Below are positions 1 through 64,000 of a DNA stretch of 64,000 nt, in pieces. The stretch lies in the NCBI GenBank assembly GCA_030523305.1, contig JAUNIY010000001.1, positions 1 to 64,000 of the forward strand. Direction: 5' to 3'. The notes beneath the pieces were generated by a model. It was not told where the DNA came from. It was given only the letters and a program-made list of their open reading frames with translations, and searched no databases. Within the stretch, counting starts at the first letter, position 1. Each line of letters starts with the position of its first letter. The stretch comes from Eubacteriales bacterium. Lineage in GTDB: Bacteria > Bacillota > Clostridia > Oscillospirales > Butyricicoccaceae. The translations under genes and the position numbers were made by a program.

Positions 1-1136
1 CGCAGGTCGGACAGCATCGGCCGCTTGTCCTCGCGCTTTTCCACCGCACGCGACAGCTGCGACAGACAAATGACCGGCACATTCAACTCCTTCGCCATGA
101 TCTTCATGGCGCGGGAGATTTCGCCGATTTCATTGACGCGGTTGTCCGTGCGCCGCCCAGACTGCATCAGCTGCAAATAGTCGATGCAGATCAGCCCCAG
201 GCTATCGCCCAGGCGGCGGCATTTCGCCTTGATTTCCGCGACGGTGATCGCCGGGTTGTCATCGACATAGATATGCGTCTTGGCCAGCGTATTGGCAGCG
301 CGGGCGATCTTGGTCCAATCGTCCGGCTCCAGCTCACCGGTCTTGAGCTTCTGCGAATCGATGACGGCCTCCTGCGACAGCAGGCGGGAAGCCAGCTGAT
401 CCTTGCTCATTTCGAGCTGGAACAGCACAATATCCTTGTCCGTATGCTTCGCGGCATACAGCGCCACATTGAGCGCAAACGCGGTCTTGCCCATGCCCGG
501 GCGCGCCGCAATCAAAATCAAGTCGGATTTATTCAGGCCGGTCAGCCGCCGATCCAGGTCATGGAAGCCTGTCGGCAGGCCCGGCAAGCCGTTCTCGCTC
601 TGCGCCAACTCATCCAAACGATTGTAAACATCCAGGATCACGCTTTTGATCGGGGACAGGCCCTGTACCTCGCGCCCATGGCGCACGGCATAAATCTTCT
701 GCTCGGCCGCCTCGGCGATGTCGCCGGCCTCGCCGGCCCCTTCGTATGCCATCGCTTGGATATCCGCGCCGGCCGCCGCGACCTCGCGCAGCATACTCTT
801 GTCGCGGATGATGCGCGCGTATTCCCGCACGCCCGCCGCCGTCGGCGTGACGTCCATCAGCTGCGACAGGTAGGCGCGGCCGCCCGCATCGTCATACGTG
901 CCGTTGACCTTCAGCTCATTGAGCACCGTCACCGCGTCGATGCGCACAGAATTGGTAAACATCGAATAAACAGTCTCAAAAATGCGCCGGTTTTCCTCCG
1001 CATAGAAGTCTTCCGGGCGCAGCAGCTCAATGACCTCCGGGATACAGGAGGGGTCGATCAGCATGGAACCGATGACCGCCTGTTCTGCCTCGAGCGCCTG
1101 CGGCATTTGCCGCGTCAGCAGCTCGTCCATCGCCAT
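1..1136 (-). CDS. dnaB: Replicative DNA helicase DnaB (C-terminal part beyond window)
   Basis: DnaB is the hexameric 5'-3' helicase that unwinds DNA at the replication fork. About 378 residues are present; the 3' end lies outside the window. The N-terminal domain opens with a typical segment (PQALEAEQAVIGSML) that packs the hexamer collar. The RecA-like motor follows, with Walker A ARPGMGKT near residue 210 and Walker B LICIDYLQLM near residue 315. The chosen ATG at 1136 lies 10 bases after an AAGGAGG site (1147-1153); a second ATG two codons later is too far from it. It follows rplI by about 40 bases and gdpP lies upstream, the gene order known from Firmicutes (gdpP-rplI-dnaB), so co-transcription is likely. 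Identification is secure. Confidence 0.97.
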   Translation of the reverse strand, partial: MAMDELLTRQMPQALEAEQAVIGSMLIDPSCIPEVIELLRPEDFYAEENRRIFETVYSMFTNSVRIDAVTVLNELKVNGTYDDAGGRAYLSQLMDVTPTAAGVREYARIIRDKSMLREVAAAGADIQAMAYEGAGEAGDIAEAAEQKIYAVRHGREVQGLSPIKSVILDVYNRLDELAQSENGLPGLPTGFHDLDRRLTGLNKSDLILIAARPGMGKTAFALNVALYAAKHTDKDIVLFQLEMSKDQLASRLLSQEAVIDSQKLKTGELEPDDWTKIARAANTLAKTHIYVDDNPAITVAEIKAKCRRLGDSLGLICIDYLQLMQSGRRTDNRVNEIGEISRAMKIMAKELNVPVICLSQLSRAVEKREDKRPMLSDL

Positions 1137-1175
1137 ATGTGACCCGCCTCCTTCCCGCTTGGATCGTTCTGCGCT

Positions 1176-1625
1176 TTATTCCGCTTCGGTTACCTGTACC
1201 TTGAGCTTACCCACAACCTCCGGGTACAGCTTGACCTTCAGCTCATAGGTCCCAAAATTCTTGATTGCCTCATCCATAACAATTTTCTGCTTGTTGATAT
1301 CGACGCCGTGCTCCTTTTTGAGTTGGGCCGCAATCTCCTTGCTCGTGACCGAACCGAAAATACGCCCGCTGGTGCCGCCCTTGGCCGTCATATGCACAAT
1401 GATATTCTGGAGCTTTTTGGCATTTTCCTCCGCCTCTGCACGCTCCACGGCTTCCCGATGCTTGCGGGCTTCCTCCGCCTGCTTCATCTGGTTTACGTTG
1501 TCCGCCGTTGCCGGCACAGCCAGCTTGCGCGGCAGCAGGAAGTTCCTGCCGTATCCTTCGGACACTTCGATGAGCTGGCCTTTTTTGCCCTTGCCCTTTA
1601 CGTCCTGCTGTAAAATTACCTTCAT
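1176..1625 (-). CDS. rplI: 50S ribosomal protein L9
   Basis: L9 binds 23S rRNA near the L1 stalk and reaches towards the next ribosome. The 149-residue length is standard. The N-terminal domain begins MKVILQQDVKGKGKKG and has the conserved GYGRNFLLP segment near residue 25. A long charged connecting helix (residues about 45-75, rich in Glu, Ala and Lys) follows, then the C-terminal RNA-binding domain with GRIFGSVT. The frame stays open ten codons upstream, but the ATG at 1625 is preceded by a GGAGGG site and matches the family start. It sits between gdpP and dnaB on the same strand with short gaps, consistent with one operon. Confidence 0.97.
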   Translation of the reverse strand: MKVILQQDVKGKGKKGQLIEVSEGYGRNFLLPRKLAVPATADNVNQMKQAEEARKHREAVERAEAEENAKKLQNIIVHMTAKGGTSGRIFGSVTSKEIAAQLKKEHGVDINKQKIVMDEAIKNFGTYELKVKLYPEVVGKLKVQVTEAE

Positions 1626-1673
1626 GTTCAAATCCCTCCAAGGAAGCAAAATCATGCCCGCATACCGGGCTTC

Positions 1674-3686
1674 TTACATTTTTTCGTCTTCATCCTGCGC
1701 GCCCTGGCTTTCCGTATAAGCTTCGACAGCTTGTAAAATACGTTCTTTCGCCTCGGCGCACGTTGTGTTTTTCAGCTGCGCGCCCGCTGCGGTCAAGCTT
1801 CCGCCGCCGCCCAGCATTTCTGTGATCACCTGCACGTTGACATTGCCCATCGAGCGCGCCGATACCACAACGTCGTCATGCAGGGGGAACGCCACAATGC
1901 TGCCCTTGACGCCGATGATGTTGAGCAGCTCGTCCGCCGCCTGCGCGGCGGTTGGGCGCGAAACGGTATCCTCCGTCACAGCGACGACAATGCCGCAATC
2001 GGTTGTCTCCGCACACGAAATCACGCGCTCGCGCTGCATATATTCGACAAATGTGTTTTGGAACATGCGCTTGATGATGACCATATCCGCGCCTGCGCGG
2101 CGCAGATAAGCCGCCGCCTCAAACGTGCGCACGCCCGCCTTGATCGAAAAGCCCTTGGTATCTAGATAGATGCCCGCCAGCAGGCTTTCCGCCTCGATGC
2201 GGCTGATGGTCTGGTTGGGCACCATATATTGCAGCAGCTCGCTCACCAGCTCGCTGGCAGACGATGCCGACGGCTCATGCATGTTGACGGCGCAGTTTTC
2301 GATATAATCTGCCGCGCGGCGGTGGTGGTCAATGACGGCCACCTTGCGGAACCGCGAAAGCAGCTCGGGCGCGTCCACGAAATCCGGGCGGTTGGTATCG
2401 ACAACCACCATCAGGCTGTTGCCGTCTATCATTTCTGCCGCCTGTTCCGGCTCAATGAATACGCCGTCGTATTCGCCGCTGGCCTCGATGCGCTCGAGCA
2501 GCGGCTGCGCCAACGTCTTGGCGCGGCGCAAAACGATATGTACCTGCTTACCGCGGCTGCGCGCAGCGCACGCAACGCCCACCGCGGCGCCGAGCGCGTC
2601 GATATCCGAGTGATGGTGCCCCATGACAAACACATGGGAGGAATCGCGCATGAGCTGGCCGAGTGCGTTTGCCATGACGCGCGATTTGACCTTGGTGCGC
2701 TTTTCCACCTCTTTGGCGACGCCGCCGAAGAATTCAAACGCATACCGGTTTTTGATGACCGTCTGGTCGCCGCCGCGCGAGAGCGCCATATCCAGCGCAA
2801 GCAATGCAAATTCATATTTTTCTTCCAGCGTTTTGCCGTCGCGCCCGATGCCAATGGATAGCGTCGCGTTGATGCCCTCGCGCGAGACGATGGAGCGCAC
2901 GGAATCCAGCACAGAAAATTTGTCCTGCGTGATCTTCGCCAGGTCGCGCTCCTCCATCACAAAGATGTATTTGTCCCGGTCATACTTGCGCAGCACACCG
3001 TGGATGTTTTTGCCCCACTCGCCGATGCGGTTGTCAATCGCCGCCAGCAGCGTGGCCTTTTCGGAATCGCTGACATTTTTGACCAGCTCTTCGTAGTTAT
3101 CGATCGAGACGATGGACACCACCGGCTTGCTCTCCTCGTGCTCGCGGCGCAGGGAGATCAGCTCGGTCATATCGATCCAATACAGCGTCATCAGCACACT
3201 GGTGCTGCCGTCCGCCGGATGTACGCGGGAGCCCATCACCGTATAATATTTTTCTCCAATTTTTACCTCGGACGGATATACCGGCCGTTTATCCAGCAGC
3301 CAGGACGTGTCAAACCCCGGGACAATATCCTCCAGCGTCTGCTCGAACATGCTGTCCTTCAAATCATATACGTCATGGAACTGGTCATTGCACCAGACAA
3401 TCTGCCCGTTCCCGATCATGCATACGGTGATCGGCATCGGGAGGTCTGAAAAATTTTGTCTTGTTTCGTTTTCTGCCCCGCCGGATAACGCCTCCAGATA
3501 TTGCAGCATTTCCCGGTTTCGCCGGCGCATGGATGCCACATAATAGCCATATAGGACGGCGCACACCAGCAATTCAAACAATGCCAGGAGCAGCGAGAAA
3601 AATGCGCTCACACAGGCAAACAGCAGGAATACGACAAAGTACATGCCGAATCCCGGCTCCAGAATCCTGGACAACCGTTTTTCCAA
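1674..3686 (-). CDS. gdpP: Cyclic-di-AMP phosphodiesterase GdpP (DHH family)
   Basis: GdpP is a membrane-bound enzyme that hydrolyses cyclic di-AMP to pApA, thereby tuning osmolyte uptake, wall stress and beta-lactam tolerance. Visible in order are two membrane segments (first 60 residues), a PAS-like region, a degenerate GGDEF domain near residues 180-310, the DHH catalytic domain (VMGHHHSDIDALG and VVDTNRPD, then VIDHHRR) and a C-terminal DHHA1 domain ending in GGGGSLTAAGAQ. I start it at a TTG (3686) because a clean AAAGGAGG (3696-3703) lies 9 bases before it; an ATG at 3752 is in frame but lacks a good ribosome site. With the TTG start it is 670 residues, close to the usual size. First gene of the gdpP-rplI-dnaB group. 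Confidence 0.93.
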   Translation of the reverse strand: MEKRLSRILEPGFGMYFVVFLLFACVSAFFSLLLALFELLVCAVLYGYYVASMRRRNREMLQYLEALSGGAENETRQNFSDLPMPITVCMIGNGQIVWCNDQFHDVYDLKDSMFEQTLEDIVPGFDTSWLLDKRPVYPSEVKIGEKYYTVMGSRVHPADGSTSVLMTLYWIDMTELISLRREHEESKPVVSIVSIDNYEELVKNVSDSEKATLLAAIDNRIGEWGKNIHGVLRKYDRDKYIFVMEERDLAKITQDKFSVLDSVRSIVSREGINATLSIGIGRDGKTLEEKYEFALLALDMALSRGGDQTVIKNRYAFEFFGGVAKEVEKRTKVKSRVMANALGQLMRDSSHVFVMGHHHSDIDALGAAVGVACAARSRGKQVHIVLRRAKTLAQPLLERIEASGEYDGVFIEPEQAAEMIDGNSLMVVVDTNRPDFVDAPELLSRFRKVAVIDHHRRAADYIENCAVNMHEPSASSASELVSELLQYMVPNQTISRIEAESLLAGIYLDTKGFSIKAGVRTFEAAAYLRRAGADMVIIKRMFQNTFVEYMQRERVISCAETTDCGIVVAVTEDTVSRPTAAQAADELLNIIGVKGSIVAFPLHDDVVVSARSMGNVNVQVITEMLGGGGSLTAAGAQLKNTTCAEAKERILQAVEAYTESQGAQDEDEKM

Positions 3687-3825
3687 AACACACAGCCTCC
3701 TTTCCGTCCCCGCCATATAGGAACTCATCATGGCACACTGCCACTGATACATAATGCATTATAGCAAACCCGTGCCCCGCTGACAAGCATTTCCTTGCAC
3801 GATTTGCTGTATTTATATGAGAAAT

Positions 3826-3851
3826 GCAGGAAATCTCAATGGATTTCCTGC
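3826..3851 (-). terminator. Hairpin over the acyltransferase stop codon
   Basis: A perfect 10-base stem (GCAGGAAATC) with a 6-base loop includes the stop codon of the minus-strand acyltransferase gene. On that strand it is followed by ATTTCTC, a weak U-rich tail. It probably ends transcription before gdpP. Confidence 0.6.
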
Positions 3852-4936
3852 ACGGATTCGACTTCTTTTTCACTTTTCCCCGTTTTTTCGGTACGGAACA
3901 GCATATGCTGCAAGCCTGCCATACACCGGTCATATGCCCGCGTCACCGGTTTACAGCTCAGCAAACACGAGACCACGAAGGAATACAGCGCCAGCGCAAT
4001 CACCTGTGGGATGCCACAGCACAGCCTTCCCGGATAATCCACGCCCTGGAACGCCGGGATCAGCCAGTTGATGACGCCGCAGACAAACTCCCAGTGCCCG
4101 ACCACCCACAGCATCGGGAATGCGTGCAGCAGATATACGGTCATGCTGCCGCGCCCGATCCCGGTCAGGATCCCGTGCCGGGCGGGGATCAGCCGGATGA
4201 GCAGGATGCCCAGCAGCGGCGCGGCGATGTAAATACCCAAGCGGAACGCCGCACCTTCCCACGGGTCCAAGCCCTGGGTGGCATAGGAATTGACCAGCTG
4301 AAACGGATGGCTTGCGCCCTTTTCTACCTTGAGGGTGTCGGTCAGCCACAGCGACAAAAGCGCACCGCCCGCCGCGCCGGCAAACGCCACCGGAAGCGGG
4401 ATCTTCCGGATGCGCTGCATCTGCTCCTGCGTACAGAAATAACCCAACAGGTAAAACGGCAAAAAACATACGGTGCGCGAAAGCGACAGCGTCCGTCCAA
4501 AATACGCGTCGCCGCCTGCGATCAGCGCCAATACAATCGACAGCGGCAGCAAATGGCGGATGCGCAGCAGCTCCGGCATCAGCAGCCGGATGATGAGCAA
4601 CGTCATCAGGAACCAATACATATTGAGCGGGCGCAGCAAGCCATATTTGATATCCGGCTCCTGCCCCACGCGAACCAGATAATACAGCGTATTGAAAATC
4701 AGGAACGGGATTAGATAATCCTCCCATGCCGTGCGCCGGCGTTTTTCTGCATTTTTGCCAAAATATCCGCACAAGAACACAAACAGCGGCATCTGCACTG
4801 TCAGCACCAGCGTCCGGATGGTAAACAGCAGCGCCGTCTTCTGCCCCAGCATATCATAAAAGTGGACGTATACCACACTGATAATCAGCAGGCCTTTGAG
4901 ATTGTCCAGCGCAGCGTCCCTTTGTCCCATCGCCAA
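3836..4936 (-). CDS. Acyltransferase-3 family membrane protein (NolL-like)
   Basis: This multi-pass membrane protein resembles the acyltransferase_3 family, specifically the fucose 4-O-acetylase-like group (COG3594), whose members O-acetylate sugars of surface polysaccharides. The N-terminus has the family signature DNLKGLLIISVVYVHFYD, in which the His near residue 22 is the usual catalytic candidate. About ten hydrophobic helices follow. The frame is open further upstream, but an AGGAGG at 4947-4952 is spaced 10 bases from a TTG at 4936, so I start there; an ATG at 4930 is the alternative. It begins 14 bases after the AI-2E transporter stop and is probably co-transcribed with it. The acyl donor and the acceptor sugar cannot be told from sequence. 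Confidence 0.85.
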   Translation of the reverse strand: MAMGQRDAALDNLKGLLIISVVYVHFYDMLGQKTALLFTIRTLVLTVQMPLFVFLCGYFGKNAEKRRRTAWEDYLIPFLIFNTLYYLVRVGQEPDIKYGLLRPLNMYWFLMTLLIIRLLMPELLRIRHLLPLSIVLALIAGGDAYFGRTLSLSRTVCFLPFYLLGYFCTQEQMQRIRKIPLPVAFAGAAGGALLSLWLTDTLKVEKGASHPFQLVNSYATQGLDPWEGAAFRLGIYIAAPLLGILLIRLIPARHGILTGIGRGSMTVYLLHAFPMLWVVGHWEFVCGVINWLIPAFQGVDYPGRLCCGIPQVIALALYSFVVSCLLSCKPVTRAYDRCMAGLQHMLFRTEKTGKSEKEVESVQEIH

Positions 4937-4950
4937 TGCCGATCCGCCTC

Positions 4951-6318
4951 CTATTCCTCTGCGTCCGGCCCGGTATCGGCTGCGGCTGCCGCCGCTTCGG
5001 TTTCGCACGCATCCGGCTCGTCCTCCGCTTGACCGGACAGGTTATCCTCCTCCGGTTCATGCGGCTTGCCGCCGTGCAGCTTCGGCTTGCGCCGCACCGG
5101 CTGGCCATCGCTGTCAATGTGGTCGAGCCACGCATAGTCCTCTGCCTTCATCGGCAGGTTCTGCTTGCGCAGCCTGCGGTTCAGGATGTCCTCGAAGATA
5201 TGCGACAGCACGGCGAACACCGGCACACCGACCAGCATACCGGCAAACCCGAACAGCCCGCCAAACAGCAGGATGGAAAACAGGACCCAAAAGCTCCCAA
5301 TCCCCGTAGAATTGCCCAAAATTTTCGGTCCCAGAATATTTCCGTCAAACTGCTGCAGCGCAACAATAAAGATGAGGAAATACAGCGACTGGATGGGCGA
5401 ATTGATAAGGATGATGACAAAAGACGGGATTGCGCCGATAAACGGCCCGAAAAACGGGATGATATTGGTCACGCCCACAATGACGCTGACCAGCATGGCA
5501 TACGGCATATTCATGATATTGAGTATGACGGCAGCCAAGATAAAGATAATAAAGGAATCAAGCAGCTTCCCTGTGATAAACCCGGTGAATACCTGATGGG
5601 TATAACGCGCATAATCCATGATCAGGTTGCCCCAACGCACATCAAATACCGCATAAATGCAGCGGGTCATCCCGCGCAGGAAGCGTTCCTTGCCTGCCAG
5701 CAGATAGACAGCCACGATCAGCCCGATAAAAAAGTTTTTGAAAAACGTGACCGTGTTGATAACGCCGATCGAAATGTACCCCATCGCGTCCTGGATGGAC
5801 GGCGTGAGCGAATTCTGAATCCATTCTTCGATATAGCCGACACCCTGCGCATACAACGACATGGCATTCTGTTCCAGCTCCGGATTGTTCGCCAACAGCC
5901 GCTGTAGGCTCTGGGACAAATGCATCATGTTGCTCGGCAGTGTCGAAGCGAAGCTGGTGATGCTCGCAATGATTTGCGGAATGATGAGCGCCAACAGGCC
6001 GCCCACCAGAGCAGCTGCGCCCAAAAACGTCGCAATCATCGCCAGCACACCGGCGCAGCGCACACATTTGCGGGTATTCCAGCCAAAGGTCTTGCGCAGC
6101 AGGCGCAGGATCTTGTGGCGCAGCCAGTTATACAGCGGCGACAGGACATAGGCGATGGCGATGCCAATAATCACCGGCATCAGGATGCCGATCAGCTTGC
6201 CAACCGCCGCCGCCAGCGCGGAGAATTTGTAAATACAGAAAAAGATCAGCAGGGTCACCGCGCCGGTGACGACAATCGTTGCACCCCAGCCGAAATATTT
6301 TTTCATGCTTTCCTTCAC
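4951..6318 (-). CDS. AI-2E family transporter (PerM/YdiK-like)
   Basis: This is an integral membrane protein of the AI-2E exporter family (Pfam PF01594), which includes TqsA and various sodium/proton or small-molecule exporters; the substrate here is unknown. There are about eight membrane segments: two near the N-terminus, an amphipathic region around residues 130-180, then a helical bundle with the family motif GVTNIIPFFGPFIGAIPS near residue 290. The last 75 residues form a hydrophilic, acidic Ala/Glu/Asp-rich tail. I use a GTG start at 6318, 12 bases after AGGAGG (6331-6336); an ATG at 6306 is possible. A promoter lies upstream and the acyltransferase gene follows directly. Confidence 0.88.
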   Translation of the reverse strand: MKESMKKYFGWGATIVVTGAVTLLIFFCIYKFSALAAAVGKLIGILMPVIIGIAIAYVLSPLYNWLRHKILRLLRKTFGWNTRKCVRCAGVLAMIATFLGAAALVGGLLALIIPQIIASITSFASTLPSNMMHLSQSLQRLLANNPELEQNAMSLYAQGVGYIEEWIQNSLTPSIQDAMGYISIGVINTVTFFKNFFIGLIVAVYLLAGKERFLRGMTRCIYAVFDVRWGNLIMDYARYTHQVFTGFITGKLLDSFIIFILAAVILNIMNMPYAMLVSVIVGVTNIIPFFGPFIGAIPSFVIILINSPIQSLYFLIFIVALQQFDGNILGPKILGNSTGIGSFWVLFSILLFGGLFGFAGMLVGVPVFAVLSHIFEDILNRRLRKQNLPMKAEDYAWLDHIDSDGQPVRRKPKLHGGKPHEPEEDNLSGQAEDEPDACETEAAAAAADTGPDAEE

Positions 6319-6410
6319 AAGAACGGGCTCCCTCCTAATTGTGGAATACTGCGCGGGTGGCATAGCGGCCCGCGCAGCGGCATGTTTTGTGTTTTATGTC
6401 TATGTATTTA

Positions 6411-6439
6411 ATATTGTAACAGATTTTTTGCTGTGTCAA
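6411..6439 (-). promoter_or_regulatory. Probable housekeeping promoter for the AI-2E transporter
   Basis: On the minus strand a perfect -35 TTGACA (6434-6439) is followed after 17 bases by CAATAT, overlapping TACAAT, in an AT-rich stretch about 95 bases before the gene. The exact -10 register is uncertain. Confidence 0.55.
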
Positions 6440-6545
6440 CGGATAATGCCTGTATTTTAACAAAAAATTTCCCAACACAGCATGTGCCCAAAAGATTCGC
6501 ATAAGCTTCCCAATATTTCCTTCCCCTTTTTGTGCACATTATCCA

Positions 6546-6574
6546 TTGCAATTGGCGTCGAATGTGCGTATACT
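6546..6574 (+). promoter_or_regulatory. Promoter of the T-box/oxidoreductase operon
   Basis: TTGCAA (6546-6551), a 17-base spacer and TATACT (6569-6574) form a good sigma-A type promoter. The predicted start near 6581 lies just ahead of the T-box stem I. Confidence 0.75.
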
Positions 6575-6580
6575 GGATGA

Positions 6581-6836
6581 TAACAATCCAATATCCCGCT
6601 GGAAAGACAGCGATGGAGACAGTAGGCCTGTGTGGAACCTTACAGCGAGCCGGAGGCAGTGCAAGCCCGGCAGTATTACATGCATGCTGAATATCACTCC
6701 TGAGTCGCAGGCCGAACGCAATGCCAGTAGGTCATGCCGGGTTTCCCCGTTATCGGAAGCGCATATGACTGTATGCAGTAACAGGTGGTATAACGAAGCA
6801 AGCAAGCTCTCGTCCTTTTACGGGCGGGAGCTTTTT
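6581..6836 (+). promoter_or_regulatory. T-box riboswitch, isoleucine (ATC) specifier
   Basis: T-box leaders bind a specific tRNA and let transcription continue only when that tRNA is uncharged. The stem I base pairs GCGA-GGAG (about 6610-6617) with CTCC-TGAG-TCGC (6697-6708). An AGTA lies on the 5' side of the specifier loop, and the distal AG-bulge/loop segment AGCGAGCCGG...GTGCAAGCCCGG is at 6644-6670. On the 3' side GAA-T-ATC-A-CTCCTGAG aligns base for base with the corresponding segment of the B. subtilis glyQS leader as I remember it, placing ATC (Ile) at 6693-6695 in the specifier position. The T-box core is AGGTGGTATAACG (6783-6795). An intrinsic terminator with stem AGCTC...GAGCT and six T residues (about 6804-6836) completes the switch. 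Confidence 0.9.
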
Positions 6837-6894
6837 TACGTATTTTTTGCGGAACAGGATCATGTATCAAAATAAGAATGGGAGGAGTTTTTCC

Positions 6895-7473
6895 ATGGAA
6901 AACATCGTTGAAATCCGCTGGCATGGCCGCGGCGGGCAAGGCGCCAAGACGGCTTGCCTCCTGTTGGCTGACGCCGCCTTCAGCTCGGGCAAATATGTAC
7001 AGGGCTTCCCGGAGTACGGCCCCGAGCGCATGGGCGCGCCGATCACCGCGTACAACCGCATCAGCGACACCCGCTGCACCGTACATTCCAATATTTACGA
7101 CCCGGATTACGTCGTGGTCGTCGATGAAAGCCTGATTGAAACGGTGGACGTACTGCAGGGCCTCAAGCCGGACGGCGCGATCATCGTCAACACAGCCAAG
7201 ACCCCGGCCGAGGTGCGCGAGGAACTGGGCGAATATGCCGGCCGCGTGTGCACCATCGACGCGCGCCGCATTTCGGAGGAAGTACTGGGCAAGAATTTCC
7301 CGAACACTCCGATGCTCGCCGCCGCCGTCAAGGTTTCCGGCGTTGTCGATCCGGATCAGTTCGTTTCCAATATGGAAGCATCGTTCAAGCATAAATTCGC
7401 AACAAAACCGCAGGTCATCGCCGGCAATATGACCGTGCTGACCCAGTCCATGCAGGAGGTGCAGGAAGGATGA
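6895..7473 (+). CDS. 2-oxoacid:ferredoxin oxidoreductase, gamma subunit
   Basis: The gamma subunit of four-subunit oxidoreductases that interconvert a 2-oxoacid plus CoA with an acyl-CoA, CO2 and reduced ferredoxin. It has the family start IVEIRWHGRGGQGAKTA and the conserved FPEYGPERMGAP near residue 41. At 192 residues it has normal length. The ATG at 6895 has GGAGGAG about 8 bases upstream; in-frame codons before it belong to the leader. It is first in a gamma-delta-alpha-beta operon, each gene overlapping or nearly touching the next, as in archaeal and Thermotoga por/vor operons. The upstream isoleucine T-box suggests a branched-chain or 2-oxobutyrate substrate rather than pyruvate, but sequence alone does not decide this. 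Confidence 0.9.
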   Translation: MENIVEIRWHGRGGQGAKTACLLLADAAFSSGKYVQGFPEYGPERMGAPITAYNRISDTRCTVHSNIYDPDYVVVVDESLIETVDVLQGLKPDGAIIVNTAKTPAEVREELGEYAGRVCTIDARRISEEVLGKNFPNTPMLAAAVKVSGVVDPDQFVSNMEASFKHKFATKPQVIAGNMTVLTQSMQEVQEG

Positions 7474-7772
7474 TTCACGCAAAGGATATCCATGAACAGT
7501 GCAAATGGCAGGAGCTGACGCCGGGCTGCGAGATCTATGAACCGGGCACAGCCGCATTGACCATCACCGGTGAGTGGCGCACGCTGACGCCGCATTGGGA
7601 CCCGGCCAAGTGCAAGCAGTGCCTGCTGTGCGCGCCGTACTGCCCGGATTCTTCCATCCCTGTCGTCAAGGGCAAACGGCAGGATTTTGATTTTGACCAC
7701 TGCAAAGGCTGCGGCATCTGCTATAAAGTATGTCCGTTCCAGGCTATTTCCTTTGGAAAGGAGGACAAATAA
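7470..7772 (+). CDS. 2-oxoacid:ferredoxin oxidoreductase, delta (2x[4Fe-4S]) subunit
   Basis: This 100-residue protein is the ferredoxin-like delta subunit that passes electrons from the thiamine site to external ferredoxin. It has two cluster-binding motifs: CKQCLLCAPYCPD (residues about 48-60) and CKGCGICYKVCPF (about 75-87), each CxxCxxCxxxCP. Its start overlaps the gamma-subunit stop (ATGA), indicating translational coupling, and its own end is followed two bases later by the alpha-subunit ATG. The N-terminal 45 residues, typical of PorD/VorD, dock onto the other subunits. Identification of the family is secure; the 2-oxoacid specificity of the complex is not. Confidence 0.93.
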   Translation: MIHAKDIHEQCKWQELTPGCEIYEPGTAALTITGEWRTLTPHWDPAKCKQCLLCAPYCPDSSIPVVKGKRQDFDFDHCKGCGICYKVCPFQAISFGKEDK

Positions 7773-7774
7773 CC

Positions 7775-8956
7775 ATGTCAATCCGTGAAAGACTTTCGGG
7801 CAACGAAGCAGTTGCCTATGCGATGAAACAGATCAACCCGGACATCATGGGCGCGTTCCCGATCACCCCATCCACCGAAATCCCGCAGTATTTTGCGCAG
7901 TACGTTGCAAACGGCGAGGTTGACACCGAGTTTGTCCCGGTTGAATCCGAGCATTCCTCCATGTCCACCTGTATCGGCGCCGCCGCTGCCGGCGCACGCG
8001 CTATCACGGCGACCTCCTCCTGCGGCCTTGCGCTGATGTGGGAGCTGCTGTATGTCGCTTCCTCCTCCCGCCTGCCGATCACGCTGGCGCTCGTCACCCG
8101 CGCGCTGACCGGCCCGATCAACATCAACAACGACCATTCCGACGCCATGGGCGCGCGCGACGCTGGTTGGATCCAGCTGTTTGCCGAAAACAACCAGGAG
8201 GCATATGACAACTACATCCAGTGTATGCCAATCAGCGAGCATCCGGACGTCCGTCTGCCGATCATGGCCTGCCAGGACGGCTTTATCACCTCCCACGCGG
8301 TGGAAAACATCGAGCTGGAGGAGGACGCGCTGGTCAAGGAATTTGTCGGCGAATACAACCCGGAAAACTATCTGCTCAAGCATGAAAACCCGCTGGCTGT
8401 CGGCCCGTACGGCATTTCCCCGTACTACATGGAGGCCAAGGTGGCGCAGGCTGAGGCCATGAAGCGCGCCAAGCAGGTCATTCTGGACGTCGGCAAAAAA
8501 TTCGGCGACGCCACCGGACGCTATTACGGCTTCTTTGAAGCCTATCAGATGGAGGACGCGGACACCGCTGTTGTCCTGATCGGTTCCTCTGCCGGTACGG
8601 CGCGCGCTACCGTTGACGCGCTGCGCGCACAGGGCCGCAAGGTCGGTATGCTCAAGGTGCGCGTATTCCGTCCGTTCCCGTTTGACGAAATTGCCGAAGC
8701 GCTGTCCGGCTGCAAGGCAGTCGCCGTCCTGGACAAGGCGGAAAGCTTCTCGACAGCCGGCGGCCCGCTGTTTGCGGAAACCCGCAACGCGCTGTATGAT
8801 CTGGACAACCGCCCAAAAGCCATCAACTACGTCTACGGCCTGGGCGGCCGCGACTTCCGCGTGGAAGACTGCACCTATATTTTCGACCAGCTGGACGAGA
8901 TCGTAGCAACCGGCAAGACCGGCGAGGTTTACCGCCACATTGGACAGAGGGAGTGA
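7775..8956 (+). CDS. 2-oxoacid:ferredoxin oxidoreductase, alpha subunit
   Basis: The alpha subunit supplies the pyrimidine-binding side of the thiamine diphosphate site. It begins MSIRERLSGNEAVAYAMKQINPD, followed by the family motif FPITPSTEIPQ near residue 30 and a Glu-rich VESEHSSMS segment near residue 60. A Rossmann-like domain (VVLIGSSAGTARATVDALR) lies near residue 270 and the core ends around LDKAESFS. The 393-residue length is standard. The ATG at 7775 follows GGAAAGGAGG; in-frame codons upstream overlap the delta gene and are not expected to be translated. In the related enzymes the alpha and beta subunits form the catalytic unit, so this gene and the next carry substrate specificity. 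Confidence 0.93.
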   Translation: MSIRERLSGNEAVAYAMKQINPDIMGAFPITPSTEIPQYFAQYVANGEVDTEFVPVESEHSSMSTCIGAAAAGARAITATSSCGLALMWELLYVASSSRLPITLALVTRALTGPININNDHSDAMGARDAGWIQLFAENNQEAYDNYIQCMPISEHPDVRLPIMACQDGFITSHAVENIELEEDALVKEFVGEYNPENYLLKHENPLAVGPYGISPYYMEAKVAQAEAMKRAKQVILDVGKKFGDATGRYYGFFEAYQMEDADTAVVLIGSSAGTARATVDALRAQGRKVGMLKVRVFRPFPFDEIAEALSGCKAVAVLDKAESFSTAGGPLFAETRNALYDLDNRPKAINYVYGLGGRDFRVEDCTYIFDQLDEIVATGKTGEVYRHIGQRE

Positions 8957-8963
8957 GACAATC

Positions 8964-9893
8964 ATGGCATATAGTTTGAAAGAACAGTTATCGAAGGAAG
9001 AACGCTTTGTCGGCGGCCATCGCCTGTGCGCTGGCTGCGGCGCTGGTATCACCGTCCGCGCTGTGCTGCGCGCACTCGAGCCGGAAGACAAGGCAGTCGT
9101 CACCAACGCAACCGGCTGCCTGGAGGTTTCCTCCTTCCTGTATCCATACACCGCATACAAAGACAGCTACATCCATTGCGCATTTGAAAATGCTGCGGCA
9201 ACCTGCGGCGGCGTCGAAGCGGCATACAACGTCCTCAAGCGCAAGGGCAAGATCCAGGATACGTTTAAATTCATCACGTTCGGCGGCGACGGCGGCACCT
9301 ATGACATCGGCTTCCAGTCGCTGTCCGGCGCCATGGAGCGCGGCCACGACATGGTATATGTCTGCTACGACAACGAGGCGTACATGAACACCGGCATCCA
9401 GCGTTCGTCCTCCACCCCGCGCTTTGCCGACGCCACCACCTCGCCGGTGGGCAAGGTATCCTATGGCAAAAAGCAGAACAAAAAGAACCTGACCGAGATT
9501 TTGGCCGCGCACAACATCCCGTACGCTGCGCAGACGACCTTCCTCGGCAACTTCCGTGACCTGCATGAAAAAGCGCACAAGGCCATTTACACCGAGGGCG
9601 CGGCATTCCTCAACGTCCTCAGCCCGTGCCCGCGCGGCTGGCGGTTCCAGGCGCAGGACATGGCGCAGATCTGCCGCCTGGCGGTCGATACCTGCGTATG
9701 GCCGATGTACGAGGTTGTGGACGGTGAATGGCATCTGACCTACATGCCCAATAAAAAGCTTCCGGTCGAAGAATTTATGGTCAAGCAGGGCCGTTTCAAG
9801 CACTGCTTCAAGCCGGGCAACGAATGGATGATCGAAGAGGCGCAGAAGTACGTTGACGAGCAGTGGGAAAAGCTACTGGACAAGTGCAAGTAG
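8964..9893 (+). CDS. 2-oxoacid:ferredoxin oxidoreductase, beta (ThDP) subunit
   Basis: The beta subunit binds thiamine diphosphate and a proximal [4Fe-4S] cluster. It shows the N-terminal RLCAGCGAG motif near residue 20 and the ThDP/magnesium motif GGDGGTYDIGFQ near residue 106 with YDNEAYMNTG downstream. A further Cys in LSPCPRGW near residue 218 is the usual cluster ligand. The LCAGCGA form of the first motif, rather than CPGCGH, places it in the pyruvate/isovalerate branch rather than the 2-oxoglutarate branch. It has 309 residues, with its ATG at 8964 immediately after the alpha stop. It is the last gene before a strong terminator. Substrate assignment (pyruvate versus branched-chain 2-oxoacid) rests on the T-box and is an inference. 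Confidence 0.92.
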   Translation: MAYSLKEQLSKEERFVGGHRLCAGCGAGITVRAVLRALEPEDKAVVTNATGCLEVSSFLYPYTAYKDSYIHCAFENAAATCGGVEAAYNVLKRKGKIQDTFKFITFGGDGGTYDIGFQSLSGAMERGHDMVYVCYDNEAYMNTGIQRSSSTPRFADATTSPVGKVSYGKKQNKKNLTEILAAHNIPYAAQTTFLGNFRDLHEKAHKAIYTEGAAFLNVLSPCPRGWRFQAQDMAQICRLAVDTCVWPMYEVVDGEWHLTYMPNKKLPVEEFMVKQGRFKHCFKPGNEWMIEEAQKYVDEQWEKLLDKCK

Positions 9894-9923
9894 ATATTTT
9901 TCTAAAATAAATTCCTTAAGTAA

Positions 9924-9962
9924 AAAGGTCAGAAATCATAGTTTCAATGATTTCTGACCTTT
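9924..9962. terminator. Strong bidirectional terminator
   Basis: A 16-base perfect stem (AAAGGTCAGAAATCAT and its complement) encloses a 7-base loop. It lies between the plus-strand oxidoreductase operon and the converging minus-strand gene and can serve both. Confidence 0.85.
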
Positions 9963-9988
9963 GGCATATTTTTAATTATTTACCCACT

Positions 9989-10651
9989 TCATAAGCACGA
10001 TGAACCATAAAAATTATGGTGTCCAGAAATATTAAATGAATTCACACCCACAGCAACATCGCCCACTCCTAAATATGCTGTAACATCATAATTATAAGCT
10101 AACTTTAAGTAAGACGAAGACGTAGAACCATTATGTAAAGTTAATGTCTGAGTATATACCTTACTAACTTTATAAGTTATAGGTCCATCTGAACTATTTG
10201 CACTAATGTTTGACGATACAGCTTGCGTCCAATATTTCGTGGATCCGCTCTTATAATACCTTCCCTGCGCTGAATATGTAACACTTGCAGCTTCAGTTAC
10301 ATTAGTCGTATAATAAGCCGTTTTAACACCAGTTGCCCTAGCTATATCAACTGTTGGAATATCTTCCATTACTCCATCATCAATATCCGTAATATATTTA
10401 GGCTGCGTTGCCATATAAGCCATTATCTCTTTCAATTCTCCAACAGTGACCTGACTTTGTGAAATGCTTGCATCGCGCTCAACTATCGCATCATCTGATA
10501 AACCTACATACTCTGCTACAGCATATATATTCTCTTCCGTAATCACCGTATCATCTGTAATCACAACAGTTTCTGAGTTAATGGCAAAAGAAGCAACTGT
10601 TGCCATTATACACATAACAACCGATAAAGATATGATTCTTAATTTTTTCAT
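9989..10651 (-). CDS. Secreted protein of unknown function (low GC)
   Basis: I do not recognise this 220-residue protein. It begins MKKLRIISLSVVMCIMATVASFAIN, a clear signal peptide with likely cleavage after SFA. The mature part has an acidic N-terminal region (TDDTVITEENIYAVAEYVGL), then a Ser/Thr/Tyr-rich region (about residues 105-220) that alternates like beta strands, so a secreted or surface beta-rich domain is plausible. The ATG at 10651 has AAAGGAG about 9 bases upstream. Base composition is clearly AT-richer than the genes on both sides, which suggests horizontal acquisition. It stands alone between terminators and has no functional partners nearby. Confidence 0.7.
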   Translation of the reverse strand: MKKLRIISLSVVMCIMATVASFAINSETVVITDDTVITEENIYAVAEYVGLSDDAIVERDASISQSQVTVGELKEIMAYMATQPKYITDIDDGVMEDIPTVDIARATGVKTAYYTTNVTEAASVTYSAQGRYYKSGSTKYWTQAVSSNISANSSDGPITYKVSKVYTQTLTLHNGSTSSSYLKLAYNYDVTAYLGVGDVAVGVNSFNISGHHNFYGSSCL

Positions 10652-10749
10652 TCCTATACTCCTTTTCATCACTATAAAATTTCCTACTTAATAAAAATTA
10701 CTTATTAGCCCATTGGAATCTCCTCTTTACACTTCGACATTTGTTTGTA

Positions 10750-11148
10750 TTACATCCTTTTGCGCTCCCTCCAATAAATCAACAGCAGAATCACCGTTAT
10801 GATATTGATGCAGAAAAACAGGCGCAGCGCATAGATCGCATAGGTCATCGTATTGGCGTCTTTCGCCGGTTGGACGACGGTCTCCGCCACAATTTCGTCC
10901 TCTTCCAGCGTTTGCTTGAACGCATCCGCTTCCGCTTGTTCCGTAAACGTATAGATCTGGCCATCCGCGGTTTCAATCGTACACTGCCACGAAACCCGTC
11001 CAAACAGGAAGAACCAGACGCACAGGACAACTGTCGCCGCAAAGACAACTATCGGCAATATCAGCCCCCAATACTGGTTTTCCCGCTGTGAAAGCAAAGC
11101 TTGCAACAGAATCACTGCCAAGCAAGCAGGAATAATCATTGGATTCAT
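10750..11148 (-). CDS. Small membrane protein of unknown function
   Basis: A 132-residue protein I cannot assign. Two hydrophobic segments lie near the N-terminus (MIIPACLAVILLQ and about 28-50), a hydrophilic acidic middle (about 55-98, containing TADGQIYTFTEQAEADAF) follows, and a third hydrophobic segment lies at residues 105-125 before the basic tail RERKRM. The ATG has GGGAGAAATT upstream. A membrane-anchored soluble loop is the only structural prediction I make. It lies 80 bases upstream of the secreted low-GC gene on the same strand, but its codon use is that of the host chromosome. Confidence 0.65.
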   Translation of the reverse strand: MNPMIIPACLAVILLQALLSQRENQYWGLILPIVVFAATVVLCVWFFLFGRVSWQCTIETADGQIYTFTEQAEADAFKQTLEEDEIVAETVVQPAKDANTMTYAIYALRLFFCINIITVILLLIYWRERKRM

Positions 11149-11448
11149 AATTTCTCCCTGACCATTTTATCATATATGTTATTTTGAAAAATATTTTATT
11201 TTTTATTATTTGCCATTATACTAGCATTTACGTATGTTGTAAATTGTAATATTAAACAAAAATTTTACATATTTTTCTACATTTAGGATATTTTTCTTTC
11301 TACAGGCGCTATCGTGATTTTGGGCGCACGTTTGGAAATCCAAACGCTATCTTAGCGCAACCTTGTGCTTTGTTACTATTTTTCTTTGCACCGCAATTTG
11401 TTACAATAAAAGTACGATAAAATATTGACACATGGGAGCGATCCGCAC
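11149..11448. other. AT-rich intergenic region with a hairpin
   Basis: This 300-base gap lies between divergent genes and probably carries promoters for both, but I could not fix a convincing -35/-10 pair. A perfect 7-base stem with a 4-base loop (CGTTTGG-AAAT-CCAAACG) sits at 11329-11346 inside a longer partly palindromic GCGCTATC...TAGCGC stretch and could be an operator. I see no gene in it. Confidence 0.4.
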
Positions 11449-12351
11449 ATGAAAAAACCACAACTCCATTTCAGCCTTTCCGAGCCGCTGCAGCCGCACA
11501 TTTTCCTGATTTTGCTGGCTGCCGGCATCATCAACGCCATTGGCATTACCCTGTTCCTTGCGCCCGTGCAGCTGTACGACAGCGCGATTTCCGGTACGTC
11601 CATGCTGCTTTGGCAGATCACGCCGCCGCAATTTTCGTTTTCGTTCTTCCTGATCGTACTCAACGTGCCGTTGTTCCTGTTCGGCCTGAAAAAACAGGGC
11701 GTGACCTTCACGGTGTATTCCGTCTGGGCTGTCGTCGTATATTCCGTCGCTTCGCATGTATTCCAAAATGTGCTGCCGATCGACCTCACGCACGGTTCCC
11801 CATTCGCAGGGGAAGACCTGCTGCTTTGTGCCGTCTTCGGCGGCTTGATCAGCGGCATCGGCAGCGGATTGTGTATCCGTTTTGGCGGCGCCATCGACGG
11901 TATGGAAATCCTCGCCGTCATCTTTGCCCACCAGCTGGGCCTGACGGTCGGCACGTTTATCATGATCTACAACATTGCGTTGTACCTCATCATCGGCTGC
12001 ATTTTCCAGAGCTGGATCCTTCCGATGTATTCCATCCTCACCTATTGCGTCGCCGTCAAAGCAATCGACTTTATCACCGAAGGTCTGGACAGGGCAAAAT
12101 CCGCCATGATTGTCACCTCCCGGCCGGAGGACATCAGCAACTCGCTGTCTGAAGCATTCGGCACCGGCATCACGCATATCGATGCGCGTGGCTTTTATTC
12201 CGGCCAAGAGAGCACCATCGTATATTTCGTTGTCAACCGGTTCCAGATCACGCGCTTGAAGCGCATTGTAACCAGCATTGACAAAAACGCGTTCATCACG
12301 ATCACGGAGGTTTCCGACGTGCTCGGCCGAAGCGTCAAAAAAAGCCACTGA
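11449..12351 (+). CDS. YitT family membrane protein with DUF2179 domain
   Basis: A 300-residue member of the YitT family. Five or six membrane segments occupy residues about 15-205 and include the repeated family pattern GGLISGIGSGLCIRFGGAIDGMEILAV near residue 135. A cytoplasmic DUF2179 domain of about 80 residues (SAMIVTSRPEDIS...FITITEVSDVLG) closes the protein. The biochemical role of the family is not established. The ATG at 11449 has GGGAG ten bases upstream; an in-frame TTG at 11425 is less well placed. It is monocistronic and ends at a shared terminator before the converging hydrolase gene. Confidence 0.9.
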   Translation: MKKPQLHFSLSEPLQPHIFLILLAAGIINAIGITLFLAPVQLYDSAISGTSMLLWQITPPQFSFSFFLIVLNVPLFLFGLKKQGVTFTVYSVWAVVVYSVASHVFQNVLPIDLTHGSPFAGEDLLLCAVFGGLISGIGSGLCIRFGGAIDGMEILAVIFAHQLGLTVGTFIMIYNIALYLIIGCIFQSWILPMYSILTYCVAVKAIDFITEGLDRAKSAMIVTSRPEDISNSLSEAFGTGITHIDARGFYSGQESTIVYFVVNRFQITRLKRIVTSIDKNAFITITEVSDVLGRSVKKSH

Positions 12352-12358
12352 CATCCGA

Positions 12359-12394
12359 ACGGGCGCAGCATCCACCGATGCCGCGCCCGTTTTG
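12359..12394. terminator. Convergent terminator
   Basis: The 8-base stem ACGGGCGC/GCGCCCGT, extended by a GCAT/ATGC inner pairing, is followed by TTTTGT. It lies between the YitT gene (plus) and the SGNH hydrolase gene (minus). Confidence 0.75.
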
Positions 12395-12402
12395 TCTCTA
12401 TA

Positions 12403-13059
12403 TTACGGCTGTGCCAGCAGCTCCCGGCACACATCCGCCACAGCCTGCGCCAGCAGCGCATGGCCCTCCGGCGACAGATGCAGCCCGTCGATGTCGGACG
12501 GCTGCACCACCGTCGCCGCATCCAAAAATGCAACCCGATGCTCCTGCGCCACGCGCGCATACCATGGGGAAAGCCCGGCAGACAGCGCAATTGCACGGTC
12601 GCCAAATTCCGCGTAACAATTGCCGTCCCGCAGCTTTTCCGTGATCCGCGGCGGGGCGATCAGCAGCACCTTGCACGGCTTACCGTCCGGGCTTTTGGCC
12701 GCCGACACCGTTTTCGCCGCCGATACCAGCCGCGCGGCGCCGCGGGAAATGTCGGACAGTCCCATCGAAAACCGCAGCTTCATGTCGTTCGTCCCCAGCA
12801 TAATCGCGATCAGATCGACCGGCATATGTGTCTTCAGGATAGGCGGAAGCAAATCCACGCCGCTTTTGTTGTCGTCATAGCATACGTCCGGCTGTACCGT
12901 CGTGCGCGCATTCAGCCCTTCCTCCACAACATAATATTCCTCCCGGCCAAGCAGCAGCTGTAGCCGTCCCGGCCAGCGCACCGCATAGGCATACCGCCCG
13001 CCGTCGCGCGGGTCATAGCCATGGGTATTGGAATCTCCATAGCAGACAATCGTTTTCAT
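12403..13059 (-). CDS. SGNH/GDSL-type hydrolase
   Basis: A 218-residue cytoplasmic esterase or lipase-like protein of the SGNH superfamily. Block I is CYGDSNTHG (catalytic Ser near residue 9). Block II is a Gly in the segment after DVCYDD. Block III is LGTNDMK near residue 90, with the oxyanion Asn. Block V is the Asp-x-x-His pair DIDGLHLSPEGH near residue 195. It resembles the arylesterase/acyl-CoA thioesterase TesA-like group with the YAYAVRWPGRL segment. I start at the second ATG (13059), 7 bases after a GAGGTG site; an ATG two codons earlier is in frame. The substrate is unknown. It stands alone on the minus strand. Confidence 0.88.
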   Translation of the reverse strand: MKTIVCYGDSNTHGYDPRDGGRYAYAVRWPGRLQLLLGREEYYVVEEGLNARTTVQPDVCYDDNKSGVDLLPPILKTHMPVDLIAIMLGTNDMKLRFSMGLSDISRGAARLVSAAKTVSAAKSPDGKPCKVLLIAPPRITEKLRDGNCYAEFGDRAIALSAGLSPWYARVAQEHRVAFLDAATVVQPSDIDGLHLSPEGHALLAQAVADVCRELLAQP

Positions 13060-13107
13060 TTCCATTCACCTCTGTCGTCTGTCAGCCGCGCTTTCCGCCC
13101 TGCCGTC

Positions 13108-13668
13108 TTAAAGATACGTCAGCACGGTTGCAACAATGTCCACACACAAAACCACGACCACGGTGGCCGAAACGATATCCATCGCTTTCGGGCCGAGCCT
13201 GCCCACAAGCCGTTCAAACAACGGCTGCATGATATACAAAAACAGCACACCGCCGATGCCGAACCGGACAGAAGGGGACAGCGCAATGCGCGCCTGGAAA
13301 TTCCATGCGTAATCGGCATAGGTCTGCCATGGCCAGCTCCCAACCGTCCACTCGAGCAGATAGGAGGCAGCCAGCTCCACCGCCGTCGCAACCGCCATCG
13401 AACCGGCAAAAACCAGCGCGGGACGGCATATCCGGAACAGCTTGCCGCCGCGCCGCCGCATTAGCCTGCCAAAGCACAGCAGGAACATCATCGCGCCCAC
13501 GCCATAGATCGGGCAATAGGGGCCAAACAGCACGCCGCGGTTGGTAAATCCCCAATGGTAAATGCACACCTCGAGAAAGACCTCATAGCACCAGCCGAAT
13601 ACCGCATACAGCATAAAATACAGCACATACGGCTGGAGCCGCCGGATTGGATTGGTACGCGTCAGCAT
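13108..13668 (-). CDS. CmpB-like membrane protein (PF06541)
   Basis: A 186-residue protein with about five membrane helices. It matches what I know of the ABC_trans_CmpB family (Pfam PF06541), which databases call putative ABC transporter permease although no transport function is proven. Supporting features are YAVFGWCYEVFLE near residue 30, FTNRGVLFGPYCPIYGVGA near residue 50 and YAWNFQARIALSPS in the C-terminal third. The ATG at 13668 lies 7 bases after AGGAGGTG. No ABC ATPase gene is adjacent. It lies between the hydrolase gene and the spoVA operon, all on the minus strand, but the spoVA terminator separates them. Confidence 0.8.
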   Translation of the reverse strand: MLTRTNPIRRLQPYVLYFMLYAVFGWCYEVFLEVCIYHWGFTNRGVLFGPYCPIYGVGAMMFLLCFGRLMRRRGGKLFRICRPALVFAGSMAVATAVELAASYLLEWTVGSWPWQTYADYAWNFQARIALSPSVRFGIGGVLFLYIMQPLFERLVGRLGPKAMDIVSATVVVVLCVDIVATVLTYL

Positions 13669-13732
13669 ATCCACCCACCTCCTGTTTTGCACTATATGCA
13701 TTATACCATATGCCGGATGGACTGTACACAGA

Positions 13733-13757
13733 GAAAAGCCTCCCTCAGGCGAGGGAG
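13733..13757 (-). terminator. Terminator of the spoVA operon
   Basis: On the minus strand CTCCCTC-GCCT-GAGGGAG is followed by GCTTTTC. It lies 50 bases beyond the spoVAE stop. Confidence 0.7.
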
Positions 13758-13806
13758 ACTGCGTGAAACCGTATCGGTTGAACAGAATCGGCCGCGAAAT
13801 GTCCGG

Positions 13807-14163
13807 TCAGCTCTTATCCGCAGGCTTGAACAACAGCGCCGCCAGCAGGCCGAAAAAGACGGCGGCGGATATCCCGCCCGCAGCGGCCTTTGCCCCACCG
13901 ACAAACGCGCCGAGCAGGCCGCTTTCGGAAACCGCCGTCTTGACGCCCTCCGCCAGCGTATATCCAAATCCGAGCAGCGGCACAGTCGCGCCTGCGCCCG
14001 CCCAATCCACCAACGGCTTGTAAATCCCGACCGCCGTCAGGATGACGCCGAGGACAACATAGGCGGTCAGAATCCTGGCCGGGGTCAGCTTGGTCTTGTC
14101 AATCAAGAGCTGACTGAGCGCGCATATCACACCACCTGTCACAAATGCATAGATATATTGCAT
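13807..14163 (-). CDS. spoVAE: Stage V sporulation protein AE
   Basis: SpoVAE is a small membrane protein of the SpoVA channel, which moves dipicolinic acid with calcium into the forespore and releases it at germination. The 118-residue protein has four hydrophobic segments and the family features YIYAFVTGGVICALSQLLID at the start and AGAGATVPLLGFGYTLAEG near residue 55. The ATG at 14163 follows AGAGGTAG by 7 bases. It is the last gene of spoVAC-spoVAD-spoVAE, 7 bases after the spoVAD stop. Clostridia commonly carry just these three spoVA genes. Confidence 0.95.
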   Translation of the reverse strand: MQYIYAFVTGGVICALSQLLIDKTKLTPARILTAYVVLGVILTAVGIYKPLVDWAGAGATVPLLGFGYTLAEGVKTAVSESGLLGAFVGGAKAAAGGISAAVFFGLLAALLFKPADKS

Positions 14164-14170
14164 GTTGTAT

Positions 14171-15199
14171 CTACCTCTTTTTTTCAGATTCCAGAATGAC
14201 CGCATGGCAGATACCGGGGATGCTCTCCCCCTGCTGTACGCTGGTCGGGCTCATCAGCGCGCCGGTCGCCGCCAGGATGATGCGGCTGTATCTGCCGTCA
14301 GACAGCCGCGGCAGCAGATGTGCGCACAGCACGGATGCGGCGCAGCCGCAGCCTGAGCCGCCTGCATGGACGTCCTGCTTGTCGTCAAACAGCAGCATCC
14401 CGCAATCGTCATGCTTTTGCGCCAGCTGGATGCCATGCTGCTCGAACAGCTCACACAGCACGGCGGAGCCGACCCGGCCCAGGTCTCCCGTAAAAATGCC
14501 GTCGTAATCCTCCGGATGCGTCCCGGTATCGCTGAGCAGCGTGCGGATGGTTTCATAGGCTGCGGGCGCCATGGCGGCGCCCATATTGTTGGCGTCGGTA
14601 ATGCCCATATCGCAGATTTTCCCAAAGCACACATGCGTGATGCGCACCGGCGCGCGGTCGTCTGCCGCCGCAGTCAGGATACATGCGCCCGCAGCCGTCG
14701 CGGTCCATTGCGCCGTCGGCGTGCGCTGCCCGCCATAAGCGAGCGGGAAACGATACTGCCGTTCTGCCGTGCAGAAATGGGAGGAAGCAATGGCGCATGT
14801 CCGCTGCGCGAAACCGCCGTCGATCATACAGGCCGCGATCCCAAGGCTTTCCGCCATCGTCGAGCACGCACCGTATACGCCGAGGTACGGCACCTGTGTG
14901 CCGCGCGCGGCATAGCTGGAGGCGACGCACTGCCCCAGCAGGTCGCCGGCTACGATGAGATCCAGCGCGCCGATCGGCAGCTTGCATTTGTTCGCCGCGA
15001 TGCTGGCCGCCACCTTTTGCAGATACATCTCCGCCTTCTCCCACGTGCTTTCGCCGCACATGGTATCCGGAAACAGCTGATCAAATTCCTGTCCGAGCGG
15101 GCCTTGCTTTTCCTTTTTCCCGCCGACAGCCGCCCAGGCGCGCACCCGCGGCGGGCGTTCAAACCGGATGGTCCCGATTCCCATTCGCTTACCAATCAT
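14171..15199 (-). CDS. spoVAD: Stage V sporulation protein AD
   Basis: SpoVAD is a soluble, thiolase-fold protein on the forespore inner membrane that binds dipicolinic acid. The 342-residue length is standard. Diagnostic segments are the early VRAWAAVGGKKEKQGPLG, CGESTWEKAEM near residue 48, VYGACSTMAESL near residue 110 with the Cys at the old thiolase active-site position, and GGSGCGCAASVL near the C-terminus. The ATG at 15199 is 6 bases after GGAGGGG. It lies between spoVAC and spoVAE, consistent with one forespore-expressed operon. Confidence 0.96.
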   Translation of the reverse strand: MIGKRMGIGTIRFERPPRVRAWAAVGGKKEKQGPLGQEFDQLFPDTMCGESTWEKAEMYLQKVAASIAANKCKLPIGALDLIVAGDLLGQCVASSYAARGTQVPYLGVYGACSTMAESLGIAACMIDGGFAQRTCAIASSHFCTAERQYRFPLAYGGQRTPTAQWTATAAGACILTAAADDRAPVRITHVCFGKICDMGITDANNMGAAMAPAAYETIRTLLSDTGTHPEDYDGIFTGDLGRVGSAVLCELFEQHGIQLAQKHDDCGMLLFDDKQDVHAGGSGCGCAASVLCAHLLPRLSDGRYSRIILAATGALMSPTSVQQGESIPGICHAVILESEKKR

Positions 15200-15213
15200 T
15201 GCATTCCCCTCCG

Positions 15214-15657
15214 TCATGCCAGGCCGAAGATGACCAGGATGATGCCGTATACAATCGACGCGCTGATGCCATATACGATGACAGGCCCGGCTATCGTAAA
15301 CATCTTGGCACCGGTGCCCAGAATAAAGCCCTCGCTTTTGAATTCCAGGGCCGGGGACGCGACGGAATTGCTGAAGCCGGTGATTGGCACCAATGTACCC
15401 GCACCCGCATATTTGGCCAGCTTTTCATACACATGCAGGCCGGTGAGCAGCGCGGATAACCCTATCAATGTAATCGACGTTGCCGCTGCGGCGTCCTTTT
15501 CATCCAGGCCCGCTGCCTTCCAAAAATCCAGAATCCCCTGTCCCAGCGTGCAAATCGCGCCGCCGATGACAAACGCCCACAGCATATCCTTCCCAATTGG
15601 GGAAGGCTTGCAGTGCTTTTCCACAAGCTGTTGATAATTCTGTGGAGTCATATCCAT
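15214..15657 (-). CDS. spoVAC: Stage V sporulation protein AC
   Basis: SpoVAC is the membrane component of the SpoVA system thought to act as a mechanosensitive dipicolinate channel. The 147-residue protein starts MDMTPQNYQQLVEKHCKPSP, then shows WAFVIGGAICTLGQGILDFW (first membrane helix) and the family segment YAGAGTLVPITGFSNSVASPALEFKSEG near residue 75. The ATG at 15657 lies 8 bases after GGAGG. The open frame continues 35 codons upstream through a terminator and promoter and is not coding. It heads the operon, with a sigma-G type promoter 27 bases upstream. Confidence 0.95.
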   Translation of the reverse strand: MDMTPQNYQQLVEKHCKPSPIGKDMLWAFVIGGAICTLGQGILDFWKAAGLDEKDAAAATSITLIGLSALLTGLHVYEKLAKYAGAGTLVPITGFSNSVASPALEFKSEGFILGTGAKMFTIAGPVIVYGISASIVYGIILVIFGLA

Positions 15658-15683
15658 AGTGCATTCCTCCGTTCGTTTGGAGG

Positions 15684-15712
15684 TAGTATGCGCAGCAAAC
15701 ACGGTTTTATCC
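15684..15712 (-). promoter_or_regulatory. Sigma-G/sigma-F type promoter of spoVA
   Basis: On the minus strand GGATA (15708-15712), 17 bases and CATACTA (15684-15690) match the forespore sigma-G consensus GnATR-N18-CATnnTA with one base less spacing. The location directly before spoVAC fits the known sigma-G control of spoVA. Confidence 0.75.
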
Positions 15713-15721
15713 ATATCTGCA

Positions 15722-15753
15722 AAAAAACAGCAGCCCCGGCGCGCGGGGCTGCT
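15722..15753 (-). terminator. Terminator of the dicarboxylate symporter gene
   Basis: The 9-base stem AGCAGCCCC/GGGGCTGCT with a GC-rich loop is followed on the minus strand by GTTTTTTTG. It isolates the symporter gene from the spoVA promoter. Confidence 0.9.
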
Positions 15754-15798
15754 TGTTCGCACATTGTTATGTACACGGTTCTATAAAAATGATGGAGA

Positions 15799-17019
15799 TC
15801 AATCGCGGTCAAAAATAGCGCGGTCAAATTCGCCCTCCTGCTTTGCCACGATGAGCGCAACCAGGACGTCGTCGATGACGTTGAGCGTGGTGCGGAACAT
15901 GCCGGAGAACCAGTCGATGCCGGACAGCAGCGCAACGCCTTCAATCGGCAGGCCAATCGTCGGCAGGACGATCGCCAGCGCAACCAGGCCGCCGCCCGGT
16001 ACGACGACCGTACCCAATGTAGCGAGCGTAGACATGATGACGACGACAAACTGCTGCTGGAGGCTCATTTCCACGCCGAAGAACTGCGCGACCGTCAGGC
16101 AGGCCAACGCCAGATACAGCGCAAGACCGTCGCTGTTGAGCGACATACCCAGCGGGTTAATCAGACGGGATACGCGCTTGCTGATGCCGATTTTGTTTTC
16201 CGAATCCGCCATTTTGGTCGGCAGCGTGACAGCGGAGGAGGTCGTTGTAAATGCCACAACGCCCATATTGGTCAGCTTCTTGGCCAGGCGGATCGGGCTG
16301 ACCTTGACATATGCGGCGGTCAGTGTGATAAACACAACCAGGATCAACGCAGCGCACACAGCGAACGTGCCGAGGAACTTGGCCAGCGGCAGGATGACAG
16401 CCAGGCCGTAATTGCCAATCGCCCAGCCCAGCAGGGAGAAAATGCCGAGCGGCGCAATCTTCATGACCAGCTTGATGACGGTCAGCAGCACCTGATTCAC
16501 AGCCTTGACGCCTTCGAGGATTTTATTGTTCCCATCGGTCTCCGACAGGATGCTGATGGCAAGGCCTGCCAGCAGGGCAAAGACGATGACCTGGATCGTG
16601 TTGCCCTCCGAAATCGACGCCACAATGTTGCTCGGGAAGAAATTGGTGATGATTTCGGTCAGCGTCTGATCGGAACCGGTGATTTCGGTCGCCAGCTCAC
16701 CCGTGAAGTTGATACCGGAACCCGGCTTTACAATATTCGCGCCCAGAATACCGATCGTACCGGCAATCAGGGTCGTGCAGGCAAAGCCAATAAATGCCTT
16801 GCCGCCCAATGCACCGACCTCCTTGCGTTTGAGCGAGCCGACGGCCTCCATGACCGAACCCATAACCAATACGACAACGCACATCTGGATCAGGCGCAGG
16901 AAAATATCGCCGACAAACTTGGTCGCAACCATGAAATCCGGTATAATCACACCTGCGATCATGCCCAGAATCATGGCAAGGAAGATCAAAAACGTGCTGT
17001 TTTTCAAAAGTTTTTTCAT
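15799..17019 (-). CDS. Dicarboxylate/amino acid:cation symporter (DAACS family)
   Basis: A 406-residue symporter of the glutamate/aspartate/dicarboxylate family (GltP, SstT, DctA), importing its substrate with protons or sodium ions. Eight membrane segments and two re-entrant loops are expected. Visible signatures are FTTTSSAVTLP near residue 260 (hairpin loop 1, the serine-rich motif), NPLGMSLNSDGLALYLA near residue 290 (TM7; the family usually has NMDGTA here, so NSDGLA is a variant) and VVVPGGGLVALAIVLPTIGLP near residue 335 (hairpin 2). The variant TM7 motif makes it closer to the SstT/YgjU or cystine-type branches than to classic GltP. The ATG at 17019 follows AAAGGACGGG. It is monocistronic with its own promoter and terminator. 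Confidence 0.9.
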   Translation of the reverse strand: MKKLLKNSTFLIFLAMILGMIAGVIIPDFMVATKFVGDIFLRLIQMCVVVLVMGSVMEAVGSLKRKEVGALGGKAFIGFACTTLIAGTIGILGANIVKPGSGINFTGELATEITGSDQTLTEIITNFFPSNIVASISEGNTIQVIVFALLAGLAISILSETDGNNKILEGVKAVNQVLLTVIKLVMKIAPLGIFSLLGWAIGNYGLAVILPLAKFLGTFAVCAALILVVFITLTAAYVKVSPIRLAKKLTNMGVVAFTTTSSAVTLPTKMADSENKIGISKRVSRLINPLGMSLNSDGLALYLALACLTVAQFFGVEMSLQQQFVVVIMSTLATLGTVVVPGGGLVALAIVLPTIGLPIEGVALLSGIDWFSGMFRTTLNVIDDVLVALIVAKQEGEFDRAIFDRD

Positions 17020-17077
17020 ACAAACCCGTCCTTTCAAACAGTTCCCCGCATCATATTTTTACAATTACAAATAGAGA

Positions 17078-17112
17078 AGGGCCCCAAAAACGTCCGTCTT
17101 TGGAGCCCTTTG
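17078..17112 (-). promoter_or_regulatory. Hairpin near the 5' end of the symporter leader
   Basis: The paired arms AAGGGCTCCAAA and TTTGGGGCCCTT (one bulge) enclose a 10-base loop within the symporter transcript, about 10 bases after the predicted start. No U-run follows on the minus strand, so it is more likely an mRNA-stabilising or protein-binding structure than a terminator. It could end plus-strand transcripts weakly. Confidence 0.45.
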
Positions 17113-17128
17113 ATGAAGGATATACCGT

Positions 17129-17157
17129 ATTATACCAATCGGATGCGACAAAAACAA
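17129..17157 (-). promoter_or_regulatory. Promoter of the symporter gene
   Basis: The -35 TTGTTT (17152-17157), a 17-base spacer and a perfect TATAAT (17129-17134) on the minus strand give a transcript starting near 17122. Confidence 0.75.
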
Positions 17158-17217
17158 TCTACATTTTCGACAAATTCCGCTGCACTTTCCCTGGTTTTCT
17201 CGTCTGTTTCGTTTTCC

Positions 17218-18378
17218 TTACCGTCCGGTGACCTGGTATCTGCGGTACAGCCTGCCGCCGATCCACGCCATTACTACAACAGCGACGGCATAGACAACCG
17301 GTATCAGCTGCCAGCTCGTCAGATAGTTTCCGAACACATGGTACAAGCAATCATTGGTCAGCATCCGGTCAACCAACAGGTTGGGCGGCAGCAGCGCATA
17401 CAGCCGCGCCAGCACGCGCATGTTGTACGGCGGCCGTACAAACAGGCACAGCAGGAATGTCCCGGTCATAATACCCAAAACAGCCACACTGTTTTTGAGT
17501 AGCTTGACGAGGAACATCGCGAGCACACTGTACAGCACGGCCAGCACCAACACCAACCCCATCGCCAATATCGCCGCCTGCCCGGCTGTCATCGTCCACG
17601 AGCATTCCGCCGTGATCATCTGCATACAGGCGTCAAACCCATCCGCGCCGTACAGCCACAGGCTGAGCACGCAGGTAATCACTTCCAGCAGCACCGCAGA
17701 CAGCCCGCCGAACGTCACGCCCGCCAGCAGCTTTGCCCCATACAGCTTTTGCCTGCCGAAGCGGCTGCATAAAATCAGCTGGTCGGTTTTGCGCTGATGC
17801 TCTTCCGCAAAGACGCTGGGCAAACAGATGGCAAGCAAAAACAACAGCAGCATATTGATGACATTTTCACTGATAAGGATCTGGATAAAGCCCTCCGCAT
17901 ACTGCCACCGGAACGGCGATATCCCTGCTTCCTTCTGCTGCCAATAGGCTTTCTCCCCGTCGGTGAGAGATTGGAGATTCCACAGCCGATGCACGCCGTC
18001 CAGCCGCTCCTGATACATCGCCTCCGCATCCGAGGCATAGGTCGCATCATCGTCGCCATACAGCGACCAAATGTATTCGTACAGCCCTTCGTACTGCATG
18101 GCGGCCTGTTCCGAGGTATCGATTGCCGCGCGCATATCGTCCAGCATCGCGTCGTCGATCACCCTGCCGGAGATGGAGCGCGACGCCTCCGCCCGGCGTT
18201 GTATCTGCGTGTATCCATTGATATTTTCACTGTCTCCATCGCTGTTGTTGTAAAACAGCGCATCGCCCAGGACGGAAATCGCTGCCAGGAAAGCCATGAC
18301 CACAAGCGCGAGCTTGGTGATGCGCCGCCGCCAGATCTTTTTCAGCTCCCACCAGTACAAATCAGAAAATCTGCTCAT
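17218..18378 (-). CDS. ABC-2 type transporter permease
   Basis: A 386-residue membrane subunit paired with the ATPase encoded just upstream. One membrane helix lies near residues 22-43. A long extracytoplasmic domain (about 45-165, with many charged residues and QWQ/YWQQKEAG segments) follows, then five membrane helices (VINMLLLFLLAICLP, LLAGVTFGGLSAVL, AILAMGLVLVLAVLY, SVAVLGIMTGTFLL, the C-terminal VVYAVAVVVMAW) and a basic tail. Its ATG overlaps the ATPase stop by 4 bases. It is the last gene of the sigma factor-membrane protein-ATPase-permease operon. The cargo is unknown; such two-gene ABC-2 systems often export peptides, lipids or drugs. Confidence 0.88.
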   Translation of the reverse strand: MSRFSDLYWWELKKIWRRRITKLALVVMAFLAAISVLGDALFYNNSDGDSENINGYTQIQRRAEASRSISGRVIDDAMLDDMRAAIDTSEQAAMQYEGLYEYIWSLYGDDDATYASDAEAMYQERLDGVHRLWNLQSLTDGEKAYWQQKEAGISPFRWQYAEGFIQILISENVINMLLLFLLAICLPSVFAEEHQRKTDQLILCSRFGRQKLYGAKLLAGVTFGGLSAVLLEVITCVLSLWLYGADGFDACMQMITAECSWTMTAGQAAILAMGLVLVLAVLYSVLAMFLVKLLKNSVAVLGIMTGTFLLCLFVRPPYNMRVLARLYALLPPNLLVDRMLTNDCLYHVFGNYLTSWQLIPVVYAVAVVVMAWIGGRLYRRYQVTGR

Positions 18379-19079
18379 TCCAGCCCCTCCTCGTCAAATT
18401 CCTTGAGATAAAATGCTTCCAGATCGCCGCGCGTATCGTCCCATGCGCCGTTGTAGATGATCTGCCCGTCCTTCATCAGCAGCACAATGTCCGCAATGTG
18501 CTCGATATCCGAAACGATATGGGTGGACAGCAGCACAATGCTCTGCTTCCCCAGCTCGGCAATCAGGTTGCGGAAGCGGACGCGTTCCTTTGGATCCAGA
18601 CCAGCCGTCGGCTCGTCCAGCACCAACAGCTTGGGCCGGTTGAGCAATGCCTGCGCAATGCCGAGCCGCTGTTTCATGCCGCCGGAATAGGTCTTGATTT
18701 TCTGCTTTGCATTGTGTTCCAGCGAAACCAGCTGGAGCAGCTCCTGCGCGCGGCGTTTTGCCTGCGGCTTCGTCAGACCCTTGAGCGCAGCCAGATACAG
18801 CAGGAAATCCATACCGGTAAAATCCGGATAATAGCCGAAATCCTGCGGCAGATAGCCGAGCTGCGCGCGGTATTCCTCGGTCGAGACGTCCATCCCATCC
18901 AGCGCGACGGTGCCGCCGGTCGGCTTCAAAATGCCGCATATCATGCGCATCAGCGTCGTTTTGCCCGCGCCGTTTGCACCCAAAAGCCCATAGACGCCCT
19001 CGTGCAGCTGCAACGACACGCGGTCTACGGCGATTTTGTTTTTATACTGCTTTGTCAGCCGGTCAATTGTCAATTCCAT
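18375..19079 (-). CDS. ABC transporter ATP-binding protein (ABC-2 type)
   Basis: A 234-residue ATPase. Walker A is GANGAGKTT (near residue 34), the signature is YSGGMKQRLGIAQ (near 131), Walker B is LLVLDEPTAGLDP (near 151) and the switch His is in LLSTHIVSDIE. The sequence has the features of the CcmA/NatA group that energises export. The ATG has AGGAGCTTGT upstream and overlaps the end of the preceding membrane-protein gene by 10 bases. It is translationally coupled with the permease that follows. Confidence 0.95.
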   Translation of the reverse strand: MELTIDRLTKQYKNKIAVDRVSLQLHEGVYGLLGANGAGKTTLMRMICGILKPTGGTVALDGMDVSTEEYRAQLGYLPQDFGYYPDFTGMDFLLYLAALKGLTKPQAKRRAQELLQLVSLEHNAKQKIKTYSGGMKQRLGIAQALLNRPKLLVLDEPTAGLDPKERVRFRNLIAELGKQSIVLLSTHIVSDIEHIADIVLLMKDGQIIYNGAWDDTRGDLEAFYLKEFDEEGLE

Positions 19080-19780
19080 ACAAGCTCCTCCGTTTGATCG
19101 ATTTGTTTGCGGTATTCATACGCTGTCAAGCCGGCCAGCAGCACGCACAGCAGCAGCCAGCGGTCTGCATACAGCGGCAGGAACAGGGTGGAAAACACAA
19201 CCCGGAACAGTAGATTTCCCACGCTGACCAAGGCTGCTTCCACCAGGCACACATATCCCGCTTCTTTCCCGTGCAGCTTTCTTGTGGTATGCAGCCCAAG
19301 CACAGTTGTGAGCAAATAGGGCGCCAACAGATACGCGCCTGTGTGCAGCATCGTCGCGCTGCCATGCAGCCAGCACAGCGGCGACAGCAGGCACAGCAGG
19401 ACAACATGCAGCGCGCCGACGATCGTCATACGCGCCAGCAGCACGCTTTTGTGTGAAAACCGCGCGGCCATCTCCAGCTCGGTCATGCCATGCATATCCG
19501 CGCGTGCGCCCTCGATAACGGCAGTCACGGCGACAAATGGGAACAGGGCAGAGATCAGCCAGACAACATCCTGCTTCAGCCAAACGGCAACACACCATGC
19601 GACGGCGAACAGCCCCACAGACGCCAGCCAGGTACCCTTGCGGATATACGCGGTCTGTCCCAGCACAAATTGACGGCTTGTGAGCGTCGGTGCTGGCAAT
19701 TGCTGTAAAAATGCCGCTTTGCGCTGTGCCGGCGGGGCGGCAAATGCCCGCCGCAAGGCTTGACGTTCCTTTTTCCTCAT
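19070..19780 (-). CDS. Membrane protein of the sigma factor-ABC operon
   Basis: A 236-residue protein of unknown function. The first 50 residues are hydrophilic and basic (MRKKERQALRRAFAAPP, then AAFLQQLP); about six hydrophobic segments follow between residues 55 and 220. It starts 1 base after the sigma-factor stop region (overlap of 4 bases) and has GGGAGGAGG upstream. In ECF systems the gene co-transcribed just after the sigma factor commonly encodes a membrane-bound anti-sigma factor with a cytosolic N-terminus. This protein has that layout, but I see no zinc-type HxxxCxxC motif, so the role is only a possibility. It may instead be a further transporter subunit. Confidence 0.7.
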   Translation of the reverse strand: MRKKERQALRRAFAAPPAQRKAAFLQQLPAPTLTSRQFVLGQTAYIRKGTWLASVGLFAVAWCVAVWLKQDVVWLISALFPFVAVTAVIEGARADMHGMTELEMAARFSHKSVLLARMTIVGALHVVLLCLLSPLCWLHGSATMLHTGAYLLAPYLLTTVLGLHTTRKLHGKEAGYVCLVEAALVSVGNLLFRVVFSTLFLPLYADRWLLLCVLLAGLTAYEYRKQIDQTEELVWN

Positions 19781-20235
19781 GCAAAATCCTCCTCCCTGAG
19801 CCATGCGCGCAGCTGTTTCAACGCGCGGTTTGTTTTCCGATAGACCGCAAAGCGGGAAATACCGAGCAGATCGGCGATATCTGCCGCCGAGGCTTCATTG
19901 ACATACCGCAGCAGCAATAACTCCTGCTGCTCGGTTTCCAGCTGGCGCAACGCCTCCTGCAAGGCCAAATCGGTCAGCACAGCCTCGGTCCCGTCCGGCT
20001 GTTCCAGCTCCTCCGGCAACGGCTCGTCCGGCTGTTTTTTGTATGTATCGATACAGAGATTGCGCGCAATGGTATACAGATACCGCATCGCTTTTCCGGT
20101 TTCCTGATACTGCTCCTGTGCATAAAACCGAAGGAAGGTTTCCTGTGTGATATCCTCCGCCAACTCCCGCCGGTGCAGCCGGAAATAACAGTACCGGTAT
20201 ATTTTGTCGTATTGTTCTTCTACATCTATGGACAT
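19777..20235 (-). CDS. ECF-type RNA polymerase sigma factor
   Basis: A 152-residue sigma-70 family factor with only regions 2 and 4. Region 2 contains DKIYRYCYFRLHRRELAEDITQETFLRFY, where the AEDITQETF core binds the -10 element. Region 4 contains LPEEQ-like LETEQQELLLLRYVNEASAADIADLLGISRFAVYRKTNRALKQL as its DNA-binding helix-turn-helix. The acidic linker lies at about residues 80-100. The ATG at 20235 is 8 bases after AAAGGAGGG; an upstream in-frame ATG adds a basic Pro-rich stretch that looks non-coding. It opens a four-gene operon with a membrane protein and an ABC-2 exporter, suggesting it controls that exporter and itself in response to an envelope signal. Confidence 0.9.
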   Translation of the reverse strand: MSIDVEEQYDKIYRYCYFRLHRRELAEDITQETFLRFYAQEQYQETGKAMRYLYTIARNLCIDTYKKQPDEPLPEELEQPDGTEAVLTDLALQEALRQLETEQQELLLLRYVNEASAADIADLLGISRFAVYRKTNRALKQLRAWLREEDFA

Positions 20236-20441
20236 GTGGTGAAACCCTCCTTTCACTTTGTTTAACGGATTTGCCGCCGGTTTGTGCGGGTGCGGGGAAA
20301 AATTTTTTGGTTCTTTGGTGGGCGGGTTTTTCACTTACGAAAGCAGGGCTTTCCAAGGCTTCCCCCGAAGGGTCGCGTGCTGCTGAATGCAGCCGAGCGC
20401 AGCGAGAGCGAGGCCCCGGCCTAACGGAAATTTGCTGCTCT

Positions 20442-20490
20442 AAGCCTTCCCCCCTCTGGGGGAAGGTGGCGCGAAGCGCCGGATGAGGGG
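20442..20490 (+). repeat. Palindromic intergenic repeat, full unit
   Basis: The unit contains a first hairpin CCTTCCCCC-CTCT-GGGGGAAGG, the linker TGGC, a second hairpin GGCGC-GAA-GCGCC and the end CGGATGAGGGG. A truncated version of the first hairpin (CTTCCCCCGAAGGG) lies at about 20362-20375. REP-like or MITE-like elements of this pattern are, from memory, common in Oscillospirales genomes. Confidence 0.7.
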
Positions 20491-20528
20491 AACACATGGA
20501 ATCTCTTTGCAAACTGACAAATGATATG

Positions 20529-20554
20529 CATGCGCCGGATGAGGGGAGCGCATG
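20529..20554 (+). repeat. Partial copy of the intergenic repeat inside an inverted repeat
   Basis: It repeats GCGCCGGATGAGGGG from the full unit, flanked by perfect inverted arms GCATGCGC and GCGCATGC. The first hairpin is missing. Confidence 0.55.
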
Positions 20555-20596
20555 CAATCTTCTTAGATATCGTAAGAGAAAACCACAAACGTTTTG

Positions 20597-20650
20597 CCCT
20601 CATCAGTCTGGCCTACGGCCAGCCAGCTTCCCCCGAAGGGGGAAGCCTAG
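20597..20650 (-). repeat. Inverted copy of the intergenic repeat
   Basis: Read on the minus strand it has GCTTCCCCC-TTC-GGGGGAAGC, then TGGC, a middle hairpin TGGCC-GTA-GGCCA and the end CTGATGAGGG. It has the same architecture as the unit at 20442 but a different middle stem, so the outer parts are conserved while the central palindrome varies. Confidence 0.65.
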
Positions 20651-20677
20651 GGAAAGCCCCCGCTTTTATCCCACAAC

Positions 20678-20710
20678 AAAGGCCCTCCCCCATTTTGGAG
20701 GAAGGCCTTG
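20678..20710. terminator. Terminator of the SLH protein gene
   Basis: The arms AAGGCCTTCCTCC and GGGGGAGGGCCTT (minus-strand reading) pair around a short A-rich loop and are followed by TGTTGTGG. It lies just past the stop of the surface protein gene and could act in both directions. Confidence 0.7.
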
Positions 20711-20727
20711 CTTTATGCAATATTAAA

Positions 20728-22785
20728 TTATGGATTCCAAACATTATGGAGCATCGTTGCCGCCTGCGCGCGGGTTGCATTGTCCTTTGCGTTGAGCAAT
20801 ACCGTGCCGTCATCCTGTTCGATGCCTGCAATGATGCCGTTCTGCACAGCCCACAGCATTGCGTCTGTTGCCCATGTGGATACATGTTCCGCGTCTTGGA
20901 AATCCAAGCTGCCGCTGACTGCCGGGCTTCCTGCGTGGCGGTACAGCATTGCCGCGATTTCCTGGCGGGAAACCGGCGCATTCGGCGCAAAGGTCCCATC
21001 GCCTACGCCATAAATGATGCTGTTCTGTTCCGCCCATGCGACAGCGTCCGCATACCATGCGCCTGCCGAAACGTCGGTGAACGAAGCGGCTTCGGTGACT
21101 GCCGGTTTACCAGCCTCGTTGTACAGAATCTGCGCAAGCTGCGCGCGTGTCAACGAACCAGATGGTGCAAACGTCGTTGCGTCCATGCCGACCATCAAGC
21201 CATTTTCCACGCAGTAATGTACGCCGTCATGATACCATGCGTTCACATTGGTATCGGTAAATTTGCGCACCGGGCAGGTTTCGCCTCTGTCGCAATCGGT
21301 ATCCGGATCCGTTTTGTCTTCTGTATATGTCACAGTGACCGTTACATTGCTTGCCGGTTGGGTAAAGGTATAGGTGCCGTCCTCACCCGGCGTAACTTCG
21401 ATCGCATTGCCGTCCGCATCGGTGACTGTCACCGTGTCCACTGCATAATCTTCATCCGGCACCGGAGTGATAATAACGGTATCCCCTTCCGCCGGGTTCT
21501 GCGCCGACACAGTGACGCTGCCGTTCTCTGTTTCCGCTACGGTTACAACAAGCTTCTCAACCAGGCCGGCGATGGCATCCTCAATTGCCTGCGCCATTGC
21601 GTCAACCTCTGCCTGTTCCAGAACCGTTTTGCCTCTGACCACCTGATCGACTGCCGTCTGTACCGCAGAGAAATCGACATAGTCGTTTGCATCCAACGCT
21701 TCTACTTTTTCAAGCGCAGTGTCTACCGCTGTGTAATCGGCTTCCGCTATGATAATCTGCTGCGTTTTATCCTCACTGGTTTGTTCAGGAGAGGTAATCT
21801 TTGTTCCGGTCAGTTCCAATTCGCCCGCTTTGATAATTTCTATTTTGCCCGGTACAGTGGTTGAGCTGATACCCTGATATAATGCAGTAGAATCGCCATG
21901 CACCTTGACGCTTCCATCGGAGTCAATGACAATATTCTTCGCCCGGATTCCTATATTGTTTGAAGTAATATCCACATTGCCGCCGTTGATATATACATCA
22001 CAAACGTCGTCAATGCCATCTGCGCTATAATACGTCGTAATGCCCATGACACCTGCTTCGATCGTCACGTCGCCATCGTTGATGGTTACGTTGCGGGCAA
22101 CGCTGGAATCGACATTGACACCAACCGTGCCGATGCCCACCCGGCTTGCCTTGATATAAAGTGTGCCGCCATTGATCGTTACGCTTCCCGCATTGGTATA
22201 GATACCGTCGCCGTTTGTTTCCGCAGTATTGTCAATGGACAGCGAGCCGCCGTTCATGGTGACATCACCCGAGATGGTACAAAAATTCATATTACATGTG
22301 ACCGTTCCAGATTGCATCGTGATGGAATTGCCGGCGAATGCATACGGGCCGCTTTTCCCGCTCTCGATTTCAGCGGAACATACCAAATCCAGGCTGCCGC
22401 CGCCTTCGCCTTCCCGGATGATGAAATTCATGGCACTCGTGCTGTTTTTCGACGTGATTGCAGCGTTAAAGGAATTGGAAGTTGTCTCCAGAATATTTTC
22501 GCCTTCCAGTACGATGGTAATGGTATCGTTTCCATTGAACTGCAGCATCTGAGGCGTATCGCTCTGCAGGTAACAATTCCGAAGCGTCAGTGTTCCGCCG
22601 TTGTCTGTCGGCTCCCACTTCCAGCCTTCGCTGTCCAGCATGTCGGTTGTCTCTGTGTAGGCTGTCAAGTCTAACGTTGTCGTCCGCGTCGGCGTCCTAG
22701 TTGTCTCTACCGCTCCCACAGACACCGGTAGCAACGTTACGCACATCGTCAGCGCAAGCAAAAAGCTCCATAGTCGTTTTTTCAT
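20728..22785 (-). CDS. SLH-anchored surface protein with beta-helix carbohydrate-binding region
   Basis: A secreted 685-residue protein. Residues 1-25 form a signal peptide (MKKRLWSFLLALTMCVTLLPVSVGA). Residues about 40-340 show repeated strands of the type VTINGGTLYIKAS and VYINGGNVDITSN, like the Cthe_2159 family of parallel beta-helix polysaccharide-binding domains. About 350-415 is a helical FIVAR-like region (DTALEKVEALDANDYVDFS). About 418-495 is an Ig-like repeat (ENGSVTVSAQNPAEGDTV, TFTQPASNVTVTVTY). Residues about 505-685 contain three SLH domains (FTDTNVNAWYHDGVHYC, FTDVSAGAWYADAVAWA and FQDAEHVSTWATDAMLWA), which hold proteins to secondary wall polymers. The likely role is binding plant or host polysaccharide at the cell surface. 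AGGAGG precedes the ATG by 7 bases. Confidence 0.88.
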   Translation of the reverse strand: MKKRLWSFLLALTMCVTLLPVSVGAVETTRTPTRTTTLDLTAYTETTDMLDSEGWKWEPTDNGGTLTLRNCYLQSDTPQMLQFNGNDTITIVLEGENILETTSNSFNAAITSKNSTSAMNFIIREGEGGGSLDLVCSAEIESGKSGPYAFAGNSITMQSGTVTCNMNFCTISGDVTMNGGSLSIDNTAETNGDGIYTNAGSVTINGGTLYIKASRVGIGTVGVNVDSSVARNVTINDGDVTIEAGVMGITTYYSADGIDDVCDVYINGGNVDITSNNIGIRAKNIVIDSDGSVKVHGDSTALYQGISSTTVPGKIEIIKAGELELTGTKITSPEQTSEDKTQQIIIAEADYTAVDTALEKVEALDANDYVDFSAVQTAVDQVVRGKTVLEQAEVDAMAQAIEDAIAGLVEKLVVTVAETENGSVTVSAQNPAEGDTVIITPVPDEDYAVDTVTVTDADGNAIEVTPGEDGTYTFTQPASNVTVTVTYTEDKTDPDTDCDRGETCPVRKFTDTNVNAWYHDGVHYCVENGLMVGMDATTFAPSGSLTRAQLAQILYNEAGKPAVTEAASFTDVSAGAWYADAVAWAEQNSIIYGVGDGTFAPNAPVSRQEIAAMLYRHAGSPAVSGSLDFQDAEHVSTWATDAMLWAVQNGIIAGIEQDDGTVLLNAKDNATRAQAATMLHNVWNP

Positions 22786-22974
22786 TTCATAGCCTCCTGT
22801 CTATGTATTTGCATTTATTATAGCATATCATACGCAAATGTAAATCACACTCAGGGGTGATTTATTGTAGATACAAATCGTAACTTCCCATCTGCACATA
22901 TGCGCTATGCGGCGAGCTGCTCCGCTGCTTGACGCGATATAAAAATTTTGATAAGATAGAAGCCGGGTAAAGCA

Positions 22975-23064
22975 TACCATAACGGTGGCGGTGTCCTCCA
23001 TTTTTCGGAAGGGAGGGCCACTTTCTTGTCGTCACTCCCTATTTTGCAATAAGGGGGTGGTGGT
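22975..23064 (+). promoter_or_regulatory. Structured leader masking the toxin-like ORF ribosome site
   Basis: The leader has a large hairpin pairing GGTGGC...TCCTCC with GGGAGG...GCCAC (about 22984-23022), then a second hairpin in which CCCT (23038-23041) can pair with the AAGGG of the ribosome site (23051-23055). Sequestered ribosome sites of this kind are typical of type I toxin mRNAs. The rest of the 22786-22974 gap shows no gene. Confidence 0.55.
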
Positions 23065-23157
23065 GTGAACTATGTAACATATACAGAACTGTTTTCGTTT
23101 TGTACATGCATCATTGCACTGATATCGCTGATTCTTCAGATAGAAAACAAGAAGTAA
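23065..23157 (+). CDS. Small hydrophobic toxin-like peptide (type I toxin/holin-like)
   Basis: A 30-residue peptide: VNYVTYTELFSFC, then TCIIALISLILQ as one membrane helix and the charged end IENKK. The GTG start is 7 bases after AGGGGG. The layout (short polar N-terminus, single helix, Lys-rich tail) is that of the putative holin-like toxin family (Pfam Hol_Tox) and other type I toxins of Firmicutes, which depolarise the membrane when not silenced by an antisense RNA. It sits in a 530-base gap with leader hairpins and its own terminator hairpin starting at the stop codon. No antisense promoter has been proven. It is too short for routine gene calling. Confidence 0.65.
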   Translation: MNYVTYTELFSFCTCIIALISLILQIENKK

Positions 23158-23192
23158 CCGCCTATTCTTCCCACAGATAACGGTTACTTTCT
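23154..23192. terminator. Hairpin at the end of the toxin-like ORF
   Basis: GTAACCG (23154-23160) pairs with CGGTTAC (23181-23187) and is followed by TTTCTT. It would end the toxin mRNA, and on the other strand it could lie in an antisense RNA. Confidence 0.55.
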
Positions 23193-23316
23193 TGTAATTG
23201 ATATACGGAAGACACCGTCATCGGTATGCCTTGCCTTTTCTATATTTAGCATAGCATTTTGCTGCGATTTTGTCAACGATAAAACATAAAACGCATTGCT
23301 ATAGAAAGGATATCGT

Positions 23317-24129
23317 ATGTTAGACCATATTCAAGCAATTGCTTCGGATTTCGACGGCACGCTTCTGGACGATGAAAAGCGTCTTCCACCGCAGTTTCCC
23401 GCTCTATTGGATGCCCTCGAGCAGCGCGGGATCCGCTTTATTGCAGCCAGCGGACGGCAATATTACAACATCCGCGCCCAGCTTCCAGACGGCATGGCGG
23501 ATCGCGTGGATTATATCGCGGAAAACGGCGCGGTGACGGTGCGCAACAATGCAATCGGTTGGGTCGCCGAGATGCCCGCGTCCGATATCGCCGCTGTGGT
23601 GCGCACTGTGCGCGATACGGACGGCTGTTACCCCATCCTCTGCGGCGCAGAATGTGCGTATTTTGAAAACGGCGACGTCCCCGAGCTGCTCCACCATGCA
23701 AGCATGTATTACGCCCGTTTGCAGCTGGTGCACGATGTGATGCAGGCGGCGGCCAATGACCGCATTTGTAAGATTGCGGTGTTCCACAATCATGACGCAG
23801 AGCATGTGTCGTATCCTGCGCTGCTCCCATTTGCGGATCGGATGCAGGTCGTCCTGTCCGGTGACTGCTGGGTAGACGTCATGAACCAATCGGTCAGCAA
23901 AGGCGAAGCCCTGCGGCAGCTGCTGGGCCAGATGCAGATTCCCCCCGAAAACTGCATGGCCTTCGGCGATTATCTCAACGACATCGAGCTGCTGCGCGCA
24001 AGTGGCCATCCCTATGCCATGGAAAACGCGCATCCGCAGCTGCTGAAGCTGTTCGCACACACCGGCGGACACAACAACCGCGCCGGCGTTTTGAAGACAA
24101 TCTGTCATGCATTGGATATTACACTGTAA
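23317..24129 (+). CDS. HAD-superfamily Cof-type phosphatase
   Basis: A 270-residue cytoplasmic sugar-phosphate or nucleotide phosphatase of the Cof/YbiV subfamily (HAD type IIB). Motif I is DFDGTLLD at residues 11-18, with the nucleophile Asp11 and the acid/base Asp13. Motif II is the Ser in FIAASGRQYYN near residue 45. The Lys of motif III is KGEALRQLL near residue 195, and motif IV is FGDYLNDIELL near residue 216. The cap lies at about residues 85-185. The ATG has AAAGGATATCGT upstream. It stands alone with a terminator directly at its end. The natural substrate cannot be deduced. Confidence 0.92.
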   Translation: MLDHIQAIASDFDGTLLDDEKRLPPQFPALLDALEQRGIRFIAASGRQYYNIRAQLPDGMADRVDYIAENGAVTVRNNAIGWVAEMPASDIAAVVRTVRDTDGCYPILCGAECAYFENGDVPELLHHASMYYARLQLVHDVMQAAANDRICKIAVFHNHDAEHVSYPALLPFADRMQVVLSGDCWVDVMNQSVSKGEALRQLLGQMQIPPENCMAFGDYLNDIELLRASGHPYAMENAHPQLLKLFAHTGGHNNRAGVLKTICHALDITL

Positions 24130-24160
24130 CCTGCCGCTCGCCCGCGCGGCAGGTTTCTTT
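24130..24160 (+). terminator. Terminator of the HAD phosphatase gene
   Basis: CCTGCCGC (24130-24137) pairs with GCGGCAGG (24146-24153), followed by TTTCTTTT. It begins immediately after the stop and reaches the converging spoIID stop. Confidence 0.85.
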
Positions 24161-25218
24161 TATTCCCCCAATTTTTCCACCTTCGTACCGGTATAATAAT
24201 GCAGCAGGATATCCTGATAGCTGCTGCCGTTTTCCGCCATGCTTTTCGCGCCGTATTGGCTCATACCGACGCCATGCCCATAGCCCTGTGTATGGAACGT
24301 AATGGAGGTATCGGTCGTGCTGATGGTAAAGTGCGTGGAATTGAGCTGGAATAATGTGCGCACTTCGGTGCCTTTGAGCGATTCGCCGCCGATTTTGCAG
24401 CTTGTGACGCCGCCGGCTTCCGAGCTTTCGATGTCAGTAAACCACGTTTTGGGCAAGCCTGTCAGGTTGATATCGGGATATTTCGCCAGCATAATCTGCC
24501 GGAATTCTTCCGCGCCCAGCGTGACCGATGCGTCGTATTCCGGGCAGCTGTCGTCCCCTTCGCTGTCCACCGTGACAAGATATGGGATGTCCGTCCCCCA
24601 AACGCTGACGGCGGATTCTGTCTCCTGGGCGGCAGCGGAATGAAATACCGCTACAATCGGACTTCCATTGTATGTGATGATCTCTCCTGCCGTGGCGTTT
24701 ACCGCGTCCTCAATCTTTTGCCGCCATTCCTCCGCCTTGCTGCCCCACAGGTCTTTTGCCTGCGTGTCCAGATCGACAAAGGCCGCGCAGTGGGTATAAT
24801 CGTCGCATACCACGGCATCGGGATGTGTCTGGTCGGTCCCCTGCGATTGTTTGTACATGGCATAGGTGCGCGCCGCAACTGCCTGCGCCTTGATCGCCTC
24901 TTCCGGGAACGACGCGGGAATTTCTGCTGCCACCGTGCCCGCTGCATACTGCTCCAACGTCATTTCCCGCACCGTGCCATTGACAGAAACTGCAAGCATC
25001 TGTCCGTCATCCTGCGTTTCTTCTGTTGTTTCCGCCGTGTTTTCGTTCCCTTCGTCGCTATTTTCCTGCGTTTCCTGCGATTCCAGCCGGTTTTCTACGT
25101 TTTGAACCGTGTGGACCGGTCGCTCTTCTGCCCTCTTGTCTTGATATGTTTGGAACCCCACAGGTACGATATATACAAAAAATATGACGATGATAACCAA
25201 AACAACAATGCGTTTCAT
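24160..25218 (-). CDS. spoIID: Stage II sporulation protein D (SpoIID)
   Basis: SpoIID is the lytic transglycosylase that removes peptidoglycan during engulfment of the forespore, acting with SpoIIM and SpoIIP in the mother cell. The 352-residue protein has an N-terminal membrane anchor (residues about 3-23), a disordered Glu/Thr/Gln linker (about 35-75) and the SpoIID/LytB domain with EQYAAGTVAAEIPASFPEEAIKAQAVAARTYA (catalytic Glu in AAEIP). It ends with the conserved GYGHGVGMSQYGAKSMA near residue 315. I start at the ATG at 25218, 8 bases after AAAGGA. It lies divergent from citrate synthase; the SpoIIQ-like gene is 2 kb away on the same strand. Confidence 0.93.
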   Translation of the reverse strand: MKRIVVLVIIVIFFVYIVPVGFQTYQDKRAEERPVHTVQNVENRLESQETQENSDEGNENTAETTEETQDDGQMLAVSVNGTVREMTLEQYAAGTVAAEIPASFPEEAIKAQAVAARTYAMYKQSQGTDQTHPDAVVCDDYTHCAAFVDLDTQAKDLWGSKAEEWRQKIEDAVNATAGEIITYNGSPIVAVFHSAAAQETESAVSVWGTDIPYLVTVDSEGDDSCPEYDASVTLGAEEFRQIMLAKYPDINLTGLPKTWFTDIESSEAGGVTSCKIGGESLKGTEVRTLFQLNSTHFTISTTDTSITFHTQGYGHGVGMSQYGAKSMAENGSSYQDILLHYYTGTKVEKLGE

Positions 25219-25250
25219 GGTATATTTCCTTTCCCTTCCGTCAGCTGTAT

Positions 25251-25279
25251 TTGACATATTTGCAGGATTGATGTAATAT
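25251..25279 (+). promoter_or_regulatory. Promoter of the citrate synthase gene
   Basis: A perfect TTGACA (25251-25256), a 17-base spacer and TAATAT (25274-25279), about 90 bases before the start codon. Confidence 0.75.
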
Positions 25280-25305
25280 ATAATTCATAAACGCACTCTT
25301 ACTCT

Positions 25306-25337
25306 GTTTCCTGCCCCGTTCCCTCCCCACAGGAAAC
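25306..25337 (+). promoter_or_regulatory. Leader hairpin with C-rich loop before citrate synthase
   Basis: GTTTCCTG (25306-25313) and CAGGAAAC (25330-25337) pair perfectly around a 16-base loop made almost only of C and T. It lies between the promoter and the ribosome site (GAGGTG). No terminator T-run follows, so a stability or regulatory element is more likely. Confidence 0.5.
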
Positions 25338-25366
25338 GGATACTTGAATGACGAGGTGATTTTTGA

Positions 25367-26731
25367 ATGGTCGATGAAATGAAAGATATGCGTTCCTCCG
25401 TTATTGACAACCTATGCGATAACTTTAAACAAAATAACCTGATCCAGCCGAAAATGTTTGCCAAGTACGACGTAAAGCGCGGTCTGCGCAATGCGGACGG
25501 CACCGGTGTGCTGGCTGGTATTACCTGTGTATCCAACGTACACGGTTATATGGTAAACGAAGGTGAAGTTGAACCGATCGAAGGCCGTTTGACCTATCGC
25601 GGGCACAACCTGTATGACTTGCTGGACGGGTTTGATATGGAAGACCGCTTTGGTTTCCCGGAAACCTCCTATCTGTTGCTCTCCGGCTCCTTGCCCAACC
25701 AGCAGCAGCTCGATGCGTTCACCGATCTGCTTGCAGACGACTGCTCGCTCCCGGATGGCTTTACAGAGGATGTCATCATGCGCGCGCCGAGCCGCGACCT
25801 GATGAACAAGCTGGCGGTTTCTACGCTGGCCTTGTATTCCTATGACCCCAATCCGGATGATACCAGCCTGGAAAATATGGTACGCCAGGCAATCAGCCTG
25901 ATTGCGAAATTCCCGGTCATCATCTCCCATGCATACCAGGCAAAACGCCGGTATTTCGACAATGCGTCAATGTTCCTGCATATGCCGGACCGCAACTATA
26001 CCACGGCGGAAAATATCCTGAGCCTGATCCGTCCGGACGGCATGTTTACCCGCGAAGAGGCCATGCTGCTTGACCGCTGCCTGATTATCCATGCAGAGCA
26101 CGGCGGCGGCAACAACTCCGCGTTTACCACCCGCGTTGTCTCCTCTTCCGCTACCGATACCTATTCCGCTATCGCGGCTGCCATCGGCTCACTCAAAGGC
26201 CCGCGCCACGGCGGCGCCAATCTGCGCGTATGTCAGCAGTTTGACGAGATGAAAGCCAACATCTCCAACTGGGAAGATGAAGACGAAGTCCTGGATTACC
26301 TGTGCAAGATCATGAACAAGGAAGCTGGCGACGGCTCCGGCTTGATTTACGGCATGGGCCATGCGGTCTATACGCTGTCTGACCCGCGCGCCGTAGCGCT
26401 CAAAAATACTGCGCGCCCGCTGGCCGCAGAAAAGGGCTTCGAGCGTGAATTCAACCTGATTGAGCTGACCGAACGCCTTGCACCCGAAGCCTTTTACCGC
26501 GTGCGCGGCGAGCACAAAATCATGTGTGCCAATGTGGATATGTATTCCGGCCTGGTTTATCAGATGCTGGGAATTCCGCAGGAAATGTATACTCCGTTGT
26601 TCGCCACCGCCCGTATTGTCGGCTGGCTGGCGCACCGCATCGAGGAAGTCACCACCGGCGGCAAGATCATCCGCCCGGCATACAAGCCGATCATCTCCCG
26701 CTCCGGTTATACGCCGGTTGCCAATCGGTAA
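25367..26731 (+). CDS. Citrate synthase (citrate/2-methylcitrate synthase family)
   Basis: Condenses acetyl-CoA with oxaloacetate to citrate, feeding the oxidative branch to 2-oxoglutarate and glutamate. The 454-residue length is that of the long clostridial type with an N-terminal extension of about 50 residues. Motifs seen are IEGRLTYRGHNLYDLL near residue 65, the first active-site His in IIHAEHGGGNNSAFTTRVV near residue 243, GSLKGPRHGGAN near residue 278 (second His), and GMGHAVYTLSDPRA near residue 326 (third His region, with the catalytic Asp). The C-terminal Arg comes in VRGEHKIMCANVDMYSGLVYQMLGIP. The start ATG is 8 bases after GAGGTG. No aconitase or isocitrate dehydrogenase gene is adjacent. 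A 2-methylcitrate activity cannot be excluded. Confidence 0.93.
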   Translation: MVDEMKDMRSSVIDNLCDNFKQNNLIQPKMFAKYDVKRGLRNADGTGVLAGITCVSNVHGYMVNEGEVEPIEGRLTYRGHNLYDLLDGFDMEDRFGFPETSYLLLSGSLPNQQQLDAFTDLLADDCSLPDGFTEDVIMRAPSRDLMNKLAVSTLALYSYDPNPDDTSLENMVRQAISLIAKFPVIISHAYQAKRRYFDNASMFLHMPDRNYTTAENILSLIRPDGMFTREEAMLLDRCLIIHAEHGGGNNSAFTTRVVSSSATDTYSAIAAAIGSLKGPRHGGANLRVCQQFDEMKANISNWEDEDEVLDYLCKIMNKEAGDGSGLIYGMGHAVYTLSDPRAVALKNTARPLAAEKGFEREFNLIELTERLAPEAFYRVRGEHKIMCANVDMYSGLVYQMLGIPQEMYTPLFATARIVGWLAHRIEEVTTGGKIIRPAYKPIISRSGYTPVANR

Positions 26732-26761
26732 TCTAGCAATATCAGAACAACACAAGCATAA

Positions 26762-26797
26762 CGGCTCCCTCGTCGAAAGGACAGGGGAGCCGCTTTT
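26762..26797 (+). terminator. Terminator of citrate synthase
   Basis: CGGCTCCC and GGGAGCCG pair around a 14-base loop and are followed by CTTTTTGC. Confidence 0.85.
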
Positions 26798-26811
26798 TGC
26801 GCACAAACAGA

Positions 26812-26981
26812 AAAAAGCCGCCAGTGCATGAAGCACTGGCGGCCTGCATGTCGTGGAAGTTTGGGGGATGATAAGAACACAACATGCAAAATTGGGGATG
26901 ATATAAAGCACTATCTGGGGGATTGATCGTGCTTTAAACAAAATGGGATTTTGTTGGGCTCGATTGTCTCCAATCGAGCTT
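26812..26981 (-). ncRNA. Candidate small regulatory RNA with five hairpins and C-rich loops
   Basis: A strong promoter (26988-27017) and a strong terminator frame a transcript of about 170 bases with no ribosome site. Read on the minus strand it folds as: H1 GCTCGATTG-GAGA-CAATCGAGC (26958-26979, GNRA-type loop at the very 5' end); H2 AACAAAAT-CCC-ATTTTGTT (26937-26955); H3 AAAGCAC/GTGCTTT (26905-26935) exposing CAATCCCCCAG; a linker with CATCCCCAA; H4 GCATGTTGTG/CACGACATGC (26846-26887, ten pairs) exposing CATCCCCCAAA; and terminator H5 GCCGCCAGTGC/GCACTGGCGGC (26817-26843) with six U residues. Unpaired C-runs of this kind in Firmicute small RNAs (for example RsaE-like RNAs) pair with G-rich ribosome sites. 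The in-frame open stretch on this strand runs on into the antisense of citrate synthase and has no ribosome site, so I do not call a protein. Confidence 0.8.
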
Positions 26982-26987
26982 GTCATT

Positions 26988-27017
26988 ATTATAACCTATG
27001 GAAGAGCCAAAAGTCAA
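26988..27017 (-). promoter_or_regulatory. Promoter of the candidate small RNA
   Basis: TTGACT (27012-27017), an 18-base spacer and a perfect TATAAT (26988-26993) on the minus strand. The first hairpin of the RNA begins at 26979, right at the predicted start. Confidence 0.8.
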
Positions 27018-27086
27018 TAGCTCTTATTCGATTCACCGTAAATTTCATTATTTTTTCTTTTGGTAAATCCTTCCTGTCTTCGCCGC

Positions 27087-27812
27087 TTAGCCGTTTTGAT
27101 ACAGCCCCTCCGGGTCCACTGCTTCCTCTCCTTTGGTCACAGCCAGGTGTAAATGTACACCCTGCTCCTGCTCCAGCGGCATCGGGTCGCCCAACACGGC
27201 AATCTGACTTCCGCCGGATACATTGTCGCCTTCGGAAACTGCAATTTCATCCAATCCGGCATACCGGCTGGTCATATCCTGCGCATGACTGAGTACAACA
27301 TATTTGCCATAGATGGCGTCGTCTCCAACCTCCACAACCGTACCGGATGCGATGGCGCATACGGAGTCTCCTGCGTTTCCGCTGTAATCTGCCGCCTCAT
27401 GCGTCCGCCAGTCGCCGGTCGTCTCATCATAGGCAAGCGTATCGGCCGAAAAGGCACGCGATACCTCGCCCGTCATCGGCGGCGTAAAGGTGAGCGCAGC
27501 CGCAGCTTCTACTTCTTCCTCCGCAGCGGTTGTTTGTTCTGCCGGCTCTTCCTCCACCGGTTCCTCGGCTTCCTCTTCCTCGGTGGTATCCGGCGTGGTA
27601 TCCATCGCGGGAACCCGGTCGATGGTGTCCGACGCCGTTACGCTTTCATCCGCTTCATACAAGTAGCCATCCAGCGGATCCTGTTCCTCCGTAGAGGCCG
27701 GTGTGGCAAACAATACGTATGCCGCCACGGCAATTGCCAGCAGGCAGAGCATCAGGATCATGTAAAAGCCCTTTTCCTCTGACCACCATTGTGCCCCATT
27801 TGTTTTTTTCAT
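27087..27812 (-). CDS. M23 family peptidase, SpoIIQ-like
   Basis: A 241-residue bitopic membrane protein. One membrane helix occupies residues about 17-36, a long acidic Glu/Thr/Ala linker about 38-105, and a LytM/M23 domain about 110-235. The domain keeps the zinc ligands expected for an active endopeptidase: HEAAD (HxxxD) near residue 138 and HLHL (HxH) near residue 219. In clostridia SpoIIQ retains such residues, spans the forespore membrane and binds SpoIIIAH across the septum. Three points favour this assignment: architecture, closeness to spoIID, and a near-perfect forespore sigma-G/F promoter upstream. A vegetative M23 hydrolase is the alternative. The ATG is preceded by TTCAGGAGATGTTCAG. 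Confidence 0.82.
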   Translation of the reverse strand: MKKTNGAQWWSEEKGFYMILMLCLLAIAVAAYVLFATPASTEEQDPLDGYLYEADESVTASDTIDRVPAMDTTPDTTEEEEAEEPVEEEPAEQTTAAEEEVEAAAALTFTPPMTGEVSRAFSADTLAYDETTGDWRTHEAADYSGNAGDSVCAIASGTVVEVGDDAIYGKYVVLSHAQDMTSRYAGLDEIAVSEGDNVSGGSQIAVLGDPMPLEQEQGVHLHLAVTKGEEAVDPEGLYQNG

Positions 27813-27859
27813 CTGAACATCTCCTGAACGATTGAATTTTGATGCGGTTTGTTTGCTGG

Positions 27860-27889
27860 TAGTATGGTCAAAACAAAGGGGAAATATAC
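27860..27889 (-). promoter_or_regulatory. Sigma-G/sigma-F consensus promoter of the SpoIIQ-like gene
   Basis: On the minus strand GTATA (27885-27889), exactly 18 bases, then CATACTA (27860-27866), a full match to GnATR-N18-CATnnTA. It lies 48 bases before the start codon. Confidence 0.8.
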
Positions 27890-27898
27890 AAAATTTTC

Positions 27899-27946
27899 AA
27901 AACGCTGCGCGCTGCCTGCGCCATCGGTCCGTTTGCAGCGTTTTTT
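27899..27946 (+). terminator. Orphan terminator-like hairpin
   Basis: AACGCTGC (27901-27908) pairs with GCAGCGTT (27935-27942), followed on the plus strand by TTTT. No gene ends here on the plus strand. It may close an unseen short transcript or insulate the regulator promoter that follows. The remainder of the 27813-28150 gap holds the promoters listed separately. Confidence 0.45.
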
Positions 27947-28041
27947 GTTACAAAAAATGCGTGCTCCGGCCGTCTGTTTTGCAGCAAAAAGTAAAATCGA
28001 AAAATTTTTCTGTTTTTTGACATCGAATCGAAAAAAAACTA

Positions 28042-28091
28042 TTGCGCGCCGCGCAAAGAAGTGTATAATAGAGCCTGTAGTTTTATAAACT
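28042..28091 (+). promoter_or_regulatory. Promoter and possible operator of the regulator-pot operon
   Basis: TTGCGC (28042-28047), 16 bases and a perfect TATAAT (28064-28069). Just at the predicted start lies a perfect inverted repeat AGTTT-TAT-AAACT (28079-28091), with a further AGTTT half-site about 19 bases on. The position suits a repressor, plausibly the cupin regulator itself. Confidence 0.6.
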
Positions 28092-28150
28092 GCAACAAAA
28101 AGTTTAGTATTTGTAAAGGAGGGCCCGCGCCGGTATCTGTCCGGCCCAGT

Positions 28151-28684
28151 ATGAAAATCGGTTCCAAACTCAAACGGATGCGCACGCAAAAGGGTCTTAC
28201 GCTGGAGGAGCTTGCCTCCCGCTGCGAGCTGACCAAGGGCTTTCTGTCCCAGCTCGAACGCGACCTGACCAGCCCATCCATCGCAACGCTTGCCGATATC
28301 CTGGAGGCGCTTGGCTCCTCCCTATCGGAATTTTTCCGCGATTCCCCGGAGGAACAGGTCGTCTTTCATCAGACGGATTTCTTTGCCGACGAGCGCGAGG
28401 GCTATACCATCCGCTGGATTGTACCCAACACGCAAAAAAATGAAATGGAGCCTGTCCTCTTGGACATCCCGCAGGGCGGTCGGTCATTTTCCTCCGGCCC
28501 GCACAGCGGCGAGGAATTTGGCTATGTCCTCTCCGGCTCGGTCACGCTGGTGACCGATGCCGCATCCTATGCCGTCCGCCAGGGAGAAACCTTCTATTTG
28601 GACGGGAAAACCAGCCACTATATCCGCAACGACAAAAAACGGACGGCGCAAATCCTTTGGGTGTGCACCCCGCCGTTGTTTTAA
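28151..28684 (+). CDS. XRE-family regulator with cupin domain (PuuR-like)
   Basis: A 177-residue regulator with an N-terminal helix-turn-helix (residues about 4-58: GSKLKRMRTQKGLTLEELA, then LTKGFLSQLERDLTSPSIATLADILEAL) and a C-terminal cupin (about 110-175, with GPHSGEEFGYVLSG and GETFYLDGKTSHYIRN). This arrangement is that of PuuR-type regulators, which sense putrescine or similar ligands. It is followed 67 bases later by potABCD, so it most likely controls polyamine uptake. The only ATG in frame with the domain is at 28151, yet the best ribosome site (AAAGGAGG) is 28 bases upstream, with a GGG...CCGG/CCGG...CCC fold between that may bring the two together. Confidence 0.88.
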   Translation: MKIGSKLKRMRTQKGLTLEELASRCELTKGFLSQLERDLTSPSIATLADILEALGSSLSEFFRDSPEEQVVFHQTDFFADEREGYTIRWIVPNTQKNEMEPVLLDIPQGGRSFSSGPHSGEEFGYVLSGSVTLVTDAASYAVRQGETFYLDGKTSHYIRNDKKRTAQILWVCTPPLF

Positions 28685-28751
28685 AGAAGCCTGGGAGCGG
28701 TTCCGTTTCACCGCCACATGGCGCCCGATCAAAAAAAGTTAGGAGAGAGAA

Positions 28752-30326
28752 ATGAAAAAACTGATCGAACTGAAGAACATCGTCAAGGATTTTGACGGCC
28801 AGCGCGTGCTCAATGGCATTTCGCTGGACATCTATGAAAATGAATTTGTCACGCTGCTCGGCCCTTCGGGCTGCGGCAAGACGACGCTGCTCCGCATCAT
28901 AGCCGGCTTTCTGGATGCGGACGACGGACAAGTTCTCTTTGACGGGCAGGACATTTCCGGCCTGCCGCCGTACAAGCGCGAGGTCAACACCGTATTCCAG
29001 AAATACGCGCTGTTCCCCCACCTGAATGTGTACGATAACATCGCCTTTGGTTTGAATCTGAAAAAAGAGCCGAAAGATATCATTGAGCAGAAGGTCAAGC
29101 GTATGCTCCGCCTGGTCGGCCTGCGCGGCTTTGACAAGCGCCGCATCAGCCAGATGTCCGGTGGCCAGCAGCAGCGCGTCGCCATTGCCCGCGCGCTGGT
29201 CAATGAGCCGAAGGTCCTGCTGCTGGATGAACCGCTGGGCGCGCTCGACCTCAAGCTGCGCAAGGAAATGCAGCGCGAAATGAAACAGATCCAGCAGGAA
29301 GTCGGCATCACGTTTATTTTCGTCACGCATGACCAGGAAGAAGCGCTCACGATGTCGGACAAAATCGTCGTCATGAAGGAAGGCAACATCGAGCAGCTCG
29401 GCTCCCCGGTGGATATCTACAACGAGCCGGTCAACCGCTATGTCGCCAACTTCATCGGCGAAAGCAATATTGTCGACGGCGTGATGCCGTGCGACAACCG
29501 CGTCATCTTCGACGGGCATCCGTTCACCTGTGTGGACGGCGGCTTTGCAAAGGACGAAGAGGTCGATGTCGTCATCCGGCCGGAGGATCTTGATATCGTC
29601 CCGCCGCAGGAAGGGCTGCTGCGCGGACATGTCAAGTCTGTGCTGTTCAAGGGTGTCCACTACGATACCATTGTGGAAACGCGTCAGGGTACTTCCATCA
29701 CGGTCAAAATGAATATCACCGAAGAAAAGCCGGTGGTCAACGAAGCGGCTGGTGAGCTGATGGACGCCGACAGCTTCTATCTGGACCGGGACGATGTGGC
29801 CGAGCTGACCGAGTCCATGATTATCGCCCGTTCCAACGCGCAGGCATGGAGCCGCGACACGGAAGAAGGAATTTCGATCGCCCGCATCTCCTATGACATC
29901 AAGCCGGAAAACGGCCGGTATCCGGTCACGTTCTCCACGGCAGCAGGCACAAGCGTCACCGTAGACATGATTGTTGAGGACGCCAACCGCGTGGTCTCAG
30001 AACAATACCAGGAGGAAATCTATGCGGTGAATTTCTCCAAATCGGTGGACGACATCAAGGAATCGCTGACGCTGGACAACGACCTGATCGTCTGGGCAGA
30101 CGCCTCCGCCTGGAGCCTCGCGCCGGAGGACGACGGCGCGCGCATCCGCATTACCGACGTCATCTATGATTTCGACTGGGAGCACATCACACCGGGCGTC
30201 TATGACGTCACGTTCGCTACCAAAGGCTCCGAATACAAAGTTGCGACGACCGACCGCACCGAGCCGGGCGATTTCGTCGGCCTGAAATTTACGCCGGACG
30301 ACATCCATATCATGAGAAAGGGGTAA
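28752..30326 (+). CDS. potA: Spermidine/putrescine ABC transporter ATPase with extended C-terminal domain
   Basis: PotA powers polyamine import through PotBC. Residues about 4-240 are a standard ABC domain with Walker [10 protein letters not shown] (37-45), signature MSGGQQQR (135-142) and Walker [12 protein letters not shown] near 158. The C-terminal part is odd. The protein has 524 residues against a usual 350-380. A TOBE domain begins at about 295 ([19 protein letters not shown]) and finishes only at about 494-524 ([23 protein letters not shown]). Between these lie about 175 extra residues with two similar halves, each with an Ala-x-AW pair, an I-x-YD or V-I-YD strand and a G-x-Y-x-VTF strand (RYPVTFST and VYDVTFAT). 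The reading frame is intact and codon use matches the neighbours. GGAGAGAG precedes the ATG. First gene of potABCD. Confidence 0.93.
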
Positions 30327-30330
30327 GTAC

Positions 30331-31158
30331 ATGAAACAATTCCGTTCCATGGCATATCCGTATGTGGTCTGGATTGCCATCCTGATTATTATCCCGATGC
30401 TGCTCATCATCGCCTATGCCTTTACGGTGGAGGGTACCGCCTTCTTCCAGGGGCAATTCACGCTGGCGAACTTCGCGCGCTTTTTCAGCGACGCCGTGTT
30501 TTTGCAGGTGCTGCTGCGCTCGCTGCGCATCGCGATACTCACCACGGTAGTCTGTCTGCTGCTGGGCTATCCCGCAGCCTATGCGATTTCCCGCGCCGGC
30601 GCGAGCAGCACATTGCTCATCCTGATTATCACCCTGCCGACGTGGATCAACATGCTCGTGCGCACATACGCATGGGTCGGCATTTTGCAGGATGGCGGTG
30701 TCCTCAATGCCTTGCTCGGCCTGCTGCATCTCGGTCCATTCCAATTTATGTATACCGATTTTGCCGTGGTGCTCGGCATGGTATACAATTTCCTGCCGTT
30801 TATGATTTTGGAAATCCACACCTCGCTCTCCAAAATGGATCCATCCTATTTGGAAGCCGCCAGCGATTTGGGCGCAAACCATGTAAAGGCCTTCCTCAAG
30901 GTGACGCTCCCGCTGAGTGTCCCGGGGATCATTTCCGGCATTACGCTGGTGTTCCTGCCGGCAGTATCCTCGTTCTTCATCCCCAAGCTGCTGGGCGGCG
31001 GACAATATGTGCTGATCGGCAATGTCATCGAATCCCAATTCCTGACCTCCGGCAACTGGAGCTTCGGCAGCGCGCTGTCGCTGATTATGGTCATCATTAT
31101 TATGCTGTCCATGTATCTCACCCGCCGGATCGATAAAAACAGGGAGGACGCAATATGA
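30331..31158 (+). CDS. potB: Spermidine/putrescine ABC transporter permease PotB
   Basis: One of the two membrane subunits forming the polyamine channel. It has 275 residues and six membrane helices; the first contains PYVVWIAILIIIPMLLIIAYAF. The EAA loop that contacts the ATPase is seen as YLEAASDLGANHVKAFLKVTLPLSVPGI near residue 172. The segment LIITLPTWINMLVRTYAW near residue 98 is characteristic of PotB. The ATG follows AAAGGGG and lies 4 bases beyond the potA stop; the gene overlaps potC by 4 bases. Confidence 0.95.
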   Translation: MKQFRSMAYPYVVWIAILIIIPMLLIIAYAFTVEGTAFFQGQFTLANFARFFSDAVFLQVLLRSLRIAILTTVVCLLLGYPAAYAISRAGASSTLLILIITLPTWINMLVRTYAWVGILQDGGVLNALLGLLHLGPFQFMYTDFAVVLGMVYNFLPFMILEIHTSLSKMDPSYLEAASDLGANHVKAFLKVTLPLSVPGIISGITLVFLPAVSSFFIPKLLGGGQYVLIGNVIESQFLTSGNWSFGSALSLIMVIIIMLSMYLTRRIDKNREDAI

Positions 31159-31964
31159 AGCAGAAAAAACGCATCCATTGGACCCGCATCCTGCTGGCGG
31201 CTGTCATAATATTCTTCTATATCCCGATTGTCTACACCGTTGTGTTTTCCTTTAATTCCTCGCGTTCACTGACCACCTTTTCCGGTTTTTCACTGCGTTG
31301 GTATGAGAAAATGTTCTCGTCCTCCACGACAATGAACGCGATTTGGATGACCTTCCTCGTGGCAATCCTAGCAACGGTGATTTCCACCGTCATCGGCACC
31401 ATCACGGTCATCGGCCTGTCCAAATGCGGCAAGCCGCTGCGCCGCACGGTGAACATGGTCAACGACCTGCCCATTATGAACCCGGATATCGTCACCGCCA
31501 TCGGCCTGCTGATGTTCTTCGCCACGATGGAAATCAGCAAAGGCTTTCTGACCCTGCTGCTCGCGCACATCGCTTTTTGTACGCCGTATGTCATGCTGTC
31601 GATCACGCCGCGCCTGCGCACGCTGGATCCAAACCTGGCAGACGCTGCGCTCGATCTCGGCGCAAATCCCTGGCAGGCACTGCGCCACGCGATTATCCCG
31701 CAGCTTTCCCCCGGCATCTTTGCCGGCGCACTGATCGCCTTTACCATGTCGTTCGACGATTTTGTCATTTCCTATTTTGTCACCGGCAACGGCGTACAGA
31801 ATATTTCCATCCTCGTGTACACAATGTCCAAGCGCGTCAATCCGTCCATCAACGCGATTTCCACGCTGGTTATCGTCATCATCACCGCTGTGCTGCTGCT
31901 CATCAACCTGATCCCGCTCCTGCGTGACCGCGCGATGAACCGCAAAAGGGAGGAATCCGTATGA
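31155..31964 (+). CDS. potC: Spermidine/putrescine ABC transporter permease PotC
   Basis: The second membrane subunit of the polyamine importer, 269 residues with six helices. Family features are YIPIVYTVVFSFNSSRSLTTFSGFSLRWY near the N-terminus, MNPDIVTAIGLLMFF near residue 110 and the EAA loop NLADAALDLGANPWQALRHAIIPQLSPGI near residue 160, followed by TMSFDDFVISYFVTG. It overlaps potB and potD by 4 bases on each side (ATGA junctions), a sign of tight translational coupling and fixed stoichiometry. Confidence 0.95.
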   Translation: MKQKKRIHWTRILLAAVIIFFYIPIVYTVVFSFNSSRSLTTFSGFSLRWYEKMFSSSTTMNAIWMTFLVAILATVISTVIGTITVIGLSKCGKPLRRTVNMVNDLPIMNPDIVTAIGLLMFFATMEISKGFLTLLLAHIAFCTPYVMLSITPRLRTLDPNLADAALDLGANPWQALRHAIIPQLSPGIFAGALIAFTMSFDDFVISYFVTGNGVQNISILVYTMSKRVNPSINAISTLVIVIITAVLLLINLIPLLRDRAMNRKREESV

Positions 31965-33067
31965 AGCTGAACCACCGTTTGTTGTCCGCCGTCTGTTCCG
32001 GCGCGCTGCTGACTGGCCTGCTGTCCGGCTGCGGCGGCCCGGGTACGGACTTTGACGGCACCAACCAAACCACGTCGGACACCGATACCCTCCGTCTGTA
32101 CATCTGGGGGGAATACACCGGCGACGAGCTGATTGAAACATTTGAAGAGGAATATGACTGCCATGTCATTGTAGAAACCTTTGATTCCAATGAAATGATG
32201 TATACCAAAATCAGCTCGGGCGACCGTTACGATGTGCTTGTGCCATCGGATTATATGATCGAACGCCTGATGAACGAGGATTTTCTTCAGCCGCTCGACC
32301 GCGAAGTGATCACCAACTTCGATCTGTTGGATCCCAATATCGTGGGGCTGGAGTATGATCCGGACAACACATATTCTATCCCGTATTTCTGGGGCACGGT
32401 CGGTATCGTGTACAACAAAAACACGGTTGACCGCGCCGACCTGGAGGAACAGGGCTGGAACATCCTGACCAACACCAAATATCAAAACCGGCTGTATCTC
32501 TATGATTCTGAGCGAGATTCGTTTATGATGGCGTTCAAGGCGTTGGGTTATTCGATGAACACCGACAAGGACGACGAAATCGAAGCAGCCTATGAGTGGC
32601 TGTGCAACGTCAACAACACGATGCACCCGGTCTATGTGACCGACGAAATCATTGACAACATGATTAACGGCACCAAGGACATCGGCATTGTGTACAGCGG
32701 TGATGCCGCGTACATCCTGTCGGAAAACGAAGATATGAGCTACTATTGCCCCACACAGGGTACCAACATCTGGAGCGACGCCATGGTGATCCCCAAAAAT
32801 GCGCCCAATTCTGACCTCGCCAACGAATTTATCAATTATGTGCTGACCTATGATGCATCATACGACAACACAGAGGAGGTCGGCTATACGTCTTCCAATG
32901 CACAGGTTGCCGCAGATGTCTATGGCGAAGGCGGCATTTATGAGGGCAACGAAGCCTATGTGCCGCGTTCGGATTACGAGCTGGACGAGGTTTTCCGCGA
33001 CAACGAATATCTGCGCCAGCGGCTGTCCGAGCTTTGGATCAAGGTCAAGGCGGGCGGCACGGCCTAA
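31961..33067 (+). CDS. potD: Spermidine/putrescine-binding lipoprotein PotD
   Basis: The extracellular binding protein that delivers polyamine to PotBC. It has 368 residues, a lipoprotein signal peptide ending in the lipobox LLSGC (Cys near residue 25), then a type II periplasmic-binding fold with LRLYIWGEYTGDELIETFEEEYDCHVIVETFDSNEMMY. The segments YDVLVPSDYMIERL, SIPYFWGTVGIVYNK and GDAAYILSENEDMSYYCPTQGTNIWSDAMVIPKNA match PotD/PotF, whose acidic and aromatic residues bind the amines. It is the last gene of the operon, ahead of a strong terminator. Confidence 0.95.
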   Translation: MKLNHRLLSAVCSGALLTGLLSGCGGPGTDFDGTNQTTSDTDTLRLYIWGEYTGDELIETFEEEYDCHVIVETFDSNEMMYTKISSGDRYDVLVPSDYMIERLMNEDFLQPLDREVITNFDLLDPNIVGLEYDPDNTYSIPYFWGTVGIVYNKNTVDRADLEEQGWNILTNTKYQNRLYLYDSERDSFMMAFKALGYSMNTDKDDEIEAAYEWLCNVNNTMHPVYVTDEIIDNMINGTKDIGIVYSGDAAYILSENEDMSYYCPTQGTNIWSDAMVIPKNAPNSDLANEFINYVLTYDASYDNTEEVGYTSSNAQVAADVYGEGGIYEGNEAYVPRSDYELDEVFRDNEYLRQRLSELWIKVKAGGTA

Positions 33068-33122
33068 ATCATTCCTTTCTCTTCAAATCTTATCTTTCCG
33101 CCGCATCCTGCGGCAGATGCGA

Positions 33123-33160
33123 AAGCGGTGTGATCGTTGTGGTCACACCGCTTTTTTTTG
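33123..33160 (+). terminator. Terminator of the pot operon
   Basis: An 11-base perfect stem AAGCGGTGTGA/TCACACCGCTT with a 9-base loop is followed by T8. The stop of the converging ABC-F gene lies 17 bases further. Confidence 0.92.
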
Positions 33161-33176
33161 CTGCATATGTGATCCC

Positions 33177-34655
33177 TCATCGGTCACATGCGCGCTGCAT
33201 GCATACTGTCCTTGTAGCAACTGCCTCCTGGAACGCTTTGTCATGCTCGACAAACAGCATGGTCGGGCAAACCGTCTGCAACAGCTGTTCAATCTGCATG
33301 CGCGAGTAGATATCAATAAAATTCAACGGTTCATCCCACACATACAAATGCGCTTTCGTGCACAGGCTTCCGGCCAGTAACACTTTCTTCTTTTGCCCGC
33401 TGGAAAATTCCCGGATATCTTTTTCAAATTGAACCCGCTCCAATCCCATTTTCCGCAAGATCGCTTTGAATTGGCTGTCTTCTATGCCGTTTTGCTGCGC
33501 ATACGCCGTCAGCGAACCGTGCAGATCGGCGGTATCCTGTGGCACATAGGAAACAATCAATCCGGAGCCGGTTTTCATTGTGCCGGTGTGCACAATCGCC
33601 TCGCCCAGCAGCAGCTTGAGCAGGCTGCTTTTGCCACTGCCGTTTTTGCCCTCCAGTACAACACGTTCTCCCTGCCGCAGGGTAAACGACACCGGCGCGC
33701 ACACCGGTTTGCCGTCGTAGTGAACCACAACCTCCGAACACATCACCAAGGTATCTGCATGATATACAAGCGGCGACAGCTTCAGCTCTTCTGCTGTTTC
33801 CGCATTTTTCAAAAGCCCTACCTTCTCATCAATGGCGCGCTGCTGCCGCGCTTCCAACGCTTTGGCGCGTTTCATCATCTTGGCGGCTTTGTGGCCGACA
33901 TAGCCTTTGTCCAGCGCCCCAACCTTGGACGCTTCGACCCGGTCGGACCACGTGGTGGAACGCCGCGCCGCCTGCCGCAGCCGCTTGACGTCCTGTTGAA
34001 GGCGTTTTTGTTGCGCGTGCTCCAACGCCTGCCGCTGTTCAAATTCCAGCATCCAGGATGAAACATTCCCGCTGCGCACCGTGATGTCCGACCGGTTGAG
34101 CGACACAATATGATCCACGCAGCCGTCCAGAAAGCGGCGGTCATGCGATACCAGAAGAAACCCTTTTTTGCGTTTCAGATAGGCGGAAACCGTCGCCCGC
34201 GCACCGGTATCCAAATGGTTGGTCGGCTCGTCGATCAGCATAAATTTCCCCTGTTCCAAAAAATGGGCGGCGAGCAATGCCTTGGTCTGTTCCCCATTCG
34301 ACAGCGTTGCAAATGGACGCCACAGGATGTCCGCGCCGGCGTCCAGCTCTGCCAGTTCGCGCAGGATCTCCCATTGCTCGGCAAGCGGGCAGATCTCCAT
34401 CAAAATCTCTTCGGTCAGCCTGTCCGGGTCTTCGACCGGATGGGGGAAATACTGAAACGGCACAGAGGATATGATGTTCCCGCTGTAGTCCAACTCCCCC
34501 ATTAAGAGCTTGAGAAACGTCGTCTTTCCTCTGCCGTTCCTACCTATAAAGCCCAGCTTCCAATCGGTATCCAGCCGAAAGCTGACGTGGTCAAAAATGG
34601 TATCGTAACTGGTGGGATACGAAAACGTGAGGTTCTCCACTTGGATGATTGACAT
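33177..34655 (-). CDS. ABC-F ribosomal protection protein (Lsa/Vga-type)
   Basis: A 492-residue protein with two ABC ATPase domains and no membrane segment. Such ABC-F proteins bind the ribosomal E site and displace lincosamides, streptogramins A or pleuromutilins. Domain 1 has GRNGRGKTT (near residue 39), LSNGEQTK (near 118) and LIDEPTNHLD (near 141). The inter-domain linker (about 205-295) is basic and helical (ALEHAQQKRLQQDVKRLRQAA, then KAAKMMKRAKALEARQQ). Domain 2 has GKNGSGKSS, FSSGQKKKVLLAGSL and VWDEPLNFIDI. Glutamine and proline details (TNWKLG-like TDWKLGFIGRNGRGKTT and WRPFATLSNGEQTK) resemble Lsa(A) as I recall it. The attenuator leader upstream supports an antibiotic-inducible resistance role; the drug spectrum is unknown. 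AAAGGAGAGG precedes the ATG. Confidence 0.9.
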   Translation of the reverse strand: MSIIQVENLTFSYPTSYDTIFDHVSFRLDTDWKLGFIGRNGRGKTTFLKLLMGELDYSGNIISSVPFQYFPHPVEDPDRLTEEILMEICPLAEQWEILRELAELDAGADILWRPFATLSNGEQTKALLAAHFLEQGKFMLIDEPTNHLDTGARATVSAYLKRKKGFLLVSHDRRFLDGCVDHIVSLNRSDITVRSGNVSSWMLEFEQRQALEHAQQKRLQQDVKRLRQAARRSTTWSDRVEASKVGALDKGYVGHKAAKMMKRAKALEARQQRAIDEKVGLLKNAETAEELKLSPLVYHADTLVMCSEVVVHYDGKPVCAPVSFTLRQGERVVLEGKNGSGKSSLLKLLLGEAIVHTGTMKTGSGLIVSYVPQDTADLHGSLTAYAQQNGIEDSQFKAILRKMGLERVQFEKDIREFSSGQKKKVLLAGSLCTKAHLYVWDEPLNFIDIYSRMQIEQLLQTVCPTMLFVEHDKAFQEAVATRTVCMQRACDR

Positions 34656-34675
34656 GCTGCATCCTCTCCTTTGTC

Positions 34676-34717
34676 AAAAAAATAAGAGCCGCAGGAAAGC
34701 GTTTTCCTGTAGCTCTT
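34676..34717 (-). terminator. Attenuator terminator before the ABC-F gene
   Basis: On the minus strand AAGAGC-TAC-AGGAAAA and TTTCCT-GCG-GCTCTT form a strong hairpin followed by ATTTTTTTG, only 20 bases before the ABC-F start codon. A terminator between promoter and gene implies conditional read-through. Confidence 0.85.
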
Positions 34718-34900
34718 GCGCAGCATGGCATATACCGCCGTAGGTGCGGCGGTATACGGATATCCTAATATGGTGCGTGTACAGATGGCTTCCCTGCTAT
34801 GGCACAGCAGCATGGGCGCAAAAGCCCCGTCATACTGCTGCAATATAATACAATCAGCAGGAAAAAGAAATCATCTGTACACCTCGTTTCGTTTTGATTT
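34718..34900 (-). promoter_or_regulatory. Regulatory leader of the ABC-F gene
   Basis: The leader of about 245 bases contains a six-residue upstream ORF, a hairpin ATACCGCCG-CACCTA-CGGCGGTAT (about 34734-34757) and a large hairpin around 34803-34842. The 11 bases GTGTACAGATG covering the ribosome site and start of the upstream ORF (34872-34882) are perfectly complementary to CATCTGTACAC at 34777-34787. The upstream ORF segment TTTTCCTG is also complementary to CAGGAAAA in the terminator. A ribosome paused on the upstream ORF would change these pairings, as in known drug-responsive leaders. Confidence 0.75.
34854..34874 (-). CDS. Leader peptide MISFSC of the ABC-F attenuator
   Basis: A seven-codon ORF (ATG ATT TCT TTT TCC TGC TGA) with a GAGGTG site 5 bases before the ATG and about 26 bases after the predicted transcription start. 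Very short leader ORFs with good ribosome sites upstream of resistance genes act as sensors of drug-stalled ribosomes. Its coding bases also pair with the attenuator, linking its translation to termination. Function is inferred from position. Confidence 0.65.
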   Translation of the reverse strand: MISFSC

Positions 34901-34906
34901 GCTATC

Positions 34907-34935
34907 AATATAGCACGCCTTTATGGCAAAAGCAA
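34907..34935 (-). promoter_or_regulatory. Promoter of the ABC-F gene
   Basis: TTGCTT (34930-34935), a 17-base spacer and TATATT (34907-34912) on the minus strand; predicted start near 34900. Confidence 0.7.
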
Positions 34936-34938
34936 GCC

Positions 34939-35286
34939 CTATTCCTCCAAATGCTCCAAGCCTTGGCTCATGATGGTATGCACATGGTCGTCGGCCAGCG
35001 AATACACGATATTTTTCCCTTCGCGGCGGAAGCGCACCAAGCGGCTTTGTTTGAGCACCCGCAGCTGATGGGAAATCGAGCTTTGCGTCATATTGAGCGC
35101 TTGGGCAATATCCCCCACGCTCATGTCGCTTTCCACCAGCACATACAGGATCTTGATGCGGGTGGAATCTCCAAATACCTTAAACAGCTCCGCCAGGTCG
35201 TACAGTTCTTCCTCCGTCGGCACCTGATCGCTCATGGAAAACAAATCCGTCCCTTCCGGCATTTGTTCCAACTCCTGTTTATCCAC
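34939..35286 (-). CDS. ArsR/SmtB-family metal-responsive repressor
   Basis: A 115-residue winged helix-turn-helix repressor. The DNA-binding core is FKVFGDSTRIKILYVLVESDMSVGDIAQALNMTQSSISHQLRVLKQSRLVRFRREGK. The last helix has the zinc-type alpha-5 site D-x-H...H-x-x-E (in ADDHVHTIMSQGLEHLEE), the spacing found in SmtB and CzrA. No Cys metal motif (alpha-3N) is present, so zinc, cobalt or nickel sensing is likelier than arsenic or cadmium sensing. The start is a GTG 8 bases after GGAGG, overlapping the end of the upstream membrane-protein gene region, so the two are co-transcribed. No metal exporter gene lies next to it. Confidence 0.88.
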   Translation of the reverse strand: MDKQELEQMPEGTDLFSMSDQVPTEEELYDLAELFKVFGDSTRIKILYVLVESDMSVGDIAQALNMTQSSISHQLRVLKQSRLVRFRREGKNIVYSLADDHVHTIMSQGLEHLEE

Positions 35287-35289
35287 TGC

Positions 35290-35901
35290 TCATTCCTCCT
35301 CATCGATCGGCTGCGGTTCCACATCCACCACATTGTTTTTGCGTTGTTGCGCGGCATTGCGCTGGTCAAAGACCTTAGACGCATGATTCATGCGGTACAA
35401 TACCAAAAAATCCGACAAACCGCTATATACCAGGCCGGCGCCAATCAGCCGGAAGGTCATTTCTGCGGTGGTATACGGATGCCACAGGATCACCGCGCCG
35501 AAGGCTACGGTAATCACGCCGAGCACGATCACGGTAATATTCCCCGGCGCGCCAAAGCGGTGCAGCCCAACGCCATGTCTGACGTTCAAGATACCGTCCA
35601 AAATCAAGATCACGCCGAAAATCACCGGCAAAATCGAAATGATCGCGCGCGGCCGGGTGATGATAAAAATGCCGACGCCGATGACGATCACACTGCCGGT
35701 AATGGAAAACACCAGCAGCAGCTGCTTGCGCACGCAGTGGATAATACCAATGACGCCATAGGCGATCATCAGGCCGCCGACCACATAACACACAGCAGTT
35801 AAGAAAAATTCCGGCATCAGCAGCATCGCCACGCCAAGCGCCAGGCAGCCGACGGCAAGCAGCAGAAGCTGCACCCGGATACTGCGGAAGGTTTCAAACA
35901 T
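35290..35901 (-). CDS. HdeD-like membrane protein (DUF308)
   Basis: A 203-residue protein with six membrane helices arranged as two similar halves. Typical DUF308/HdeD strings are GVAMLLMPEFFLTAVCYVVGGLMIAYGVIGIIH and GVGIFIITRPRAIISILPVIFGVILILDGILNV. The C-terminal 35 residues are hydrophilic and end acidic (VDVEPQPIDEEE). HdeD proteins are linked to acid or membrane stress in enterobacteria, but the mechanism is unknown. It precedes the ArsR-type regulator gene by 3 bases and is likely part of its regulon. Confidence 0.85.
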   Translation of the reverse strand: MFETFRSIRVQLLLLAVGCLALGVAMLLMPEFFLTAVCYVVGGLMIAYGVIGIIHCVRKQLLLVFSITGSVIVIGVGIFIITRPRAIISILPVIFGVILILDGILNVRHGVGLHRFGAPGNITVIVLGVITVAFGAVILWHPYTTAEMTFRLIGAGLVYSGLSDFLVLYRMNHASKVFDQRNAAQQRKNNVVDVEPQPIDEEE

Positions 35902-35949
35902 ATGGCTATTCCTCCTGACTGGAAGCGATTATTTTTGTTCCCTGATTGT

Positions 35950-35978
35950 ATTGTACGGTATTCATACGATACTGTCAA
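35950..35978 (-). promoter_or_regulatory. Promoter of the HdeD-ArsR operon with internal palindrome
   Basis: A perfect TTGACA (35973-35978), 17 bases and TACAAT (35950-35955). The spacer holds GTATCGTATGAATAC, an imperfect palindrome (GTAT...ATAC) placed where an ArsR-type repressor would block polymerase. Confidence 0.75.
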
Positions 35979-36061
35979 ACGGTTTTTCTGTGTCAGACAA
36001 AAGCTCCCAGCCTTCGCGCGCGTGCCAAGCAAAGAGGATGGCCTGCAGCTGCCAAGCCTGC

Positions 36062-36154
36062 TTATACAAACCGGTCATACGGCATACAGATCGCCGTCAC
36101 CGCGATGCCTGTGATCGCCGCAATCGAAACGAGCAGCATGATGATCTTTTTCAT
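36062..36154 (-). CDS. Small hydrophobic protein, 30 residues
   Basis: The peptide MKKIIMLLVSIAAITGIAV followed by TAICMPYDRFV looks like one membrane helix or a short secretion signal with a polar tail. The ATG has GGGAGGTG about 6 bases upstream, a strong ribosome site that supports real translation. It lies downstream of a second tiny hydrophobic ORF on the same strand (36189-36263), 34 bases away, so the two may be expressed together. I know no family for it. It could be a bacteriocin-like or stress peptide. Confidence 0.55.
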   Translation of the reverse strand: MKKIIMLLVSIAAITGIAVTAICMPYDRFV

Positions 36155-36188
36155 GCCTGTCACCTCCCATCCTACTCATGGTTTTCTA

Positions 36189-36263
36189 TTATTTTTTCCG
36201 TATCACAACAGCAGCCACAACGGCAACCGCCGCAGCGGCGGCAACAACGATAACCTTACCCAT
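36189..36263 (-). CDS. Small hydrophobic protein, 24 residues
   Basis: The peptide MGKVIVVAAAAAVAVVAAVV with the basic end IRKK is a single membrane helix made almost only of Ala and Val. The ATG lies 7 bases after AAGGAGGAT, an excellent ribosome site. The Ala/Val repeat and basic tail recall small membrane peptides of stress or toxin type. No homologue comes to mind. It is upstream of the 30-residue ORF and downstream of the 173-residue membrane protein gene on the same strand. Confidence 0.55.
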   Translation of the reverse strand: MGKVIVVAAAAAVAVVAAVVIRKK

Positions 36264-36364
36264 ATACATATCCTCCTTCCCCTATACTGTTTTATCATCA
36301 AATCAATGCTACAACCAAGAACAGCTCGGCCTGTCCCTCTCTATGGCAGCTGCGCCTATTTCAT

Positions 36365-36886
36365 TTAAGCCAGCAGGCTATGCGCTTTTTCGCATATCGC
36401 GTACAGCTCGTCGTATTTTTTGTCGATCAACGGCGTGACCTCGTCGGTCTTCTGCCGCTCCACGCGTCGGAAGAGGAAATATGGCAGAATCCAACCGATC
36501 AATGCAGGCACCGCCAGGACGATGCACGGGATAATCAGGCCCGCTGTGACGGCAAATACGCTGCCCGCCATAAACGCCGTGCCAATGATACCGATTATGT
36601 AAGCGATCACAGACGCTTTGACGCGCTTGGATGCTTCCAACGACAAGATTTCGGAAACACAGGCATCAAAATTGCGCTGTAAGCGGGTCAATTCCACTTT
36701 GTTGCGCAGCTTCCGGTCCCGCTTGAACTTCATGGCAACGGTATCCGCCGGCCATGTTCCTGGCTGTTCTCCTGTGCTCTCCAAATCCCATCCAAAGTTT
36801 TCATAACCGTCGGCATATACCGATGCCATCGAACGCTTGACATGGATATTCTGGTATTCGTAACCGACAAAATTTGTTTCGCTCAT
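36365..36886 (-). CDS. Membrane protein of unknown function, paralogue A
   Basis: A 173-residue protein. Its N-terminal half is soluble (VGYEYQNIHVKRSMASVYADGYENFGWDLES, then FKRDRKLRNKVELTRLQRNFDACVSEILSLEASK). Two membrane helices follow (about 92-111 and 117-140, with GTAFMAGSVFAV between) and a C-terminal helix ends KYDELYAICEKAHSLLA. It is clearly paralogous to the gene at 37088-37615: shared strings include VGYEY, ENFGW, ELTRLQR, GTAFMAGS and YAICEK/YTICEK with HSLL. The good AGGAGG before the ATG supports it. I do not recognise a named function. Confidence 0.75.
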   Translation of the reverse strand: MSETNFVGYEYQNIHVKRSMASVYADGYENFGWDLESTGEQPGTWPADTVAMKFKRDRKLRNKVELTRLQRNFDACVSEILSLEASKRVKASVIAYIIGIIGTAFMAGSVFAVTAGLIIPCIVLAVPALIGWILPYFLFRRVERQKTDEVTPLIDKKYDELYAICEKAHSLLA

Positions 36887-37050
36887 GATAGGTTCCTCCT
36901 TGTTTTCACCGATTCATCGTTGAGCTGTTTTGTTTCTTTCTGTCTGTATCATACCAGGCTTTTGTTTCTCCCATGCTTGCGTTGTGTTTACGAAATATGA
37001 ATTTGACAGCATTTGTTCCGGCAACGCCAGCCGACGCTCGGACAACCCAC

Positions 37051-37080
37051 AAAAAAGCCGACGCCCGAAGGGGCGCCGGC
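37051..37080 (-). terminator. Terminator after paralogue B
   Basis: On the minus strand GCCGGCGCCC-CTTC-GGGCGTCGGC is followed by TTTTTTG. It overlaps the end region of the 37088 gene transcript and separates the two-component operon from paralogue A. Confidence 0.85.
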
Positions 37081-37087
37081 GCAATGC

Positions 37088-37615
37088 TCACAGCAGCGAA
37101 TGTCCTTTTTCACAAATGGTATAAATTTCCTCGTATTTCGCCTCAATCTCTGGCTGAAGCTCGCGTGTCCTTGTTATCACAAGCTTGCGATACAAGAAAT
37201 ACGGGAAAATCCAGCCCAGAAAGCCCGGAATCGCCAATAGGATACACAGCCAGATGATAGGCGGCTCATGGACAACCGCAAAGGTGGAGCCTGCCATAAA
37301 CGCTGTGCCGAGCAGCCCCAGCGTCAGCGCCGCGGCGCAGGGCATCGATTTCTTTGCCTTTTCCAACGCCGCAATCTCGCCCACACACGCCTCAAAATGC
37401 CGCTGCAGCCGGGTCAGTTCCATTTTGTTGACCATTTTGCGATCCCGTTTCAGGCGCAGCGTAATCGGCTGCCGGCCGTGCGCTGCGGCAAAATGCGCAT
37501 CTTCCTGCCACCCAAAATTTTCATAGCAATCCAAATACAGCGACGCCTTGTCCGGGGAGACGACGACCTCCTTGTATTCATACCCAACATAATCCTTTTT
37601 TTCGCTCCCATTCAT
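37088..37615 (-). CDS. Membrane protein of unknown function, paralogue B
   Basis: A 175-residue paralogue of the 36365-36886 protein with the same plan: soluble N-terminus (YVGYEYKEVVVSPDKASLYLDCYENFGW), a basic helical stretch LKRDRKMVNKMELTRLQRHFEACVGEIAALEKAKK, two membrane helices around residues 92-140 with GTAFMAGSTFAV, and an acidic C-terminal helix ending EIYTICEKGHSLL. Its start overlaps the stop of the histidine-kinase gene by 4 bases, so it belongs to that operon and may be an effector or accessory of the two-component system. The family is unknown to me. Confidence 0.75.
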   Translation of the reverse strand: MNGSEKKDYVGYEYKEVVVSPDKASLYLDCYENFGWQEDAHFAAAHGRQPITLRLKRDRKMVNKMELTRLQRHFEACVGEIAALEKAKKSMPCAAALTLGLLGTAFMAGSTFAVVHEPPIIWLCILLAIPGFLGWIFPYFLYRKLVITRTRELQPEIEAKYEEIYTICEKGHSLL

Positions 37616-38703
37616 GACAAACTCTCCTCTCGGTGAAACGAAGCGGGCAGGCGGACGGTAAAGACACTCCCCTGTCCCGGCGCACTCTGCACGGCAATGG
37701 TCCCGTCGGACAATTCCAATATCCGCCGCACCAACGCAAGCCCCAGGCCGTTGCCTTCGGTGGAATGGGAGGTATCGCCCTGATAAAATTTATCAAAGAT
37801 ATGCCGCACGGTCTCCCGATCCATCCCACAGCCGGTATCGGCAACCGTTACGACCACCCCATCTGCATCCGACGTCTGCCGCAGCGTGACTGTCCCGCCG
37901 GGCGGCGTGAATTTCATGGCATTGGATATCAGATTGGTCCACACCAATGCCAACAGCTCCTCATCGCCGCTGATAAACGCCCGATCCTCCAGATCTGCAA
38001 CAAAATCGATCTCCTTGCGTTCCCATACGGCTTCAAATTGCAGCGCGCATTCGCTCAGCTGCGCGCACAGGTCAAACGTGCTGGGTGTCGGCTGAATCGC
38101 CTGCTTTTCCAGCTTATTGAGTCTCAACATATTCCCAATCAGATTGGCCAGCCGTCTGGTAGCGTGCAGGATTGTTTCGGCATATTCCTTGCGCTGCGCC
38201 TCCGTCAGATGTTCGCGCTGCAGCAGCTCCGCGTTGTTGTGGATCACCGCCAGCGGCGTTTTGATCTCATGCGATACATTGGAAAAGAAATCGGTTTTCA
38301 GCACCTCCATGCTGCCCAGCTCCTCCACCATTTTGTTAAAATCCATAATCATGGCATCCAGGTAATCTCTTTCCCCTGGTATGTGCAGCGGGGCGACGTA
38401 CACCGAAAAATCGCCGTTCGCTACCTTTTCAGCGGCATCCCGCAGCTTGCGCATTGGTTCTTCGTAGTGGCGCGAAATCTTCCACCGCGTGAACAACGTC
38501 AGCCCCACCGCTGTCAAGCTCCAATACAGCGTGGGAAGCAGGATCTGCACACCGGTCGGCCACATTCGTTTATTGCCCAGCACAATGATGCCAACATGCA
38601 CCCCGGACATCAGCAGCAACGCGCACAGCAAAACAACAAAAATCGATATGGGAAATCGGCTCGTTTTGATGGCATTCGGGTCTTTTTTGCTCCTGCGCTT
38701 CAC
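37612..38703 (-). CDS. Sensor histidine kinase
   Basis: A 363-residue membrane kinase. Two membrane helices lie near residues 17-38 and 50-70 with a very short outside loop, so it probably senses within the membrane or from inside. HAMP follows (about 72-125). The H-box is VSHEIKTPLAVIHNNAELL near residue 145 (phospho-His). The N-box is TNLISNAMKFTPPGG, G1 is VADTGCGM, the F-box is IFDKFYQGD and G2 is GNGLGLALV. It overlaps the upstream response-regulator gene and the downstream paralogue B gene by 4 bases each. The signal is unknown. Confidence 0.94.
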   Translation of the reverse strand: MKRRSKKDPNAIKTSRFPISIFVVLLCALLLMSGVHVGIIVLGNKRMWPTGVQILLPTLYWSLTAVGLTLFTRWKISRHYEEPMRKLRDAAEKVANGDFSVYVAPLHIPGERDYLDAMIMDFNKMVEELGSMEVLKTDFFSNVSHEIKTPLAVIHNNAELLQREHLTEAQRKEYAETILHATRRLANLIGNMLRLNKLEKQAIQPTPSTFDLCAQLSECALQFEAVWERKEIDFVADLEDRAFISGDEELLALVWTNLISNAMKFTPPGGTVTLRQTSDADGVVVTVADTGCGMDRETVRHIFDKFYQGDTSHSTEGNGLGLALVRRILELSDGTIAVQSAPGQGSVFTVRLPASFHREESLS

Positions 38704-39371
38704 AGCAGCACCGCCTTATAGCCGAGACCCCGCACCGTGCGGATGGCAAATCCATCGCAGCCCGAACATTTGTCCCGCAGCTTGGTAATGTAGACATCCA
38801 CGGCCCGCAGGCTGGTTTCAGTTTCAATGCCCCAAAATTCATCCATCAGCTGGGCGCGGGAAAAGGTTTTGTTCGGATAGGACAGCAGCTTGTACAGAAT
38901 GTTAAATTCCCTTGTCGTCACGGCAATCTCCTGGCCATCCACCACGGCGGACAAGCCGTCTGCATCCAGCTCCAGGTTGCCGACCTTGAGCTTACGCGCC
39001 ATCTCGATATTGGCGCGGCGCAGCAGCGCACGCACGCGCAGCAAAAGCTCATCCAACTCAATCGGCTTGACCATATAGTCGTCGATGCCCAGCTGGAATC
39101 CCTTTTGCTTGGACGGCAGATCGTCCTTGGCCGACATGAATAGGATTGGGATATGGCGATTGACCCTGCGCACATGTTCCGCAAACGCAAAGCCGTCTAC
39201 TCCCGGCATCATGATATCCGAAATAATCAATTCGTATAAGTTGTTGTACATTTCGTCATAGGCGTCCTCCGCCCGCAGGCATCCCTTGGCCTGAAAGCCG
39301 CAGTCATTCAAATAGGTGCAAACGGCTTGGTTGAGCTGCACATCATCGTCCAGCACGAGAATCTTTACCAT
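38700..39371 (-). CDS. OmpR/PhoB-family response regulator
   Basis: A 223-residue response regulator. The receiver domain (1-120) has the acidic pocket DDD at 8-10, the phospho-acceptor Asp in LIISDIMMPGVDGF near residue 53, MSAKDD (Thr/Ser switch) and the conserved Lys in DYMVKPIELDELL. The C-terminal winged helix (about 130-222) includes TTREFNILYKLLSYPNKTFSRAQLMDEFWG and RAVDVYITKLRDKC, with the wing VRGLGYKAVLL. It is the first gene of the RR-HK-paralogue B operon; its partner is the kinase that overlaps its end. Confidence 0.95.
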   Translation of the reverse strand: MVKILVLDDDVQLNQAVCTYLNDCGFQAKGCLRAEDAYDEMYNNLYELIISDIMMPGVDGFAFAEHVRRVNRHIPILFMSAKDDLPSKQKGFQLGIDDYMVKPIELDELLLRVRALLRRANIEMARKLKVGNLELDADGLSAVVDGQEIAVTTREFNILYKLLSYPNKTFSRAQLMDEFWGIETETSLRAVDVYITKLRDKCSGCDGFAIRTVRGLGYKAVLL

Positions 39372-39389
39372 GCAAAATTCCTCCTTCTT

Positions 39390-40280
39390 CTATCGCGGCA
39401 CACGGCGCAGCTTCCGGATCTGCTTCGTAGACCGCACAATCATCCAAACAGCTGCCGCAAGCACAAGCGCACAGACAGAAATACCCGTCGCCCCTGTCAT
39501 CATCTGCCGGAATGCCTCTGCATCCTCCCTGTCGTTAAACTGCATCAGCATGGCCGTCTCCAGCGACAGCATCGACACCAGTGCAGCAGCCAGCTTGACC
39601 GCTTTGGACGCAGACAGGACGGGACTATTGTATTTCCTGTATTTCACAACGTCTGTGACCGCTGTAACCATATTATAAAACGCATACATCGCTACCACGT
39701 AAATCAGATAGCCGGCATACTGAAAGCTTTCCTTTTGATGCAGCATGAGAATCACAACGCCGCACAGCGCGCTGTTCATGAGCAGCAGGATGATCCCGCA
39801 CAGGCGGTACCGCTTCCATTCTGCCACAATCGCCGTCCCGATACGGTTGCGGTTGACATGACGCAGCAACAGGAAACGCATGACAGCCAGCAAAATATAA
39901 TACACGGCCAGTGTACCGAACCACACGGAACAGTAGGCAATTCCGTATACCAGCTTCACCGCCGCGAACAGCAAATTCAGCCCCAGCGACAAATACAGCG
40001 ATACATGCGTCCGGAATGGGATATCGGTCAGATAGCGGTGTGCATATGCATTGCGGTGCAGTGCAGCGAAAAAGCCGTTCTTTGGCAGCCGGATCAGCCG
40101 CGCGCATACGATGGTCAGCGCATATGCCGACAGCACATAGGAGATATATGCAATCGGGCCGTATGCGTCCCCATACAAAAACGTATACCCCAGAAGAACC
40201 GCCGAAGCCAGCACACAAGCCACCAAAATATTCAACTTTGGGAACACCGTCCGATATACCATCCGCTTCCATCGTTCCAC
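39390..40280 (-). CDS. Multi-pass membrane protein of unknown function
   Basis: A 296-residue protein with about eight membrane helices (first pair at about 16-55, then pairs around 95-140, 160-215 and a last one near 260-280). It has basic ends (MERWKRMVYR and KQIRKLRRVPR). The start is a GTG 8 bases after GGAGG. It precedes the two-component genes by 18 bases on the same strand and is probably co-transcribed, which makes a transport or sensing accessory role likely. I cannot place it in a family. Confidence 0.75.
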   Translation of the reverse strand: MERWKRMVYRTVFPKLNILVACVLASAVLLGYTFLYGDAYGPIAYISYVLSAYALTIVCARLIRLPKNGFFAALHRNAYAHRYLTDIPFRTHVSLYLSLGLNLLFAAVKLVYGIAYCSVWFGTLAVYYILLAVMRFLLLRHVNRNRIGTAIVAEWKRYRLCGIILLLMNSALCGVVILMLHQKESFQYAGYLIYVVAMYAFYNMVTAVTDVVKYRKYNSPVLSASKAVKLAAALVSMLSLETAMLMQFNDREDAEAFRQMMTGATGISVCALVLAAAVWMIVRSTKQIRKLRRVPR

Positions 40281-40414
40281 ATCTGCCGCCTCCCGCCTGC
40301 CATCCCATGTAAAGCGCCTGTTTTATCATAGCATATCAGCGTTTTGTTTGCACTGTGTTTGAGATTTGTTTCTAAATTATGAATGGCACGCGGCATGGAA
40401 TATCCAAACGCAAA

Positions 40415-40455
40415 CATACCCCCTATTGCTGGCGGGGCCCGCAACAAGAGGTATG
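40415..40455. terminator. Hairpin downstream of the glycosyltransferase cassette
   Basis: The outer arms CATACC and GGTATG enclose an inner stem (TTGC...GCAA around a GC-rich centre). No clear T-run follows on the minus strand, so its role as terminator of the cassette is uncertain. Confidence 0.4.
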
Positions 40456-40483
40456 GACGATGTGCTATTCTCTTGTGATCTAG

Positions 40484-41554
40484 TTATTTTTGAATCATCG
40501 CGCCATTGTCCAAATGGCGATTAAGATGATAGAGCCCTTCATGGACATCAATCTTCTCAGCAGCATAAATCTCCTTCAACCGGTTCCCAACCGCTTCCAA
40601 GCTCCGCCTCTCAGCCGCCTGCCGCCCACCGGCCGAAAGCTCCGGACGCTTTTTCGCAAGGATCTCGATCATCGACCGCAAAAACTCGTTTTGTGTCGCT
40701 GCCTTATATACGGATTCGCCGTCTGTCAGCCAGCCTTGATAAACCGGGATATCCCGAATTAAGACGGGAATTTCCGAAGCCAGTGCTTCCAATACCACAA
40801 TACCTTCCGTTTCTTCTTTGCTGAGGAATGCGAACAAATCTGCGCCGCAATAAGCATCTTTCAATTGCTCCTGATCGATATATCCGGCAAAGGTCAAATT
40901 GGGCGGTGCCTGTTTTATCACCCTGCGCACATGCCCCGGGAGCAGCCATGGTTTCGTATCACCAAACCAGAAAAAACGGACATCCGGCAGCTGGCTGGCC
41001 AGGGCGATATAATCCAAAATACCTTTGCGTTCCATCATATGCCCTACAGAAATGACCACCGGCTCGGACTCTGACAGACGATATTTTTTGCGGAACGCCG
41101 TCCGCCGCGCCGCGCTCGGATGAAATGCATGCGTATCCACACCGTTGGAAATCGAGTAGATTGGCCTTTGCAGGCCATAGCTTTCGAGCAGGCCTTTCGC
41201 GTATTCTGTCGGCGTCAGGACCACATCGCCCAGGCGATAGCAGAAAATAATCCATTTTTTGAAAAAGGCCGCCATCAGGTTAGAACCCCGAAAGGAGCAT
41301 CGAAAATCCTCCATGGTAGAATGCGCATAATAAACCACTTTCACCTGATGCAGACGCGCCCATATCGCCATCAGCACCGAATCCGGAAAAACCGTATTGA
41401 TATGTACAGCCGCGGTGGATGGCGACAAGCGCGTATCCATCTGTATATCCACGGTTTCCAGCGCCTTGCGCTGGTGTAGGATCGCCTGCCCCACGCCGCT
41501 CTTTTTTACGATTCTCAAACCACCCGTATATAAATAAATAGGCACTGTGACCAC
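40484..41554 (-). CDS. Glycosyltransferase family 4, CpoA-like
   Basis: A 356-residue retaining GT-B glycosyltransferase. The N-terminal domain opens LYTGGLRIVKKSGVGQAILHQRKALE, a segment that resembles CpoA-type galactosyl/glucosyltransferases, which add the second sugar to glycosyl-diacylglycerol. The donor domain has VISVGHMMERKGILDYIALA near residue 168 and the GT4 EX7E motif in EETEGIVVLEALASEIPVLI near residue 257. It is the last gene of a three-gene cassette with a TVP38-type membrane protein and another GT4 enzyme. A role in making membrane glycolipid (and so the lipoteichoic acid anchor) is the best reading; sugar specificity is inferred. Confidence 0.85.
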   Translation of the reverse strand: MVTVPIYLYTGGLRIVKKSGVGQAILHQRKALETVDIQMDTRLSPSTAAVHINTVFPDSVLMAIWARLHQVKVVYYAHSTMEDFRCSFRGSNLMAAFFKKWIIFCYRLGDVVLTPTEYAKGLLESYGLQRPIYSISNGVDTHAFHPSAARRTAFRKKYRLSESEPVVISVGHMMERKGILDYIALASQLPDVRFFWFGDTKPWLLPGHVRRVIKQAPPNLTFAGYIDQEQLKDAYCGADLFAFLSKEETEGIVVLEALASEIPVLIRDIPVYQGWLTDGESVYKAATQNEFLRSMIEILAKKRPELSAGGRQAAERRSLEAVGNRLKEIYAAEKIDVHEGLYHLNRHLDNGAMIQK

Positions 41555-41560
41555 CTTCCT

Positions 41561-42151
41561 TTAACCCCAAAAGAGCCGACACCATATTGTATGCAGCAGT
41601 AGGCTATAACCCGCGATCGCCAAAGGCTTGCCAAAAATGATAATCAGGATAAATTTGCGCCATGACATGGCAGTCGTCCCAGCCAGATAGCAAAGAAAAT
41701 CATCCGGAGCAACCGGCAGAAAAATCGCAAGGGCAAAAAGCCGGTCAAACCGATCCCTGTTTTGCGTCCAGCCATCGTACTGATCCATCAACTTTTGTCC
41801 AAACAATTGCACCAGCAAGGGACGACCCCAGCTTTTGGAGAGGGCAAAAGCCGCCAACGAACCAATACAGATCCCGATATAATTGCAGGCAAATCCCTTC
41901 CATGCGCCAAAAAGTACAACCCCAGCCAGGCAGCTGATGCCGCCTGGGAAAATAGGAACCACGACCTGGACGATTTGCAGCAGAATAAACAACAGCGGCC
42001 CAAACGCGCCAAGGCCGGAGAGCATATGTTCCATTGTCTGCTGGGAAGAAAAAAGCCCCTGCTTCATACACCAAGCTGCCGCAGCAATGCAAACGGCAAA
42101 GCTGGCCAGCGAACAGAGGCGCAGCCCCTGCGACAATGTCAACGGTTTCAT
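41561..42151 (-). CDS. TVP38/TMEM64 family (DedA-like) membrane protein
   Basis: A 196-residue protein with five or six membrane helices and the SNARE-associated/VTT domain. Characteristic strings are VVPIFPGGISCLAGVVLFGAWKGFACNYIGICIGSLAAFALSKSWG and the later FLPVAPDDFLCYLAGTTAMSWRKFILIIIFGKPLAI. DedA/VTT proteins are lipid scramblases or proton-coupled transporters; several flip phospholipids or undecaprenyl phosphate. Placed between two glycolipid-type glycosyltransferases and overlapping the upstream one by 4 bases, it may move the finished glycolipid or its lipid acceptor across the membrane. Confidence 0.88.
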   Translation of the reverse strand: MKPLTLSQGLRLCSLASFAVCIAAAAWCMKQGLFSSQQTMEHMLSGLGAFGPLLFILLQIVQVVVPIFPGGISCLAGVVLFGAWKGFACNYIGICIGSLAAFALSKSWGRPLLVQLFGQKLMDQYDGWTQNRDRFDRLFALAIFLPVAPDDFLCYLAGTTAMSWRKFILIIIFGKPLAIAGYSLLLHTIWCRLFWG

Positions 42152-43323
42152 GCAGATCCCTCCCGCAACACGCCGTGGTAGACGTCAATTTGTTCCTGAT
42201 AAATCTGCTCCGCCTGGCGGGCAAATGCGGAAATCGAATACTCTTTTCCCGTCATCTGCGCGTTTTGAGAAAGCTCCCTATGCCATTCTGGATGTTTTAG
42301 AAAGCTTCTTGTTTTTTGAATAAAATCCATTGTGGAGTTATACTGCCAGCCGTTACAATCTTCCATGACAATCCCCTCTAAGCTGGCATCCTTGCGGCAA
42401 AGCATGGGCAGACCGGAGGAAAGCGCTTCTATATAGGTCAGTCCCTGCGTTTCACTGGTAGACGCACTGACAAACAGATCGCCCGCCTGATAATAGCGGT
42501 TCACCTGATCGGGCTGTACCATGCCTGCAAAAACAATTTGTTGCTGCATATCAAGCTCTTTTGCCTGCCGCTGCAATCCCTCGCGGCATGGCCCATCTCC
42601 CACCAAAAGCAGGCAAATATCCTCTCCCCGGAAATGCACCATCATGCGAATGAGTTCATCGCAATTTTTCTCCTTTGCCATGCGTCCAATGAAAACCAGC
42701 ACAGTTTGTCCCGGCAAAATATGCAGCTGCTCGCGTATCCGCATCCTGTCGGTACGTTCCGCCACACGCATAAATTTCTCCTGATCAATTCCCGTAGGGA
42801 GCACGCAAACCGGTGTCGAAATCCCATACCCCTGCAAAAGTGTCCGCACTTTTTCCGTTGGCGCAATCAATGCGTCTGTTTTCGTCGCCACCCTGCGGGA
42901 AAGCGCCGCCGCCAGCTTCCGCCCCCATATTTTGCTCGGCGAGAAATAATGCGTGTAGTTTTCATAGATAGTATGATAGGTATGGACAAGCGGAATGTGG
43001 AGCCGCACCGCAATCTGCCGCGCCATCCGAAACGTACTAAATTCACAATTGGAATGCACGATATCCGGACTCCATGCCGCAATTTTGGATATCCAGTTTT
43101 TCCCGGGCGTAACCCGTAGCCTTGCTCCCGGATACACTGCGTCCACCTTGACAGAACCAACGTAAATCACGCCGGCTTGTTCAAAAGAACGGCGGCTTCC
43201 GGAAAGCGTAAGGATGCGCACCTCGTGTCCTCGCGCCTCTAGCCCACGCTTCAAATTCAAAACAGAAGTCACAACGCCATTGACCGCTGGGGTATACCAA
43301 TCAGATGTAAGCAGAATTTTCAT
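42148..43323 (-). CDS. Glycosyltransferase family 4 (diacylglycerol glucosyltransferase-like)
   Basis: A 391-residue GT-B enzyme starting MKILLTSDWYTPAVNGVVTSVLNL. This PxxNGV...SVxxL opening is typical of 1,2-diacylglycerol 3-glucosyltransferases (MgdA/Spr0982-like), which start membrane glycolipid synthesis. Further features are HTYHTIYENYTHY near residue 103, the acceptor region APTEKVRTLLQGYG and the donor-site EX7E in TSETQGLTYIEALSSGLPMLCRKD near residue 282. I start at the ATG at 43323, shortly after AAGAGGTG; in-frame codons upstream have no ribosome site. First gene of the GT4-TVP38-GT4 cassette. Function is inferred from family and context. Confidence 0.86.
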   Translation of the reverse strand: MKILLTSDWYTPAVNGVVTSVLNLKRGLEARGHEVRILTLSGSRRSFEQAGVIYVGSVKVDAVYPGARLRVTPGKNWISKIAAWSPDIVHSNCEFSTFRMARQIAVRLHIPLVHTYHTIYENYTHYFSPSKIWGRKLAAALSRRVATKTDALIAPTEKVRTLLQGYGISTPVCVLPTGIDQEKFMRVAERTDRMRIREQLHILPGQTVLVFIGRMAKEKNCDELIRMMVHFRGEDICLLLVGDGPCREGLQRQAKELDMQQQIVFAGMVQPDQVNRYYQAGDLFVSASTSETQGLTYIEALSSGLPMLCRKDASLEGIVMEDCNGWQYNSTMDFIQKTRSFLKHPEWHRELSQNAQMTGKEYSISAFARQAEQIYQEQIDVYHGVLREGSA

Positions 43324-43425
43324 ACAGCACCTCTTCTTCCAACGCACGGTGGCCAAGTGTGGCAAACCACAACTATCATTCGAAATCATAACGGCTTCCC
43401 GATGTCATAAGCCACTCCCTCTTTT

Positions 43426-43773
43426 CTATCCGCTATGGTCGCGGCCTTGTTCCTGAAGCAATCTGATTGCCTGCTCACGGGAATAGCCCAACATCTCCAT
43501 TTGTGCGAAAAATGAGGATACCAAATCGTTGCGCCGTTTCTGTCGGGTCCTGCAAATCAGGTCGAAGTCGTTTGTGACAAAGGTTCCTTTTCCCCGTGGA
43601 GAAATGAGCAGGCCTGTGCGTTTCATCTCACAAAACGCCCTCTGCGCCGTATTCGGATTGACATGATACTGCACGGCAAACGCACGGGCAGATGGAAGCT
43701 TGCTTCCTGGCGGAAACGTTCCTGTCAAAATACCGTTTTCTAATTCTTCTGTAATTTGCTGATAAAGAAGCAT
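43426..43773 (-). CDS. GntR-family regulator, YtrA type
   Basis: A 115-residue regulator with a GntR winged helix-turn-helix (residues 1-66: LLYQQITEELENGILTGTFPPGSKLPSARAFAVQYHVNPNTAQRAF) and a short helical tail (about 75-115) rather than a large ligand domain, which defines the YtrA subgroup. YtrA regulators usually control adjacent ABC transporters. Here the gene lies 100 bases upstream of the glycosyltransferase cassette on the same strand, so it may control glycolipid synthesis. The ATG has GAGAGGAAAACCGAT upstream. Confidence 0.88.
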   Translation of the reverse strand: MLLYQQITEELENGILTGTFPPGSKLPSARAFAVQYHVNPNTAQRAFCEMKRTGLLISPRGKGTFVTNDFDLICRTRQKRRNDLVSSFFAQMEMLGYSREQAIRLLQEQGRDHSG

Positions 43774-44004
43774 ATCGGTTTTCCTCTCGTTTTTTCACAC
43801 AATCCCCCTTCTCTTTGATAGCGTACCGTAAGCTTATTGCAAAAGCATAAATAGCGGTTAATCTAAAGTTAAACAAAAAATAAAATCCTGCCCCTTATAA
43901 AAGGAACAGCAGATTTCATTTGATCTTTGTTGTCATCATCGAACCGCTTGGCAGCGCATGGATCTGCGGTTTCTGATACCGGGATATCGGTAAAAATCAG
44001 GCAG

Positions 44005-44048
44005 CAAAAAACGAACCGAAAGCCACCGCGTTGGCAATCTCCGGTTCG
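44005..44048 (-). terminator. Terminator of the urease operon
   Basis: On the minus strand CGAACCG (44042-44048) pairs with CGGTTCG (44012-44018), with an inner TTGCCA/TGGC pairing, and T6 follows. It marks the downstream edge of the urea island. The remaining gap 43774-44004 holds only AT-rich sequence and a small imperfect hairpin near 43885-43915; I see no gene there. Confidence 0.85.
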
Positions 44049-44072
44049 TTATGTCAAGTAGGGAAAGGTGCC

Positions 44073-44690
44073 TCAATCATCTATTCCGAACTTGATCTTC
44101 GCCGTATTCGTTATAATGTCTGCGACCTTCTCGAAGTCCGCCATCGAGCTGTCTATCATCAGGTGGCGATACTTATTCGAGAAGAATTTGTGCTTTGTAT
44201 AGTGCTTATAAAAGTCCTCGCGAGCCTTATCTACTCTAGTCAGATATTGATACGCCTCACCCGGGTCGGCGATGTTCAGTTCGTCCTTGCAATTGCTCAA
44301 GCGCTTTTCAATGGGCGAATAGATAAAGATATTCAGCATATTTTCGTCCGGAATGCCATATTTTCTGAGCACATAGTCCGAGCATCGTCCAACGATAACG
44401 CAGTTTCGGGAATGCGCGAGGTCTACCATGACGCTCTTTTCCATCTCGAAAAGCGACTGCTTCATGCCGGAGTTGCCCCTGCCGAGCGGGTACATCATCT
44501 TTTCGAACGGGGACGCGAGCTGTCCGTCGAACATGGACAGGCGCTCAATGTCTCCGCGCAACTCCTTTACCGCCAGCTCGATGATGTCGCGGTCGTAGTA
44601 TTCATATCCCATATTTTCGGCAACCTGTCGGGCTATCTTTCGCCCCAGACTGCCGAACTGTCTCGTAACCGTGATCACATGATATGCCAT
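44073..44690 (-). CDS. Cytidylate kinase-like protein
   Basis: A 205-residue protein of the Cytidylate_kin2 family (Pfam PF13189), P-loop kinases related to CMP kinase but of unknown substrate. It begins MAYHVITVTRQFGSLGRKIARQVAENMGYEYYDRDII, where RQFGSLGRKI replaces the canonical GxGxGKS loop as usual in this family. VIVGRCSDYVLR near residue 95, IYSPIEKRL (the lid region) and RVDKAREDFYKHYT follow. A strong AAGGAGG lies 8 bases before the ATG. The gene overlaps the end of ureD by 89 bases and is last in the urease operon. Codon use (AGA, CGA, ATA) is like the urease genes. A role in urease maturation is not known; it may be a passenger. Confidence 0.85.
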   Translation of the reverse strand: MAYHVITVTRQFGSLGRKIARQVAENMGYEYYDRDIIELAVKELRGDIERLSMFDGQLASPFEKMMYPLGRGNSGMKQSLFEMEKSVMVDLAHSRNCVIVGRCSDYVLRKYGIPDENMLNIFIYSPIEKRLSNCKDELNIADPGEAYQYLTRVDKAREDFYKHYTKHKFFSNKYRHLMIDSSMADFEKVADIITNTAKIKFGIDD

Positions 44691-45423
44691 GATAGTTTCC
44701 TCCTTCTATATATGCTCGGATGCTTCTTTCTATTTCGTCGCTCTCACTGCCGAGGAAGCGCATCAGCTGTCCCTTCTTCGCTTCTGTCACGGCTGTGATC
44801 AGCGAGTCTGTCTCATGCGCTTCGAGCTTGTCCAGTCCGTAAAAATACGCCATACCCTGATGTGTATCATGCTCGAACCACCCCATTCCGCTTATGTCGA
44901 ACTCGCTCGGAACAAGGCGCGTATTGTCCACAAAGATTGGCTTTCCGTCCTCATACACAACCGTTCGGGCGTGGTATTTGCGAAAATCAAAGCGCTCACC
45001 CATCGCTTTTCTGCCGCATGATAGGATGTCCTGCATCGCAAATTTTGCACCCGGTTCGAGGTGTATCTCGTTCGTGTTGAGGAACGCGCTCCCCTTGAAG
45101 GGTATGACAGGTCTGGGCAGGTAGCAGAGAAAGGCATCCTTTTCAACGGTGATCCTGACCCTCTGCGTCGCTCTGCCGTGCTCCATTCTGAACAGCTTTG
45201 TATACGACTGGCCGGTTATGATGACCTGGCTTCCGCTTGTTATGACAAATTCCATCTCGTGGCTGTCGCCCTCGAGTATTCCTGCAGACGCCTGCATGAT
45301 CATGATCTCCGCCGTGTCTCCGCTGTAAAACGGCGCGGTGATCTTAAACGGCGCGGTGAAAAAGCTGTCTCTGATGACCGTTCTTCCGTTTTCTCTCGCG
45401 GTCTCGATGTACAGCCTGCCCAT
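44602..45423 (-). CDS. ureD: Urease accessory protein UreD
   Basis: UreD (UreH) binds apo-urease and, with UreF and UreG, forms the complex that delivers nickel to the active site. At 273 residues it has the usual size. Family features are the early FTAPFKITAPFYSGDTAEIMIMQASAGILEGD, then GQSYTKLFRMEHGRATQRVRITV, YLPRPVIPFKGSAF and the ILSCGRKAMGERFDFRKYHARTVVY segment. I start at the ATG overlapping the ureG stop region; a TTG two codons earlier is possible. The last 29 codons overlap the downstream kinase gene, an unusually long overlap, so the UreD tail may have been extended by loss of an earlier stop. Confidence 0.92.
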   Translation of the reverse strand: MGRLYIETARENGRTVIRDSFFTAPFKITAPFYSGDTAEIMIMQASAGILEGDSHEMEFVITSGSQVIITGQSYTKLFRMEHGRATQRVRITVEKDAFLCYLPRPVIPFKGSAFLNTNEIHLEPGAKFAMQDILSCGRKAMGERFDFRKYHARTVVYEDGKPIFVDNTRLVPSEFDISGMGWFEHDTHQGMAYFYGLDKLEAHETDSLITAVTEAKKGQLMRFLGSESDEIERSIRAYIEGGNYHGISCDHGYETVRQSGAKDSPTGCRKYGI

Positions 45424-45425
45424 CG

Positions 45426-46034
45426 TCAAAGCCCTTCAAAGAGCACATCGTGCTTGATCCAGTCGATGACCTCATCCACGCCATCCATGCTCATCAGGTT
45501 GGTGAAGATAAACGGCCTGTCGCCTCTCATGCGCTTGGAATCGGACGCCATGACTGCAAGGCTGGCACCGACCATCGGCGCGAGATCCGTCTTGTTTATC
45601 ACGAGCAGATCGGATCTTGTCACGCCCGGACCGCCCTTTCGCGGTATCTTCTCGCCCTGCGCTACATCGATAACGTAGATAGAAGCGTCTGCGAGATCCG
45701 GCGAAAATGTCGCGCTCAGGTTGTCTCCGCCGCTCTCTATGAACACGATCTGCACATCCGGAAACTTTTTTGACATCTCCTCAACTGCCTCAAGGTTCAT
45801 CGAGCAGTCCTCACGTATCGCTGTGTGCGGACAGCCGCCGGTCTCAACGCCGACGATACGCTCCGCCGGAAGCGCGGAATTTTTTATAAGGAACTCCGCG
45901 TCCTCCTTGGTGTATATATCGTTTGTGACGACACATATGCTGTAGTCTTCGGACATCTTTCTGGTAAGTCGCTCTATGAGCGCGGTCTTTCCCGAGCCCA
46001 CAGGCCCGCCAACGCCGATCTTTACATATGACAT
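45426..46034 (-). CDS. ureG: Urease accessory GTPase UreG
   Basis: UreG is the GTPase and nickel carrier of urease activation. The 202-residue protein shows the P-loop [15 protein letters not shown] near residue 8, the nickel/zinc site CPH in [14 protein letters not shown] near residue 67, [19 protein letters not shown] near residue 95 and the NKTD guanine motif near residue 143. The ATG at 46034 lies 8 bases after AAGGAG; the frame upstream is open but overlaps ureF out of frame. It lies 13 bases after ureF and its stop overlaps the ureD start. Confidence 0.97.
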
Positions 46035-46047
46035 GTTTGCGTTCTCC

Positions 46048-46713
46048 TTATGAAATATATAATCTGGAATACAATGTTTCGTGCTGCATCGAGCGTATGT
46101 CAATGCCGCAGCCGGACGCGCCGAGCGCATTGTACTCGACAGCCATTGCTCGTTTTACCGCGGCGGGTATCTCCCGCTCCGCTTTGAGCAGCGCCCGCTG
46201 TCCATCCAGCTGTCGGAGCGGAACCAGCTTTACCGCGTGGTTTGTTATTGACGAGAGTATACTGTAGCAGTAAAGCTCCAGTGCGGTCGGTAGGTCTACG
46301 CCGATCTCCCTGATAAACAGCCCCATCGCTATGCAGTAGTGTCCATCGCTCCTTCCGTTGTCCACGAGCTGTTTGTAATGCATCAGGAGCGGATAATCAT
46401 CCAGAGCGGTGTGCAACTTTAGAAATCGTATGCACTGTTTCATGCTTGCGTTTCTCAGCTCGGACGGAGCTTTGGAAGCACCGCAGAGTGCATCCAGCTT
46501 TTCTATATCCGCTCCGTCATGTGCCCTTGCCGCAAACGCGAGATCGTTGAAGGAGAGCATATACAGATACGAATGCAAGTGGGTTTCCAGTTCTTTTTCG
46601 GTGGTCACGATGTCCTTTTGCACATATGTCTCCATACCGTTCGACAGGGTATAGCTTCCTATCGGGAAAAGGGAGTCGATGCTCTGGATGAGCTTCAGCA
46701 GATCACCGTTCAT
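46048..46713 (-). CDS. ureF: Urease accessory protein UreF
   Basis: UreF bridges UreD and the UreG dimer and gates GTP hydrolysis during nickel transfer. The all-helical 221-residue protein has the family start [30 protein letters not shown], a central [15 protein letters not shown], and a C-terminal [38 protein letters not shown]. The ATG overlaps the ureE stop by 4 bases, giving translational coupling. Order in this operon is ureE-ureF-ureG-ureD, the common bacterial arrangement. Confidence 0.95.
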
Positions 46714-47162
46714 ACTTCGTGATGGTGGTCGTGCCTGTGCGCATGGCCTGTGCACGCGGTGTAGTCGGTGAAGCGCTCTGTCACGCGCTCGGCATGGAAG
46801 CCCAGCTTTTTCAGATATGCAAACGTCGGCGCGTCATACGGTATCGTAACGCAGTCCGGCTTGATCGCCAACGATATGTGCCTGTTGCCTATCTCGAAGC
46901 ACAGTCTGCCCATCTCCGTAATATCCGTGATGGTTATCTTGATCAGCTCGCACTCTGCCATCTCCACTGCAACAATCTTCTCGTCGTCCTCGTACAGAAT
47001 GTCTCCGTCATTCAGCGGCTTGCCAACTCGTATGCCGATCTCGATTCCGCCCTTCGTGGTCTTTTTGAGCAGCTTCTTGTCGTGTTCGAACCACTCTATC
47101 GTCACCCTGTCTACCTGCTTGTCCGTCTGGTGCAGATGTCCCAGAACCTTCTCCGCTATCAT
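46710..47162 (-). CDS. ureE: Urease accessory nickel-binding protein UreE
   Basis: UreE is the nickel metallochaperone that hands nickel to UreG. The 150-residue protein has an N-terminal peptide-binding-like domain (VTIEWFEHDKKLLKKTTKGGIEIGIRVG) and a C-terminal metal domain with the conserved interface His in EIGNRHISLAIKPD near residue 92. The tail is His-rich ([13 protein letters not shown]), which would store extra nickel. GAAAGGAG lies 8 bases before the ATG. It follows ureC after a 40-base gap. Confidence 0.96.
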   Translation of the reverse strand: MIAEKVLGHLHQTDKQVDRVTIEWFEHDKKLLKKTTKGGIEIGIRVGKPLNDGDILYEDDEKIVAVEMAECELIKITITDITEMGRLCFEIGNRHISLAIKPDCVTIPYDAPTFAYLKKLGFHAERVTERFTDYTACTGHAHRHDHHHEV

Positions 47163-47203
47163 CTTACGACTCCTTTCCTCTATCCCTTTGTGATCTGATT
47201 CTG

Positions 47204-48916
47204 TCAGAACAGGTAATATTTCTGTGTGAGCGGCAGCTCCTTCGCCGCCTCACAGGTTATGTCCTCTCCGTCAACGGTAACGCTATATGTCTCCGGATCT
47301 ACCTGTATATCGCCCGTGCGGTCGTTGAATTTCATGCTCTTCTTGCCTATCTTGCGGCAGTTTTCAACCGGCAGTACCGTTCTGTCCAGTCCCAGTCTCT
47401 CCTTGATGCCGTTTTCAGCCGCAGCCTTGGACACGAAGGTTATGCAGGTGTGCTTTCTCGCAAGGCCGTGCGCGCCGAACATATTGGTATATACCACCGG
47501 CTGCGGCGTCGGGATGGATGCGTTCGCATCGCCCATCTTGGATGCCGTGATAAAGCCGCCCTTGATGATCATCTCCGGCTTTACGCCGAACATCGCCGGC
47601 TTCCACAGCACGAGATCCGCAAATTTGCCTGTCTCTACAGAACCGACATACTTTGCCAATCCATGGGTAATCGCAGGATTTATCGTGTACTTGGATATGT
47701 ATCGCTTTACGCGGAAATTGTCGTTTCTCGTGTTGTCCTCCGCGAGCGCGCCGCGCTGATCCTTCATCTTGGACGCAGTCTGCCATGTGCGGGTTATGAC
47801 CTCGCCAACTCGTCCCATCGCCTGGGAGTCAGAGCTCATCATGGAGAAGATACCCATGTCGTGCAGCACATCCTCGCTCGCTATGGTCTCCGGCCTGATT
47901 CGGGAATCTGCGAACGCCACGTCCTCCTTCACTTTCTTGTCCAGATGATGGCAGACCATGAGCATATCGAGATGCTCGTCTATCGTGTTCACCGTGAACG
48001 GCATGGTCGGGTTTGTAGATGACGGCAGGATGTTCGGGAAAGACGCTGCCCGAATGATATCCGGTGCATGTCCGCCGCCCGCCCCTTCGGTGTGGTAGGT
48101 ATGGATCGTTCTTCCGCCTATCGCGTTGATCGTGTCCTCCACGAAGCCCGCCTCGTTGAGCGTATCCGTGTGTATCGACACCTGGATGTCATACCGGTCA
48201 GCCACTTCGAGAGACCTGTTGATAACAGCCGGAGTAGCGCCCCAGTCCTCGTGTATCTTCAGGCCGCACGCGCCGGCTTCTACCTGCTCCGCAAGTGCGT
48301 CGTAGTTGGAACAGTTGCCCTTTCCGAGATATCCGAGGTTCATCGGGTAGTCCTCGGACGCCTCTATCATCTTCTCGATGTTGAATTTGCCCGGTGTGCA
48401 GGTCGTCGCGTTCGTTCCATCCGCAGGGCCTGTACCTCCGCCTATCATGGTGGTTATGCCGGAGTACAGCGCGGTCTCTATTTGCGTCGGGCTGATGAAG
48501 TGTATGTGCGTGTCGATGCCGCCCGCGGTGAGTATCAATCCCTCACCCGCTATTACCTCTGTGCCTGAGCCAACGATGAGCTCCTGCGAAACCCCGTCCA
48601 TGATGTCAGGATTGCCCGCCTTGCCTATGCCGCATATCTTTCCGTCCTTTATGCCAACATCCGCCTTGATGATTCCGGTATAGTCGATGATGACTGCATT
48701 GGTGATAACGGTATCCGGGCACGCGCTGTCCGGCACATTGCATGCCTGACCCATGCCATCGCGCAAGGATTTGCCGCCGCCGAATTTGGCTTCGTCGCCC
48801 TTGTACGTCAGGTCTTTCTCAACCTCTATGATGAGCGAGGTGTCCGCAAGACGTATTCTGTCACCCGTCGTCGCGCCGTACATATCGGCGTATTGCTTTC
48901 TGCTCATCTTAAACAT
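47204..48916 (-). CDS. ureC: Urease alpha (catalytic) subunit UreC
   Basis: UreC carries the di-nickel site that hydrolyses urea to ammonia and carbamate. The 570-residue length is standard and it begins [25 protein letters not shown]. Active-site elements are all present: DTHIHFISP (first His pair, near 136), [12 protein letters not shown] with the Lys that becomes carbamylated (near 220), the His in SIHTDTLNE and in [12 protein letters not shown] (near 250-280), the mobile-flap Cys/His in MVCHHLD (near 322) and the Asp in [22 protein letters not shown] (near 363). The ATG at 48916 overlaps the ureAB stop. Enzyme should be active given the full motif set. Confidence 0.98.
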
Positions 48917-49601
48917 CGGTTTCAGCCCCCTTGAAAGAATATTCAACAGCCTTTTTGATGGCATTCTCCTTGATGGCCTCGTCGTCCAGACTGCCCTCTA
49001 CGAGAGCGTTCAGCCCAAAGCCCTTTCTCTCTCCGCCAATCTCCACAAGCCGGACGCGTTTGGTCTCGCCAGGCTCGAAGCGGACGGCAGTGCCCGCCGG
49101 AATGTCCAGTCTCATGCCATACGCAAGGCGGCGGTTGAATGCGAGCTGCTTGTTCACCTCGAAGAAGTGGTAGTGCGAGCCTATCTGGCACGGTCTGTCC
49201 GCGGTGTTGACGACGTTTATCTCCACGGTGTCCTTGCCCTCGTTGATAACGAGCGCATCGTCATCGAAGAAATACTCTCCCGGAACGACTCTGCTGTTTC
49301 CGTTTATAGGAAAGTGCACCGTGACCAGCTTCGTGCCGTCTGGAAATGTGGCCTCGAGCTGTATCTCGGTTATCATCTCCGCCACGCCGTCCATCACGTC
49401 GTTCGCCGTCAGCAGCTTTGTTCCCAGCTGCATCAGCTCCGTGACGCTCTTGCCTTCGCGTGCCTTTTCGAGCAGCTGGGCAGAGATGTACGCTATCGCC
49501 TCCGGATAGTTGAGCTTGAGCCCCCTCTCCTTCCGCGATCTGGCAAGCTCGCCTGCGTAGTGTAGCATCAGACGTTCCTGTTCTCTCGGTGTTATGTGCA
49601 T
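48909..49601 (-). CDS. ureA: Fused urease gamma-beta subunit (Helicobacter-type UreA)
   Basis: A single 230-residue chain joins what in most bacteria are two subunits. Residues 1-100 are the gamma part (UreA of three-subunit ureases): [48 protein letters not shown], then [31 protein letters not shown]. Residues about 105-230 are the beta part (UreB): VVPGEYFF, then [21 protein letters not shown] near residue 140 and [27 protein letters not shown]. This fusion is best known from Helicobacter ureases, where it supports a large dodecameric assembly. It is intact, with no frameshift. It overlaps ureC by 8 bases. Confidence 0.96.
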
Positions 49602-49617
49602 GTCTGCTCTTCCTTTC

Positions 49618-50310
49618 TCAGTGGGTCATCTGATCCTGTACCTCCTGCGCATCCAGCTCAGAGGTGTTGCCCTGTAGTATGATCTCGCCCTTTTCCATGA
49701 TGTACAGGTAATCGGAGATGCTGAGCACGAAGTCGAGGTACTGCTCCACGATCAGTACGGTCAAACCGAGCTCCTTGTTTATTTTTCGTATGACATTGCC
49801 GATATCCTGGATAACCGACGGCTGTATGCCCTCTGTCGGCTCGTCGAGGATGAGTATCTTCGGCTGCGTGACGAGCGCTCTGGCTATTGCGAGCTGCTGC
49901 TGCTGACCGCCGGAGAGGTCTCCGCCCTTGCGTTTCTCAAACTTTTCGAGTATTGGAAACAGCTCGTAGATATAATCTGGCAGCTCGCCCTTTCCGCCCC
50001 GCGCCTGCAAACCGAGCATTAGGTTCTCGTACACCGTCATCTGCGGGAAGATGTCTCTGCCCTGCGGGACATAGCCGATGCCGCCGCGCACGCGGTTGTA
50101 GGTCGGCATGTTGATGATCTCCTCGCCGTCCAGCTTGATGCTGCCCTTCGGCGTCTTTACCAGACCCATGATGCTCTTGAGCGTGGTGCTCTTGCCCACG
50201 CCGTTTCTGCCAATTAGGCAGACGACCTTGCCCTTTTCTACGTCCAGGGAGAGCGAGGGGATGATACGGCTTTCTCCGTAGTAGGAGTCCATGTCAGTTA
50301 TCTTCAGCAT
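49618..50310 (-). CDS. urtE: Urea ABC transporter ATPase UrtE
   Basis: The LivF-like ATPase of the urea importer. In its 230 residues are Walker [10 protein letters not shown] near residue 33, the signature [16 protein letters not shown] near residue 133 and Walker [15 protein letters not shown] near residue 156. The [12 protein letters not shown] string is characteristic of UrtE as opposed to the branched-chain amino acid LivF. GGAGGAG precedes the ATG, which overlaps the end of urtD by 17 bases. It is the last transporter gene; the structural urease genes follow after 16 bases, so uptake and hydrolysis are transcribed together. Confidence 0.94.
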
Positions 50311-51073
50311 TTCTTTCTCCTCCTCTGCCAAGGTATACGGCCTGAACCGTCTCGTCCGCAAGGACCTCGTCGCATGTGCCCTCTATCAATACCTTGCCCT
50401 CGTGCAGGACGGTCACGCGGTCGGATATCTGCTTCACGAAGTCCATGTCGTGCTCGACGACGATGATTGTACAGATCTCCTTTATCTTCTTGAGTATCTC
50501 GCCGGTTTTGAAGGTCTCCGGCTTGCCCATTCCCGCCGCTGGCTCGTCAAGCATGATGATCTCCGGCTTCTGCACCAGCTGCATCGCTATTTCAAGCCAC
50601 TGCTTCTGGCCGTGCGCGAGCGAGCCCGCCTTCTCGTCCTTCTTGTCCATAAGGTCAACGGTTTCGAGTATCTCGTTTATCGTCTCCTCATCCTGTTTGG
50701 ACAGCTTGAAGAAGATCGACTGCCATACGCCCTTATTGCCCTTGAGCGACAGGATCATGTTCTCCATGACGCTCAGGTTGACGAACACGGACGGCACCTG
50801 GAATTTTCGCCCGATGCCCTCGCCGACGATCTTGTATTCCTTCATTCCGGTCAGCTGAACGCTGCCGCGGCCCTCCGGATAGAAGGTGCATACGCCCTTC
50901 GTCGGCTTGGTCTTTGCGCAGATGATGTCCAGGAGTGTTGTCTTGCCCGCGCCGTTCGGCCCGATAAAGAAGTGTATCGTATGACGCTTTACGTTGACGT
51001 TCACGTTCAGCAGAGCGCAAAAGCCGTCAAAGTCAACGGTTATGTCTTTTATTTCGAGTACCTTTTCGCTCAT
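50294..51073 (-). CDS. urtD: Urea ABC transporter ATPase UrtD
   Basis: The LivG-like ATPase of the urea importer, 259 residues. Walker A is GPNGAGKTT near residue 34, followed by the UrtD-type insertion (TKPTKGVCTFYPEGRGSVQLTGMKEYKIVGEGIGRKFQVPSVF). The signature region AGSLAHGQKQWLEIAMQLVQ near residue 155 has the LAHGQKQWLEI form specific to UrtD, and Walker B is IIMLDEPAAGM. The stop codon of urtC lies 2 bases upstream. Together with UrtE it energises UrtBC. Confidence 0.96.
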   Translation of the reverse strand: MSEKVLEIKDITVDFDGFCALLNVNVNVKRHTIHFFIGPNGAGKTTLLDIICAKTKPTKGVCTFYPEGRGSVQLTGMKEYKIVGEGIGRKFQVPSVFVNLSVMENMILSLKGNKGVWQSIFFKLSKQDEETINEILETVDLMDKKDEKAGSLAHGQKQWLEIAMQLVQKPEIIMLDEPAAGMGKPETFKTGEILKKIKEICTIIVVEHDMDFVKQISDRVTVLHEGKVLIEGTCDEVLADETVQAVYLGRGGERNAEDN

Positions 51074-51074
51074 G

Positions 51075-52157
51075 TCAGTTTGCCTCCCTCTTATGCTTCA
51101 GCTTTCTTGTAAGCTCCGGCAGCTGATCGCGGACTATGCCAACCAGACCGCCCTTGAAGAACAGGATGGTGACGACGAATATTGCGCCGAGGATATACTG
51201 CCATATCTCGACCATTGTGCCGGAGGAGAAGCTGTAGTCGCATAGGTTGATCAGGAACGCACCGATCACTGCGCCGACCAGAGTGCCTCTGCCGCCTACT
51301 GCCACCCAGATCACCATCGTGATGGAATACGATATGGTCATCTGCGTCGGGGTAATGGAGCCATTGAAGTTGACGAAGATCGCGCCTGCGATAGCTGCAA
51401 ATATAGCAGATAGGACGTAGATGAAGTTTTTGTATCGGCTTACACAGTAGCCGGAAAAATACGTTCTGTTCTCGCCGTCTCGAATGGCTATCAGCAGCTT
51501 TCCGAACTTCTTATGTGTCAGATAGTAGGACAGCATATAAATCAGCACGAGTATCGCAAGAGACGCATAGAACAGCGTAAACATGTGCGCTCTGTTGGCG
51601 TCGCCCTTGATGCTGCCGACGATGGAGGTTATCTCGGTAATGCCGACGTTGCCGCCGGTGTAGGACTGGAGGCCGGTGAACAGCGAATATGCCGCCCAGG
51701 TCAACGCCTGCGAGATGATGGAGAAGTATACGCCCTTGATTCTGTTTCTGAAAATGAAGTAGCCGATGACGCCCGCCAGAACCGCAGGAACTGCAATCGT
51801 CAGCACCATTGCCAGCGGGGTGGACAGGAACGGCTTCCACACGAGCGGCAGTTCGGTCATGCCGCCGGTCTGCATGAAGGAGGTGATCTGTCCGTTCGTC
51901 GCCTGCAACTTGAGAAACATCGCCATAGCATAGCCGCCGAGCGCGAAATACAGGCCGTGACCGAGCGACAGGATTCCAGTATATCCCCATATCAAGTCAA
52001 GGCCTATCGCGACGATGGCGTATGCCATGCACTTTCCTATGAACAAAACGAACGAGCTGCTGGAGATCATCCCTACCGACAGAAAAAGAGGCATGAGCGC
52101 CAATATCAGTACAATAACAGCAAAGCATATATTATAGCCCTGTTTTTTCCATATCAT
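51075..52157 (-). CDS. urtC: Urea ABC transporter permease UrtC
   Basis: A LivM-like membrane subunit with about ten helices, 360 residues. Features typical of UrtC are CMAYAIVAIGLDLIWGYTGILSLGHGLYFALGGYAMAMFL near residue 55 and the inserted region TSFMQTGGMTELPLVWKPF around residue 90. VIWVAVGGRGTLVGAVIGAFLINL lies near residue 280, where the GGRGTL motif contacts the ATPases. GGAGG lies 9 bases before the ATG. It follows urtB after 15 bases. Confidence 0.95.
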   Translation of the reverse strand: MIWKKQGYNICFAVIVLILALMPLFLSVGMISSSSFVLFIGKCMAYAIVAIGLDLIWGYTGILSLGHGLYFALGGYAMAMFLKLQATNGQITSFMQTGGMTELPLVWKPFLSTPLAMVLTIAVPAVLAGVIGYFIFRNRIKGVYFSIISQALTWAAYSLFTGLQSYTGGNVGITEITSIVGSIKGDANRAHMFTLFYASLAILVLIYMLSYYLTHKKFGKLLIAIRDGENRTYFSGYCVSRYKNFIYVLSAIFAAIAGAIFVNFNGSITPTQMTISYSITMVIWVAVGGRGTLVGAVIGAFLINLCDYSFSSGTMVEIWQYILGAIFVVTILFFKGGLVGIVRDQLPELTRKLKHKREAN

Positions 52158-52172
52158 AACGCTTTTCCTCCT

Positions 52173-53078
52173 TTACTCATCAAGTTTTCTGCTCTTAATC
52201 GTGAACAGTCCTTGCGGCCTGAACTGGAGCACGACGATTACGATGAACAGTACGGCCGCCTTTGCGATGCTGGCAGAGGTATAATTTTCGATACCGATGC
52301 TCGCAAAGCCGATGATGGACGAACCGAACACTGTGCCTATCAGCTTGCCAACGCCGCCGAGTACAACAGCGATGAACGAGTTTACGATATAGCTCTGGCC
52401 AATTGTCGAGTCTATCGAGCCGAGCAGAGCCACGGAGCAGCCCGCGATGCCCGCAAGCCCCGAGCCGAACGAGAAGGTGATCATGTCTACCTTCTTGGAG
52501 TTTATGCCCATGCACTGCGCCATGGAGCGGTTCTGCATGACGGCGCGCATCTGCTTGCCAAAGTTAGACTTGTACATGATGTACCACACGAGCAGCATAC
52601 ATGCCACTACCATTACGAGTATGAACAGACGGTTGTAGGAGAATGTACATCCGCCTATCTCAAGTCCGCCGTTCAGGAAGCTCGGTGCAGTCACGTTTAC
52701 GCCCTGCATTCCGAAGATGCTTCTTGCCGCCTGCTGCAATATCAGGCTGATGCCCCACGTTGCGAGCAGACTGTCTATCTCTCGTCCATAGAGTTTTGAG
52801 ATGATAAACCGTTCCATCAGCGCGCCGAGCAGGAACGTCACCGCGAACGCAGCTAGTATAGCCACAAAGTAATACAGGCTGAATACGCTCTCCGGCAGGA
52901 ATTTGGCAAATATATTCTGCACCACATAGGTCATGTATGCGCCTATCATCAAAAACTCGCCGTGCGCCATGTTGATCACGCGCATGAGTCCGAACGTTAT
53001 CGCAAGACCCAGCGACGTAAGCAGTATGATAGAGCTCAGGCTCACACCGTTGAAAACAGTGTTCATAAATTGCACCAT
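52173..53078 (-). CDS. urtB: Urea ABC transporter permease UrtB
   Basis: A LivH-like membrane subunit, 301 residues and about eight helices. It has LGLAITFGLMRVINMAHGEFLMIGAYMTYVVQN near residue 22, LLATWGISLILQQAARSIFG near residue 105 and the ATPase-contact region VLGGVGKLIGTVFGSSIIGF near residue 235. Some UrtB proteins carry a large N-terminal periplasmic extension; this one does not. The urtA stop is 145 bases upstream, and that gap holds no obvious terminator, only AT-balanced sequence. Confidence 0.94.
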   Translation of the reverse strand: MVQFMNTVFNGVSLSSIILLTSLGLAITFGLMRVINMAHGEFLMIGAYMTYVVQNIFAKFLPESVFSLYYFVAILAAFAVTFLLGALMERFIISKLYGREIDSLLATWGISLILQQAARSIFGMQGVNVTAPSFLNGGLEIGGCTFSYNRLFILVMVVACMLLVWYIMYKSNFGKQMRAVMQNRSMAQCMGINSKKVDMITFSFGSGLAGIAGCSVALLGSIDSTIGQSYIVNSFIAVVLGGVGKLIGTVFGSSIIGFASIGIENYTSASIAKAAVLFIVIVVLQFRPQGLFTIKSRKLDE

Positions 53079-53223
53079 AAATGAAACCTCGCTTTCCGAT
53101 TCTGTGTTATTTTCTGTGATTGCAGAAAGAGCTGCTGTAAAGGCGCGGTGCTCTACAACAGCTCTATCGCGAAATCAGTTACCATGGGCGTTGCCCGTTC
53201 ATTTTTTGTTTTCGGTCGATTTC

Positions 53224-54453
53224 TCAATCCTCGATCGGCTGAATGTTTGCAGCTACTGCCCAGTCATATGTGGTCAGGTACGGGTCTGGCTCTACCGGAT
53301 CGGTCTCTTCCACCGCGTTGATCGCTCCGTTCTCGTCGATGACGCCGATGCGTACCGGCTTTACAAGATGATGGTTGTCGGCATTCAGCTCTACCGTGCC
53401 CTCAGGAGCGTCGAACGTGATGCCGCCCTCCTCGATAGCGCTGATAACGTCTGCCGGTTCAAAGCTGTTTGCCTTCTCAACAGCTGCCTTCCAGAGGTAA
53501 ACTGCATCGTAAGCTGCTTCAGCAGGGTCAGACGTCACGCGGTCACTGCCGTATGCGTCCTGATATGCCTTGACGAACGCCTCGTTTTCCGGTGTGTCGG
53601 TGGTCATGTAGTAGTTCCAGGATACCATGTGATCCTTCAGGATGTCTGCGCCGATGGTTGCCACTTCTTCCTCCGCAATGGAGAAGGACATGGTCATGTA
53701 ATCGTCAGCAGAGTAGTTTTTCTCATCCATCTGCTTGAAGAAGGAAACGTTGCCCGTGCCGTTCAGGGTGTTGATGATAACATCCGGCGCAGCAGCTTCG
53801 ATCTTGGAGATGATCGAGCCGAAGTCGGTCTGATCCATCTGCGCGTACTCTTCTCCGACTACCTCTACGCCAAGTGCCTCGCACTGCGCGTTGATGATCA
53901 TGTTAGCGGTTCTCGGGAATACATAGTCCGAGCCGAGCAGGAAGAACTTTTTGTAGCCCTGTTCTACCAGATATTCAATGGCCGGAACAATCTGCTGGTT
54001 TGGAGCAGCGCCGGTGTAGACGATATTGGAGGAGGACTCCATGCCCTCATACTGTACCGGATACCACAGCAGGTTTCCGTATTCCTCGAATACCGGCTTG
54101 ACAGCCTTTCTGGATGCGGAAGTCCAGCAGCCGAACACGGTCTTTACCTTGTCCTGGTCAATGAGCTTCTCCGCCTTTGTTGCGAAGGTGGAAGGCTCCG
54201 ACGCGCCGTCCTCTTCTACATACTCTATCTGCTTGCCGAGCACGCCGCCTGCCTCGTTTATCTCTTGGATCGCGAGCACTTCTGCATCTCTTACAGCGCC
54301 CTCGCTGATCGCCATAGAACCTGTTGCGGAGTACAGGATGCCAACCTTGACACTCTCATCTTCGCCGGAGGACGAACTTCCACAGCCTGCCAGGCATCCC
54401 ACAGCGATGGCTCCCGTGAGAAGCATAGCCGTTGCTTTTTTCCATATTTTCAT
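53224..54453 (-). CDS. urtA: Urea-binding lipoprotein UrtA
   Basis: The extracellular substrate-binding protein for urea uptake, 409 residues. The N-terminus is a lipoprotein signal ([20 protein letters not shown], lipobox LAGC with Cys near residue 24). The mature part is a type I binding fold with [39 protein letters not shown] at its start, [21 protein letters not shown] near residue 110, then [31 protein letters not shown], strings diagnostic of UrtA/FmdD. AGGAG lies 9 bases before the ATG. A promoter and a leader with two terminator-like hairpins lie upstream, so expression is probably attenuated, plausibly in response to nitrogen status. Confidence 0.95.
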
Positions 54454-54490
54454 CTTGAACACTCCTAACTTGAAATATGAGGGGAAAATG

Positions 54491-54530
54491 AAAAAAGCCA
54501 TTTACGGAGCTTCTTTGTTCCATAAATGAC
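54491..54530 (-). terminator. Attenuator-like terminator in the urt leader
   Basis: GTCATTTATGGA and TCCGTAAATGGC pair around a 10-base loop, followed by T6 on the minus strand, 38 bases before the urtA start codon. As it lies between promoter and gene it should act as an attenuator. Confidence 0.75.
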
Positions 54531-54603
54531 CTCGTTGTCGTTCTCCACAGTGTGCACGTCTGCGGATAGCGGGCGGTCTCAAAGCGGACCGCCATACATT
54601 TTC

Positions 54604-54653
54604 AAAAAGCAAAAGGAGCCTGACTCGGACAACGCCGAACCGTGCTCCTTTGC
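54604..54653 (-). promoter_or_regulatory. 5' terminal hairpin of the urt leader
   Basis: GCAAAGGAGC and GCTCCTTTTGC enclose an inner TCGG/CCGA stem and are followed by T5. The structure starts about 5 bases after the predicted transcription start. A second stem GGCGGTC/GACCGCC lies just downstream (about 54570-54595). The arrangement could give a short RNA of about 55 bases or a regulated read-through. Confidence 0.6.
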
Positions 54654-54664
54654 TTTGCGGGTTC

Positions 54665-54693
54665 AGTCTAACACTCGTTTTTAGACTTGTCAA
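54665..54693 (-). promoter_or_regulatory. Promoter of the urea uptake/urease operon
   Basis: A perfect TTGACA (54688-54693), 17-base spacer and TAGACT (54665-54670) on the minus strand. It is the only promoter I can see for the ten-kilobase urt-ure transcript. Confidence 0.8.
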
Positions 54694-54816
54694 TGATTTT
54701 TGTAAACTTTTTTTCATCTTTGTACATTGGCTATAATTTACGTGCAGGAATCCTCACAATTTTTTAGAACTTTCGTAAAAATTCTTATTTATTCGCATCT
54801 TGTGGGCTTTTTCCCC

Positions 54817-54845
54817 TTGCAAGTGCGTGATCCGCATGCTATAGT
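54817..54845 (+). promoter_or_regulatory. Promoter of the two-gene membrane cassette
   Basis: TTGCAA (54817-54822), a 17-base spacer and TATAGT (54840-54845), 87 bases before the first gene and divergent from the urt promoter. Confidence 0.7.
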
Positions 54846-54854
54846 GAGAGAAGC

Positions 54855-54893
54855 AAAGGCGCTGAGGCACGTTATGTGTTCAGCGTCTTTTCT
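54855..54893 (+). promoter_or_regulatory. Leader hairpin of the membrane cassette
   Basis: AAAGGCGCTGA and TCAGCGTCTTT pair around a 14-base loop and are followed by TCTCGTACTTTTT. It starts about 4 bases after the predicted transcription start and could be an attenuator or a stabilising structure. Confidence 0.5.
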
Positions 54894-54932
54894 CGTACTT
54901 TTTCATAGCTTTTAACATCAGGAGGAATCATT

Positions 54933-55334
54933 ATGGCATGTTTTCTAGTTCCGACTGCTGAGGCGATTGTGACCACTGTCGCCCAGAAGGTAATCGAAAA
55001 GAAAGAATCCGAGACCGCAGCTGCAATGTCTCAAAACGGTATCACGCGCGCATTTTCTCAGAAGCTCAAGTGGTTGAACCATATGCTCTGGGGAGGAAGC
55101 GCGCTTCTCGCCTTCGAGCACCTTTGGCACGGCGAGATCATTCCGACATTTCCGTTTTTGACCGCCGCATACCATTCGGCTGATTTTTCTGTCATGCTGC
55201 ACGAGCTGGCGACTTCCGGCGTTGCTATGGCGGCGCTCGTGACTGCTGTATGGGGCGGCATAGTCGGTGTGACTGCATGCATGGAGAAGAGCATGCCTGC
55301 CACTCCGCAGGCCGCAAGGGAGCGGATACAATGA
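54933..55334 (+). CDS. Membrane protein of unknown function, urea-island cassette gene 1
   Basis: A 133-residue protein. An N-terminal amphipathic stretch MACFLVPTAEAIVTTVAQKVIEKKE is followed by a hydrophilic linker and a segment KLKWLNHMLWGGSALLAFEHLWHGEIIP with three His residues next to or within a membrane helix. A second helix ELATSGVAMAALVTAVWGGIVGVTACME closes the membrane part. The His-rich first helix could bind a metal or heme, which is only a suggestion. I have the impression that similar proteins occur in other clostridia without assigned function. AGGAGG lies 7 bases before the ATG. It overlaps the next gene by 4 bases and is divergent from urtA. Confidence 0.75.
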   Translation: MACFLVPTAEAIVTTVAQKVIEKKESETAAAMSQNGITRAFSQKLKWLNHMLWGGSALLAFEHLWHGEIIPTFPFLTAAYHSADFSVMLHELATSGVAMAALVTAVWGGIVGVTACMEKSMPATPQAARERIQ

Positions 55335-55636
55335 CTCTGCTCATCACAGCTTTTGCCGCCATTTTTTCAACTATTTTGTGGTATACAAAGCCGAAAAGCG
55401 TCATGCAGCTGGGCACGCTCTGCCTCATCTACTGGGGTGCGTCTCTCATGTGGTTGGTTGACGCAGTCGTGGAATACATAGAGCTGGGCGCGGCCTATTT
55501 CACGCCTGCCGTATCCGATATGCTGAACGATGCCTTTCTTGGGCTGTCTGTCGTCGCGCTCGGGCTGATCATTTGGCTCGTCCGGGTGCTCGTCCGCGAT
55601 CCGAAGGGTACGGTACACGACCGTATCTTGAAATAA
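55331..55636 (+). CDS. Membrane protein of unknown function, urea-island cassette gene 2
   Basis: A 101-residue protein with three membrane helices: residues about 2-18, 25-47 (VMQLGTLCLIYWGASLMWLVDAVVEYIE) and 65-90 (DAFLGLSVVALGLIIWLVRVLV), with an acidic loop between and a basic end RDPKGTVHDRILK. The ATG overlaps the upstream stop (ATGA), so the two proteins are translationally coupled and probably form one complex. No family is known to me. Its position at the edge of the urea island, sharing codon habits with it, suggests it was carried in together. Confidence 0.75.
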   Translation: MTLLITAFAAIFSTILWYTKPKSVMQLGTLCLIYWGASLMWLVDAVVEYIELGAAYFTPAVSDMLNDAFLGLSVVALGLIIWLVRVLVRDPKGTVHDRILK

Positions 55637-55771
55637 AACCATTTCACAGCTCTGGGGCAGCAAAGGACATAGCATCGATTGATTTGGTTCTAGAATATAA
55701 ATCGTGCAAGTCAAAATGAGAAAATTCCAATAAAGGCAATGGGTGGTACGATTGTGATTGATACCATCAAT

Positions 55772-56401
55772 TTAATTTGCACGCAATCTTGACATAGGAC
55801 CATCCGGCTGCTGTCCGTTATGCGCAAGCCATTTACATTCCGTTATTTCCATGTTCGTAAATGTTGCCTTAAAAGATGATTCTTCAGGACTACAAGCATA
55901 TATGCCAAACTGAATTGTTCCGTTACCATTCCACATATGGCATATCCGCATCTGCTTGAAAGTAACTCCATCTTCAGAACACTCGATACAATAGTCATCT
56001 TCTCTTCGGCTAAATCTATACCACATTGATTTTACAGAAGCATTGATTTGTGTTGTTGACCAATCCGAATAGCCATTATTGGTAACAACACTTCCAAGAT
56101 GTTGAAATGTTTCGTTTTCGTATTCTATTGAGCCTTTCAGCCAATTTTCACTGTCAAGGTACATGACAATTCCGCACTGATCAAATCTGTGCTTACTTTC
56201 AAATTCTGTTTTTACTGTAAAGGAAAAGAATTTTTCATCCGTTTCCATCTGCAAAACGGGAGCATTGTCATTTCTGAAATGGTAGTATGTTCTCTGCCAT
56301 AAATCTGTGTAAGGATTTGTTGTGACTTCAATTTTATCTTCGGATACAGTATAATTCGCAGGCTTTCTGGTCCATTTCAATTTGTTTATATCAAACTTCA
56401 T
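55772..56401 (-). CDS. DUF1349 concanavalin-like protein
   Basis: A 209-residue cytoplasmic protein of the DUF1349 family (concanavalin A-like fold, COG3506). Typical strings are LKWTRKPANYTVSEDKIEVTTNPYTDLWQRTYYHF at the start, FSFTVKTEF, then FDQCGIVMYLDSENWLKGSIEYE and a C-terminal GIYACSPEESSFKATFTNMEI. The fold suggests sugar binding, but no activity is established for close relatives. The ATG at 56401 has TTGGAGGTAG upstream; an in-frame ATG 11 codons earlier is less well placed. The gene is AT-rich compared with its neighbours and stands alone, which suggests recent acquisition. Confidence 0.85.
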   Translation of the reverse strand: MKFDINKLKWTRKPANYTVSEDKIEVTTNPYTDLWQRTYYHFRNDNAPVLQMETDEKFFSFTVKTEFESKHRFDQCGIVMYLDSENWLKGSIEYENETFQHLGSVVTNNGYSDWSTTQINASVKSMWYRFSRREDDYCIECSEDGVTFKQMRICHMWNGNGTIQFGIYACSPEESSFKATFTNMEITECKWLAHNGQQPDGPMSRLRAN

Positions 56402-56447
56402 ATTACTACCTCCAAAAACTGCAATTTGTTTCATCCACTATTTTGAA

Positions 56448-56479
56448 AATGGGCAATCCCGTTATGGGACTGCCCATTT
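56448..56479. terminator. Terminator of lysS (bidirectional)
   Basis: AAATGGGCA-A-TCCC and GGGA-C-TGCCCATTT pair around GTTAT. On the minus strand TTCAAAATAG follows. It lies 120 bases past the lysS stop; the sequence between shows no gene. Confidence 0.7.
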
Positions 56480-56598
56480 ATTCTGTAAATGATGCGATTT
56501 TTTCGCCTCTACACATTTTTCTGCACCGATTTGTGTAAGTTTGGTACGATTTTCGGCTTCAACGAGCCTCGCAAACCCACATAAATACTAAGCTGTTC

Positions 56599-58137
56599 TT
56601 ACTTGTCGCTCGATAAAGGCTTCATCGTCGGGAACAGCAGGACGTCGCGGATGGACGCGCTGTCGGTCAGCAACATAACCAGACGGTCAATGCCCATGCC
56701 CATACCGCCCGTTGGCGGCAGGCCGTATTCCATCGCCATCAGGTAATCCTCGTCCATCATGTTCGCCTCGTCGTCGCCAGCGTTGCGCATCTCGACTTGG
56801 CGCTCAAAGCGTCCACGCTGGTCTACCGGATCGTTCAGCTCGGAGAATGCATTGCACAGCTCACGGCCATAGACAAAACACTCAAACCGCTCGGTCAGAC
56901 GCGGGTCGGATGGCTTGCGCTTTGCCAGCGGAGAAATCTCCACCGGGTAATCCATAATAAAGGTCGGCTGAATCAGGTTTTCCTCTACCGTCGCGTCGTA
57001 GACCATCGCCATCAGGTCGCCCCAGCTCTGCTTGTTCTTGTCGATTTCATAACCGGCAGCCTGGCATGCTGCGAGCGCCTGCTCGCCATCCATTGCCATG
57101 AAGTCCATGCCGGAATACTGCTTAACCGCTTCCGCCATCGTCATGCGCTTCCAACCCTTGGAGAAATCGATCTCGGTGCCCTGGTACATGACCTTGGAGG
57201 TGCCCAGCACCTTCTCACAGCAGTGGACAACCATGTCCTCGGTCAGATCCATCATGCCGTTGTAATCGGTATATGCCTGGTACACCTCGATGGTTGTGAA
57301 CTCCGGGTTGTGCTTGGTATCCATGCCTTCGTTGCGGAAGATGCGCCCAATTTCATATACGCTTTCCATGCCGCCGACAATCAGCCGCTTGAGGTGCAGC
57401 TCGGTCGCAATGCGCATGTACATATCAATATCCAGCGCATTGTGATGCGTGATAAACGGACGCGCTGCCGCGCCGCCAGGGATGGTGTTCAGGCACGGGG
57501 TTTCCACTTCCATAAACCCGCGGTTGTCAAAGAAATTGCGCACCTCTCTGACGATTTTGGAGCGCAGCTCAAATGTCCGGCGCACTTCCGGGTTGACGAT
57601 GAGGTCGACATAACGGCGGCGGTACCGGATATCGGTATCTTTCAGGCCATGCCACTTCTCCGGCAGCGGGCGCAGGGCCTTGGACAGCAGCTGCAAGGAC
57701 TGGACGCGAACAGAGATCTCGCCCTTTTGCGTGCGGAAAACCTCGCCCTCAATGCCGATGATATCGCCGACATCGTATTTTTTAAATTGCTTGTATTCCT
57801 CTGTACCCAGCAGGTCGCGCTTGACGCACAGCTGGATCCTGCCATAGCGATCAGTGAGATCGGAGAAGGTCAGCTTGCCCATAATCCGCTTGCTCATCAT
57901 ACGGCCGGCCAGACGGACAATCTTGCCCTCCATCTCATCAAAATGCTCGGTGATATCGTTTGTGTAATTGGTACGGTCATACCGCACCTGCTGGAACGGG
58001 TCTTGTCCCGCTTCCTGCATCGCCTGCAGCTTGCCGGTACGGATGTCATATTCCTCGGATTCCGAGCGGACCGGCTTATTCCCCTTCGGCCTGCTCTGTT
58101 CCGTCGCCTGCTGCTCCGCAGCCATATTCTGATCCAT
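56599..58137 (-). CDS. lysS: Lysyl-tRNA synthetase, class II
   Basis: Charges tRNA-Lys with lysine. The 512-residue length fits class II LysRS. The first 30 residues are a Gln/Glu-rich extension ([14 protein letters not shown]). The OB-fold anticodon domain (about 60-160) contains [21 protein letters not shown]. Class II motifs are visible: motif 1 region [32 protein letters not shown], motif 2 [30 protein letters not shown] near residue 268 and motif 3 [19 protein letters not shown] near the C-terminus. The ATG at 58137 follows AGGAGG by 6 bases. It lies downstream of greA on the same strand, separated by a terminator. Confidence 0.97.
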
Positions 58138-58160
58138 ATCTTTCCTCCTACGCAACATGC

Positions 58161-58204
58161 AAAAGGACTGCCTCCCGGTTCCAGCCTGGCAGACAGCCTT
58201 TTTC
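58161..58204 (-). terminator. Terminator between greA and lysS
   Basis: On the minus strand AAAAGGCTGTCTGCC pairs with GGCAGTCCTTTT around a 15-base loop. The downstream T-run TTTT is short, so partial read-through into lysS is likely. Confidence 0.65.
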
Positions 58205-58211
58205 CCCTATA

Positions 58212-58688
58212 TTACTTGATGATCTCTGTGATTTTGAATTTTACAAGGGTTTCATTCGGCGCCTCGACCTCGACAATGTCGCCAACCTTGTGGCCCAGGA
58301 CGGCGCGGCCGAACGGGGATTCGTCCGAGATTTTGCCATCCATCGGATCCGCTTCCTGTGAGCCGACGAAATGGTATTCCTCTTCCTCGTCAAATTCGAT
58401 GTCAATGACCTTGAACCGGCAGCCAGGAGATACCTCGTCCTTTGCATACATATCCTCGGTGATGACAACGGCATGTGCAACAATGGTCTCCAGCTCGGCA
58501 ATGCGGGATTCTACCTTGCCCTGCTCGTTTTTCGCCTCATCGTATTCCGCGTTCTCAGAAAGGTCGCCAAACGAACGGGCTTCCTTGATCTGCTCCGCAA
58601 CCTCCTGGCGGCGGACGGTTTTCAGGTATTCCAGTTCTTCTTTCAGTTTATCCAGATTTTCCTGTGTCAGCTTAAATTCCTGCTTCAT
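58212..58688 (-). CDS. greA: Transcription elongation factor GreA
   Basis: GreA rescues backtracked RNA polymerase by stimulating transcript cleavage. The 158-residue protein has the N-terminal coiled coil (residues about 1-75: [52 protein letters not shown]). The Asp/Glu tip in [10 protein letters not shown] is the catalytic magnesium-placing loop. The C-terminal FKBP-like domain contains [39 protein letters not shown] strong promoter lies upstream. Confidence 0.97.
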
Positions 58689-58750
58689 GGAAGATTCCCC
58701 TCGATATCGTTCAAAATTTTTCAGCGGTACAATACGCTATAATACATTTC

Positions 58751-58779
58751 ATTATATAAACCCATTGGTATGATGTCAA
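58751..58779 (-). promoter_or_regulatory. Promoter of greA
   Basis: A perfect TTGACA (58774-58779), 17 bases and perfect TATAAT (58751-58756) on the minus strand, the strongest housekeeping promoter in the window. Confidence 0.88.
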
Positions 58780-58827
58780 GCGGGGTTTTGCCGAGTTTGG
58801 CGAATTTTTCGCCGCATTTTCCCGCCG

Positions 58828-60021
58828 TTACGACGCAAGCGCGGAGATCGCCGCCTGCAGCTGGTCATCCTCGCCGTCGGTCAGTACATGAAACCGTTCC
58901 GTCTTCTCTTCGCTCAGCGCGGATTCGACATCCGGCGTGACGCCCTTGCCGATCAGGCTTTCCCCGTTCGGCGTATAATAGCAGTTGGTGGACAGCTCCA
59001 GGCATCCGCCGTTGGACAGCTCAAACGGCTGCTGCGAATAGCCCTTGCCAACCGTCTTCTCGCCGATCACTTCCGCCAAGCCGTATTCCTGCAACGCTGC
59101 CGCGAAAAATTCCGCCGCGCTGTACGAATCTTCATTGACAATGACTGCCATCGGCAGATCGACGCAGTCAGCGTCTGATGTATACGTTTCGGTCTTGCCG
59201 CTCTTGCTCTCCAACGAAATGATATCGCCTTCCGGCAGCAGCAGGTCCAGGCAATTGACCAGTGCATCGAGCTGGCCGCCCGGGTTGTTGCGCAGGTCGA
59301 AGATCAGTTTTTCCGCCCCGGCATCCAGCATTTCCTCGAGCGCCTGCTCAAATTGCTCGTCGGTTTGCTGGGTAAACCGCTCGATGCAGATATATGCGGT
59401 ATGGTCCTCCAGCATCCGGGAGGTCACGTGGATCTGGTCGTATTCTTCCCGCGTTACCGTGATCTCCTCCAGCTCTCCGGTCTCATACCGGCGCACGCCC
59501 AATGTGACCGATTCGCCGGCCTCGCCGCGCACATTATCCACAGCCTCTTCGTATCCGCCCAGTTCATCGATGGTTTTACCGTCCACCGAAACGATTTCAT
59601 CATAATATCCAAAGCCCGCTTCTTCCGCCGGGGACGCGTGAGCCAGCGAATTGACCAGCAGGTAATGGCTGCCGTCCTCTGCCTCCTCATAGCTGACGGT
59701 CACGCCGATGCCAACCGTCGTATCCGCCGCGGAATCCAGATAGGACTCGTATGCTTCCGGCGACATGTAATAGCTCCAGCGGTCACCCAAGCCGCTGGCA
59801 TAGCCCGTGAGCGTATAATCGATCAAATCTGAGGTTTCATATTCCCCAACAAAATACCCCTGCACGGCGCTGTCCGCCTCGCACAGGGCGCGGTATACCT
59901 CGCCCAATTCGCCCTTGGGCTGGGTCACATAGTAGACGGCCGCCCCCGTGGCCAGGCTGCACGCAAACGCTGCTGCAATGCCGGCCGCTACAGCCTTCCG
60001 CAATGATATGCTTCTTTTCAA
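58828..60021 (-). CDS. S41 family carboxy-terminal processing peptidase
   Basis: A membrane-anchored serine protease of the CtpA/CtpB type. It has about 397 residues: an N-terminal anchor helix (ISLRKAVAAGIAAAFACSLATGAAVYYV), a helical region, a PDZ domain (about 110-190, with SPAEEAGFGYYDEIVSVDG) and the catalytic core. The nucleophile is the Ser in VNEDSYSAAEFFAAAL near residue 290 and the general base Lys lies in VIGEKTVGKG near residue 315. FDLRNNPGGQLDALV precedes them. In sporulating bacteria CtpB-type enzymes cleave SpoIVFA, but vegetative relatives exist. I choose a TTG start at 60021, 10 bases after AAGGAAG; a TTG at 60048 is the alternative. Confidence 0.9.
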   Translation of the reverse strand: MKRSISLRKAVAAGIAAAFACSLATGAAVYYVTQPKGELGEVYRALCEADSAVQGYFVGEYETSDLIDYTLTGYASGLGDRWSYYMSPEAYESYLDSAADTTVGIGVTVSYEEAEDGSHYLLVNSLAHASPAEEAGFGYYDEIVSVDGKTIDELGGYEEAVDNVRGEAGESVTLGVRRYETGELEEITVTREEYDQIHVTSRMLEDHTAYICIERFTQQTDEQFEQALEEMLDAGAEKLIFDLRNNPGGQLDALVNCLDLLLPEGDIISLESKSGKTETYTSDADCVDLPMAVIVNEDSYSAAEFFAAALQEYGLAEVIGEKTVGKGYSQQPFELSNGGCLELSTNCYYTPNGESLIGKGVTPDVESALSEEKTERFHVLTDGEDDQLQAAISALAS

Positions 60022-60072
60022 AATCCATTCGCTTCCTTTCCGGAACAATTTTGCCCCACAATAAAAAGAATA

Positions 60073-60092
60073 CCGCAGGACTGCGCCTGCGG
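60073..60092 (-). terminator. Terminator after the CdaR-type regulator and small ORF
   Basis: CCGCAGG-CGCAGT-CCTGCGG on the minus strand, followed by TATTCTTTTT. Confidence 0.8.
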
Positions 60093-60147
60093 CAACTGTT
60101 TTTTGTTGTCCTTTACAAAAAAGTTAAAATACGATCACCATTCCGCC

Positions 60148-60240
60148 TCAAAACAGGACGGACAGCGAGCTGAAAATCATCAGCAGCGCGAGCACAAGGG
60201 CAACAACTGCGATCACGCGCTTTGCCATGGTCGGTTTCAT
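60148..60240 (-). CDS. Small membrane peptide, 30 residues
   Basis: MKPTMAKRVIAVVALVLALL followed by MIFSSLSVLF: a basic N-terminus and one long membrane helix reaching the end of the protein. GGAGGTG lies 5 bases before the ATG, a strong ribosome site. It follows the CdaR/PucR-type regulator gene by 18 bases on the same strand and precedes a terminator, so it is expressed with the regulator. I recall similar tiny proteins near S41 peptidase genes in clostridia, but with no known role. Confidence 0.7.
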   Translation of the reverse strand: MKPTMAKRVIAVVALVLALLMIFSSLSVLF

Positions 60241-60258
60241 GCCAACACCTCCGGATTA

Positions 60259-61359
60259 TTACGGCTGAACACGTCCGGATTCGCGGGAAGCCAGATACTT
60301 GCGCACCATCAGCGCAACCTTAAATACGATGGCATGGTCAAATTCACGCAGGTCGAGGCCGGTCAGCTTCTTGATCTTCTCCAACCGGTAAACCAGCGTA
60401 TTTCTGTGCACAAACAGCTTGCGCGAGGTCTCCGACACATTCAAATTGTTTTCAAAGAATTTTTGGATGGTAAACAGGGTTTCCTGGTCCAGGGCGTCGA
60501 TCGAGCCTTTTTTGAAGATCTCATTGAGGAACATCTCGCACAGCGTCGTCGGCAGCTGGTAAATCAGGCGTGCCAAGCCGAGGGTATCATAATTGACGAT
60601 GTTCTGCTCGTTGTCGAATACAACGCCGATTTCCAGTGCAGTCTGGGCCTCCTTGAACGACTTGGCAACATCCTTGAGCTGGCTGCACACCGTGCCGATG
60701 CCGATGATGCACTTGATCTGCAGCTCATTGGCCAGCGTCTCCTCGATCCCCTTCGCAATTTTGTACAGCTCCTTGTCGTCGGTGGCCGCCTTGACCTCCT
60801 TGACAAGGACAACGTCGTTTTCATTGATGTGCAGCACAAAATCACGCTGTTTATCCGGGAACAGGCTTTGGATGACATCAAGGGCCGCCACATCGGCGCG
60901 CTCCTCCTGGCGGATCAGGAAAACGGCGCGCGGGATATCCCCCTCGAAATGCAGCTCACGGGATTTGATATAGATATCGCCCGGCAGGATGTTGTCCAGG
61001 ATAATGTTTTTTACAAAGGTTGCCTTATCGTGCTTTTCATCGTACAGCGTCTTGATGTTGCTCACGGCAATCGTTGCCATAGAACAGATGCTGCGCGCGT
61101 TTTCGTCCTCGCCATGTACGAATACCGCGTATTCAAAGCGTGTGGTGCGGTCAGCTACCGGGCGATAGGTATAGCCGCCAAAGCGGATCATATCGCCGAC
61201 ATAGGACAGCTCTGCCGCCGCATCCTCGCGCATTTCACCGATACGCTTCAAATCCGTACATGCAACGACTGCACCGCTGGCATTGATAATGCCGATGGTG
61301 CGATCCACCGCATCCTTCATCTGTAAAATTATGGACTGAAACATTCTTGATGCCATCAT
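60259..61359 (-). CDS. CdaR/PucR-family transcriptional regulator
   Basis: A 366-residue regulator. Residues about 5-135 form a sugar-diacid-recognition-like sensory domain (MFQSIILQMKDAVDRTIGIINASGAVVACTDLKRIGE). A middle GGDEF-like PucR region follows (about 150-270). The C-terminal PucR helix-turn-helix (about 305-362) contains FFENNLNVSETSRKLFVHRNTLVYRLEKIKKLTGLDLREFDHAIVFKVAL. Regulators of this family control use of sugar diacids, purines or other metabolites; the ligand here is unknown. AAGGGTGAAGA precedes the first of two adjacent ATG codons. An extended -10 sequence (TGATATAAT) lies upstream near 61480. The small membrane peptide gene follows. Confidence 0.9.
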   Translation of the reverse strand: MMASRMFQSIILQMKDAVDRTIGIINASGAVVACTDLKRIGEMREDAAAELSYVGDMIRFGGYTYRPVADRTTRFEYAVFVHGEDENARSICSMATIAVSNIKTLYDEKHDKATFVKNIILDNILPGDIYIKSRELHFEGDIPRAVFLIRQEERADVAALDVIQSLFPDKQRDFVLHINENDVVLVKEVKAATDDKELYKIAKGIEETLANELQIKCIIGIGTVCSQLKDVAKSFKEAQTALEIGVVFDNEQNIVNYDTLGLARLIYQLPTTLCEMFLNEIFKKGSIDALDQETLFTIQKFFENNLNVSETSRKLFVHRNTLVYRLEKIKKLTGLDLREFDHAIVFKVALMVRKYLASRESGRVQP

Positions 61360-61560
61360 TCTTCACCCTTCTCTACTTGATTACGTACCATCTGGCTACA
61401 TCTTTCCGCACCTGCAAACAGAAACATGACCAATCGCCCTGACAGTCCTACCTGTTTTCTTGTTCATCTTTTTTCATTATATCACAAATCGACAGAAATT
61501 TGTACAAAAATTTTCGCTTTATTTTGTGAGTTTTCCCCTATGTAACGTTTGAGCAATGCC

Positions 61561-62304
61561 CTATCCGTTTCCAGCTTCCCCGGCATCCGCCCGCAATGCC
61601 TCCAGCTCTTGCGGCGTCAGCTCCCGCCATTGCCCCGGTTCCAGTGCCGGATCCAGCCGGACCGCACCCTCAGAAAGCCGTTCAAGCGACAGCACCGGCG
61701 CATGGCATGCGGCGAGCATACGCCGCACCTGATGATATTTGCCCTCCTGTACCGTCACCAGCACATCGGATGTTCCATCCATTATCTGCCGGATATTCAA
61801 CACGGCGGGGCGGCACCGCGTTCCGTCCCGCAGCTCCAGCCCAGCGGCAAATGCCGCAACCGCTTCTTGCGTCAGCACGCCGTCGGTTACAGCGTGATAT
61901 ACCTTATCCACGCGGCGGCGTGGGGAGGTCAGCGCATGCCCAAGCGCCCCGTCATCGGTGAGCAGAAGCAGCCCGGAGGTTTCCTTGTCCAGCCGGCCGA
62001 CCGGGAATATCCCGCGGGTACGGTACTGCCTTGGCAGCAGATCGAGCACTGTTTTTTGCTCCCGGTCCTCGGTGGCCGACAGCACCCCCAGCGGCTTGTG
62101 CAGCATCAGATACACATGTTCCTGGTAGCCCACCCGCTGGCCCCGGAACGTCAGGCGGCAGCGCTCCGGATCGATCCTACGGGATACATCGCGGCAGACG
62201 GCGCCATCCACAGCGACAGCGCCCTGCTTGGCCAACGCCGCAGCTTCCCTGCGGGAACAGCAGCCCGCCGCTGCCAACAGCTTGTCAATGCGCTGCGCCG
62301 CCAT
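61561..62304 (-). CDS. rsuA: RsuA-family 16S rRNA pseudouridine synthase
   Basis: Converts a uridine of 16S rRNA to pseudouridine. The 247-residue protein has an S4 RNA-binding domain (residues 1-60: QRIDKLLAAAGCCSRREAAALAKQGAVAVDG) and the catalytic domain with the RsuA/RluB motif FPVGRLDKETSGLLLLTDDGALGHALTSPRR near residue 100, where the Asp of GRLD is catalytic. KVYHAV and EGKYHQVRRMLAACH near residue 190 complete the fold. The ATG at 62304 lies 7 bases after GGAGG. RsuA is distinguished from RluB by the short form and sequence after YHQVRRM; this subgrouping is probable. Confidence 0.88.
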   Translation of the reverse strand: MAAQRIDKLLAAAGCCSRREAAALAKQGAVAVDGAVCRDVSRRIDPERCRLTFRGQRVGYQEHVYLMLHKPLGVLSATEDREQKTVLDLLPRQYRTRGIFPVGRLDKETSGLLLLTDDGALGHALTSPRRRVDKVYHAVTDGVLTQEAVAAFAAGLELRDGTRCRPAVLNIRQIMDGTSDVLVTVQEGKYHQVRRMLAACHAPVLSLERLSEGAVRLDPALEPGQWRELTPQELEALRADAGEAGNG

Positions 62305-62385
62305 CCTACCGCCTCCAACACACAATTTTAATCATTGTAGCACTTTTGGTAGTTTTGTACAAGAGTTATTTGCAAAATTGTAAAA

Positions 62386-62407
62386 GCAGGCGTGGATTTC
62401 CGCCTGC
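62386..62407 (-). terminator. Terminator of the DUF4830 gene
   Basis: GCAGGCG-GAAATCCA-CGCCTGC on the minus strand, followed by TTTTAC. Confidence 0.8.
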
Positions 62408-62445
62408 TTGGTGGCTATTCTGCCCATATTTTGCACATTTCCCGC

Positions 62446-63027
62446 TCATTCTTCCGCCGCAGTGCTGTCATCATTTGTGGAAGCTGCACCATCGGCCGCT
62501 GCCTCCCCGTCGGGATGATCCATCAGCCCGCGGGTAAAGCCGCCGTCGGTCTGCATGGAGCAGATATCCCCCGCCACGATGTTGCCGCGATACACCAGCA
62601 GTTCCGCAATGATATCGCCTTCCTCCGGATAATTGGTCACAGTATAAGTAATCTGCTTGACGCGCTTGCCTTTCAGCCGCTCCAAGTCAAAGCCCTGCCG
62701 GGCCTGCAAATCGGCATAGCTCTGGTAGGTTTCGTCGAAATCCGACGGGATAATGACCTCCTGGATGACGCAGGAATTTTCATCCACTTCCCAGCCGCAT
62801 GCTTCCAGATAGGCAATGCGCTCTTCGTTGGTCAACGCCATCGTGGAAACCGTCTCCTCCGCCTGTTCTGCGGAGCCGGCCGCCTGTTCGCTGCCGTTCC
62901 AAGGCTCCATGGCCGCGACATCTCCCGCCAGCCGCACGGCAACCCCTGCGGTCAGCGCCAGCGCCGCCGCCGCGGCAATACCCAGCAGCGCTTTCCTCTT
63001 GTTCAATTTCGCTGTAAAGATAAACAT
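62446..63027 (-). CDS. DUF4830 domain membrane-anchored protein
   Basis: A 193-residue protein with a signal anchor (KRKALLGIAAAAALALTAGVAVRLAG), an Ala/Glu-rich linker and a conserved extracytoplasmic domain from about residue 65 to 165. The strings ERIAYLEACGWEV, VIIPSDFDETYQSYADLQARQGFDLERLKGKRV, TYTVTNYPEEGDIIAELLVYRGNIVAGDICS and GGFTRGL match DUF4830 as I recall it, a clostridial family often linked to spore-forming species without known function. The tail is acidic (GAASTNDDSTAAEE). GGAGCGGGG lies 5 bases before the ATG. It stands alone with its own terminator. Confidence 0.82.
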   Translation of the reverse strand: MFIFTAKLNKRKALLGIAAAAALALTAGVAVRLAGDVAAMEPWNGSEQAAGSAEQAEETVSTMALTNEERIAYLEACGWEVDENSCVIQEVIIPSDFDETYQSYADLQARQGFDLERLKGKRVKQITYTVTNYPEEGDIIAELLVYRGNIVAGDICSMQTDGGFTRGLMDHPDGEAAADGAASTNDDSTAAEE

Positions 63028-63134
63028 ATGTCCCCGCTCCTTGCCATAAGCGATTTCCGTGTGTGGTACAACCTATGCGGCGGGTACAGGGTTCATGCCT
63101 AAGAATGCGGATTTTGGATCGTCCGGATAAAACA

Positions 63135-63160
63135 ATCCCTCCGGCTTTTGCCAGAGGGAT
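63135..63160 (-). terminator. Terminator of the EF-G-like gene
   Basis: ATCCCTC-TGGC-AAAA-GCCG-GAGGGAT on the minus strand, followed by TGTTTTAT, 12 bases past the stop. Confidence 0.85.
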
Positions 63161-63171
63161 CGATTTTTGTG

Positions 63172-64000
63172 TTATTCTGCCTTTGCAGCTTCGATGACCT
63201 TTTCCTGAACCATTGGAGGTGCGTCCTCATACCGCTCAAACTGCGATACAAAGGAGCCTCTGCCCTGCGTCATCGAGCGCAGCGTGATCGCATAGTCGCT
63301 GATTTCCGCCATCGGTACCTCTGCTACAATTTCCTGGCCCTCATCGGTCGGGTTCATGCCCATGATACGGCCGCGGCGCTTGTTGATATCGCCGATGATA
63401 TCGCCCATGTACGAATCCGGGATGTACACCTTCATCGAGCAGATCGGCTCCATGATAACCGGGCTTGCCTTCGGGATACCAGCCTTGAATGCCAGCTTGG
63501 CCGCCATCTTAAACGACAGCTCGTTGGAATCGACATCGTGGTACGAGCCGTCCAGCAGGACAGCCTTCAGGCCAACCATCGGATAGCCGGCCAGTACGCC
63601 GTGCTCCATGGCCTCGCGCACGCCCTTATCCACCGCCGGATGGAAGTTCTTCGGGACGGAACCGCCGAAAATATGCTCTTCAAACAGGTAATCACCGTCA
63701 GCATACGGCTCAAATTCCATCTTGACATGGCCGTACTGTCCGTGTCCGCCGGACTGTTTCTTGTGCTTGCCTTCTACCGTAACCTTGCTGCGGATCTTCT
63801 CGCGATACGGCACAATCGGCTTGGACAGCACGGCGTCCGCGCCGAAGCGGCTCTTGAGCTTAGAGCAAATAACATCCAGATGGATATCGCCCATGCCGCT
63901 CAGGATGCTCTGATGGGTCTCCGGATCCAGCGTGAAGCTGAATGTCGGATCCTCGTCTGCCAGCCTTGCCAGGCCGGAGGCGATCTTTTCCTCGCCGCCC
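63172..64000 (-). CDS. Elongation factor G-like protein (N-terminal part beyond window)
   Basis: The last 276 residues or so of an EF-G-type translational GTPase; the GTP-binding domain is outside the window. Visible are the end of domain III (ILSGMGDIHLDVICSKLKSRFG), domain IV (VTVEGKHKKQSGGHGQYGHVKMEFEP, AVDKGVREAMEHGVLAGYPMVGLKAVLLDGSYHDVDSNELSFKMAAKLAFK) and domain V (PICSMKVYIPDSYMGDIIGDINKRRGRIMGM). The KHKKQSGGHGQYG form of domain IV is that of the EF-G-like (FusA2) group found beside the main EF-G in many clostridia, rather than of the main translocase encoded near rpsL. The precise role of this group is not settled. Confidence 0.9.
   Translation of the reverse strand, partial: GGEEKIASGLARLADEDPTFSFTLDPETHQSILSGMGDIHLDVICSKLKSRFGADAVLSKPIVPYREKIRSKVTVEGKHKKQSGGHGQYGHVKMEFEPYADGDYLFEEHIFGGSVPKNFHPAVDKGVREAMEHGVLAGYPMVGLKAVLLDGSYHDVDSNELSFKMAAKLAFKAGIPKASPVIMEPICSMKVYIPDSYMGDIIGDINKRRGRIMGMNPTDEGQEIVAEVPMAEISDYAITLRSMTQGRGSFVSQFERYEDAPPMVQEKVIEAAKAE

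Follow-up and report, generated by a model that had tools for sequence, protein, structure and literature searches.

What kind of gene, if any, occupies the short interval between the citrate synthase gene and the SpoIIQ-like gene in the stretch of 64,000 nucleotides that was analyzed here (the window)? A first-pass annotation had placed a highly structured small RNA (sRNA) in this interval, and Pfam confirmed a citrate synthase and an M23 peptidase as its neighbors. A citrate synthase gene (PF00285; 25367 to 26731, plus strand) converges on the locus, and a gene for a SpoIIQ-like M23 peptidase (PF01551; 27087 to 27812, minus strand) lies upstream of it on the strand of the sRNA. The promoter TTGACT-18-TATAAT, proposed earlier with no strand given, was confirmed on the minus strand at 26988 to 27017, where the -35 box TTGACT (27017 to 27012) and the -10 box TATAAT (26993 to 26988) are separated by 18 nt and together match the consensus at 11 of 12 positions. 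The predicted 5' end falls near 26981, about 7 nt past the -10 box, and the predicted 3' end falls in a U-run at 26816 to 26811, giving an RNA body of about 171 nt (26811 to 26981, minus strand). A promoter of the form TTGA[CG][TA]-17/18-TATAAT was present at all 11 loci found in the genus, comprising nine long forms and the shorter relatives in genomes G007 and G011. A separate terminator at 26762 to 26798 ends the citrate synthase gene, so that the sRNA is not antisense to it; within the genus, citrate synthase is a neighbor in some species only, and the M23 gene is a conserved neighbor.

The predicted fold of the RNA alone has an energy of -69.1 kcal/mol, compared with -31 +/- 3.9 kcal/mol for dinucleotide shuffles (z = -9.87), and none of 200 shuffles folded as well. 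As had been claimed, the fold consists of five consecutive hairpins, the last of which is the terminator. Hairpin 1 (26958 to 26979) is the 9-pair GNRA hairpin described earlier for the 5' end, with a GAGA tetraloop at 26970 to 26967. It is followed by hairpin 2 (26937 to 26955), which has 8 pairs and a CCC loop at 26947 to 26945, and by hairpin 3 (26904 to 26936), which has 8+3 pairs and a loop holding AUCCCCCA with the C-run CCCCC at 26921 to 26917. A linker (26889 to 26903) holds AUCAUCCCCAA with the C-run CCCC at 26897 to 26894 and leads into hairpin 4 (26845 to 26888), the 10-pair stem of the earlier reading, which has 10 to 11 pairs and a large loop holding AUCAUCCCCCAAA with a second CCCCC at 26867 to 26863. 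The intrinsic terminator (26811 to 26844) ends in U6 as stated earlier, but its stem has 12 pairs rather than 11, closed by a 5-nt loop. In six of the nine species, the terminator loop carries a run of four to five C residues, which is absent from the copy in the window.

Covariation had been set as the check on these stems, and in the nine homologues they are indeed maintained by compensatory changes. Across the alignment of nine sequences, standard pairs make up 98.5% of pair cells, and 17 of 51 pairs changed on both sides, against 8.8 expected; none of 500 shuffles reached 17. When the partners were slid by 1 to 3 columns, only 1 to 7 compensated pairs remained, and the paired cells fell to 35 to 46%. 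Most of the covarying pairs belong to hairpin 1 (7 of 9 pairs; its loop is invariant) and to the terminator stem (8 of 13 pairs), for which the mean pairwise identities are 65% and 62%, respectively. Hairpin 2 is the least certain stem, with 91.7% of its cells paired and one compensated pair. Hairpins 3 and 4 barely vary, and their support is therefore conservation, plus one compensatory change from U-A to C-G in hairpin 4 of genome G010.

The central domain, which runs from hairpin 3 through the linker to hairpin 4 and spans 94 columns, has a mean pairwise identity of 95.4% and a minimum of 88.8%, including the near-invariant stem of hairpin 3 and a near-invariant linker. Fourfold-degenerate sites of the neighboring M23 gene are 41% identical, with a minimum of 27%, and are thus near saturation. 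A domain that is near-invariant beside such sites appears to be under selection for its sequence and not for its shape alone. Its three C-runs (CCCCC, CCCC, and CCCCC) occur in all nine copies with predicted unpaired probabilities of 0.93 to 1.0 (0.94 to 1.0 for the run in hairpin 3), and no run of at least three G residues is predicted to be unpaired in any of the nine homologues. All of the C-runs listed by the first-pass annotation were present, and the two CCCCC loops and the CCCC linker are invariant. Its CCC in the loop of hairpin 2 is not conserved, being CCC in five of nine homologues and CC or UUU in the others. The earlier reading therefore stood in its main lines, as a structured sRNA gene outside Rfam with its own conserved promoter and with exposed C-runs in its most conserved part. 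The gene, its promoter, structure, and covariation, the conservation and predicted exposure of the C-runs, the noncoding nature, and the genus restriction were all read from sequence, and on that footing the locus is a genuine RNA gene.

BLAST and a covariance model located the RNA in nine of the 12 genus genomes, in one copy each, and no second copy or paralogue held up in the G010 sequence. Genomes G007 and G011 have a shorter relative at the equivalent position, and genome G004 has neither the sRNA nor an M23 gene that could be found. The local alignment scores between short and long forms were equalled by 0 to 6 of 500 shuffles, depending on the pair. The short forms retain a hairpin with UCCCCC in its loop and a terminator with five or more C residues in its loop, but hairpin 4 has largely been lost from them, as has the C-run of the linker. 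The earlier failure to match a named family was borne out by Rfam 15, in which no family reached its gathering score and the best permissive match gave 17.4 bits against a threshold of 70. The covariance model found nothing convincing in 75 other genomes of the family or in a sample of 295 genomes of the order; four matches outside the genus (L034, L035, L046, and L047; E values of 0.01 to 0.04) were, on reading, chance or unrelated hairpins. The exact pattern GTGCTTTATATCATCCCC, searched across 84,980 species, occurred in members of the genus and in three others only, which by eye had an unrelated sequence context, and it did not occur in viral contigs. These data indicate a genus-specific sRNA, with the qualification that strict filtering in the searches over 40 genomes might let highly diverged relatives go unnoticed.

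Two observations outside the locus are recorded here. At L035 (G099:C46 near 14299), in a different genus, a hairpin AAAGCACGGTCATCCCCCTTAGACCGTGCTTT carries CATCCCCC in its loop; it seems to sit inside a larger stem, where a second CCCC is paired with GGGG, and may be a further structured RNA whose loop is similar. The only Rfam match in the window was RF02514 (5' ureB sRNA; 84.7 bits, 48472 to 48766, plus strand). It lies opposite an open reading frame that reads as a urease alpha subunit (start 48916, minus strand), and the match may for that reason merely reflect conserved urease coding sequence.

What, then, would such an RNA do? The best explanation, and in our judgment a fairly probable one, is by analogy a genus-specific, noncoding, trans-acting sRNA whose C-rich regions pair with G-rich ribosome-binding sites. 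A sigma-A-type promoter of its own would drive transcription of the RNA, which would stop at the intrinsic terminator. The GNRA-capped hairpin 1 and the terminator would serve as protective ends, free to drift in sequence provided that pairing holds. The exposed C-rich regions would base-pair with the G-rich Shine-Dalgarno regions of mRNAs, which would probably be switched off by pairing of the C-runs at these ribosome sites. Hfq may assist; nine of the 12 genus genomes carry its gene. That the RNA is transcribed, pairs with mRNAs, and represses them is our inference, as are its chaperone, its targets, and the condition under which it acts. The retention of UCCCCC in the hairpin 3 loop and in the terminator loop of G007 and G011 counts in favor of this explanation. 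Against this reading counts the conservation over about 94 columns, stems included, which exceeds the needs of short seeds and leaves room for a bound protein.

This explanation draws on sRNAs that are already characterized. RsaE/RoxS and LhrC-type sRNAs pair with ribosome sites through single-stranded C-rich (UCCC-type) seeds, and LhrC is multicopy, whereas the sRNA described here is single copy. Unlike them, it has no Rfam match at the gathering score and a different hairpin plan. FsrA of Bacillus subtilis differs from it in size and in the number of C-regions. The C-rich motif of FsrA binds Shine-Dalgarno sequences (PMC9410917); the present sRNA likewise has C-rich motifs but lacks an Rfam match. 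The closest plan is that of IsrR, an iron-sparing sRNA of Staphylococcus with three C-rich regions, two of them in loops and one abutting a stem, with stems conserved in primary sequence that show little covariation, a variable terminator, and no G-stretches in the exposed parts (PMC9410917). Individual C-rich regions of IsrR were shown by experiment to be required to repress particular targets, and its authors raise a possible protein contact (PMC9410917). The present sRNA shares this layout, with two C-rich regions in loops, a third next to a stem, and stems whose sequence is conserved. It differs from IsrR in its lineage and neighbors and in having an extra 5' GNRA hairpin, and Rfam gives no sequence relation between the two. 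No conserved Fur-like box was noticed when the upstream sequences were read by eye. As in the Firmicutes class of trans-acting sRNAs with C-rich loops, there is an own promoter and an intrinsic terminator, to judge from the sequence, and there are conserved C-rich regions that are single stranded by prediction. It is thus a well-supported new RNA of a general type already known. Given the likeness to IsrR, with no homology detectable in databases, the display of several C-rich regions on stems of fixed sequence may be a solution that recurs in Firmicutes, an idea which the IsrR-like plan renders testable. The sRNAs of butyrate-producing gut Clostridia of the Butyricicoccus group seem hardly described, and our literature search on Agathobaculum sRNAs found nothing relevant; the RNA adds a family with alignment, structure, and covariance support and a sharply bounded distribution.

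Other explanations were weighed against the same data. That the fold arose by chance or lies in nonfunctional intergenic sequence has a negligible probability; no supporting point was found, and the z score of -9.87, the covariation reached by none of 500 shuffles, and the conservation at near-saturating divergence already refute it. A small peptide, encoded by a dual-function RNA or an mRNA, is very improbable. Short open stretches occur in two of nine species, but none of the nine copies has a Shine-Dalgarno-preceded open reading frame of at least 15 codons, in keeping with the earlier statement that no ribosome site is present, and indels of 1 to 2 nt in the linker and in the hairpin 4 loop break any shared frame. 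By these comparisons, the sRNA is noncoding. A more substantial alternative is that the RNA acts mainly in cis or is the 3' end of the M23 transcript, a stable 3' untranslated region and terminator for which the promoter would be minor. The RNA lies directly downstream of the M23 gene on the same strand at 10 of 11 loci with no separate terminator apparent before it, so that read-through from M23 is possible alongside the sRNA's own promoter. In G007 and G011, the M23 stop codon and the -35 box overlap. The genomes read from other genera mostly have a simple terminator after the M23 gene and lack the RNA, the synteny being local to the genus. We nevertheless regard this alternative as quite unlikely, since a near-consensus promoter is present at all 11 loci, including that of G006, where about 2.7 kb and an ABC-transporter ATPase gene separate the RNA from M23, and since the loops and linker are conserved far beyond the needs of a terminator. 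A SpoIID gene nearby is consistent with a SpoIIQ-like role of the M23 protein, but for the sRNA the SpoIIQ-like neighbor suggests location or read-through only. Nothing found supports the role in stationary phase or sporulation that had been proposed earlier, the only link being adjacency to the SpoIIQ-like gene, and in G006 the sRNA is separated from that gene with its promoter kept.

The remaining alternative would place a protein in the role given above to mRNAs. CsrB/RsmZ sponges display repeated similar motifs on hairpins, and the repeated AUCAUCCC(C)C motifs on fixed stems might in the same manner titrate a C-specific RNA-binding protein. Here, however, the motif is C-rich and not GGA, and a binding protein is not known. 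Indeed, we know of no protein of such specificity in Clostridia, which counts against this idea, and of no description there of a sponge RNA that titrates a protein through C-rich sites. In its favor, each RNA has three to four near-identical exposed motifs, the central domain is near-invariant in sequence, stems included, as for a protein-bound surface, and no conserved long mRNA complement was found. On the other side, the stems of IsrR are equally invariant in sequence and yet that RNA acts by mRNA pairing (PMC9410917), and the linker C-run is lost in G007 and G011. We consider a sponge unlikely.

In light of the preferred reading, trans-acting pairing at ribosome sites, complements of the C-rich segments bear on possible targets. 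A duplex scan of 2.25 Mb of G010 covered 1888 gene starts, as called by a simple gene finder with some starts wrong. Ribosome-site windows paired with the C-rich segments at -14 kcal/mol or below in 124 of 1888 cases, compared with 86 for reversed segments and 52 for internal windows. Any C-rich segment pairs better with G-rich ribosome sites, so this excess is weak evidence. The target prediction with an unpaired seed that had been suggested earlier yielded no conserved exact long target: away from the sRNA locus, roughly one copy of the 11-mer complement TGGGGGATGAT was found per genome, and not at a conserved ribosome site. The most extensive-looking complement, at the site of a 199-amino-acid protein of G010, is absent from relatives and was rejected. 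Two sites in G002 (C10:51108 and C14:127194; L112 and L116) share identical stretches around TGGGGGATGATAGGATGATACATACATACATATCC, probably a repeated element.

Sites at the genes for a Crp-like regulator and an exopolysaccharide protein failed on conservation, and only the GGGGGAG of nadB was conserved. This ribosome site occurs in all 11 genomes of the genus in which nadB was found (L232 to L242, at about 1485 to 1500). The choice of nadB among about 60 candidates was a manual one, the core of pairing in common amounts to only about 6 bp, and conservation is often seen at ribosome sites anyway, the canonical site of PotA among them. In the two nadB genes read from other genera, too few to mean much, G017 is without GGGGGAG and G021 has GGGG; the nadA ribosome sites are not of the G5 type where readable. 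As a candidate target, nadB is thus only a lead. Also in G010, three consecutive genes that resemble CRISPR type III (Csm) genes (C1, about 173283 to 176830, minus strand; gene families by appearance) all have GGGGGA ribosome sites, which is possibly a coincidence or a habit of the operon.
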